A DNA stretch of 37,698 nucleotides, from contig JAJZJC010000027.1 of assembly GCA_021810205.1 (NCBI GenBank), positions 1-37,698 of the forward strand, written 5' to 3'. The position numbers were made by a program, and so were the translations under genes. Within the stretch, counting starts at the first letter, position 1. Each line of letters begins with the position of its first letter. The notes below the pieces were generated by a model. That model did not search any database. It saw only the letters and a list, made by a program, of their open reading frames with translations, and was not told where the DNA came from. This stretch comes from Actinomycetes bacterium. GTDB taxonomy: Bacteria; Actinomycetota; Acidimicrobiia; Acidimicrobiales; RAAP-2. Shown here in pieces: positions 1-37,698 of this stretch.

Positions 1-2
1 GG

Positions 3-950
3 ACCGGCAACCCGTCGCGGGCCGTCGCCGTCTACGCCGTCGGCCTGTCCATCGGGCTCACCGGGGGTCCGCTCCTCGAGGCTGGCGTGCTGCCGCTGTT
101 GTCCGAGTCGCTTCGTGCGACCTTCGCCGCGTTGCTGCCGTTGCCGGCAGCCGCCACGGTGCTGTCGCTCGTCGGCGCGGCGGCATCCTGCGACCGCGGC
201 GCCCGTGACCGTGGCACCCGTGACCGCGGCACCCGGCACGGTCCTTCGACCGAACGCGAGGACGGCCTCGCACATCCGCCAGGTCCGGCGGTAGTGCCGC
301 CACCCCCGGCCAGCGGCATGCGCGATGCCGTGCCCGCTCGGCACCCCAGGCTCTTGCAGCTCCCCCCGTTCCGCCTGGCGCTCGGCGTCATGCTGACCTA
401 CCAGGCACCGTTCTCTGCACTTGTCGCCTTCGGTGGGTTGCTCGCGGCGCGCGCCGACGGCGCGACGTCGTCGGGCGTCGAGATCGGATTCGCCGTCTTC
501 TACGCGGTCTCGCTACTCGTCCGCCTGCTGGTAGTTCGCTTGTCGCCCATCCGCTCTCTGCGCAGCGCGCTGGCCGCCTCGATCGTCGCAACGACGGTTG
601 GCGTCGCCCTGCTCGGGACGGCGCACCAGTACGCGTTGCTGGTCATCGGGATGGGGATCCTCGGCGCCCCGCACGGGCTCACCTTTCCCCTTGCCACCTC
701 GATCCTCGCCGAGCACGTGGACCACGACACGCTCGGACGCGCCAACGCCCGGCTCATGGCGTCGACCGACTCGGCCGCCGTCGTCGTGCCGTTGTTGTGC
801 GGATGGGTCGCGACTGCCGTCGGCTATCGGGGGACCTTCCTCTTCGTCGAGCTGCCCGTGGCGCTGTTCGGCGCGTTCCTCGTCGTCCAGCTCGTCGCCG
901 TGCCACGGTGGGCGCAGCCGGCGTCCCACGTCGCAGCGCGCACAGGGTAG
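3..950 (+). CDS. MFS transporter, C-terminal part (5' end lies outside the window)
   Basis: Open reading frame continues upstream of the listed Met to the window edge (TGNPSRAVAVYAVGLSIGLTGG...); multiple hydrophobic TM segments of MFS type. Confidence 0.7.
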   Translation, partial: TGNPSRAVAVYAVGLSIGLTGGPLLEAGVLPLLSESLRATFAALLPLPAAATVLSLVGAAASCDRGARDRGTRDRGTRHGPSTEREDGLAHPPGPAVVPPPPASGMRDAVPARHPRLLQLPPFRLALGVMLTYQAPFSALVAFGGLLAARADGATSSGVEIGFAVFYAVSLLVRLLVVRLSPIRSLRSALAASIVATTVGVALLGTAHQYALLVIGMGILGAPHGLTFPLATSILAEHVDHDTLGRANARLMASTDSAAVVVPLLCGWVATAVGYRGTFLFVELPVALFGAFLVVQLVAVPRWAQPASHVAARTG

Positions 951-971
951 GGTCCGGGCAAGGCGAAGCAC

Positions 972-996
972 GCAGAAGGCGCTCGCGGGCTCCTGC
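972..996. repeat. Small hairpin element, copy 1 (gcagaag-gcgctcgcggg-ctcctgc)
   Basis: Shares 13-nt core agaaggcgctcgc and stem architecture with 7355..7379; both copies are intergenic. Confidence 0.4.
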
Positions 997-1280
997 GATC
1001 GGAGTCGCGTCGTGGCCCTACGTGTCCGGCGTCGAGAGCCCGGCCGCGCTGCCGATGGCCCTCGTCTCCGGGCTCCTCGACGTGTTGGGCGATGCTGGAA
1101 GGCGCCGCCCGCCGCCCGCCGCCTGCGGGCGCTGGGTGAAGTACCTCGACGCGACGAAGAAGCTCACGATCGACGCCTGACGCTGGCCGCAACTGTGCTG
1201 GTCACCCTCGTCCCGTTCGTTCCTGGGCTGCGCCCGATCCGTGGGGCTCGCCGTAGGGCGCGGGCTCCCGGCGCGGTGGC

Positions 1281-2780
1281 TCAAGCTCGCGAAGCGCTCG
1301 GTGCCGCTGCGCTGGTCGGGCTGGCCGGCACGGCCCCGCCGCTCCCGCCGACCGGCGCAGCTGTGCCTGTGCGCATTGCCGACTCGCCTGCGGCCACGAT
1401 CTCCTCTGCAGTCGCGACGACGTCCTCGGGGGAGAGCTCGTCGAGGCTGCGGCGGGCGCCTTCGGGGACGAGCAGGGTGAGAAGCATGCCGGCGAGGGCG
1501 AAGAGCGCGAACAACCGCATCGCACCGGCGGTGCTGAAGTGGTCCTTGATGATCGGCAGGAGGTACACGCCGAGAAAGGCCCCAACTTTGGCAAAGCCGG
1601 CCGAGATCCCGTGACCCGTCGTGCGTGCGCTCGTCGGGAACACCTCGCCAGGAAGGACGAACGTGGTGGTGTTCGGACCGAACTCGGCGAAGAAGTAGCT
1701 CATGCCGAAGAGGATCAGGAACGGCACGACGGCGGTGGTGACCCCGGGGATGACGCCGATGAGCAGGAAGGCCAGCCCCATCAGCGGGAAGCCGATGAGC
1801 TGGAGCCTACGGTGGCCGATACGGTCCATCGTGTAGGCGGCAAGGAAGTAGGCAGGCACCGCGGCCACCGTGAACACGATGAGTTGCAGCGCGAGCACGT
1901 GGATGAGGTCCTTGGACGCCGAGGTGCCCAGCACTCCGCTCACGATGAGCGGCGCTGAGACCGAGTTGCCGTAGTAGGCGTAGTCGAAGAGGAACCAGCT
2001 GCCCGCGGTGCCGACCAGGATCAGGAGGTACCGAGGGTTCGAGAGGAACGCCCAGAGCGAGAGCCGCTTGCCCGGGCCGTCGGCCACGGCGTCGGTCGTC
2101 AGCGCGCCGTCGGAGAAGCTGGTGACCGCGGCGGCCGCCTGCGCCCGCTCGCCCTTCACGCGTGCCAGGTACCGAGGGGATTCGGGCATCCGCCTGCGCA
2201 GCAGGATGACCGCGGCGGCGGGGATGGCGCCAAGCCCGAGCAGGAGACGCCACGCGATGCCGTCGGGCACGCCCGCGCCGAGCAGCGCCAGACCGGCGAT
2301 ATATCCCGCCACGGTGCCGAGGGCCTGCATGGAGAAGACGAGCCCAACCAGCTTGCCGCGGTTGTTGCGGTTGGAGAACTCGCTCATGAGGACCGCCGAC
2401 ATCGGGTAGTCGCCGCCGACGCCGATGCCGAGGACGAAGCGGAACACGAGGAGCCAGATCAAGTCGGGCGCGAACGCGGAGGCCACCGCACCGCCGACCA
2501 TGAGCGCGGCCTCGAGGCCGTAGACCTTCTTGCGCCCGAGGACGTCGGCGATGCGACCGAAGACGAACGCGCCGACGAACGCGGAGATGAGCGTGATGGA
2601 GTTCACCAGGCCGGTCTCGGCGGACGAGAGGTTCCACTGCTTGGCGATCAGGGTGGTGGCCGTCCCGATGATGAAAAGGTCGTATGCGTCGGTGAAGAAG
2701 CCCATGCCCGCGGTGACGATCGAACGGGTGTGAAACCGGCTGAGCGGCGCATCGTCGAGCGTTGCGTCCAGGGTGGCCAC
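1281..2780 (-). CDS. MFS transporter, PHS (phosphate:H+ symporter)-like
   Basis: 499 aa, MGFFTDAYDLFIIGTATTLIAKQWNLS...GIGVGGDYPMSAVLMSEFSNRNNRGKLVGLVFSMQALG...; typical of PHS family / sugar-porter fold. Confidence 0.8.
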   Translation of the reverse strand: MATLDATLDDAPLSRFHTRSIVTAGMGFFTDAYDLFIIGTATTLIAKQWNLSSAETGLVNSITLISAFVGAFVFGRIADVLGRKKVYGLEAALMVGGAVASAFAPDLIWLLVFRFVLGIGVGGDYPMSAVLMSEFSNRNNRGKLVGLVFSMQALGTVAGYIAGLALLGAGVPDGIAWRLLLGLGAIPAAAVILLRRRMPESPRYLARVKGERAQAAAAVTSFSDGALTTDAVADGPGKRLSLWAFLSNPRYLLILVGTAGSWFLFDYAYYGNSVSAPLIVSGVLGTSASKDLIHVLALQLIVFTVAAVPAYFLAAYTMDRIGHRRLQLIGFPLMGLAFLLIGVIPGVTTAVVPFLILFGMSYFFAEFGPNTTTFVLPGEVFPTSARTTGHGISAGFAKVGAFLGVYLLPIIKDHFSTAGAMRLFALFALAGMLLTLLVPEGARRSLDELSPEDVVATAEEIVAAGESAMRTGTAAPVGGSGGAVPASPTSAAAPSASRA

Positions 2781-2853
2781 GATCGGGATCTCCTCTTGTC
2801 GGTGTGACGTGATGCCTAGGGTTGTAATGGGCAGCAGTTACCTGTGCAGGACA

Positions 2854-2875
2854 CGCAGGTGATCGCCAGGTGAAC
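2854..2875 (-). promoter_or_regulatory. Putative PHO-box-like pair of 11-bp direct repeats
   Basis: Minus strand reads GTTCACCTGGC|GATCACCTGCG, two adjacent 11-mers upstream of the PHS-type permease; resembles the actinobacterial PhoP direct-repeat unit. Confidence 0.4.
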
Positions 2876-2924
2876 TCTTGGTGTCCTGACCCACCGGGGG
2901 CGACACCGCCATAGGGTCGGATGT

Positions 2925-3470
2925 ATGGAGGCACGTCGCGTGGAGCTGGACGGCGTCGCGATCGAGCTGGTGACGGGCGACATCGTGCGACAGCCCGGCA
3001 TCGACGCGGTGGTGAACGCGGCAAACGCAGAGCTGCTCCCCGGTGGTGGCGTTGCCGGTGCCGTCCACCGCGCCGCTGGTCCCGGGCTCGCCGCGGAGTG
3101 CCGACCGCTTGCGCCCATCTCGCCCGGCGACGCCGTCATCACGGGAGGGCACGACCTCGCGAACCCCTATGTGATCCACTGCCTCGGACCGGTCTACGGC
3201 AAGGACCGCCCCGAAGACGAACTGCTCGCTACCTGCTACCGGCGCGCGCTGGAGCTCGCCGAGCGCCACGGCCTACGCTCAGTGGCGTTCCCGGCGATCT
3301 CGACCGGCGTCTTCGGCTACCCGATGCCGCTGGCAGCCGAGGTGGCCATCTCGGCGGTGCTCTCGATGCTCGAGGAGCTCGAATCGGTACGGACGATCCG
3401 CTTCGTGCTGACCGAGGACGAAGCGTTGCGCCACCACGACGATGCGTTGCGACGCCTCGCTGCACTCTGA
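2925..3470 (+). CDS. Macro domain (ADP-ribose-binding/hydrolase) protein
   Basis: IELVTGDIVRQPGIDAVVNAANAELLPGGGVAGAVHRAAG...AFPAISTGVFGYP macro-domain signatures. Confidence 0.93.
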   Translation: MEARRVELDGVAIELVTGDIVRQPGIDAVVNAANAELLPGGGVAGAVHRAAGPGLAAECRPLAPISPGDAVITGGHDLANPYVIHCLGPVYGKDRPEDELLATCYRRALELAERHGLRSVAFPAISTGVFGYPMPLAAEVAISAVLSMLEELESVRTIRFVLTEDEALRHHDDALRRLAAL

Positions 3471-3540
3471 CCGACTGCGGAGCGCCTGGCGTTCGCTCTG
3501 ACTCCTCGTCGCAACCACGCGCGGCGCGCGCTGCACGCGG

Positions 3541-3580
3541 ACGCGCGACTCGGGGCCGCGAATGGCCCCGAGTCGCGCGT
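3541..3580. terminator. Bidirectional hairpin terminator between convergent genes
   Basis: Perfect 17-bp inverted repeat acgcgcgactcggggcc-gcgaat-ggccccgagtcgcgcgt between genes ending at 3470 (+) and 3601 (-). Confidence 0.75.
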
Positions 3581-3600
3581 ATCGAGTCAGCTGAAGATCG

Positions 3601-4242
3601 TCAGCTCGCGCAGACGGTGATCCCTGTTCCACTGGCCGTTGCGGAGAGGTGCCCGGCCGACGAGGAGAGCGACAGGAACCCTTGGCCGCTGATCGGCGCG
3701 GACGAGGCCCCTGGGAGGCCGGGCGTCGACACGCAACCGCCCTTGCCAGGTGTGGGCAGCGACGGTGCCGGCAGTGTGCCCAGCGTCGGCAGTGACGGAA
3801 GCGATGATGGAGATGTCGACGACGAAGATGTCGACGACGAAGATGTCGACGCCGGAGATGTCGACGCCGGCGGGGTGAGCGACGGCAGTGTGGGGAGCTT
3901 CGGCGGTGTGAGCGACGAGGACTTGACCGTGATCGAACCTCCGCCCGCGGCGCTGTTTCCACCGAGCGTGCCCGATCCAGAGAGAGATCCTCCCGATGGC
4001 GAGGCCGTCGCCTTGGTCGACAGGCTCCCGCTGGTAGATGTCGCCGAGGGAGTCAACGCCGTCTTGGCGCTCGTCAGCGTGCCCTGGGTCGCCGCTGGAG
4101 CGGCGCCGATGCCCATCACTCCTGCGGCGGCGGCACCGCCGGCGGCAACAGCGAGGGCGGCTGCGGCGCCGAGGCGTCCGACGTGCCTCCCCTTGCCTCG
4201 AGGGCCCGCGTCGTGGTCGGTCCGTAGGTTCTGTGTCGTCAT
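3601..4242 (-). CDS. Secreted/surface Ser-Thr-Pro-rich low-complexity protein
   Basis: N-terminal positively charged + hydrophobic Ala-rich segment, then long S/T/P/G-rich region with PASTSSSSTSSSSTSPSS repeats. Confidence 0.6.
   Translation of the reverse strand: MTTQNLRTDHDAGPRGKGRHVGRLGAAAALAVAAGGAAAAGVMGIGAAPAATQGTLTSAKTALTPSATSTSGSLSTKATASPSGGSLSGSGTLGGNSAAGGGSITVKSSSLTPPKLPTLPSLTPPASTSPASTSSSSTSSSSTSPSSLPSLPTLGTLPAPSLPTPGKGGCVSTPGLPGASSAPISGQGFLSLSSSAGHLSATASGTGITVCAS
3812..3871. repeat. Four tandem 15-bp repeats (gatgtcgacgacgaa type) inside the Ser/Thr-rich CDS
   Basis: Units 3812-3826, 3827-3841, 3842-3856, 3857-3871; last two diverge at the 3' end of the unit. Confidence 0.85.
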
Positions 4243-4379
4243 GTTCCCTCCTCGTGGGGTGGGGATCGCCTACATGCGGCCGCCTCGACGCGCGGCTCGG
4301 CGAGGCCGAGCGACGGGCCGCGGCGGCTCGAGGAAGGAACGGGTAGCGCGGGGCGATCTTTCGATCCCGCCGTGTTCCC

Positions 4380-4442
4380 TCGCCGGCGGGCCGAGCATCG
4401 TCGCCGGCGGGCCGAGCATCGTCGCCGGCGGGCCGAGCATCG
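4380..4442. repeat. Three perfect tandem copies of a 21-bp repeat (tcgccggcgggccgagcatcg)
   Basis: Identical units at 4380-4400, 4401-4421, 4422-4442; intergenic. Confidence 0.9.
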
Positions 4443-4495
4443 TCGTCGACGTGGCGGCGATCGCCTCAGGAGGCGGGCGCGCCTGCCAGGGCCGG

Positions 4496-5287
4496 TCATC
4501 GCGCAGGGTTCGAGGTGCGACGGAGAGGGAGCAGCGCACGATAGGCCGCGTCGGCTCGGCGGCGGGTGAGGACGTCGGTGGCGACGAGCTGGTCCAGTAC
4601 GTGCTCCTGGCGCTGCTTCGCCAGGGTGTAGTGCTCGAGCGGGTTGTACGCAGACGGTGCCTGTGGCAGCCCCGCGAGCATGGCTGCTTCCGCCCAATCG
4701 AGCCGGTCGGGGCTCACCCCGAAGTAGCCGCGTGCCGCTTGGCTTGCCCCCCAGTAGCCGTTGCCGTAATAGATGGCGTTCAGGTACATGTCGAGGATCT
4801 CGGACTTCGAGTACTCGAACGACAGTTTCACCCCGAGCGCCAGGTCTTGCAGCGTGGTGCCCAGCCCGGGCGGCTGGGGATACAGCTGCTTCGCCAGCTG
4901 CTGCGCGATCGTGCTGCCACCGGGGTCGCCGCTGCGCTCGAGGGAGGCGACGGCGGCACGTGACGCACCGCTGAGGACGTTCACGAAGACGTTTGTGTAG
5001 AAGTGCTGGTCCTCGACCGCGACGATGGCCTTGGCCAACTTGGCCGAAAGGGGAAGACGCAACAGTGCGCCGTGGTGGGCGCGCACGATCGCAGCAACCT
5101 TGCTCTGCGCGTCGCTCACTCCGGGTAGCGCGAGCTCGAAGCTGAACGCCGCGACGGTCAGTGCCGCGAGCAAGGAGGCCGCGAGGACCGCAGCCCGCGC
5201 GATGCGTCGCCGCCACCGACGGGAGCTACGGCCCGCGGAGGTCTCCTGTCGGGTGCGCGGTTCCGACCTCGAACACCGAAACCTCAT
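4496..5287 (-). CDS. Monofunctional peptidoglycan glycosyltransferase (GT51)
   Basis: VEDQHFYTN...GGSTIAQQLAKQLYP...YSKSEILDMYLNAIYYGNGYWGASQAARGYFG...EAAMLAGLPQAPSAYNP GT51 motifs; no transpeptidase domain. Confidence 0.93.
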   Translation of the reverse strand: MRFRCSRSEPRTRQETSAGRSSRRWRRRIARAAVLAASLLAALTVAAFSFELALPGVSDAQSKVAAIVRAHHGALLRLPLSAKLAKAIVAVEDQHFYTNVFVNVLSGASRAAVASLERSGDPGGSTIAQQLAKQLYPQPPGLGTTLQDLALGVKLSFEYSKSEILDMYLNAIYYGNGYWGASQAARGYFGVSPDRLDWAEAAMLAGLPQAPSAYNPLEHYTLAKQRQEHVLDQLVATDVLTRRRADAAYRALLPLRRTSNPAR

Positions 5288-5573
5288 GTCCCCCTCAGCT
5301 TGCTACTGCGAGACTCCGCTTGGTCGTCGGGTCGGCACTGGCGGCGCCTGCGACCGTGCGAGCCTGGTCCCATGCAGGGATCGGCGAGCTCTCCATGAGG
5401 GCAACTCGACCGCTGCTTCGAGATGTCCGGTCGGTCTTTCGTGCCAGGTTGCACGCTTCACGACACGCGTGGGGTGCTCCGCTGCATGCCGGGGGCGCGA
5501 GCAAAGAGCAGCAATCGGCGCGAAGATGCCACCGGCTGCGGCGAACCGATCGGCGCGGGCCGGGATGTGGACG

Positions 5574-7256
5574 ATGGCGGGGGGCGTCATGGAGGCGTCG
5601 GGGGTGAGCCAAGCGGGCGCCGTTGAGCGGCGCCTCGGGCTGACGGTGGACGCTACGGCCGTCCGAGAGGCGGCCTATGTCCGCGCCTTCGAGCTCGCCA
5701 TGGACGCGCAGACGCCGCATCCTGGCACCGTCAAGGAGATCGCGGCGCTGCTCGAGGAGGGGCTGGCGAGAGACTGGCCGGAGGTCGTACGTGCTGCGAT
5801 GTTCGCTGATGCGGCGGCGTCCAAGGGACGATGTCATGGCGCGTTCCGAGATGCGGTGCAGCGCCTCCTGTCGCGTGCCGAGACCGACGCGGCGCCTGCA
5901 ATGATCGCCGTGGCGCTCGCGCTGCGGGCGACGAGGGACGTCGCCGACGGCGACTCCCGGTTCGGAGCGGGAGCCGACGGCGACCTCGTGCGCGCGTCAG
6001 TCATCTTGGAGTCCTCTGACGGCCCGGTCATCGAGCGGATCTCCGCGCACAACTCGTGCGCGATGGCCTATGGCGAGCGATGGCTGTGGGAGATCGCGGA
6101 CGAGCAGTACGCGGTCGCCATGAAGCTCGCGCCGGATCCACCCCCGCCGTGGGCACGCTTCGTGCTGCCGGCCGTGGTCTACAACCGTGCCGAAATGCAG
6201 GTGAGCTGGGCGTGCATCCTCCGTCAGCTCGGTGACGAGACCGGGGTCCGAGAACGCTGGCAGGTCTGGCAGGAAGTGATCACCGCGGCGCCAAAGGTCG
6301 GGATGCCTGCGTCATGGCAGATCGAGCTGCGTGCGTTGGGCACTCTGATCGGCGCACTGGCGCGCGAGGACATCGCCGACGATGCGCGCGCCCAACTCGA
6401 GGCGCTCGATCCCTCTGGCCACCCGGGTGCGTCGCCCGAAGGGTGGTTGCAACTCGCGATTGCCGTGGCCGACCAGCGAGAGGGTCGGCTCGAGACAGCG
6501 CACCATGCCGTCGAGCACGCGCTCGCTACGATCGACTGCCACCAGTCCGGTGACGCGTACGATCTCGCGCTCTGCATTGCCGCCGAGCTCGAAAGTGTCG
6601 AGCGAGAGGACACGCGCCATCCTGCGGCTGCCATGCGGTACGCGCGGCGCCAGCTCGCGCTGCGCTGGTCGTACCGGTCGGCCGCGCACGGCTCGGTGCT
6701 CGGCCGTATCGAGTCGGAGCGACTGCGCCGAGAGCACGACGTGGTGACCCAGCAAGCGCACCTTGACGATCTGACGGCGCTCTTGAACCGCCGGGGCTTC
6801 GCCCGCTATCTCGAGTCGATCGCGCGTCAGTCGATCGGGACCATTTCGCTGCTCGTCGCCGACCTGGATCGGTTCAAGAGGGTGAACGACCGGTTCGGTC
6901 ACCAAGTGGGCGACATGGTGCTCATCTCCGTAGGCCAGGTGCTCCACGCCCATGTGCGTCCGGCCGACTGCGCGGTACGTCTCGGGGGGGACGAATTCGC
7001 GATCGTCCTTGCGTCGGCACCCCCCGACATCGCTCGTCGGCGTGCCGAGGCTCTCATCGACGCGGTTCGTCGACATCCCTGGCACGAGCTCGCGCCAGGG
7101 CTCTCGATCACCATCAGCGTCGGGTTCGCATCGGGTGCGACGGCCGACTTCGAAGAGCTGACCGAGCGAGCGGACCGAGCGCTCTACTCGGCCAAACGAC
7201 AAGGACGCAACCGGGTCGTCTCCGACAGTGCTCACGAACGGGCTCGGGGTTCGTGA
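5574..7256 (+). CDS. GGDEF-domain diguanylate cyclase with N-terminal helical/TPR-like region
   Basis: C-terminal DDLTALLNRRGFARYL...DLDRFKRVNDRFGHQVGD...VRLGGDEFAIVL; start chosen near 5574/5589, listed ORF overextends to 5025. Confidence 0.88.
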   Translation: MAGGVMEASGVSQAGAVERRLGLTVDATAVREAAYVRAFELAMDAQTPHPGTVKEIAALLEEGLARDWPEVVRAAMFADAAASKGRCHGAFRDAVQRLLSRAETDAAPAMIAVALALRATRDVADGDSRFGAGADGDLVRASVILESSDGPVIERISAHNSCAMAYGERWLWEIADEQYAVAMKLAPDPPPPWARFVLPAVVYNRAEMQVSWACILRQLGDETGVRERWQVWQEVITAAPKVGMPASWQIELRALGTLIGALAREDIADDARAQLEALDPSGHPGASPEGWLQLAIAVADQREGRLETAHHAVEHALATIDCHQSGDAYDLALCIAAELESVEREDTRHPAAAMRYARRQLALRWSYRSAAHGSVLGRIESERLRREHDVVTQQAHLDDLTALLNRRGFARYLESIARQSIGTISLLVADLDRFKRVNDRFGHQVGDMVLISVGQVLHAHVRPADCAVRLGGDEFAIVLASAPPDIARRRAEALIDAVRRHPWHELAPGLSITISVGFASGATADFEELTERADRALYSAKRQGRNRVVSDSAHERARGS

Positions 7257-7264
7257 GCACTGTC
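7224..7264 (+). terminator. Hairpin overlapping the stop codon of the GGDEF gene
   Basis: Perfect 16-bp inverted repeat gacagtgctcacgaac-gggctcggg-gttcgtgagcactgtc; TGA stop lies in the right arm. Confidence 0.65.
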
Positions 7265-7354
7265 TGCATCGGCGCCGTCATGTCGGGCGCTCACCACAGC
7301 CGCACAGGGTGATCGCCCGTCCCACGGCAGGAGTGCGTTTGTCTCGCAGGACGC

Positions 7355-7379
7355 GTAGAAGGCGCTCGCAGACTTCTGC
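7355..7379. repeat. Small hairpin element, copy 2 (gtagaag-gcgctcgcaga-cttctgc)
   Basis: Same core and stem-loop as 972..996 with stem differences that mostly keep pairing. Confidence 0.4.
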
Positions 7380-7441
7380 ACGTGCGAGTGATACTGCGAT
7401 GATCGGGTGAGTGTGCATGTTGTGGTTGTACGACATGAAGT

Positions 7442-7459
7442 TCACTCGAAGTCAAGTGA
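7442..7459. promoter_or_regulatory. Imperfect 18-bp palindrome, candidate SoxR/MerR-type operator
   Basis: tcactcgaagtcaagtga immediately upstream of the soxR-like GTG start. Confidence 0.35.
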
Positions 7460-7472
7460 TCATGATGCTAGA

Positions 7473-7961
7473 GTGACGGCTGTGGTCGACAGCACGCTGA
7501 GCATCGGGGAGGTCGCCGAACGTACCGGCGTCGCTCCCTCCGCGCTGCGCTACTACGAATCCGAGGGGCTGCTCGCCTCCACGAGGACCTCGGGGGGCCA
7601 GCGCCGCTACCCTCGGGCGGCGCTACGGCGCATCGCCTTCGTGCGCGTGGCGCAGCGGGTGGGTCTCAGCCTCGATGAGATCCGCCATGCGCTCGCGTCG
7701 CTGCCTGCGTCGCGCACGCCTACGAAACAGGACTGGGGCAGGCTGTCGGCGCTGTGGCGCTCGAGATTGGACGACCAGATTGCGGTGCTCGAACGATTGC
7801 GCGACGAGCTCACATCGTGCATCGGCTGCGGATGCCTCTCGCTGCGTTCATGCACGCTGTACAACCCCGGCGACAGGGCTGCAGCGTTGGGCAGCGGGCC
7901 CCGCTATCTCGTCGCCGACGAGCGACCTCCTGTGCGCCCGCGGCGAGCGCGGCCTGGCTGA
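7473..7961 (+). CDS. soxR: MerR-family redox-sensitive regulator SoxR
   Basis: MerR HTH (LSIGEVAERTGVAPSALRYYESEGLL) plus the [2Fe-2S] motif CIGCGCLSLRSC; GTG at 7473 preferred over the listed 7407. Confidence 0.92.
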   Translation: MTAVVDSTLSIGEVAERTGVAPSALRYYESEGLLASTRTSGGQRRYPRAALRRIAFVRVAQRVGLSLDEIRHALASLPASRTPTKQDWGRLSALWRSRLDDQIAVLERLRDELTSCIGCGCLSLRSCTLYNPGDRAAALGSGPRYLVADERPPVRPRRARPG

Positions 7962-8120
7962 TTTCCCCTCGTCGCCGTCCCTGGCGCGGCGCGCTGGCGA
8001 CTCCCTCGGGTGCAATACCGATGACGGACCACAAACCTGAAGTGGAGTTCTTCGCGTTGCGCCGGGGCATGTGGGAAGTACGCTCGGTGTGCCATCACCG
8101 ACAGCTGGGGGTACCACGCC

Positions 8121-9581
8121 ATGCGTCGAGCAGCCTTCACGGCGATCCCCGCCGCCGTCGCCCTCGCTGGTGCCCTTCTGGTCGGTTCTGCCGGCATGCT
8201 CGCGAGGGCCGGCCATCGTGTCGATGAGCTCCATACGCAGCCCTTCGACAAGCGGCACGCTCCAACATCGCAGTACCTGACCGAGGCGCAGTGCCTGGCG
8301 ACCAAGAGTATCCGGCTGCCGTGCTACGACCCGGCACAGCTCCAGACCGCCTACAACGAGCAGCCGCTCTTCGACGCAGGGATCACCGGCAAGGGGCAGA
8401 CGATCGCGATCGTTGACTCGTTCGGCTCGCCGACCATCGGCCACGACCTCGGCGTCTTCGACAAGACCTTCGGTCTCCCGACACCTCCATCGTTCCGTGT
8501 CATCCAGCCAGCAGGGACAGTGCCGCGCTACGACCCGCACACAACAACAATGGTCGGCTGGGCGGGGGAGACCACGCTCGACGTCGAGTGGGCGCACGCG
8601 ATGGCTCCAGGCGCCAACATCTTGCTCGTCGAGACGCCCGTTTCCGAGACGGAAGGGACAGCGGGGTTTCCCCAGATCGCTGCGGCCGAGACGTACGTCA
8701 TCGACCGGAACCTTGCCGACGTGATCAGCCAGAGCTTCGGCGCCAACGAGCAGACGTTCACCTCTGCGCGCTCGCTCGAGACACTGGGTGCGGCGTACGT
8801 GGAAGCCCAGTCGCGAAAGATCACGGTGCTCGCCGCGACGGGCGACACAGGGGCGACCGCTCCGCTCACAGCCACAGAGGTGAACTATTCGCAGACGCCG
8901 GCAGTCACATGGCCTGCGAGCGATCCGCTCGTCACCGCCGTCGGCGGAACCCAGCTGACCCTGAACGCGGCCGGGCAGCGGACCGCGCCCGACCGAGCGT
9001 GGAACGACAGTTACGACGCCACGGTGAACGAATTCGTCTTCGGCACACCCTCCCCCCATCCCGACGCCTCAGGCGGGGGACTCTCCGCTGTCTACGCGCG
9101 GCCTTCCTACCAAGACGGCGTCTCGGGCGTCGTGAGCGATCACCGCGGGGTTCCTGACATCTCGATGAGTGCAGCGTGCTCGGGTCTGGTCGACACCTAC
9201 CAGAGCTTCCCGGGCACGACACCGGCCGGGTGGTACTACGTGTGCGGCACCAGCGAGGCGACGCCGCTGTTCGCCGGGATCGTCGCGCTTGCCGACCAAG
9301 TGGCCCGTCATCCCCTTGGCGTGATCAACCCTGCCCTCTACGCGATGGCCGCGGCGCACGACCCTGGCATCGTCCCGGTGACTCAGGGCGACAACACCGT
9401 GTCGTTCGAGGAGGGCGGCACTCAGCACACGGTGAACGGCTATGCCGCGACGTCTGGTTACAGCCTGGTGACTGGGCTCGGGACCGTCGACGCGGCACTG
9501 TTCGTCCCCGAATTGGCCCACACCGCGGCGGTTGTGGGCACACGGGTGACATACGCGTTCCTTCCCCCGGGCGCCGGGTAG
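8121..9581 (+). CDS. Secreted S53 family (sedolisin-type) peptidase
   Basis: Signal-like N-terminus; GETTLDVEWAHAMAPGANILLVETP and CGTSEATPLFAGIVAL S53 motifs. Confidence 0.9.
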   Translation: MRRAAFTAIPAAVALAGALLVGSAGMLARAGHRVDELHTQPFDKRHAPTSQYLTEAQCLATKSIRLPCYDPAQLQTAYNEQPLFDAGITGKGQTIAIVDSFGSPTIGHDLGVFDKTFGLPTPPSFRVIQPAGTVPRYDPHTTTMVGWAGETTLDVEWAHAMAPGANILLVETPVSETEGTAGFPQIAAAETYVIDRNLADVISQSFGANEQTFTSARSLETLGAAYVEAQSRKITVLAATGDTGATAPLTATEVNYSQTPAVTWPASDPLVTAVGGTQLTLNAAGQRTAPDRAWNDSYDATVNEFVFGTPSPHPDASGGGLSAVYARPSYQDGVSGVVSDHRGVPDISMSAACSGLVDTYQSFPGTTPAGWYYVCGTSEATPLFAGIVALADQVARHPLGVINPALYAMAAAHDPGIVPVTQGDNTVSFEEGGTQHTVNGYAATSGYSLVTGLGTVDAALFVPELAHTAAVVGTRVTYAFLPPGAG

Positions 9582-9635
9582 ACGTCGAGGGGTCGGGGCA
9601 GGGAAGGCCTGGCGCGGGGCGGCCAGAGTGCCGGC

Positions 9636-11228
9636 TCAGATGTCGGTCGGCCGTGCACCGCGGCTGCCGATCTGCTCTTCGATCCGTTCGGGCTCCGTTT
9701 GCCAGTGCCAGCCCGCCGCCGCCGCCGGCGGCTCGAGCGGGCAGTCGGGGCCGAGGAGCCCCTGGACGGCTTCCTCGAGCTCGCGCGGGGTTGATGCCCC
9801 CACGCAGGTGATGGTGCCGTCCTCGTCGACGAGGATGTTCGTCGGCACGCCCCGCACCCCGAGCTGTTCGACGAGCTCACCTTCCTCGTCGACGAGCACC
9901 ACGCCGTTCACGCCCCACAGCTCGCAGAATGTGCGCGCCTCCTTGTAGGCGTTCACACCCTCCCACACGTTCACCAGGATGATCTCCAGGCCTGACCGGC
10001 CTGCACGTCGGCGCAGATCTTCGATGACCGGCGCTTCCGCGTTGCACGGGCCTCACCAACTGGCGAAGACGTTGATGACGTATTTCTTTCCGGCCCACTC
10101 CCCCAGATCGTGCAACTCCTTCGTCCACAGATCGGGCAGCCGGAGCGCCGGCATCTTCGAACCCACCATCGGATGGGTCGTCTCGATGACTCGGGTGGCG
10201 GGAGGACCCTCGAGGAGGTCCTCGGCGACCGTGATCGTGCCGCTGCCAGCGTTCGCCACCAGGATGCGGCCGGGATGCAGTGGGTCTTCGCACACCCCGC
10301 CAGGAGCGGTGCCCACGGGGATCCTGGACCACTCGACACCGTCGAGGCCCATCACGCTCACCGATCCGTCGCCGCGATTGGCCACGTAGAGCCGGTCGTC
10401 GCGCCCACCGACCGCCAGTCCGACAGGGGCATTCGGCACCGGCATCTCGGCAACCTTTTCGAGCTGGCGCCCGTCGATCCGGGTCACGGTGCTCGCCAGC
10501 GAGTCGGCGATGAACACGTGCCCCGTCGTGCGCTGGACACCGACGGCACAGGGACCCGCGAGAAGCGGGAGCGTGCCGAGGATGTCGAGAGTCTCGGCAT
10601 CCACGACGGTCACCGTCGACGCGACGAAGTTGACACAGTAGACGCGCCCGACCTCGAGGTCCGAGGCGATCGCGCCGGCGCCGAGCTCTGCCTCGACGAC
10701 GCCGATCCGCTCGCAAGTATCGAGGTCGATGACGCTCATCGTCGAGCCGATGGCGTCGCCCGAGTACAGTCGACGGCGTGCGACGTCGATGCACAGGCCG
10801 GCTGGATAGTTGCCAACCGGGATCGTGCCCGAGATCGTGTGGGTGTCCGCGTCGATCACCGAGACCTGGTCGGAGCGCGCGTCGGCCGTGAAGACCTTCC
10901 CGGTACGGTCGTCGACGGCGATGTCGATCGGCTCGCCACCGACGGGAATCGTGGCGACGACCTGCAGATCGTCGGGCTCGACGACGGTGACGGCGTTCGA
11001 TCTCGAGCACGCTACGTAGATGAGCCCCGTCCTCGGATCCACGACAACACCTTCAGGATCGAGCCCGACAGGCACTTCGCCCAGCACTCGATAGGCCCGG
11101 CCCTCGCCGCCGGTGTCGACGCGACACGAAGGTCCACCCTCGACGACAACGGGCTCGACGACAACGGGCGCGTCTCCGCGCGTCTGCGCGGCGAGATCGT
11201 GCTGTGACTCGTCGGGCCGGCCTGACAT
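9636..11228 (-). CDS. Candidate selenoprotein: YVTN/beta-propeller + C-terminal TlpA/ResA-type thioredoxin domain with W-U-G-P-C (UGA at 10055-10053)
   Basis: ORFs 11348..10053 and 9974..9636 are in the same frame; ...NVFASW-TGA-GPCNAEAPVIEDLRRRAGRSGLEIILVNVWEG...GVRGVPTNILVDEDG. TGA replaces the first Cys of CGPC; cis-Pro region present; AAGGAGG Shine-Dalgarno before ATG at 11228. Sec would be residue 392 of ~530. Confidence 0.88.
9998..10052 (-). promoter_or_regulatory. Putative bacterial SECIS hairpin immediately 3' of the UGA
   Basis: mRNA: UGA-GGCC-cg-UGC-a-ACG-cggaa-GCGC-c-GGUC-AUCGAA-GAUC-u-GCGC-cga-CGU-GCA-GGCC; ~18 bp (one G-U) in colinear segments, GGUC 24-27 nt after the UGA. Paired by eye. 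Confidence 0.55.
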
Positions 11229-11482
11229 GCAGCTCCTCCTTGGATCCAGCACTCGTCGTACCCGGCGATTGCGCGGAGGAACCGAATGCGGCTGGCGCAC
11301 AGTACCTCGGCGCCAGGCTGCGGGTGGTGCGTTCCGATGTGCACTCAACCGCGCGCGCCGGATCTCCGAGAGTTGTCTCCGAGTGAGCTTCCCGCGCTGG
11401 CGGCGTGGCGGCAGCGCGCCATGCCGACGCGTGGGTACCGCCGAGGTGCACGACCTGCCGGTGTCCGCCTACGCTCCACGCC

Positions 11483-11578
11483 GGAGGTGTCCAGGCGCCT
11501 GGTGGGCCTCCCCGCCTTCAAAGCGGGTGGGACGGGTGATCCCCGTCCGGCGGGTTCGATTCCCGTCCACCTCCGCCA
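11483..11578 (+). tRNA. selC: tRNA-Sec (anticodon TCA)
   Basis: GGAGGTG...CACCTCC acceptor, anticodon arm CCCGC-CTTCAAA-GCGGG (TCA at 11518-11520), long variable arm GGACGGG-TGATC-CCCGTCC, T-arm GCGGG-TTCGATT-CCCGT, discriminator G and encoded CCA. Confidence 0.93.
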
Positions 11579-11630
11579 ATTCGCCCACCGCGAGGGGCCG
11601 GCTCGACCGGCGACCGTGCCACCGCGCCGC

Positions 11631-11653
11631 ACCCGTGCAACGTTGGCACGGGT
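11631..11653 (+). terminator. Possible terminator downstream of the tRNA-Sec gene
   Basis: acccgtgc-aacgttg-gcacgggt, perfect 8-bp stem; no T-tract. Confidence 0.3.
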
Positions 11654-11689
11654 CCGCCAGCTGCCACGCAACCTGCCAACGGTACATCG

Positions 11690-11703
11690 CGAACACATGT
11701 TCG
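11690..11703. promoter_or_regulatory. Putative LexA/SOS box CGAAC-acat-GTTCG
   Basis: Exact CGAAC-N4-GTTCG core as in actinobacterial/Gram-positive LexA sites, upstream of a DNA-repair gene group. Confidence 0.6.
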
Positions 11704-11785
11704 GTGCGTAGCCCTGGATGTCAACCCAGTGGGCGAGGCTGCAAGGGCTACGAGCGAGCTGGCGTTGGCACGTATAGTGCACCTG

Positions 11786-11801
11786 CCCCCCGCAAGGGGG
11801 G
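11786..11801 (+). other. CCCCCC-GCAA-GGGGGG hairpin (GNRA tetraloop) in the leader of the Zn-ribbon microprotein gene
   Basis: Perfect 6-bp G-C stem closed by GCAA, just downstream of a TATAGT -10-like hexamer at 11773-11778. Confidence 0.4.
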
Positions 11802-11859
11802 TCGGTTCGCTGAGGGGCGACCGCGAGATGCAACCAGCTTCGATGCACGAAGGAGCCAC

Positions 11860-12018
11860 ATGACCAGTCAGTCGGGGATGCAATCGCCGACGATCTGGCG
11901 GTGTGAGGGCTGCGGTGCCCTCGTCCACCCGGCCGACGCGGACGTGGCCGTCGCGTGGTGCCTGCGGTGCCGCAGGGTGGTGCGTGCAGTCGAGGACGGC
12001 GCCCGACGCCCGGCCTGA
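11860..12018 (+). CDS. Small zinc-ribbon-like protein (52 aa)
   Basis: ATG with upstream AAGGAG; MTSQSGMQSPTIWRCEGCGALVHPADADVAVAWCLRCRRVVRAVEDGARRPA with two CxxC knuckles. Confidence 0.6.
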   Translation: MTSQSGMQSPTIWRCEGCGALVHPADADVAVAWCLRCRRVVRAVEDGARRPA

Positions 12019-12134
12019 CGCCGGCCGGCCGTCGACGGGGCTCTGCCACCGCCTCGTCTGTCTCGCGCCCTGCTGTCGCCCGGCGCCACCCGGCGGCGAG
12101 AGAGCTCGCAGCCGCCGCCGCGCGCGGCGCGGTC

Positions 12135-12638
12135 GTGCGAGATGTGCTGGGGGAGGGTCTCGACGTCGTGTTCTGCGGCATCAACCCCGGCCGTTGGTCG
12201 GGCGCGGTCGGGCACCACTTCGCGCATCCGGGCAACCGATTCTGGAAGGCGCTCTACCACTCCGGCTTCACCGACGAAGAGCTCTCGCCCGAAGACGAGC
12301 GCCGGCTCCTCGACTTGCACTTGGGGATCACGAACCTGGTCCGGCGCACGACGGCGACGGCCGCCGAGCTCACGGACGACGAGCTCCGGCGCGCAGCGGT
12401 ACGACTGGAGCGGAAGCTGCGCAGGTTGTCACCCAACGCACTGGCGATACTGGGGCTCGGTGCGTACCGCACGGCCTTCGGGCGCCCCCGTGCGACGCTC
12501 GGGCTGCAACCCGAGCGCGTCGCGGCTTGCCCCGTATGGGTACTGCCGAACCCAAGCGGCCTCCAGGCGACCTATGGCCTCGAGCGCATCGTGGCAGAGA
12601 TGGCGGCCTTGCGTCGCGCCGTTCGTGCTGGCGAATGA
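12135..12638 (+). CDS. mug: G:T/U mismatch-specific DNA glycosylase (Mug/TDG-like UDG)
   Basis: [42 protein letters not shown]...[13 protein letters not shown]; start uncertain (listed ORF begins at 11955). Confidence 0.88.
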
Positions 12639-13440
12639 CCTATGCCTGATACGGGTAGTCCGCCGCCATGAGCGAGCAGCGAACGACGGCGTCGGGACGA
12701 GCGACGCGGCGAGCCAAGAGCCCGAAGGATCGGTGCGCCCCGGATCGGCGCGTGCCACTGGGGCATCGCGGCGCTCGGGCACCGCCCCCTCGCGCAGGGT
12801 GGCCCAACGCGCGGGCAACGCACCCATCTTCGTTGTCCACCAGCACGCAGCGCGCCGGCTCCACTACGACGTCCGTCTCGAAGCCGGCGGTGTGCTGAAG
12901 TCCTGGGCGGTGCCCAAGGGTCCGTCTGCCGACCCCGGGGTCAAGCGACTTGCGGTACGTACCGAGGACCACCCCGTGGAGTACGCCGAATTCGAAGGCG
13001 TCATCCCTGCAGGCGAGTACGGCGGTGGGGAGGTCATCGTGTGGGACACCGGGACCTATCGGAACCTGACCGAGCGCCGCGGTGAGCCGGTGCCCGTCGC
13101 CGACGCGGTGGCACGCGGGCATGTGGCGGTCTGGCTCGACGGGCAGAAGCTTGGCGGCGGGTATGCGTTCACTCGACTGCCGGCAAGACCGCAGGACAGG
13201 GGATCCGGGGATTCCTGGCTGATGGTCAAGATGCGCGACGACGCCGTGCCCCAGCTGGCGAGCTCACATGCCATCGAGACAGGCGCCTCCGTGCGCACGG
13301 GTCGCACCCTTGCAGACGTCGCGGCCGATCCAACCGCCAAGGGATGGCGATCGAAGCGCACCAACGACACCAGTCGCGGCGCCGCGAGCAACGGCACCGC
13401 CTCCGGGACCCGCGGCGGCGGGACCGTGGCTCTTCGATGA
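12625..13440 (+). CDS. LigD-type 3'-phosphoesterase domain protein
   Basis: [33 protein letters not shown]...[25 protein letters not shown]; start uncertain (12625 GTG or later, e.g. 12733). Confidence 0.82.
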
Positions 13441-13456
13441 TGGGCTGTCGCCGACG

Positions 13457-14491
13457 GTGACGGAGGGGCTCGACTCGCTTGCGGCCGCAGAGCGGCGCCT
13501 GCTGCGGCCGGCCTGCCACCCTCACTGGGTCGCGCCGATGCTCGCTACCCTCACGGACCGCCCCTTCTCCGACCCCACATGGGTCTACGAGCGTAAACTC
13601 GACGGGGAGCGCTGCGTCGCCTACAAGCGCGGCAACGACGTGCGGCTCCTCTCGCGTACTCGGCGATCGCTGAACGCGACCTATCCCGAGCTCGTCGACG
13701 CGATTGCAGCACAAGGAGCCGGCGACATGGTCGTCGATGGCGAGGTCGTCGCCTTCGCAGGGAGCCAGACCAGCTTCTCGCGCCTCCAGAAACGCCTTGG
13801 CATCTCCGACGAGGTGCGGGCGCGCCACAGCCCTGTGCGGGTCCACTACTACCTCTTCGACGTCGTCCACCTCGGCGGCTACGACCTGACCGCGTTGTCG
13901 TTGCGGGCGCGAAAGGCGTTGCTGCGCCGCGCCGTGCGCTTCGAGGAGCCGATCCGCTACACCCCACATCGCAATGAGGACGGAGAGTCCCTCTTCGCCG
14001 ACGCGTGTGCCAGGGGATGGGAGGGGCTCATCGCCAAGCGAGCAGCCGCGCCCTATGTCTCCCGGCGCTCCCCGGCGTGGCTCAAGTTCAAGTGCGCCGC
14101 AGCCCAGGAGATGGTCGTCGGGGGCTTCACCGAGCCCTCCGGTACGCGCATCGGGATCGGCGCCCTGCTCGTCGGCTACCACGAGGACGGCGTGCTCCGC
14201 TACGCGGGCAAGGTCGGCACGGGGTACCCGGGGGCGGTGCTGGGGAACCTGCGACGGCTGCTCGATGCCCTCGTGCGGCCGTCGTCGCCCTTCGCAGGTT
14301 CGGTGCTCGAGCGCGGGGTGCACTGGATAGAGCCCCAGCTCGTGGTCGAAGTGGCCTTCACCGAGTGGACGCCCGATGGCAAGCTCCGGCATCCCCGCTT
14401 CGTCGGCGTGCGCACCGACAAGGCACCGGCCGACGTGCGTCGAGAGCGCCCGCGGGCGTACCCCGGGGCTCGTGTGCGCGCGCGGGCATAA
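13457..14491 (+). CDS. ATP-dependent DNA ligase (LigD ligase-domain type)
   Basis: PMLATLTDRPFSDPTWVYERKLDGERCVAYKRG (ExKxDG), DGEVVAF, FDVVHLGG, EGLIAKR, WLKFKC; frame offset from the phosphoesterase ORF; start uncertain. Confidence 0.9.
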   Translation: MTEGLDSLAAAERRLLRPACHPHWVAPMLATLTDRPFSDPTWVYERKLDGERCVAYKRGNDVRLLSRTRRSLNATYPELVDAIAAQGAGDMVVDGEVVAFAGSQTSFSRLQKRLGISDEVRARHSPVRVHYYLFDVVHLGGYDLTALSLRARKALLRRAVRFEEPIRYTPHRNEDGESLFADACARGWEGLIAKRAAAPYVSRRSPAWLKFKCAAAQEMVVGGFTEPSGTRIGIGALLVGYHEDGVLRYAGKVGTGYPGAVLGNLRRLLDALVRPSSPFAGSVLERGVHWIEPQLVVEVAFTEWTPDGKLRHPRFVGVRTDKAPADVRRERPRAYPGARVRARA

Positions 14492-14497
14492 CGTGAG

Positions 14498-14905
14498 GTG
14501 ACGAACGTGACGCACGACGCGAAGGGCGGGAAGCCAATGGGTCATTACCACGAGGTCTCTGCCGAGATCGGTGCCCCGTACCGGGAGCTACGCGAGCTCG
14601 TCCCCGACGTGATCGCCGGCTACGCGGCCTTGCACCGTGCCGCGATGGGCGACGGCGCGCTGCCCTCCCTCCACAAGGAGCTGATCGCGCTCGCCATCGC
14701 GGTCACCCGGGAGTGCGACGGCTGCATCGCTTCCCACGCGCGCGGCGCGGTGCGCCGGGGCGCCACGCGGGCCCAGGTCGCCGAGACGATCGGGGTGGCC
14801 ATCTTGATGAACGGGGGACCGGGCACGGTGTTCGGCCCGCGGGCGCTTGCCGCGTTCGACGAGTTCTCGACCGACGCGGCCGAAGGTGGCGCCCCCGCTC
14901 GCTGA
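14498..14905 (+). CDS. Carboxymuconolactone decarboxylase/AhpD-like protein
   Basis: LHKELIALAIAVTRECDGCIASHARGAVRRGATRAQVAETIGVAILMNGGP. Confidence 0.88.
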   Translation: MTNVTHDAKGGKPMGHYHEVSAEIGAPYRELRELVPDVIAGYAALHRAAMGDGALPSLHKELIALAIAVTRECDGCIASHARGAVRRGATRAQVAETIGVAILMNGGPGTVFGPRALAAFDEFSTDAAEGGAPAR

Positions 14906-14961
14906 GTCCTGGCGCCGGGCCAAGGGGGCGGCGTGGTGCCACGTTTCGGTAGGGTGCCAGC

Positions 14962-15873
14962 GTGCGACTCGTGACCTTCATCGGACCCGACGAGACCCCC
15001 GCTGGTCCGGCGACACGTCAGCGAACCGGTGTGGTGGTCGGCGACGAGGTCGTAGATCTCACCGATCTCGGCCTCCCCGGCGACATGGCGGCGTTGCTCG
15101 CCCTCGGCGACGATGCGATGGCGCGCGCCTCGTCGGCACGCAGTACGGGTGGGCGCCGCTGGGGTCTCGAGGAGATCGAGCTCTGTGCCCCGGTCACTCT
15201 GCCGCCCAAGATCCTCGCCATTGGCATGAACTACCGGGCGCACGTTGCCGAGATGGGCCACGAGTCGTCCGCGCACCAGTACTGGTTCAACAAGCAGCGC
15301 ACGTGCGTGACGGGCCCCGAGCAGCCGATCGTCATCCCTGCTGTCTCCGAACAGCTCGACTACGAGGGAGAGCTCGGCATCGTCATCGGGCGGCGGGCCA
15401 AGTCCGTGCGCGCCAAGCGTTGGCTCGACGTCGTAGCGGGATTCACGGTCGTGAACGACGTGAGCGTGCGCGACTGGCAGTGGCATTCGCCGACCTTCAC
15501 GATGGGCAAGTCCTTCGACACCCATTGCCCGATGGGACCCTGGATCGTCACGCCCGACGAGGTCGGCGACGTGGGGTCGCTCTCGCTGCGTACCTGGGTG
15601 AACGGCGAGTTGCGCCAGGACGCGTCGACGGCGGACCTCATCTTCAAGCCGGCAGAGATGATCGAGTACTTGACCACCGCCTTCCCGCTCGAGCCTGGTG
15701 ACGTCCTCGCCACCGGCACGCCTTCGGGCGTAGCCGCGGGGATGACTCCGCCGCGATGGCTCCGCGAGGGAGACACCGTGCGTATCGAGGTCGAGGGCAT
15801 CGGAATGCTCGAGAACCCGGTCGTGGCAGAGCGGCAGCCCGCTCCCGCGCCCGACCCGGTGGTGGGCGCCTGA
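14962..15873 (+). CDS. Fumarylacetoacetate hydrolase family protein
   Basis: ILAIGMNYRAHVAEMG...EQLDYEGELGIVIGRRAK...GDVLATGTPSGVAAGMTPPRWLREGDTVRIEVEGIG. Confidence 0.92.
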   Translation: MRLVTFIGPDETPAGPATRQRTGVVVGDEVVDLTDLGLPGDMAALLALGDDAMARASSARSTGGRRWGLEEIELCAPVTLPPKILAIGMNYRAHVAEMGHESSAHQYWFNKQRTCVTGPEQPIVIPAVSEQLDYEGELGIVIGRRAKSVRAKRWLDVVAGFTVVNDVSVRDWQWHSPTFTMGKSFDTHCPMGPWIVTPDEVGDVGSLSLRTWVNGELRQDASTADLIFKPAEMIEYLTTAFPLEPGDVLATGTPSGVAAGMTPPRWLREGDTVRIEVEGIGMLENPVVAERQPAPAPDPVVGA

Positions 15874-15921
15874 TCCGCCCCGGCCGGCCCCCTGCACGGC
15901 CGAGGTGAACCGCACGGCACA

Positions 15922-16326
15922 ATGGAAGGCATGGACGAGGCGGTGAGCGGTGATGTCGAGGTGACAGTGGGCGTCGAGGTGGCCCAGGACGACGGTCGGG
16001 CCATGGCCACGCTGAGCGACGACGAGCGCGCCGGGCGCCTGGCCGCCCTTCAGGGACTCATCGACCTGATGCGCCCAGCGGTGCAGGCCGACGGCGGTGA
16101 CCTCGTGCTGCTGAGCGCGGATGTCGAGACTGGCGTCGTGGAGGTGCAGCTACAAGGTGCGTGCAGCTCGTGCGCCATCAGCTCCGCCACCCTCCAGGGC
16201 GGGGTGGAGCGGATCCTGCGAGACCGTCTGCCGTGGATCACCGAGGTCGGCGGCGGCGTCACAGAAGACATCGACTTCTACGAGAGCGCCACCCTCGGCC
16301 AGGGCGGATACGTCCCTCGGTTCTGA
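15922..16326 (+). CDS. NifU C-terminal (NFU-type) Fe-S scaffold protein
   Basis: MRPAVQADGGDLVLLSADVETGVVEVQLQGACSSCAISSATLQGGVERILRDRLP (CxxC). Confidence 0.88.
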   Translation: MEGMDEAVSGDVEVTVGVEVAQDDGRAMATLSDDERAGRLAALQGLIDLMRPAVQADGGDLVLLSADVETGVVEVQLQGACSSCAISSATLQGGVERILRDRLPWITEVGGGVTEDIDFYESATLGQGGYVPRF

Positions 16327-16373
16327 CGCTGCCCTGAGCGGGGTCGCTCTGCTCGAGGTTGCGCAGAGCGACG

Positions 16374-17612
16374 TCAGCCGGCCGGCTTCGGCTCCTTGGG
16401 CAGCCCCAGCACCCGCTCACCGACGATGTTGCGCTGGATCTCCGCCGTCCCTCCCCAGATCGTCTCGGAACGCGAGAAGAAGAAGGACGCCTGCAACTCG
16501 TCGACGGGGTAGTCGGCGCGCCCGCGCCGGGCGTTCGCGCGGCCGCCGCTGAGCTCGACTCCAGACGGGTCGCCGCGCAAGACCTGACCGTCCATGCCGA
16601 GAATGTCGATCGCCAGCTCCATCGTCCTGCGGTGGGTCTCGGACCAGTGCATCTTGTTGCAAGCGGCGAGCTTGGCGGCGTGGTGCGTGCCGTGGAGCGC
16701 GTCGGTGAGCGTTCGCAGGCCGTTGATCTGCATGAGCTTCACCTCGCTCCATGCCGTCGCCAGGCGCTGGCGGACGAGCGGGTCTTGGTCCCTTCCCCTC
16801 CCCTTCGCCTCGACGATGATCTTGTCGAGCTCGGCGGCGAAGCGCCGGTAGCCGGTGGTTGCGGACGTGCCGCGCTCGAAGCCGAGCGTGGTCATCGCCA
16901 CCTTCCAGCCGTTGTTGACTCCTCCTAGCACGTTGTCCTTCGGGCACCGGGCGTCGGTGAAGAAGACCTCGTTGAACTCCGCCGAGCCGTCGATCTGCGC
17001 AATCGGGCGCACTTCGACGCCCGGCTGCCTCATTGGCACGAGGAGGTAGGAGATGCCCGCGTGCTTCTCGGCGCCGGGATCCGTGCGCGCGAGCAGGAAC
17101 ATGTAGTCGGCGTAGTGGGCCTGGGTGGTCCAGACCTTTTGGCCGTTGATGACCCACTCGTCGCCGTCGAGCACGGCGCGGGTCTCGAGCGACGCGAGAT
17201 CGCTCCCTGCGTCGGGCTCGGAGAACCCCTGGCACCACAGCGTGGAGCCGTCGAGGATGCCCGGGATGAAGATGCGCTTCTGCTCCTCGGTGCCCCACTG
17301 CAGGATCGTGGGGCCGACCAAGGTGTCCCCGAAGAAGTCGGCGCGCAGTGGCACCCCTGCGCGCGCGAACTCCTCGGTCAGGATCACCTGCTCGAGCAGG
17401 CTGAGGCCCTTGCCGCCGTACTCGGTCGGCCAGCTCGCGCAGATCCACCCGCCCGAGAAGAGCTTCTTCGTCCACTCCTGGTCGAACCGGCGCCGCTGTT
17501 CGACGTCCATCGAGAACCCCGGTGCGCCCCAGCCCTTGGGCAGGTTGGTCTCGAGCCACCGACGGATCTCGGCGCGGAGCTCCTCTGCCTCGGGCGGGTA
17601 GGCGAGATCCAT
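16374..17612 (-). CDS. Acyl-CoA dehydrogenase
   Basis: MDLAYPPEAEELRAEIRRWLETNLPKGW...WCQGFSEPDAGSDLASLETRAVLDGDEWVINGQKVWTT; C-terminal SETIWGGTAEIQRNIVGERVLGLP. Start re-set from the listed 18248. Confidence 0.92.
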   Translation of the reverse strand: MDLAYPPEAEELRAEIRRWLETNLPKGWGAPGFSMDVEQRRRFDQEWTKKLFSGGWICASWPTEYGGKGLSLLEQVILTEEFARAGVPLRADFFGDTLVGPTILQWGTEEQKRIFIPGILDGSTLWCQGFSEPDAGSDLASLETRAVLDGDEWVINGQKVWTTQAHYADYMFLLARTDPGAEKHAGISYLLVPMRQPGVEVRPIAQIDGSAEFNEVFFTDARCPKDNVLGGVNNGWKVAMTTLGFERGTSATTGYRRFAAELDKIIVEAKGRGRDQDPLVRQRLATAWSEVKLMQINGLRTLTDALHGTHHAAKLAACNKMHWSETHRRTMELAIDILGMDGQVLRGDPSGVELSGGRANARRGRADYPVDELQASFFFSRSETIWGGTAEIQRNIVGERVLGLPKEPKPAG

Positions 17613-17693
17613 GGCGGGGAGACTACCGGCACGTCCTTGCGACCCGTAGCGGGTCGTCGCAGTCGGTGCTCGTCGCGCGCTACCGTTCGGGCG

Positions 17694-18968
17694 GTGACCG
17701 CCACCGCAGTGGCCGTACGGATCGTCCACTTCTCCGATGTGGTGAAACGCCCGCTTGTCGATGCGGCCGGGGATCGCATCGGGCGTATCGAAGACCTGGT
17801 CGTCCGCCTCGGTGCTCCCCACCCGCCCGTCGTCGGTGCGGTAGTCCGCATCGGTGGACGCGATCTCTTCGTCGGCATCGCCTGGATCAGCGGCCTCGGT
17901 GAGCGGCGCTTGGAGTTCACGGGCAACCGAGTCGACCTGCGGCGCTTCGAGCGTCGGCCGGGCGAGCTGCTCCTCGGCCGGGACCTGCTCGCCCGCCACC
18001 TCATCAACGTGGCGGGCGGTCGCCTGATTCGTGCGAACGAGATCGAGCTTGCCAAGGTCAGTGCCACCTGGGAGGTGATCGGCGTCGACCCGTCGAGCCA
18101 CGGGGTCGTGCGCCGCCTCCTGCGCGGCCATCTTTGGTCCGGAGGGGAACCGGGGCCGGTGGTCGACTGGGAGAGCATCGAGCCCTTCGTGGCCCACGTG
18201 CCGACCGCCCGGCTCAGGATCCCGTACCGCAAGCTCGCCCGCTTGCACCCCGCGCAGATCGCCGACCTCGTCGAAGCGGCGTCACACGAAGAGGGCGAGG
18301 AGATCATCGAGGCGGTGGGTGCCGACAGGGAGCTCGAGGCGGACGTCTTCGAGGAGCTGGACCCCGAGCACCAGGTCGAGTTCCTCGAGTCCCGCTCCGA
18401 CGCGGACGCCGCCCGTCTGCTCGCCTCGATGGCCCCTGACGACGCCGCCGATCTCATCATGGAGGCCGACCAGGATCGCCGGCTGCGCCTTCTCGAGGCG
18501 CTGCCCCAGCCGCAGCGGCGAAAGGTGCGCCTGCTGCTCAGCTACAACCCCGAGACCGCCGGCGGGCTCATGAGCCCGGACTTCGTCTCCCTCCCCGAGA
18601 CGGCGACGGTGTCGGAAGCGCTCGCCGCCGTGCGCCACAGCTCGGCACCGCCAGAGTCCCTCCACGTCGTGTTCGCTGTACGCGACGACGGCACGGTGAG
18701 CGGCTCGGCGTCCATCGTGGCACTGCTCCGTGCCCCCAGCCAAGCCACGCTGGCGAGCGTCGTGCGCCCGATCCCTGCTCACCTGCATCCTGATTGGGAC
18801 TTGGGGGCGACGGTGCGCAAGATGTCCGACTTCAACCTGATGGTGGCACCGGTGCTCGATGTAGAGCACGCGCACATTCTCGGTATCGTGACGGTCGACG
18901 ACGTGCTCGAGCTGTTGCTGCCCACGGGGTGGCGCCGGGACTTCGGCACGATGTCGCCCGAGGACTGA
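17694..18968 (+). CDS. PRC-barrel-like / MgtE N-terminal domain / CBS protein without membrane domain
   Basis: LHPAQIADLVEAASHEEGEEIIEAV...LASMAPDDAADLIMEADQDRRLRLLEAL...NPETAGGLMSPDFVSLPETATVSEALAAVR (MgtE_N + CBS); no TM segments. Confidence 0.82.
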   Translation: MTATAVAVRIVHFSDVVKRPLVDAAGDRIGRIEDLVVRLGAPHPPVVGAVVRIGGRDLFVGIAWISGLGERRLEFTGNRVDLRRFERRPGELLLGRDLLARHLINVAGGRLIRANEIELAKVSATWEVIGVDPSSHGVVRRLLRGHLWSGGEPGPVVDWESIEPFVAHVPTARLRIPYRKLARLHPAQIADLVEAASHEEGEEIIEAVGADRELEADVFEELDPEHQVEFLESRSDADAARLLASMAPDDAADLIMEADQDRRLRLLEALPQPQRRKVRLLLSYNPETAGGLMSPDFVSLPETATVSEALAAVRHSSAPPESLHVVFAVRDDGTVSGSASIVALLRAPSQATLASVVRPIPAHLHPDWDLGATVRKMSDFNLMVAPVLDVEHAHILGIVTVDDVLELLLPTGWRRDFGTMSPED

Positions 18969-18985
18969 CCAGATCGAGGTCAGCC

Positions 18986-19023
18986 AGACAGTGACAAGAC
19001 AGTGACCAGATCAAGACAGTGAC
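18986..19023. repeat. Three direct copies of agacagtgac
   Basis: Copies at 18986-18995, 18997-19006, 19014-19023, just after the MgtE_N/CBS stop codon. Confidence 0.6.
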
Positions 19024-19053
19024 CAGAACGATGGAACCCCCACATACACGGTG

Positions 19054-19076
19054 CACGGCGCCGGCACGGCGCCGTG
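19054..19076 (+). terminator. GC-rich hairpin (terminator or leader structure)
   Basis: cacggcgcc-ggcac-ggcgccgtg perfect 9-bp stem in the gap before the NRAMP-like gene. Confidence 0.4.
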
Positions 19077-19217
19077 TCCCGATGGGACCGACGAGCGGAC
19101 CGCCCTGCCGGCGGGCCGTGCGCACGCCCTCACCAGGGCCGACGCGGGCTCACTGACCCCGCTGCGGCCGGGAGCGTGCGCGCACGCCCCCGGCACGACA
19201 GCGAAGGGAGGTGAGCA

Positions 19218-20891
19218 GTGGCAAGGATCGAGACAGCCGCAGGGACAGGCGAGGTGCGGCCCGCCGGCGACGAATGGGCAGCACCAGAGGACTCGGCCGT
19301 CCTCGACGAGGCGCACCTGGGCGATATCCAGGGAGCCTTCGGCACCATCCGCCTGCGCGACAGCGACGCCCGCACCTCGTGGAAGCGGCGGCTCCTCACG
19401 CTGCTCGCGATCCTCGGTCCGGGCATCATCGTCATGGTCGGGGACAACGACGCCGGCGGGGTCGCCACCTATGCCCAGGCGGCGCAGAACTACGGGCTCA
19501 CGTTGCTGTGGACCCTGCCACTGCTGATCCCCGTCCTCGTCGTGAACCAGGAGATGGTGGTGCGCCTCGGCGCGGTCACCGGCGTCGGGCACGCCCGCCT
19601 CATCAACGAGCGCTTCGGCAAGTTCTGGGGCGCATTCAGCGTCGGCGATCTGTTCATCTTGAACTTCCTCACGATCATGACCGAGTTCATCGGGGTGAGC
19701 CTCTCCCTCGGCTACTTCGGCGTCAGCCCCTACGTCTCCGTGCCCATCGCCGCTGGTGCGCTGATCGCGATGACGGCGACGGGGAGCTTCCGGCGCTGGG
19801 AGCGCTTCATGTTCGTGTTCATCTTCGCGAACTTCCTCGTGATCCCGTTGGCCGTCTTCAGGCACCCGCGCGCGTCGGCGTTCTTCCACGGTCTCGCCGT
19901 GCCCGGTGTGCACGGAGGGTTCACCTCCACTGCGGTGCTGCTCGTGATCGCGATCGTGGGGACGACCGTCGCGCCGTGGCAGCTGTTCTTCCAGCAGTCC
20001 AACATCGTCGACAAGCGCATCACCCCTCGCTGGATCAGCTATGAGCGAGCGGACACGGTGATCGGATCGGTGGTCACGGTCGTCTCCGCCTCGCTCATCA
20101 TGGCCGTCGTCGCCGCGGCCTTCACCGGCCACTCTCCCTTCGGGCACTTCAAGAACGCTGAGGCCGTCGCCCAGGGGCTCTCGCGCTTCGTCGGTCACAG
20201 CGCTGGGGCGCTGTTCGCCATCGTCCTATTGAACGCGTCGCTGATCGGCGCGGCCTCGGTGACGCTCGCGACCTCCTACGCGTTCGGTGACGTCTTCGGC
20301 ATGCGGCACTCGCTCCACCGCAGCTTCCGGGACGCCAAGGTCTTCTACGCGACGTTCGGCGCGATGGTGGTCGTGGCGGCAGGCATCGTCCTCATCCCGC
20401 ACCTCACACTCGGCCTTGTGACGACCGGCGTCCAAGCGCTCGCCGGGGTGCTGCTGCCGAGCGCGACGGTCTTCCTCCTGCTCCTTTGCAACGACAAGGA
20501 GGTGCTCGGGCCATGGGTCAACCGCCCGTGGCTCAACTGCGTCGCCTTCGTCATCGTGTCGATCCTTCTCGCCCTCTCGCTCGTGCTCATGGCAACGACC
20601 ATGTTCCCGAACATCGACATCACTGCGTTGCTCGAGGGGATGGGCGCCGTGCTGCTTGCCACCTATGCGGTGGGAGGACTCGGCTACTGGCGGGTCCTTC
20701 GGCAGCGGCCACCCGAGCCTCCCGTGCCGAGGGTGCGGCGCGAGCACTGGCGGATGCCGCCGCTCGCCCGCCTTGAGCGCCCGGTGTGGTCGCGCGGTCG
20801 CCGTGTGGCGATGTACTCGCTGCGCGGCTACCTCGTGCTCGCAGTCGTCCTCTTGGCCGTGAAGGCGCTCCAACTCGGCTTGCACAAGTGA
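19218..20891 (+). CDS. NRAMP-like divalent metal (possibly Mg2+) transporter
   Basis: LLAILGPGIIVMVGDNDAGGVATYAQAAQNYG...; NRAMP-like TM pattern; TM1 has GDNDAGG rather than canonical DPGN. Confidence 0.8.
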   Translation: MARIETAAGTGEVRPAGDEWAAPEDSAVLDEAHLGDIQGAFGTIRLRDSDARTSWKRRLLTLLAILGPGIIVMVGDNDAGGVATYAQAAQNYGLTLLWTLPLLIPVLVVNQEMVVRLGAVTGVGHARLINERFGKFWGAFSVGDLFILNFLTIMTEFIGVSLSLGYFGVSPYVSVPIAAGALIAMTATGSFRRWERFMFVFIFANFLVIPLAVFRHPRASAFFHGLAVPGVHGGFTSTAVLLVIAIVGTTVAPWQLFFQQSNIVDKRITPRWISYERADTVIGSVVTVVSASLIMAVVAAAFTGHSPFGHFKNAEAVAQGLSRFVGHSAGALFAIVLLNASLIGAASVTLATSYAFGDVFGMRHSLHRSFRDAKVFYATFGAMVVVAAGIVLIPHLTLGLVTTGVQALAGVLLPSATVFLLLLCNDKEVLGPWVNRPWLNCVAFVIVSILLALSLVLMATTMFPNIDITALLEGMGAVLLATYAVGGLGYWRVLRQRPPEPPVPRVRREHWRMPPLARLERPVWSRGRRVAMYSLRGYLVLAVVLLAVKALQLGLHK

Positions 20892-20992
20892 CGAGTGCGG
20901 CACGAACCAGGGATCGGCGTTTGCGCATCGGGCGCGCAGCGGGGAAGGCTTTGCGCTCATGACGCTGCCAGGACGCACGGGGAGCGCCCCGC

Positions 20993-22444
20993 TTGGGTGA
21001 CGACGTGCGCGTGACGTGGCGGAGGGTCCGTGAGTCGTGGGCGCGCTCTGCTGCCATCGAACTGCCTCTCGCCGTCCCTGCCCAGCCACCCGCGCCAGGC
21101 TGCCTGAGGGTCGCCTTTCTCGTCTATCGCGGCAACCCCCAATGCGGCGGCCAAGGGGTGTACACCAGGCACCTCACGCGAGAGCTCGTGGCAATGGGTC
21201 ACTCGGTGACCGTCTTCGCGGGCCAGCCCTGGCCCCAGCTGGACCCGGGCGTCGGTTTCGTGCCCCTGCCCGGGCTCGACCTGTACCGCGACCCGGATCC
21301 CTTCAGGATCCCCCACCCGCGCGAGCTCCACGACCTCGCCGCCGCCGTCGAGCTCGGTGTGATGCTCACCGCCGGCTTCGGCGAGCCGCTGGCGTTCTCC
21401 ATGCGTGCACGTCGGGTACTGCGCTCGCGGCGCGGGCAGTTCGACCTCGTCCACGACAACCAATGCCTCGGCACCGGGATGCTCGGGATCTTGGGGGACG
21501 GTTGGCCGCTCCTCACGACGCTGCACCATCCGATCACCGTCGACCGCCAGCTCGCCCTGGGGCACGCGACGACCCCGTGGCAGCGAGCGACGACCCGCCG
21601 GTGGTTCGGGTTCCTGCGCATGCAGACGCGCGTGGCGCGCCGGCTGCCGGCGATCGTGACCGTGTCGCGCTCATCGGCGACCGACATCGCCGCGCAGATG
21701 GGCGTGGCTCCCGAGCGGATGACCGTCGTGCCCGTGGGCGTGGACCACACCGTGTTTCGCCCCCAGCCCGACGTCGCTGCCGTCCCGGGCCGGCTCATGG
21801 TGACCTCCTCGAGCGACGTGCCAATGAAAGGGCTCGTGCCCCTCTTGGAGGCGCTGTCCCTCCTGCGTGCCGATCGGGATGTCGAGCTGGTCGTGGTGGG
21901 CAAGCCGCGGGAGGGCGGAAGAGTGGACCGTGCGATCGAGCGGCTCGGGCTTCGCGACGTCGTGCGTTGCGTGAGCGGCATCAGCGACGAGGAGCTGGCG
22001 CGCTGCTATGCGCAGGCGCAGGTGGCGATCGTGCCGTCGCTGTACGAGGGATTCTCGCTCCCGGCGATCGAGGCCATGGCCTGCGGGGTCCCGGTCGTCG
22101 CGACGACCGGCGGCGCGCTGCCCGAGGTGGTCGGGCGCAGCGGGGAGACTGGCGTCCTGGTGCCACCGAACGACCCCCTGGCGCTCGCCCGAGCGATCGC
22201 CGGGCTCCTCGACGATCCCGCCGCGAGAGCACGACTCGGCGCGGCAGGGCGCGACCGAGTGCTCGACCGCTTCACGTGGCAGGTCACCGCCATGGGCACG
22301 GCGGCGTGCTACCGGGCTCTCCTCGACACAGGTCCACCGGAGGGTGGTCGAGGCGTCCGAGGAGGGCGGCACCGTCCGCAGGTGGCGCCGTGCGCGACGG
22401 ACCGGTCGCTCGTCACCAGTGCAGCAAAAGGGGCACCGTGCTGA
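20993..22444 (+). CDS. Glycosyltransferase family 4 (GT-B)
   Basis: RVAFLVYRGNPQCGGQGVYTRHLTRELVAMGHSVTVF...VPSLYEGFSLPAIEAMACGVPVVATTGGALPEVVG. Confidence 0.92.
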   Translation: MGDDVRVTWRRVRESWARSAAIELPLAVPAQPPAPGCLRVAFLVYRGNPQCGGQGVYTRHLTRELVAMGHSVTVFAGQPWPQLDPGVGFVPLPGLDLYRDPDPFRIPHPRELHDLAAAVELGVMLTAGFGEPLAFSMRARRVLRSRRGQFDLVHDNQCLGTGMLGILGDGWPLLTTLHHPITVDRQLALGHATTPWQRATTRRWFGFLRMQTRVARRLPAIVTVSRSSATDIAAQMGVAPERMTVVPVGVDHTVFRPQPDVAAVPGRLMVTSSSDVPMKGLVPLLEALSLLRADRDVELVVVGKPREGGRVDRAIERLGLRDVVRCVSGISDEELARCYAQAQVAIVPSLYEGFSLPAIEAMACGVPVVATTGGALPEVVGRSGETGVLVPPNDPLALARAIAGLLDDPAARARLGAAGRDRVLDRFTWQVTAMGTAACYRALLDTGPPEGGRGVRGGRHRPQVAPCATDRSLVTSAAKGAPC

Positions 22445-23268
22445 CCGTCGACTACGCGCGCCTGGGTCTTCGCCCCAAAGAGCGCGTCCTCGACCTTGGC
22501 TGCGGGTTCGGGCGGCATGCGTTTGCCGCCGCACGTGCGGGTGGGATGACCGTGGCACTCGACGCGGGCGCGGACGAGGTGAGCGGTGTACGTGCCATGT
22601 TCGCCGCCATGGTGCAAGAGGGAGAGCTCGATCCCGCGACGTCCCGAGCCGCGGCGGTCCGCGGTGACGCGCTGGCCCTTCCCTTCGCCGATGGCGTGTT
22701 CGACCGCGTGATCGCCTCCGAGGTGCTCGAGCACATCGTCGACGACCTGGCGGCGATGTGCGAGCTCGCCCGGGTGCTGCGACCCGGGGGGACGATGGCG
22801 GTGACGGTGCCGAGCGCAGGTCCCGAGCTCGTGAATTGGCTTCTCTCAGACGCCTACCACGACGTTCCCGGTGGCCACGTGCGCATCTACCGCTGGGCGA
22901 CGCTCGTGCGCCGCTTGGGCGCGGCGGGGCTCGAACCGATCGGGCGCCATCGCGCGCACGCGTTGCACTCGCCGTACTGGTGGCTGCGGTGCCTGGTGGG
23001 GCCTACCAACGACGCGCATCCCCTCGTCGCCGCGTACCACCGCCTCTTGGTCTGGGACATCACCGCAGCCCCCACTGTCACGCGGATCGCCGAGCGCGTC
23101 CTGAACCCGCTCGTCGGCAAGAGCCTCGTCGTCTACCTGCGCAAGCCCGCCGACACGAAAGCTCGGGCCGGCACGCTCGTGCGCGACGTCGCCGCCGCCC
23201 GAACAGAGGGTGTCGAGCCGACCCGCACGCCGCCCGCGACGGCCTCGGTGCCGGTGCCGGTGGCATGA
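22438..23268 (+). CDS. Class I SAM-dependent methyltransferase
   Basis: GTG start overlapping the GT stop; RVLDLGCGFGRHAFAAARAG...VIASEVLEHIVDDLAAMCELARVLRPGG. Confidence 0.9.
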   Translation: MLTVDYARLGLRPKERVLDLGCGFGRHAFAAARAGGMTVALDAGADEVSGVRAMFAAMVQEGELDPATSRAAAVRGDALALPFADGVFDRVIASEVLEHIVDDLAAMCELARVLRPGGTMAVTVPSAGPELVNWLLSDAYHDVPGGHVRIYRWATLVRRLGAAGLEPIGRHRAHALHSPYWWLRCLVGPTNDAHPLVAAYHRLLVWDITAAPTVTRIAERVLNPLVGKSLVVYLRKPADTKARAGTLVRDVAAARTEGVEPTRTPPATASVPVPVA

Positions 23269-24425
23269 CTTCCGGCGGCGCGCACTGGTCCACCGCCCTC
23301 GTCCCTGAGGTGCCCGGGGTCCTGTCTGCGGACGACGTCTTGGAGAGCGGGCGCGCGATCGCGGCCGTCCAGCGCCCTGACGGGATGATCCCATGGTTCC
23401 CCGGCGGGCACTGCGATCCCTGGAACCACGTCGAGGCGGCGATGGCCCTCACGCTGTGCGGCTTCTTCGACGAGGCAGCGCGGGCGTTCGATTGGCTGCG
23501 GTCCACGCAGCTTGCGGATGGCAGCTGGTTCAACTACTACCTGCCCACCCACGTCGAGGACCCGCGGCTCGACACCAACGTCTGCGCGTACGTGGCCACC
23601 GGCCTGTGGCACCACGCCTGCGCCACCGGCGACCTCACGTTGATCGACAGTCACTGGTCCATGGTCGAGCGCGCCGTCGACTTCGTGCTGCGCTGGCAGC
23701 GGCGCGACGGCTCGGTGTCGTGGTCCCTCGATCCAAGCGGCCGGCCCGAGGGGTACGCGCTGCTCACGGGCTCGTCGTCGATCTATCACAGCCTTCGCTG
23801 CGCGGTCGCGGCTGCCGAGGCCCTCGAGCGACCCCGTCCTGACTGGGAGCTCGCCGCGGGCCGCGTCGGTCATGCCATCGCGCACCACCCCGACGCGTTC
23901 GCGCCCAAGTGCGAGTTCGCCATGGACTGGTACTACCCGGTGCTGTCGGGAGTGCTCGAGGGGGACGTCGCCCGACAGCGGCTTGTCGAGTCGTGGGAGT
24001 CGTTCGTGATGGAGGGCCGAGGGGTGCGTTGCGTCTCGACGAACGACTGGGTGACGGCCGCCGAGACCGCCGAGTGCGCGATCGCGCTCGTTGCCGTGGG
24101 CTTGGCCGACCGTGCGGCTGCGCTGCTGGCCGCGGGTCAGGGACTGCGACTCCTCGACGGCTCCTACTGGACGGGGATGGCGTTCCCCGAGGAGAACACG
24201 TTCCCGGGCGGGGAGCGGACGACGTACACCGCCGCCGCGATGGTGCTGGCGGCCGACGCGCTCTGCGGCGCGAGCGGTGCGGCGGGGCTGTTCGTGGGCG
24301 GGCTCATTCCACGCGCACTCGACCTCGCCGAGCCGTGGTGCCGTGACGAGTTCGCCCTGTGCAGCTCCAGCGCAGAGGGCTCCAGCGCAGAGGGCACCAG
24401 CGCAGAGGGCACCAGCGCGCACTAG
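23265..24425 (+). CDS. Prenyltransferase/squalene-oxidase-like alpha-barrel protein
   Basis: ATG overlaps the methyltransferase stop; repeated helical barrel with QRPDGMIPWFPGGHCDPWNHVEAAMAL, QLADGSWFNYY, QRRDGSVSWSLD. Confidence 0.7.
   Translation: MTSGGAHWSTALVPEVPGVLSADDVLESGRAIAAVQRPDGMIPWFPGGHCDPWNHVEAAMALTLCGFFDEAARAFDWLRSTQLADGSWFNYYLPTHVEDPRLDTNVCAYVATGLWHHACATGDLTLIDSHWSMVERAVDFVLRWQRRDGSVSWSLDPSGRPEGYALLTGSSSIYHSLRCAVAAAEALERPRPDWELAAGRVGHAIAHHPDAFAPKCEFAMDWYYPVLSGVLEGDVARQRLVESWESFVMEGRGVRCVSTNDWVTAAETAECAIALVAVGLADRAAALLAAGQGLRLLDGSYWTGMAFPEENTFPGGERTTYTAAAMVLAADALCGASGAAGLFVGGLIPRALDLAEPWCRDEFALCSSSAEGSSAEGTSAEGTSAH
24367..24418 (+). repeat. 15-bp tandem repeats encoding (S/T)SAEG at the C-terminus
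   Basis: ccagcgcagagggc(t/a) x3 plus a partial copy. Confidence 0.85.
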
Positions 24426-24480
24426 CGAGCAGTCACCGTCATGGGTCGAACGCGCACGCCGCGGGTAGAGGGCTCGGCGC

Positions 24481-25200
24481 ATGTCTGCGCCCACCGCCCC
24501 ACCTCCTCATGGCCTCCAGATGGACGAGCCGTCGGCACAGAGCGCGGCGGCGACCCGGATCTTGCTCCGACCGCTCGCGACGCCCCTGCCGCTCGGGTTC
24601 CTCGGGCTGTTCTTCGCGACCATGAGCGTCGCCGGTCTCCAGCTCGGCTGGGTGCCCGTCGCACAAGGGAAGTACCTCGCGCTTGCCATCCTGGTCTTCA
24701 CGGTGCCCGTCCAGCTCATCGCCTGCGTTTACGGGTTCTTGGTTCGCGACCTCGTGGCGGGGACCGGCATGGGCCTCCTTGCGGGGTCCTGGGGTATGGT
24801 CGCCCTGGCGCTGCTGTTCAGCCCGCCCGGGACGACCATCCCTGCGCTCGCCTGGATGCTCGTGCTCGCCGGCACCACCCTGTGCATCCCGGCGTTCGCT
24901 GCGAGCCAGAGCAAGGTGCTCGCCGGCGCAGTGAACTTCATGACGGCTATCCGCTTCTGGGTGACCGCGGTCTTCGAGTGGGGCGCGCCGCACGCGTGGG
25001 AGACCGCGGCGGCCGGCGTCGGGATCGCGCTCGGGGTGCTGGCGCTCTACGCTGCGCTCGCATTCGAAGTGGAGGATCAGCGCCGTGCCACCGTCCTGCC
25101 GACGTTCCGGCGCAAGTTGGGCGTCGTCGCCATGACCGGCGACCTCCCCGCCCAGGTGAGCCAGGCGCACAACGAAGCAGGGGTGCGAAAGCTGCTGTGA
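24481..25200 (+). CDS. GPR1/FUN34/YaaH (AceTr) family transporter-like protein
   Basis: PLPLGFLGLFFATMSVAGLQLGWVP...six-TM pattern...FWVTAVFEW. Confidence 0.7.
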   Translation: MSAPTAPPPHGLQMDEPSAQSAAATRILLRPLATPLPLGFLGLFFATMSVAGLQLGWVPVAQGKYLALAILVFTVPVQLIACVYGFLVRDLVAGTGMGLLAGSWGMVALALLFSPPGTTIPALAWMLVLAGTTLCIPAFAASQSKVLAGAVNFMTAIRFWVTAVFEWGAPHAWETAAAGVGIALGVLALYAALAFEVEDQRRATVLPTFRRKLGVVAMTGDLPAQVSQAHNEAGVRKLL

Positions 25201-25220
25201 GCCGCGGTGGGATCTGCGGT

Positions 25221-25958
25221 TCAGGCGCCTGTGGACGCTCGGGGCCCGCGAGTGGGCCGCACGCGCCGCAGCACACGCAGGCTCCCGCACGCGCCCGCCT
25301 CCTCCCACTCATCCGAGCTGCGCGCGTGGCACCAGAGCTCGTAGGGCGGCCGGCCGCCGTCGGCGGGGTCGGGGAAGACGTCGTGGATCGCGAGCAAGCC
25401 CCCGAGCCCGACGTGCGGGGCCCAGCCGTGGTAGTCGGCCCACGCAGGCGCCTCACCGTGACCGCCGTCGATGAAGCAGAAGGCGAGCGCAGTGCTCCAC
25501 GCGCGTGCCACGGTGGGGGAGTCCCCGACGACGCCGACTACAACGTCTTCGAGCCGGGCGGCGGCGATCGTCCGTCGCCAGTGCGGCAACGTGTCGATGC
25601 GCCCGTCCGTCATGTCGACGAGGTCGGGCTCGTGATGCTCCCAGCCGGCCTGGTTCTCCTCCGAACCGTGGTGGTGGTCGATGCTGAAGAGCACGCTCCC
25701 CGTCTCCTCTGCGGCCGCACCCAGGTACACGGTCGATTTGCCGCACCATGCGCCGATCTCGACGAACACCGCAGGCCCTGCCGGCTTGCGCGCTCCGGCG
25801 GTGACCCTTCTTCCAGCGGTTCTTCCAGCGGTTCTTCCAGCGGTCACCGCCGCGTCGAGAAGGGCCAGCCCCTCGTCGTCCGGCATGAAGCCCCTGGTGG
25901 CCCTGGCGAGCGCCATCAGCTCGGCGCGACGTCGCGGTCCGCTGCTCCCCGCGCTCAC
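25221..25958 (-). CDS. Class I SAM methyltransferase-like protein (Methyltransf_24 type)
   Basis: AVFVEIGAWCGKSTVYLGAAAEETGSVLFSIDHHHGSEE...ALAFCFIDGGHGEAPAWADYHGWAPHVGLGGLLAIHDVF; GTG start overlaps the upstream stop. Confidence 0.82.
   Translation of the reverse strand: MSAGSSGPRRRAELMALARATRGFMPDDEGLALLDAAVTAGRTAGRTAGRRVTAGARKPAGPAVFVEIGAWCGKSTVYLGAAAEETGSVLFSIDHHHGSEENQAGWEHHEPDLVDMTDGRIDTLPHWRRTIAAARLEDVVVGVVGDSPTVARAWSTALAFCFIDGGHGEAPAWADYHGWAPHVGLGGLLAIHDVFPDPADGGRPPYELWCHARSSDEWEEAGACGSLRVLRRVRPTRGPRASTGA
25808..25843. repeat. Three 12-bp tandem repeats (ttcttccagcgg) inside the methyltransferase CDS
   Basis: Encodes the TAGRTAGRTAGR stretch on the minus strand. Confidence 0.85.
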
Positions 25959-26758
25959 GTGGCGAGAGCGTAGATGCCGTAAGCGGCGAACCCCAGCAGC
26001 GCGAGACCGCCAGCCCTGCGGATCCACACGAGCGGCAGCCACCGCAGTAGTGCCCGCCCGCCGAACGCGCCGAGCGCCGACATCGATGCGAGGCCCGCGA
26101 AGCCGCCGACGAAGACCGCCCATGGTTCGTGGTACCTGCCGACGAGGTTCACGAGCAGCAGTTGGGTCAGGTCACCGAACTCGCCGACCGCAATGACGAC
26201 GAACGCCGTGGTCACGACCTTCCACGGCACCACGGTGCGGCTCGAGCGATCGCCCATGCCAGCTCGCGCACCACCCGGAGCTCGCGCACCACCCGCGGAC
26301 TCGAGCGCCCGGGTGGTCGTGGACTCGAGCCTGCGCCGGAGCCTGGACATCGTGTCGCGCCGGCGCCCCGGCTGCGCCGGTCCGGCTACCGGTCCTTGGC
26401 CTGCGTTGTCCTCGTCGTCCGCTGGCATGTCCACGCCGGCCTCGAGTCCCGCCGCTTGCGCCGCCGCCGCCTCCCCCTCTCGGCGCTCGTGGCGCTCGGG
26501 CACGAGCAAGAGCAGCGCGGCGCCGACGAAGAAGAGGGCGGTGACGACGATCTCGAGCGTCTGGTGCGGCAGCAGCTCCACGAGACGCCCGGCAGCGACG
26601 GCGATGGACGCTTGGAGAAGGAGGCCGGCCGCCGCGCCGGTCCATACCAAGCCCGGAGGGTTCCGGCTCCCCATCACGATGGTGGCGATCATCGTCTTGT
26701 CGGGCAACTCGGCTGCCGCCACGAGGAAGAAGACGATGACGACGACCCCGAGGCTCAT
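25955..26758 (-). CDS. TMEM165/GDT1 (UPF0016) family cation transporter
   Basis: Two ExxDK/T motifs (AAAELPDKTMIATIVMGSR and AVGEFGDLTQLLLVNL) on TM segments, central acidic/basic linker. Confidence 0.88.
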   Translation of the reverse strand: MSLGVVVIVFFLVAAAELPDKTMIATIVMGSRNPPGLVWTGAAAGLLLQASIAVAAGRLVELLPHQTLEIVVTALFFVGAALLLLVPERHERREGEAAAAQAAGLEAGVDMPADDEDNAGQGPVAGPAQPGRRRDTMSRLRRRLESTTTRALESAGGARAPGGARAGMGDRSSRTVVPWKVVTTAFVVIAVGEFGDLTQLLLVNLVGRYHEPWAVFVGGFAGLASMSALGAFGGRALLRWLPLVWIRRAGGLALLGFAAYGIYALAT

Positions 26759-26768
26759 CGAGGGGAGA

Positions 26769-29390
26769 TCATCGCCGGGAGACCTTGCGACATGCGTCGG
26801 CAAGTCGGTGGTCCGAGCGCATGCGCTCGGCGAACCGCACGTTCACGGCGAGCCGTTCGAGCGTCTGGGCGATGGATCGGCTGCCCACAGGGAGTGGGTG
26901 GTCGCCAAGGAATCGCTCGACGTCGTCCGCGAGCGACGGGTCGGCGCAGAGCATGTGCACCGAGGAGAGCATGCGGTCGTGGGTCACCTCTGGGAAGCGA
27001 TCGAGGAGCGTGTCCCACTCGGATTTCACCCGCTCCCACACCGCCGGCCCACCGACGTGGTTCGCGAGGAGCATGCGCACGAGGAAGGGGCCGTCTTGGC
27101 TGCGGACCTCGAACAGCGCGAGGTCGAAGCTGCGCAAGGAGAGGTCGACGTCGCCGAAGGCGCCGAGTGCCATGAGGTAGCGGCGCTCCTCCTGGGGGGT
27201 CGCGGGGTGGCGGAAGCGCTCGAGCACCGCCTCGTAGTCGGCGACCCGGGCCCGATCACCGACCACCGCGAGCACTGCCGACTCGATATCGGGGTCGATC
27301 GGCGCCCCGTGCTGTGCCGCCTCGAACCGGTTCGCCGCCTCGGTCCGGGTGCCGGCGTCCGCGCCGGTCGTGCCCAACGCGTGGATGAGGAGCGAGCGCA
27401 ACGTGGGCACGCGTGCACCCTCGTCCGGGTGTGGTTCCCATCCGAGCGCCGTGGCCCGTGCGCCGAGCAGGGCACGCGTGGCAGCTTCGACGAGCAGGCG
27501 ATCGTCGTCTCCTGCCAGCCGGTGGACCAGGTCGAGCGAGCCGGCGATCACCTGGAAGACGGCGGGGTCCTCCTCATCGCCCAGCTGTGCAGCGAGCCGC
27601 AAGAGGCTCTCGAGCTCCACGCGTCCCGCCAAGACGAGCGCCCAGGTGTCCGACAGGAGGTCGAACCGCTCGAGCGCGCTGAGCTTGTGGAGGCGGGCCC
27701 CGAGGGCCTCGAGGTGCTGGGGCGCGTAGCCGACGCGGTAGACGCCCCAGCCCCCTGCATTGGCGAGGCCCACGCCGACCTCGGGGCGTATGGCGGGCAG
27801 CGCCGCCGGCTCGTCGCCGAGGAGAAGGCGATGCACCTCGACGTCGCCTGCGTCGTCGTCGTGGACCGCTCGCACCAAGAGCGGCACGAGCCAGTGCGCG
27901 CCGATCGCGGACTCGCCCGTTGGGGGCTCAGGGAGGTAGGAGAAGGGCTCTTGGGCGAGCGAGTGCTCGCCGACGGTGACGAGCGGGTGCCCGCCCTGGA
28001 GGATCCAGGTTTCGGCCATCGCCCGGACGGGCTCGCCGCTCACGTCTTCGAGCGCGTTCCACAGGTCGGTCGTGACGGTGTTCCCATACGCGTGGGTCGT
28101 CAGGTACTGGCGCACTCCGTCGCGGAAGGTGTCGGGGCCGAGGTACTGCTCGATCATCCGCAGGACGCTGCCGCCCTTCTCGTAGGTCAGCGTATCGAAC
28201 ATCCCGTCGGCCTCTTCAGGGGAGCGGACCGCGTACTCGATGGGACGCGTCGCGTGCAGCCCGTCGACCGACAGTGCCGCGTCGCGCTCGGTGCCGAAGG
28301 TCGTCCACCGCTGCCATGTGGGCCGGTAGTCGTCGGTGGCCAGCGTCTCCATGAACGTGGCGAACGCCTCGTTCAGCCAGATCCCCTCCCACCAGCCCAT
28401 GGTGACGAGGTCGCCGAACCACATGTGGGCGATCTCGTGGTGCACCACGTCCGCAATGCGCTCGAGCTCCACACGCGCCGCCGCCGCAGGGTCGACGAGA
28501 AGCGCCGTCTCGCGGAACGTGACGCAGCCGAGGTTCTCCATGGCGCCGTAGGCGAAGTCCGGGATGGCCACGAGGTCGAGCTTGTGCCCCGGGTAGGGGA
28601 TGGCGAAGTAGTCGCTGAAGAACTCGAGCGCGTGACGTGCCACGTCGAGGGCGAAGCCCGTGAGGTGGGCCTTGCCCGACGGGTGCACCACGCGCACGGG
28701 AACGCCGTCGACTTCCAGGGGATCGGTCGCCTCGAGCGGGCCGACGACGAAGGCTACGAGGTACGTGGACATCTTGATGGTGGGAGCGAACTGGACCCTG
28801 CGCTTGCGGCGCCCTGTGCGCGTGACCACCTCCTCCGAGGCGATCGGAGAGTTCGAGTAGGCGGGAAGATCCTCGTCGACCACGAGCGTGATCTCGAAAG
28901 TGGCCTTCCGATCGGGCTCGTCCCAGCAAGGGAAGGCGCGGCGGGCGTCGGTCGCCTCCATCTGCGTGGTGGCGATCATGTGGCGGCGGCCTTCCTCGTC
29001 GGTGAAGGTCGAGCGGTAGAAGCCGCGCAGCTTGTCGTTCAGGACCCCTGAGAACGTCAGCCTGACGGTGGCGTCCCCTTTGGCCAGGGGCGCGGGGAGC
29101 CGCAGGACGACCCGCTCGGCGGCAGGATCGAGCGATACCGAGGGCGTCACGGGGTCCCCCGCGGGCGGGACGACGGTCGCTCCCGTGATCTCGAGCTCCG
29201 CGGCGTTCAGCACCACCTGGTCGGTCTGCTCGTGCACACGTACGTCGATCTCGACGCTGCCCGTGAACGTCGCCGCGGGGAGATCGGGCACGAGCTCGAG
29301 GCGGTAGGTGACGGGTTCGACTGTCCGGGGCAGGCGGTGCGATTCGGCGGGAGAAGGCGACGTCGCGGTCGAATCGGGAACTGCATGCAT
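26769..29390 (-). CDS. pepN: M1 family aminopeptidase N
   Basis: GAMENLG and HHEIAHMWFGDLVTMGWWEGIWLNEAFATF; start re-set to MHAVPDST. Confidence 0.95.
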   Translation of the reverse strand: MHAVPDSTATSPSPAESHRLPRTVEPVTYRLELVPDLPAATFTGSVEIDVRVHEQTDQVVLNAAELEITGATVVPPAGDPVTPSVSLDPAAERVVLRLPAPLAKGDATVRLTFSGVLNDKLRGFYRSTFTDEEGRRHMIATTQMEATDARRAFPCWDEPDRKATFEITLVVDEDLPAYSNSPIASEEVVTRTGRRKRRVQFAPTIKMSTYLVAFVVGPLEATDPLEVDGVPVRVVHPSGKAHLTGFALDVARHALEFFSDYFAIPYPGHKLDLVAIPDFAYGAMENLGCVTFRETALLVDPAAAARVELERIADVVHHEIAHMWFGDLVTMGWWEGIWLNEAFATFMETLATDDYRPTWQRWTTFGTERDAALSVDGLHATRPIEYAVRSPEEADGMFDTLTYEKGGSVLRMIEQYLGPDTFRDGVRQYLTTHAYGNTVTTDLWNALEDVSGEPVRAMAETWILQGGHPLVTVGEHSLAQEPFSYLPEPPTGESAIGAHWLVPLLVRAVHDDDAGDVEVHRLLLGDEPAALPAIRPEVGVGLANAGGWGVYRVGYAPQHLEALGARLHKLSALERFDLLSDTWALVLAGRVELESLLRLAAQLGDEEDPAVFQVIAGSLDLVHRLAGDDDRLLVEAATRALLGARATALGWEPHPDEGARVPTLRSLLIHALGTTGADAGTRTEAANRFEAAQHGAPIDPDIESAVLAVVGDRARVADYEAVLERFRHPATPQEERRYLMALGAFGDVDLSLRSFDLALFEVRSQDGPFLVRMLLANHVGGPAVWERVKSEWDTLLDRFPEVTHDRMLSSVHMLCADPSLADDVERFLGDHPLPVGSRSIAQTLERLAVNVRFAERMRSDHRLADACRKVSRR

Positions 29391-29391
29391 G

Positions 29392-30462
29392 GGAAACGAC
29401 GCTACCCTGCGCACGGTGAACGTACCCGTCCAGTCAGGACAGCCCGAAGAAGCATCCCCGCACCCGCTCGACGTCGTCGGCATGGGCTCCTCGCTCGTCG
29501 ACGTCGTGTCGACGGTCGACGACGAGACCATCGATCGCCTGGGCCTCGAGCGAGGGACGATGATGCTCGTCGACCTCGCGGTCGCAGAAGGCATCTACGC
29601 CGAGATGGGCCCCACCGTCGAGGTGTCGGGCGGCTCGGCGGCGAACACGGTGGCCGGAGTGGCGGCGCTCGGTGGTGCGGCGGCGTTCGTGGGAAAGATC
29701 GCCGCGGACCCCTTCGGCGAGGTGTTCGCCCACGACATCCGCGCGGCGGGCGTCGAGTTCCGGGCGGCGGTCCACGACCCCGGAGACGCCGGTGAGGTGC
29801 TCGGCACGGGACGGTGCCTCGTCCTCGTCACCGCTGATGCCGATCGGACGATGGCGACCCACCTCGGCGCGGCGACGACCATCACGCCGGCCGACGTGCC
29901 GCTCGACCTCGTCGAGCGCGGGCGGGTCCTCTACCTCGAGGGCTATCTGTGGGACATGGATCCCGCCAAGCAGGCCATGCGCCGAGCCATCGAAGTGGCC
30001 CACGACCACGACGGCGCCGTCGCGTTCTCCCTCTCGGACCCCTTCTGCGTCGAGCGGCACCGCCGGGAGTTCCTCGACCTCGTGGCCGCCGACGTCGACG
30101 TCTTGTTCGGCAACGAGGAGGAGATGTGCCGCCTCTTCGACGTGGCGAGGCTGCGCGAGGCGCTGACCTCGGCCGAGGACCTCGGCATCCTCGTGGCGGC
30201 GACTCGGGGCCCGGCTGGCTCGATCGTGCTCACTGGCACCGGTCACACCGAGATCGACGCTATGCCTGTCGACGAGGTCGTCGATACCACCGGCGCCGGT
30301 GATCTGTACGCGGCAGGTTTCCTCTACGGCCTCACCCACGGGCTCGACCCCGCCGCCTGCGCACGGCTGGGATCGGTGTGCGCGGCCGAAGTCGTCAGCC
30401 ATCTGGGTGCCCGTCCGCAGAAGGACCTCGTCGAGCTCGCTCGGGACGCGGGGCTCTTGTAG
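29392..30462 (+). CDS. PfkB-family (adenosine/ribokinase-like) sugar/nucleoside kinase
   Basis: VSGGSAANTVAGVAALGGAAAFVGKIAADPFG...VDTTGAGDLYAAGFLYGL; start 29392 or 29416. Confidence 0.9.
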   Translation, partial: GNDATLRTVNVPVQSGQPEEASPHPLDVVGMGSSLVDVVSTVDDETIDRLGLERGTMMLVDLAVAEGIYAEMGPTVEVSGGSAANTVAGVAALGGAAAFVGKIAADPFGEVFAHDIRAAGVEFRAAVHDPGDAGEVLGTGRCLVLVTADADRTMATHLGAATTITPADVPLDLVERGRVLYLEGYLWDMDPAKQAMRRAIEVAHDHDGAVAFSLSDPFCVERHRREFLDLVAADVDVLFGNEEEMCRLFDVARLREALTSAEDLGILVAATRGPAGSIVLTGTGHTEIDAMPVDEVVDTTGAGDLYAAGFLYGLTHGLDPAACARLGSVCAAEVVSHLGARPQKDLVELARDAGLL

Positions 30463-31547
30463 TGGCGCTCTCCATCGGCATCGTCGGACTGCCGAACGTC
30501 GGCAAGTCGACCCTCTTCAACGCCCTCACCGACAACGAGGTACTGGCAGCCAACTACCCGTTCGCCACGATCGACGCGAACGTCGGCGTGGTCGGGGTCC
30601 CCGACCCGCGCCTCGAGCGCCTCGCCGCGCTCTACCAGAGCGAGCGGATCGTGCCGGCGACCGTGACCTTCGTCGACATCGCCGGGCTGGTTCGCGGCGC
30701 CTCCGAAGGCGAGGGGCTCGGGAACCGCTTCCTCGCCGCCATACGGGAGACGGACGCCATCTGCCAGGTGGTGCGCGCCTTCGAGGACGACGACGTGGTG
30801 CACGTCGAGGGCAAGGTGGACCCGCAGGCCGACATCGCCACGGTGAACACCGAGCTCGTGCTCGCCGATCTCCAGACGGTCGACAACCGGCTCGGCAAGC
30901 TCACCCGCGAGGCGCGCATGCGTCCGGCGCTTGCCCCGCAGCTCCATGCGACCGAGCAGGCGCGCGCCGTGCTCGACGCCGGCACGCCGATCTCCACGGC
31001 TGCGGCCGCTGGTGACATCGATCCCGCGCCGCTCGCCGACCTTCACCTCCTCACGGCAAAGCCCTTCATCTACGTGTTCAACATCGCCGAGGACCAGCTC
31101 GGTGACGACGAGCGGCGGCGCCGGCTCGCCGAGGTCGTGTCGCCGGCACCGTCCGTGGTTCTCTGCGCACAGATCGAGGCGGAGGTCGCAGGCATGGACC
31201 GCGCCGATGCTGCCGAGCTCCTCGCAGGCTACGGGCAGGAGGAGTCGGGGCTCGAGGCGCTCGTCCACGTCGGGTTCCGCACGCTCGGGCTCCACACGTT
31301 CCTCACTGCCGGGCCGAAGGAAGCCAGGGCATGGACGATCCCGATCGGCGCGACCGCGCCCGAGGCGGCGGGCACGATCCACACCGACTTCCAGCGCGGC
31401 TTCGTGAAGGCGGAGATCGTCAGCTTCGACGACCTGGTGGCGGCGCGCTCGCTCCCCGCGGCCCGCTCGGCAGGCAAGGCGCGCATCGAGGGCAAGGACT
31501 ACGTCATGGCCGACGGCGACGTCGTGGAGTTCCGCTTCAACGTGTGA
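30462..31547 (+). CDS. ychF: Redox-regulated/ribosome-binding ATPase YchF
   Basis: [44 protein letters not shown]...[34 protein letters not shown] start. Confidence 0.95.
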
Positions 31548-33096
31548 GCTCGCCCCTGGGCTCGTCGCCCGCGGGTGCCGGTTCGAGCGCCGGTGACGGC
31601 AGGGCACTGTCGTTGCCGAGGTCCCGCCCCGCAGCCCCGTCCATGTCGGTGTGCGCCGTGGCGCGCCGGGCCCAGGCGATCGACGCCACCAAGACGGCCG
31701 CCCACGCGACTGCGGCCCAGGCCAGGGGGAAGGAGAGGGGCACCACCGACTCGTAGAGCACGAGCCAGAACAGGCCCATGGCCACGATGGGAAGCACCAC
31801 GTGGAAGAACACCTGCACAGTCCGTCGCTCACCGGAGGAGAGCCTCATCAAGGAGATGTTCATGAGGCTGTGAGTGGTCACGAGACCGAAGAGCACTCCG
31901 GTCGTGATCACGTCGAAGGCACTGGTGGGTCCGAGCCAGAGTCCGAAGCCGAGCGCCTCCGCCACCGCCACCGCCGCAACGGCGGTCACCGCTCGTCCGG
32001 GAGCGCCCCGCCCGTTGATGGCTCCCATTCCCCCGTGCACGAGGTTGTCCCGGCCGATCGCGTAGAGCACTCGGGCCGAGCTGGTGACCAGCGCGACGTC
32101 GTCCATGAGCGCGCTGTTCGCGGCGAACACCACGAGTGCCACCGCCCCGAGCGGCCCCAGATATCGCAGGAAGACCTCCACCCCTGGTGCTGTGGCGGTG
32201 GCGAACGATGCCATCTTGTCCACGCCCCACCCGACGGTGAGCGCGTAGGCGGAGACCGTGAGGGTCAGGCCCACCAGCACGAGCGAGAAGATGGCAGCCT
32301 TCCCGACGACCCTTCCGTCGCTTCCAGCGAGCCCGCGCGCCTCCTCGGCGAGCGGCGCGTGGCTGCCGACGCCGATGAAACTGGTGACCGAGAAGATCAT
32401 TCCGACGGCAACGCCCTTCAGCCCCACGGCTCCCAGGTCGAATGGGCGCAGCGGCGCATGCAGCGGGGCGGCGAAGGCGATCACCAACATGCTCGCCACC
32501 AAGAGGAAGATGATCTCGATACCGCTCGTGAACACGAGCACCCGGACAGTGGGACGGATGCCGAGCACCCCGAGGAGCCATGGCACGCCGATGAACACCG
32601 CGATGAGCACCACCCAGAGCCATGAGGGCACGGAGAGGCCGAGATAGGAGCGAGCGAGAGCCGGGAGGAAGACGCCACCGATGTAGACGGTTACGCCTGC
32701 GACGCTCATGGTCTGGTAGAAGAGGACCATCACGGCACTCACGATGGCGGGGCGGGCGCCCAGTCCTGCCGAGACGTAGCTGTAGTACCCGCCGGCGGTG
32801 GCCCGGTGCTTGGAGAGGTGATAGATGGTGTTCACCTCGATGAACATGAGGACGAAGGCCGCGAAGTAGGCGAGTGGCAGGGCCACGAGGGCGAATGCTG
32901 CCCCTGCCGTCATGAAGGCCACCACGTCTGTGGCGGGCGCCATGCCGGCGATGCTCTGGCTGATCAGTCCCCAAATGGGAACCACCCCGCGCGCGAGGCC
33001 CCGTGGCGGCCGCGCGCGGTCGCTCCCCCCCTCGGTGTCCGTGTCACCGGCACCGGGCTGGTCTCTGCCGCCGCTCGTCGCGCTCGTCACTCTCAC
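31537..33096 (-). CDS. APC-family amino acid permease
   Basis: SIAGMAPATDVVAFMTAGAAFALVALPLAYFAAF...; 12 TM-like segments; 3' end overlaps ychF by 11 bp; start uncertain. Confidence 0.85.
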   Translation of the reverse strand: MRVTSATSGGRDQPGAGDTDTEGGSDRARPPRGLARGVVPIWGLISQSIAGMAPATDVVAFMTAGAAFALVALPLAYFAAFVLMFIEVNTIYHLSKHRATAGGYYSYVSAGLGARPAIVSAVMVLFYQTMSVAGVTVYIGGVFLPALARSYLGLSVPSWLWVVLIAVFIGVPWLLGVLGIRPTVRVLVFTSGIEIIFLLVASMLVIAFAAPLHAPLRPFDLGAVGLKGVAVGMIFSVTSFIGVGSHAPLAEEARGLAGSDGRVVGKAAIFSLVLVGLTLTVSAYALTVGWGVDKMASFATATAPGVEVFLRYLGPLGAVALVVFAANSALMDDVALVTSSARVLYAIGRDNLVHGGMGAINGRGAPGRAVTAVAAVAVAEALGFGLWLGPTSAFDVITTGVLFGLVTTHSLMNISLMRLSSGERRTVQVFFHVVLPIVAMGLFWLVLYESVVPLSFPLAWAAVAWAAVLVASIAWARRATAHTDMDGAAGRDLGNDSALPSPALEPAPAGDEPRGELTR

Positions 33097-33165
33097 CTCG
33101 ACATTCGTCGTCGCGGGGTGCCCGCTCTTGCTCCATCCCCTGCAGCGTCCCGAGGGAGCCGAAAA

Positions 33166-33200
33166 CTGAGACAGAGTATCAATATATGGCTCCGTCTCGG
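33166..33200. promoter_or_regulatory. Inverted repeat flanking an AT-rich core, candidate operator between the permease and Fur-family genes
   Basis: ctgagacagag-tatcaatatatgg-ctccgtctcgg, 9/11 symmetric; gtctcgg recurs at 33212-33218. Confidence 0.45.
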
Positions 33201-33236
33201 AAATCACAGAAGTCTCGGTATCGCTACAATCCGGCT

Positions 33237-33656
33237 ATGGCGAGCGCAGCAGTCCGGGACCGGATGCTGGCGGCCGGCCAGCGCATCACGCGTCAGCGCG
33301 ACGCGGTCGCGAACGTCTTGGAGCGCGCCACGCGCCCGCTCGGTGCCCGGGAGGTCTGTGACGCGGTGGCCGAGTCGGACCCCGACGTCGGCCGGGCGAC
33401 CGTCTTCCGCACGCTCCATGCCTTGGTCGAGGCGGGGATCGTCCAGCGGGTGTCCCTCGCCGGGGGCCAGACCGGCTACCTGATCTGCAAGACCGACGGC
33501 CACCACCACCACCTCGTGTGCACCCACTGTGGTCGTACCACCGACCTTCCGGAGACCGCAGTGGCGCCCTTCCTCGGCCGGGTGGAGCGCAGCCACGGTT
33601 TCGTCGTCGACCACACCAGCTTCGACGTGTACGGCAGGTGTGCCACCTGCCGGTGA
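33237..33656 (+). CDS. Fur-family transcriptional regulator
   Basis: RITRQRDAVANVLERATRPLGAREVCDAVAESDPDVGRATVFRTLHALVEAGIVQRV...HHHHLVCTHCGRTTDL...CATC; TACAAT 7 nt before ATG suggests a near-leaderless mRNA. Confidence 0.92.
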   Translation: MASAAVRDRMLAAGQRITRQRDAVANVLERATRPLGAREVCDAVAESDPDVGRATVFRTLHALVEAGIVQRVSLAGGQTGYLICKTDGHHHHLVCTHCGRTTDLPETAVAPFLGRVERSHGFVVDHTSFDVYGRCATCR

Positions 33657-33687
33657 GCGCTGCCGCACCCCTTGTGCGCCCCATGCA

Positions 33688-33716
33688 TTGACGAGGCGCT
33701 CTCCTTCGAGAATGAT
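33688..33716 (+). promoter_or_regulatory. Predicted sigma70-type promoter of the cox operon (TTGACG-N17-AATGAT)
   Basis: -35 TTGACG 33688-33693, 17-nt spacer, -10 AATGAT 33711-33716. Confidence 0.5.
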
Positions 33717-33758
33717 CTTGGCGCACCGCCGGCGGGGGGCCGACGGGAGGAGGTGGGC

Positions 33759-34637
33759 ATGCAAGTCCCGGCACCGTTCGAATACGCACGGGCGAGCACC
33801 GTCGACGAGGCGATCGAGCTCCTCGGTCGCCACGGCGCAGGTGCCCGGCTCGTGGCGGGGGGGCACAGCCTCCTGCCGATGATGAAGCTTCGGCTCGCGC
33901 GACCCGATGCGCTCGTCGACATCAACGGGCTGAGCGACCTCGACTACATCCGGGTGGACGGCGACGAGATCGCGATCGGGGCCATGACGCGCCACGCCGG
34001 CGTGCTCGGCTCCGCGGTGCTCGCCGAGCACTACCGGATCTTCGCCGAGGCCGAACGCGTCATCGCCGATCCGATCGTGCGCAACCGTGGCACCGTCGGT
34101 GGCTCTCTCTGCCAGGCGGACCCCGCCGAGGACCTCTCCGCGGTGTTCGCCGCGCTGCGCGGCACCGCGGTCGTCCGCTCCGCGTCGGGCTCGCGGACCG
34201 TGGCACTGCGCGAGTTCCACACGGGACCCTACGAAACGGTGGTTGGCGAGGGCGAGATACTGGTCGAGGTGCGGGTGCCGATCCGCACGCATCTCGGCTC
34301 GGCGTACGAGAAGGTCGAACGGCGTGCCGGGGACTGGGCCATCGCGGCGGCCGGCGCCTTCGTGCAGCTCGACGACGCAGGCGCGGTACGCGACGTCGGC
34401 CTCGGGCTCGCAGCGGTCGGTGCCGAGCACTACACGTGCGAGGAGGCCGAGGATCTGTTGCGCGGGCGCCCGCTCTCCGACGAGGCGATCGCCGAGGCGG
34501 CGGCGTTGTGCGCGCAGCGCTGCCAGCCACAGGCCGACCAACGAGGGCCGGTCGACTACAAGCGGCACCTCGTGGGCGTGCTGGTGGGCAGAGCGCTCAG
34601 GAGATCTGCGGGACGAGCCAGAGGGGAGGAGGTCTGA
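33759..34637 (+). CDS. coxM: Carbon monoxide dehydrogenase-type FAD-binding medium subunit
   Basis: [30 protein letters not shown]...[22 protein letters not shown]-like FAD domain; GGAGGAGG RBS. Confidence 0.88.
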
Positions 34638-35125
34638 TGCGCATCTCCGTGCGGGTCAACGGCGACGAGGCGAGCGGCGACGTCGAGCCAAGGCTGCTCC
34701 TCGTGCACTACCTGCGCCAGACGCTGGGACTGACGGGGACGCACTGGGGCTGCGACACGTCGAACTGCGGCGCTTGCACCGTCCTGCTCGACGGCGTGCC
34801 GGTCAAGAGCTGCACCGTGCTCGCCGTCATGGCCGACGGCCACGCTGTGACGACCGTCGAGGGCCTCGCGACGTCTGATGGGCTCGACCCCGTGCAGGAA
34901 GGCTTCATGCAAGAGCATGGCCTGCAATGCGGCTTCTGCACGCCGGGGATGATGCTCACCGCACGGGCGCTGCTCGACCGGGACCCGGATCCCGACGAGG
35001 CCACCATCCGTGAGGCCATCTCGGGCAACCTCTGCCGATGCACCGGCTACGAGAACATCGTGCGAGCCATCCGTTGGGCAGCCGGTCACCCGGCGGCCGA
35101 GGTCGCGAAGGAGGCGTCGCTATGA
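34637..35125 (+). CDS. coxS: Carbon monoxide dehydrogenase-type [2Fe-2S] small subunit
   Basis: [16 protein letters not shown]...[13 protein letters not shown]...[18 protein letters not shown] overlap with coxM. Confidence 0.92.
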
Positions 35126-37548
35126 CCACCACCGAACGTCCCGCCGACTCCGACGACCTCCGCAGCCCCGCGGGGAACCCCTTGGGGTTCGGGCGGATGC
35201 TGCGCAAGGAGGACGCGCGCTTCCTGCGCGGCCATGGACGCTACGTCGATGACGTGGTGCTCCCCGGGATGCTGCACGGCGCCATCTTGCGGAGCCCCTA
35301 CGCGCACGCCCGCATCCTCTCGGTCGACACGACGGCCGCCGACGCGCATCCCGGCGTCAAGGCGGTCATCACCGGCAAGACGCTCGAGGGGCTGAACCTC
35401 GCGTGGATGCCGACCCTTTCGGGCGACGTGACGGCGGTGCTCGCCACCGACAAGGTCCGGTTCCAGGGCCAGGAAGTGGCATTCGTCATCGCGGACGACG
35501 AGTACACGGCTCGGGACGCGCTGGAGCTCGTCGACGTCGAGTACGAGCCGCTCCCTGCTGTCGTCGACGCCCGACACGCGCTGGACCCAGATGCCCCCGT
35601 CATCCGCGACGACCTCGACGGCCGGACGGACAACCACATCTACGACTGGGAGGCGGGTGACGCCGAGGCGTGCGAGGCGGCGTTCGCCCGCGCGGATGTC
35701 GTAGTGGCCGAGGACATGATCTACCCGCGCGTCCACCCGGCTCCCATGGAGACCTGCGGGTCGGTCGCGTACATGGACAAGGTCACCGGGAAGCTGACCG
35801 TGTGGACCACCACCCAGGCACCGCACGCCCACCGCACCGTCTACGCGCTGGTCGCAGGGCTTCCCGAGCACAAGATCCAGATCATCTCCCCCGACATCGG
35901 CGGCGGCTTCGGGAACAAGGTCGGGATCTACCCCGGCTACGTGCTCTCCATCGTGGGCTCGATCGTCACCGGCGCCCCGGTGAAGTGGATGGAGGACCGC
36001 TCCGAGAACCTCATGTCCACGTCGTTCGCCCGCGACTATCACATGCACGGTGAGATCGCCGCCACCAAGGACGGCAAGATCCTGGCATTGCGGGTCAACG
36101 TGCTCGCTGACCACGGAGCGTTCAACGGCGTCGCACAGCCCACGAAGTTCCCCGCGGGGTTCTTCCACGTCTTCACGGGGTCCTACGACTATCCCGCCGC
36201 GCACTGCAAGGTCACCGCTGTCTACACGAACAAGGCGCTCGGCGGTGTCGCCTACGCGTGCTCCTTCCGGATCACCGAGGCGGTCTACCTCGTCGAGCGC
36301 ATGGTCGACTGCCTCGCGTTCGAGCTGAAGATGGACCCTGCCGAGCTGCGGATGAAGAACCTGCTGCGGCCCGAGCAGTTCCCCTACACGTCGCCGACCG
36401 GGTGGGTCTACGACTCGGGCGACTATCCGCGCGCGCTCGCCGAGGCGATGCGGATCGCCGGCTACGACGAGCTGCGCAAGGAGCAAGCCGAGCGCCGTGC
36501 GGCGGCCGCCCGGCCGGGTGCGGACCCGTCGGCACCGCTCATGGGCATCGGGCTGTCATTTTTCACCGAGGCCGTCGGCGCGGGACCCCGAAAGCACATG
36601 GACATCTTGGGGCTCGGCATGGCCGACGGGTGCGAGCTTCGGCTGCATCCGACGGGCAAGGCGCAGCTGCGGCTCAGCGTCCAGACCCAGGGCCAGGGCC
36701 ACGAGACGACCTTCGCCCAGATCGTCTCCCATGTGATCGGCATCCCACCCGAAGACATCGAGGTCCTGCATGGCGACACCGACAACACGCCATTCGGGCT
36801 CGGGACCTACGGCTCGCGCTCGACGCCGGTGTCCGGCGCCGCGGCGGCCGTCGCGGCTCAGCGCGTGAAGGAGAAGGCGCGCATCGTCGCCGCCGCCGCG
36901 CTCGAATGCTCGGTCGAGGACCTCGAGTGGGAGCATGGCCGGTGGTACGTGCGGGGGGACCCCGAGAGCGCCAAGACCATGGCGGAGCTCGCGATGGCCG
37001 CGCACAGCGCGCTGGAGCTACCCGAAGGGGTGGAGGGTCACCTCGATGCCTCCGTTGTCTACGACCCCCCGAATCTCACGTACCCCTTCGGCGCGTACAT
37101 CTGCGTGGTCGACGTCGACCCACAGACCGGTGCGGTCAAGGTGCGCCGGTTCATCGCTGTCGACGACTGCGGGCCTCGCATCAATCCGATGATCGTCGAA
37201 GGGCAGGTCCACGGGGGGCTTGCCGACGGGGTGGGCATGGCCCTCATGGAGGTGATCGCGTTCGACTCGGATGGCAACAACCTCGGCGGGTCGTTCATGG
37301 ACTACCTCCTGCCGACGTCGATGGAGTGCCCGAGCTGGGAGCTGGGCATGACGGTCACGCCGTCGCCGCACCACCCCATCGGGGTGAAGGGCGTCGGCGA
37401 GTCCGCCACCGTCGGATCGCCCGCAGCGGTGGTGAACGCCGTGCTCGACGCGCTCGGGCTCCGTCACGCCGACATGCCGTTCACGCCCGCGATGACCTGG
37501 CGCGCGATGCAAGGACGTCCGATGCGGCCGGATCTCGCCATCGAGTAG
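35122..37548 (+). CDS. coxL: Molybdenum hydroxylase large subunit, CoxL form I-like (AYACSFR)
   Basis: 836-aa listed ORF (true ATG 35122); [23 protein letters not shown] matches the AYXCSFR form-I signature; M-S-L gene order. Confidence 0.88.
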
Positions 37549-37555
37549 GGGGGCC

Positions 37556-37698
37556 GTGGCTCGTCAGGATGTCTCCGACCGCTCTGCCGCGCTGCGAGCC
37601 GGGCGCGTCCCGTTCGTGCACGCCCGCGTCGTGCTCGCCGAGCCTCCCACGTCGGCCAAACCGGGTGACGAGGCGATCGTGCTCAAAGACGGAGGCAT
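37556..37698 (+). CDS. XdhC/CoxI family protein, N-terminal fragment (runs off the window)
   Basis: VARQDVSDRSAALRAGRVPFVHARVVLAEPPTSAKPGDEAIVLKDGG. Confidence 0.75.
   Translation, partial: MARQDVSDRSAALRAGRVPFVHARVVLAEPPTSAKPGDEAIVLKDGG

Follow-up and report, generated by a model that had tools for sequence, protein, structure and literature searches.

The window, as the whole analysed stretch of 37,698 nucleotides is called here, carries a single tRNA gene. It lies at positions 11483..11578 of the forward strand and is called tRNA-SeC(tca) by ARAGORN. The body of the tRNA (11483-11574) is followed by the discriminator G73 at 11575 and by an encoded CCA at 11576-11578. Its anticodon TCA, which reads UGA, occupies 11518..11520 (position 36 of the gene in the ARAGORN output). 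On the opposite strand, a divergent gene (9636..11228, minus) starts with an ATG at 11228 and encodes a seven-bladed propeller followed by a thioredoxin domain of the ResA/Redoxin type. This gene contains an in-frame UGA at 10053..10055 (minus), within a W-U-G-P-C motif that forms a UxxC redox site. The two genes are separated by an intergenic region of 254 bp (11229..11482), in agreement with the spacing of about 250 bp given by an earlier sequence-only reading of this DNA. A simple scan of this region for promoter and terminator consensus sequences, including the sigma-70 consensus, was empty.

Identity of the tRNA gene

The assignment as tRNA-Sec, first proposed from the letters alone, is borne out by the covariance model that had been suggested as a check. 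In an Rfam cmscan search, RF01852 matches positions 11483-11574 with 67.8 bits (E 6e-12), above the gathering score of 47. The predicted fold of the selC strand has an energy of -53.4 kcal/mol, with z = -3.07 relative to shuffles. The gene shares with bacterial tRNA-Sec of the RF01852 family the UCA anticodon, G73 (also found in the relatives), a long variable arm, a 13-bp acceptor and T branch, a D-stem of 6 bp closed by a 4-nt loop, and the presence of selA, selB and selD in the same genome, selA being incomplete at a contig end. It differs in two respects, namely a 7/6 instead of an 8/5 division of the branch and a single bulged base in the D-stem. The variable arm (11530..11548, plus), seen both in the RNAfold prediction and in the Rfam alignment, consists of a 7-bp stem and a 5-nt loop. 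The earlier description of the coordinates, anticodon, variable arm, T-arm and encoded GCCA was correct throughout. In contrast, a conserved bulge of one base is the better reading of the G-G mismatch that it placed in the D-stem. The D-arm (11493..11509, plus) then has 6 bp, a UGGU loop and a single bulged G11497, and this model gives 6/6 pairs in all 22 unique relatives, including one in which bases 8 and 66 can pair.

The encoded CCA varies among relatives, several of which have GCGA or GCGG in place of GCCA. It is therefore not a conserved feature of these tRNAs, and in the species with GCGA or GCGG the CCA end is presumably added post-transcriptionally.

Positions 11483-11578 thus hold a genuine tRNA-Sec gene, of a known kind that carries a structural variant found throughout its lineage. 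The chance that they represent a pseudo-tRNA or a fortuitous cloverleaf is negligible, given that every arm is intact and that the sequence is conserved across many families of the order. UGA-reading tRNAs of other identity, of the allo-tRNA kind, exist in bacteria. An identity of this sort, with serine or cysteine as the charged amino acid, could also be suspected here from an acceptor/T division that departs from the textbook form. It is nevertheless very improbable in view of the RF01852 score, the G73 discriminator, the 13-bp branch and the 6-bp D-stem with its 4-nt loop, and of a genome that carries selA, selB and selD together with a formate dehydrogenase (FDH) gene having UGA at the canonical selenocysteine (Sec) site.

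Division of the acceptor and T arms

The 8/5 division is the textbook form of bacterial tRNA-Sec. It does not define the family, since RF01852 also contains 9/4 and 7/5 forms. In the window's selC, an 8/5 division would oppose U8 (11490, plus) to C66 (11567), which do not pair, and the predicted minimum-energy fold is 7/6. The structural oddity pointed out from the sequence is therefore real at the level of the predicted fold. In this fold, G48 (11549, plus) forms a sixth T-arm pair with C66, with a predicted pair probability of 0.95 and a gain of ∼2.4 kcal/mol (-53.4 vs -51.0 kcal/mol). In 28 of 29 relatives, bases 8 and 66 are unable to form a pair.

A survey of tRNA-Sec across Actinomycetota comprised 29 sequences from the order of the window, 30 best-scoring sequences and 60 chosen by hand for family spread; its counts refer to unique sequences and carry no phylogenetic correction. 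G48 is present in 96/96 unique sequences with a 13-bp branch. C66 is found in 63 of these 96, where base 8 is U in 50, A in 12 and G in one, so that base 8 cannot pair with C66 in 62/63. G66 is found in 22, with C as base 8 in 16 of them. One sequence combines U66 with U8 and keeps only a G48-U66 pair. Six further sequences were parsed with a 12-bp branch and resemble the published 7/5 forms, while four could not be parsed. A group of nine actinobacterial sequences has G8, A66 and G48; neither 8-66 nor 48-66 pairs there, which leaves a mismatch inside the 13-bp branch.

In this sample, G66 accompanies an 8-66 pair (8/5) and C66 a possible 48-66 pair (7/6), and the 7/6 reading is widespread in Actinomycetota. 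About half of the sampled sequences have U or A as base 8 together with C66 and G48, as in the window, whereas the remainder show C8-G66 pairing (8/5), a mismatch in either arrangement, or a 12-bp branch. Because the failure of the 8/5 division is shared by 62/63 unique C66 sequences, it was treated as a variant and not as grounds for exclusion from the family. As the 7/6 form characterizes roughly half or more of the Actinomycetota sequences sampled, there is nothing special about the locus of the window, and an anomaly confined to this tRNA is ruled out by the survey.

Two geometries can be considered for the 13-bp branch. It may be that the 8/5 geometry is kept, with a tolerated U8 x C66 mismatch and an unpaired G48, so that 7/6 would be an artefact of a conserved G. 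This is supported by the presence of G48 in all 96 sequences, even where 8-66 pairs well, which implies that it is conserved for another reason, and by the modest energy gained with G48-C66. G48 being invariant, covariation in support of the G48-C66 pair is also limited to the one G48-U66 sequence. On the other hand, a single base change would create an 8-66 pair, and this step hardly ever occurs, base 8 remaining U or A in 62/63 of the C66 sequences, and the sequence with U66 and U8 retains a pair with G48 only. Retention of 8/5 is accordingly the less probable of the two geometries, and the branch most likely divides 7/6, with G48-C66 paired and base 8 free, a preference that is reasonable without being strong. 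In such an arrangement, C66 instead of G66 would move the partner from base 8 to base 48. Base 8 would be freed, as in ordinary tRNAs, and the 13 stacked pairs for SelA and SelB would be kept.

Secmarker (PMC5330540) gives 8/5 for bacterial tRNA-Sec, with 12-bp (7/5) forms and bulges as exceptions, and the same 8/5 division is found in PMC7609411, a review of non-canonical tRNAs. A 7/6 bacterial tRNA-Sec is mentioned neither in the searched passages of the two papers nor in the results of further literature searches; the coverage of the literature on tRNA variants being incomplete, a first description is not claimed. Whether much of Actinomycetota uses 7/6 tRNA-Sec, as a structural class beside 8/5 and 7/5, is a tentative proposal with slightly less in its favour than against it. 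The pattern offers a simple test of what is measured by SelA, SelB and seryl-tRNA synthetase (SerRS), either the total of 13 pairs or the position of the division. Secondary-structure annotation and covariance models built on an 8/5 or 9/4 division draw the 7/6 group wrongly.

UGA decoding and the divergent selenoprotein gene

No selA, selB or selD had been recognized in the window, rightly so, as these genes are located on a different contig of the assembly to which the window belongs (3.0 Mb, 177 contigs, 72% complete). On the 6.5-kb contig C46, selB (3359-5062; 262 bits for the whole frame, cut-off 242) and selD (5158-6066; 328 bits, cut-off 125) are followed by the beginning of selA, which is cut off by the contig end. 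The complete absence of Sec machinery genes, named beforehand as an observation that would speak for another tRNA identity, is thus not the situation in this genome. Among 61 relatives, selA is present wherever a strong tRNA-Sec hit occurs, if the truncated copies in the window's assembly and in one other (G057) are included. The lone exception, a genome that is 58% complete (G006), has selA without a strong selC. In a separate observation, a frame directly upstream of selB at L014:2259-3098 has, by eye, the look of an AlaX-like alanyl-tRNA editing protein.

The genome also contains two fdhA genes with one TGA each (G000:C137:9653-11515 and G000:C13:16158-18020). The UGA site RT-U-HAPS was read in one of the two copies and in relatives, and a GGUCU stretch with complementary flanks is seen by inspection 18 nt after the UGA of the FDH genes. 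These FDH genes rule out that selC is kept just for the propeller-thioredoxin gene. The two fdhA genes score near-equally and may be either two copies or the product of a strain mixture in the assembly.

When read through its UGA, the divergent gene encodes, according to Pfam and NCBIfam matches, an N-terminal propeller of the YVTN/NHL type, then a Redoxin/ResA-like domain in which the UGA lies within F-A-S-W-U-G-P-C. AlphaFold2 run on 11 orthologues (mean pLDDT 81, pTM 0.82) predicts 28 propeller strands followed by a thioredoxin fold. Among solved structures, YVTN/YncE-type propellers match best in both fold and sequence, and ResA-type thioredoxins in sequence. Thirteen family members, each with a Sec system, encode this protein. 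Each of the 13 copies in which the site is covered has UGA there, and a cysteine codon is seen in none. The median dN/dS is 0.20 before the UGA and 0.18 after it, so selection at the protein level is the same downstream of the UGA, and this part is presumably translated. These similar values on both sides, together with the invariant UGA, exclude that the codon is a nonsense mutation in a gene undergoing decay. Cysteine homologues at the UGA position are distant only, in CxxC domains of the ResA/TlpA type with about 25-37% identity, and a cysteine orthologue of the full-length protein was not present among the orthologues found.

A Redoxin/ResA-like domain with a UxxC motif is shared with the Redoxin-family and TlpA-like UxxC selenoproteins tabulated in PMC13188914, to which the neighbour of selC adds an N-terminal YVTN/YncE-like seven-bladed propeller. 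This fusion is not listed in that 2026 inventory of selenoproteins. Literature searches on selenocysteine in Acidimicrobiales and on propeller or NHL selenoproteins gave nothing relevant. A candidate selenoprotein combining a propeller with a UxxC thioredoxin domain is thereby added to those of the inventory.

A candidate SECIS hairpin (10011..10034, minus) begins 18 nt after the UGA of the propeller-thioredoxin gene. In 11 orthologues, 97.7% of its cells are paired and one pair shows a compensatory change; its energy is no better than that of shuffles and its synonymous conservation is not unusual. As a SECIS candidate the hairpin is suggestive only. A second hairpin with GGUC was discounted because its distance from the UGA, ∼55 nt, is too large for a bacterial SECIS.

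The components present at the sequence level, namely the tRNA, the selB, selD and selA genes, the conserved UGA of the targets and the conserved linkage, are consistent with the known pathway. By homology, seryl-tRNA synthetase would load tRNA-Sec with serine, which SelA would convert to Sec on the tRNA with selenophosphate supplied by SelD. SelB would then bring Sec-tRNA to in-frame UGA codons marked by a SECIS hairpin. The targets would include the two formate dehydrogenases and the propeller-thioredoxin protein, with its UGPC active site and a presumed redox role. The gene at 11483-11578 is thus very probably a functional Sec tRNA of this uncultured Acidimicrobiales bacterium, acting with SelA, SelD and SelB in the decoding of UGA in FDH and in the propeller-thioredoxin protein. 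As far as sequence can, these data settle UGA decoding as selenocysteine in this Acidimicrobiales lineage.

Gene linkage and cluster history

Recoding had initially been proposed from the linkage of selC with a UGA-containing gene, and it is supported by selB, selD, a partial selA and two UGA-containing fdhA genes in the genome, as well as, among relatives, by a UGA kept in 13/13 copies covering the site. The idea of a compact selenium module applies to some relatives, in which the propeller-thioredoxin gene is followed by selA-selB-selD-selC; it does not apply here, where selB, selD and selA are elsewhere and FDH is also a selenoprotein. In the comparison of neighbourhoods, likewise recommended at the outset, selC adjoins the propeller-thioredoxin gene in the window and in nine other members of the genus, with selB-selD-selA located elsewhere where checked. 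When the surroundings of selC in relatives were scanned for further UGAs with coding conservation, the neighbour gene came up, along with the tRNA itself and frame noise.

In three relatives (G003, G004 and G019), the propeller-thioredoxin gene is followed by selA-selB-selD-selC on the opposite strand, and the selABDC order recurs in a fourth (G023), where the contig stops at selA. Two of the four genomes with such loci are labelled as the same genus as that of the window. The SelD proteins of these four are only 43-45% identical to those of the selB-selD-selA type, which makes a replacement of selABD plausible. The simplest history is that there was a single selenium cluster from which, in most of the genus, selABD disappeared or was replaced, with selC staying beside the selenoprotein gene.

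The present linkage might then be a relic of the ancestral propeller-thioredoxin/selA-selB-selD-selC cluster, devoid of regulatory meaning. The four relatives with selA-selB-selD-selC, three of them visibly adjoining the propeller-thioredoxin gene, argue for such a relic, as do the other genus members with a lone selC and a separate selB-selD-selA of divergent SelD. Against it, the adjacency persists in ten genus members despite varying spacing, and the relic explanation is considered evenly balanced. A comparable proximity of selC to a selenoprotein gene, with other sel genes nearby in some relatives, is known from fdhA beside selABC in Pseudomonadales (PMC1794560). The window differs in that the partner of selC is a divergent propeller-thioredoxin fusion and that selB, selD and selA lie elsewhere.

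Downstream of selC, a frame of 52 amino acids (11860-12018, plus) contains a CxxC...CxxC pattern resembling a zinc ribbon, and similar DNA is found at the same place in several genus members.
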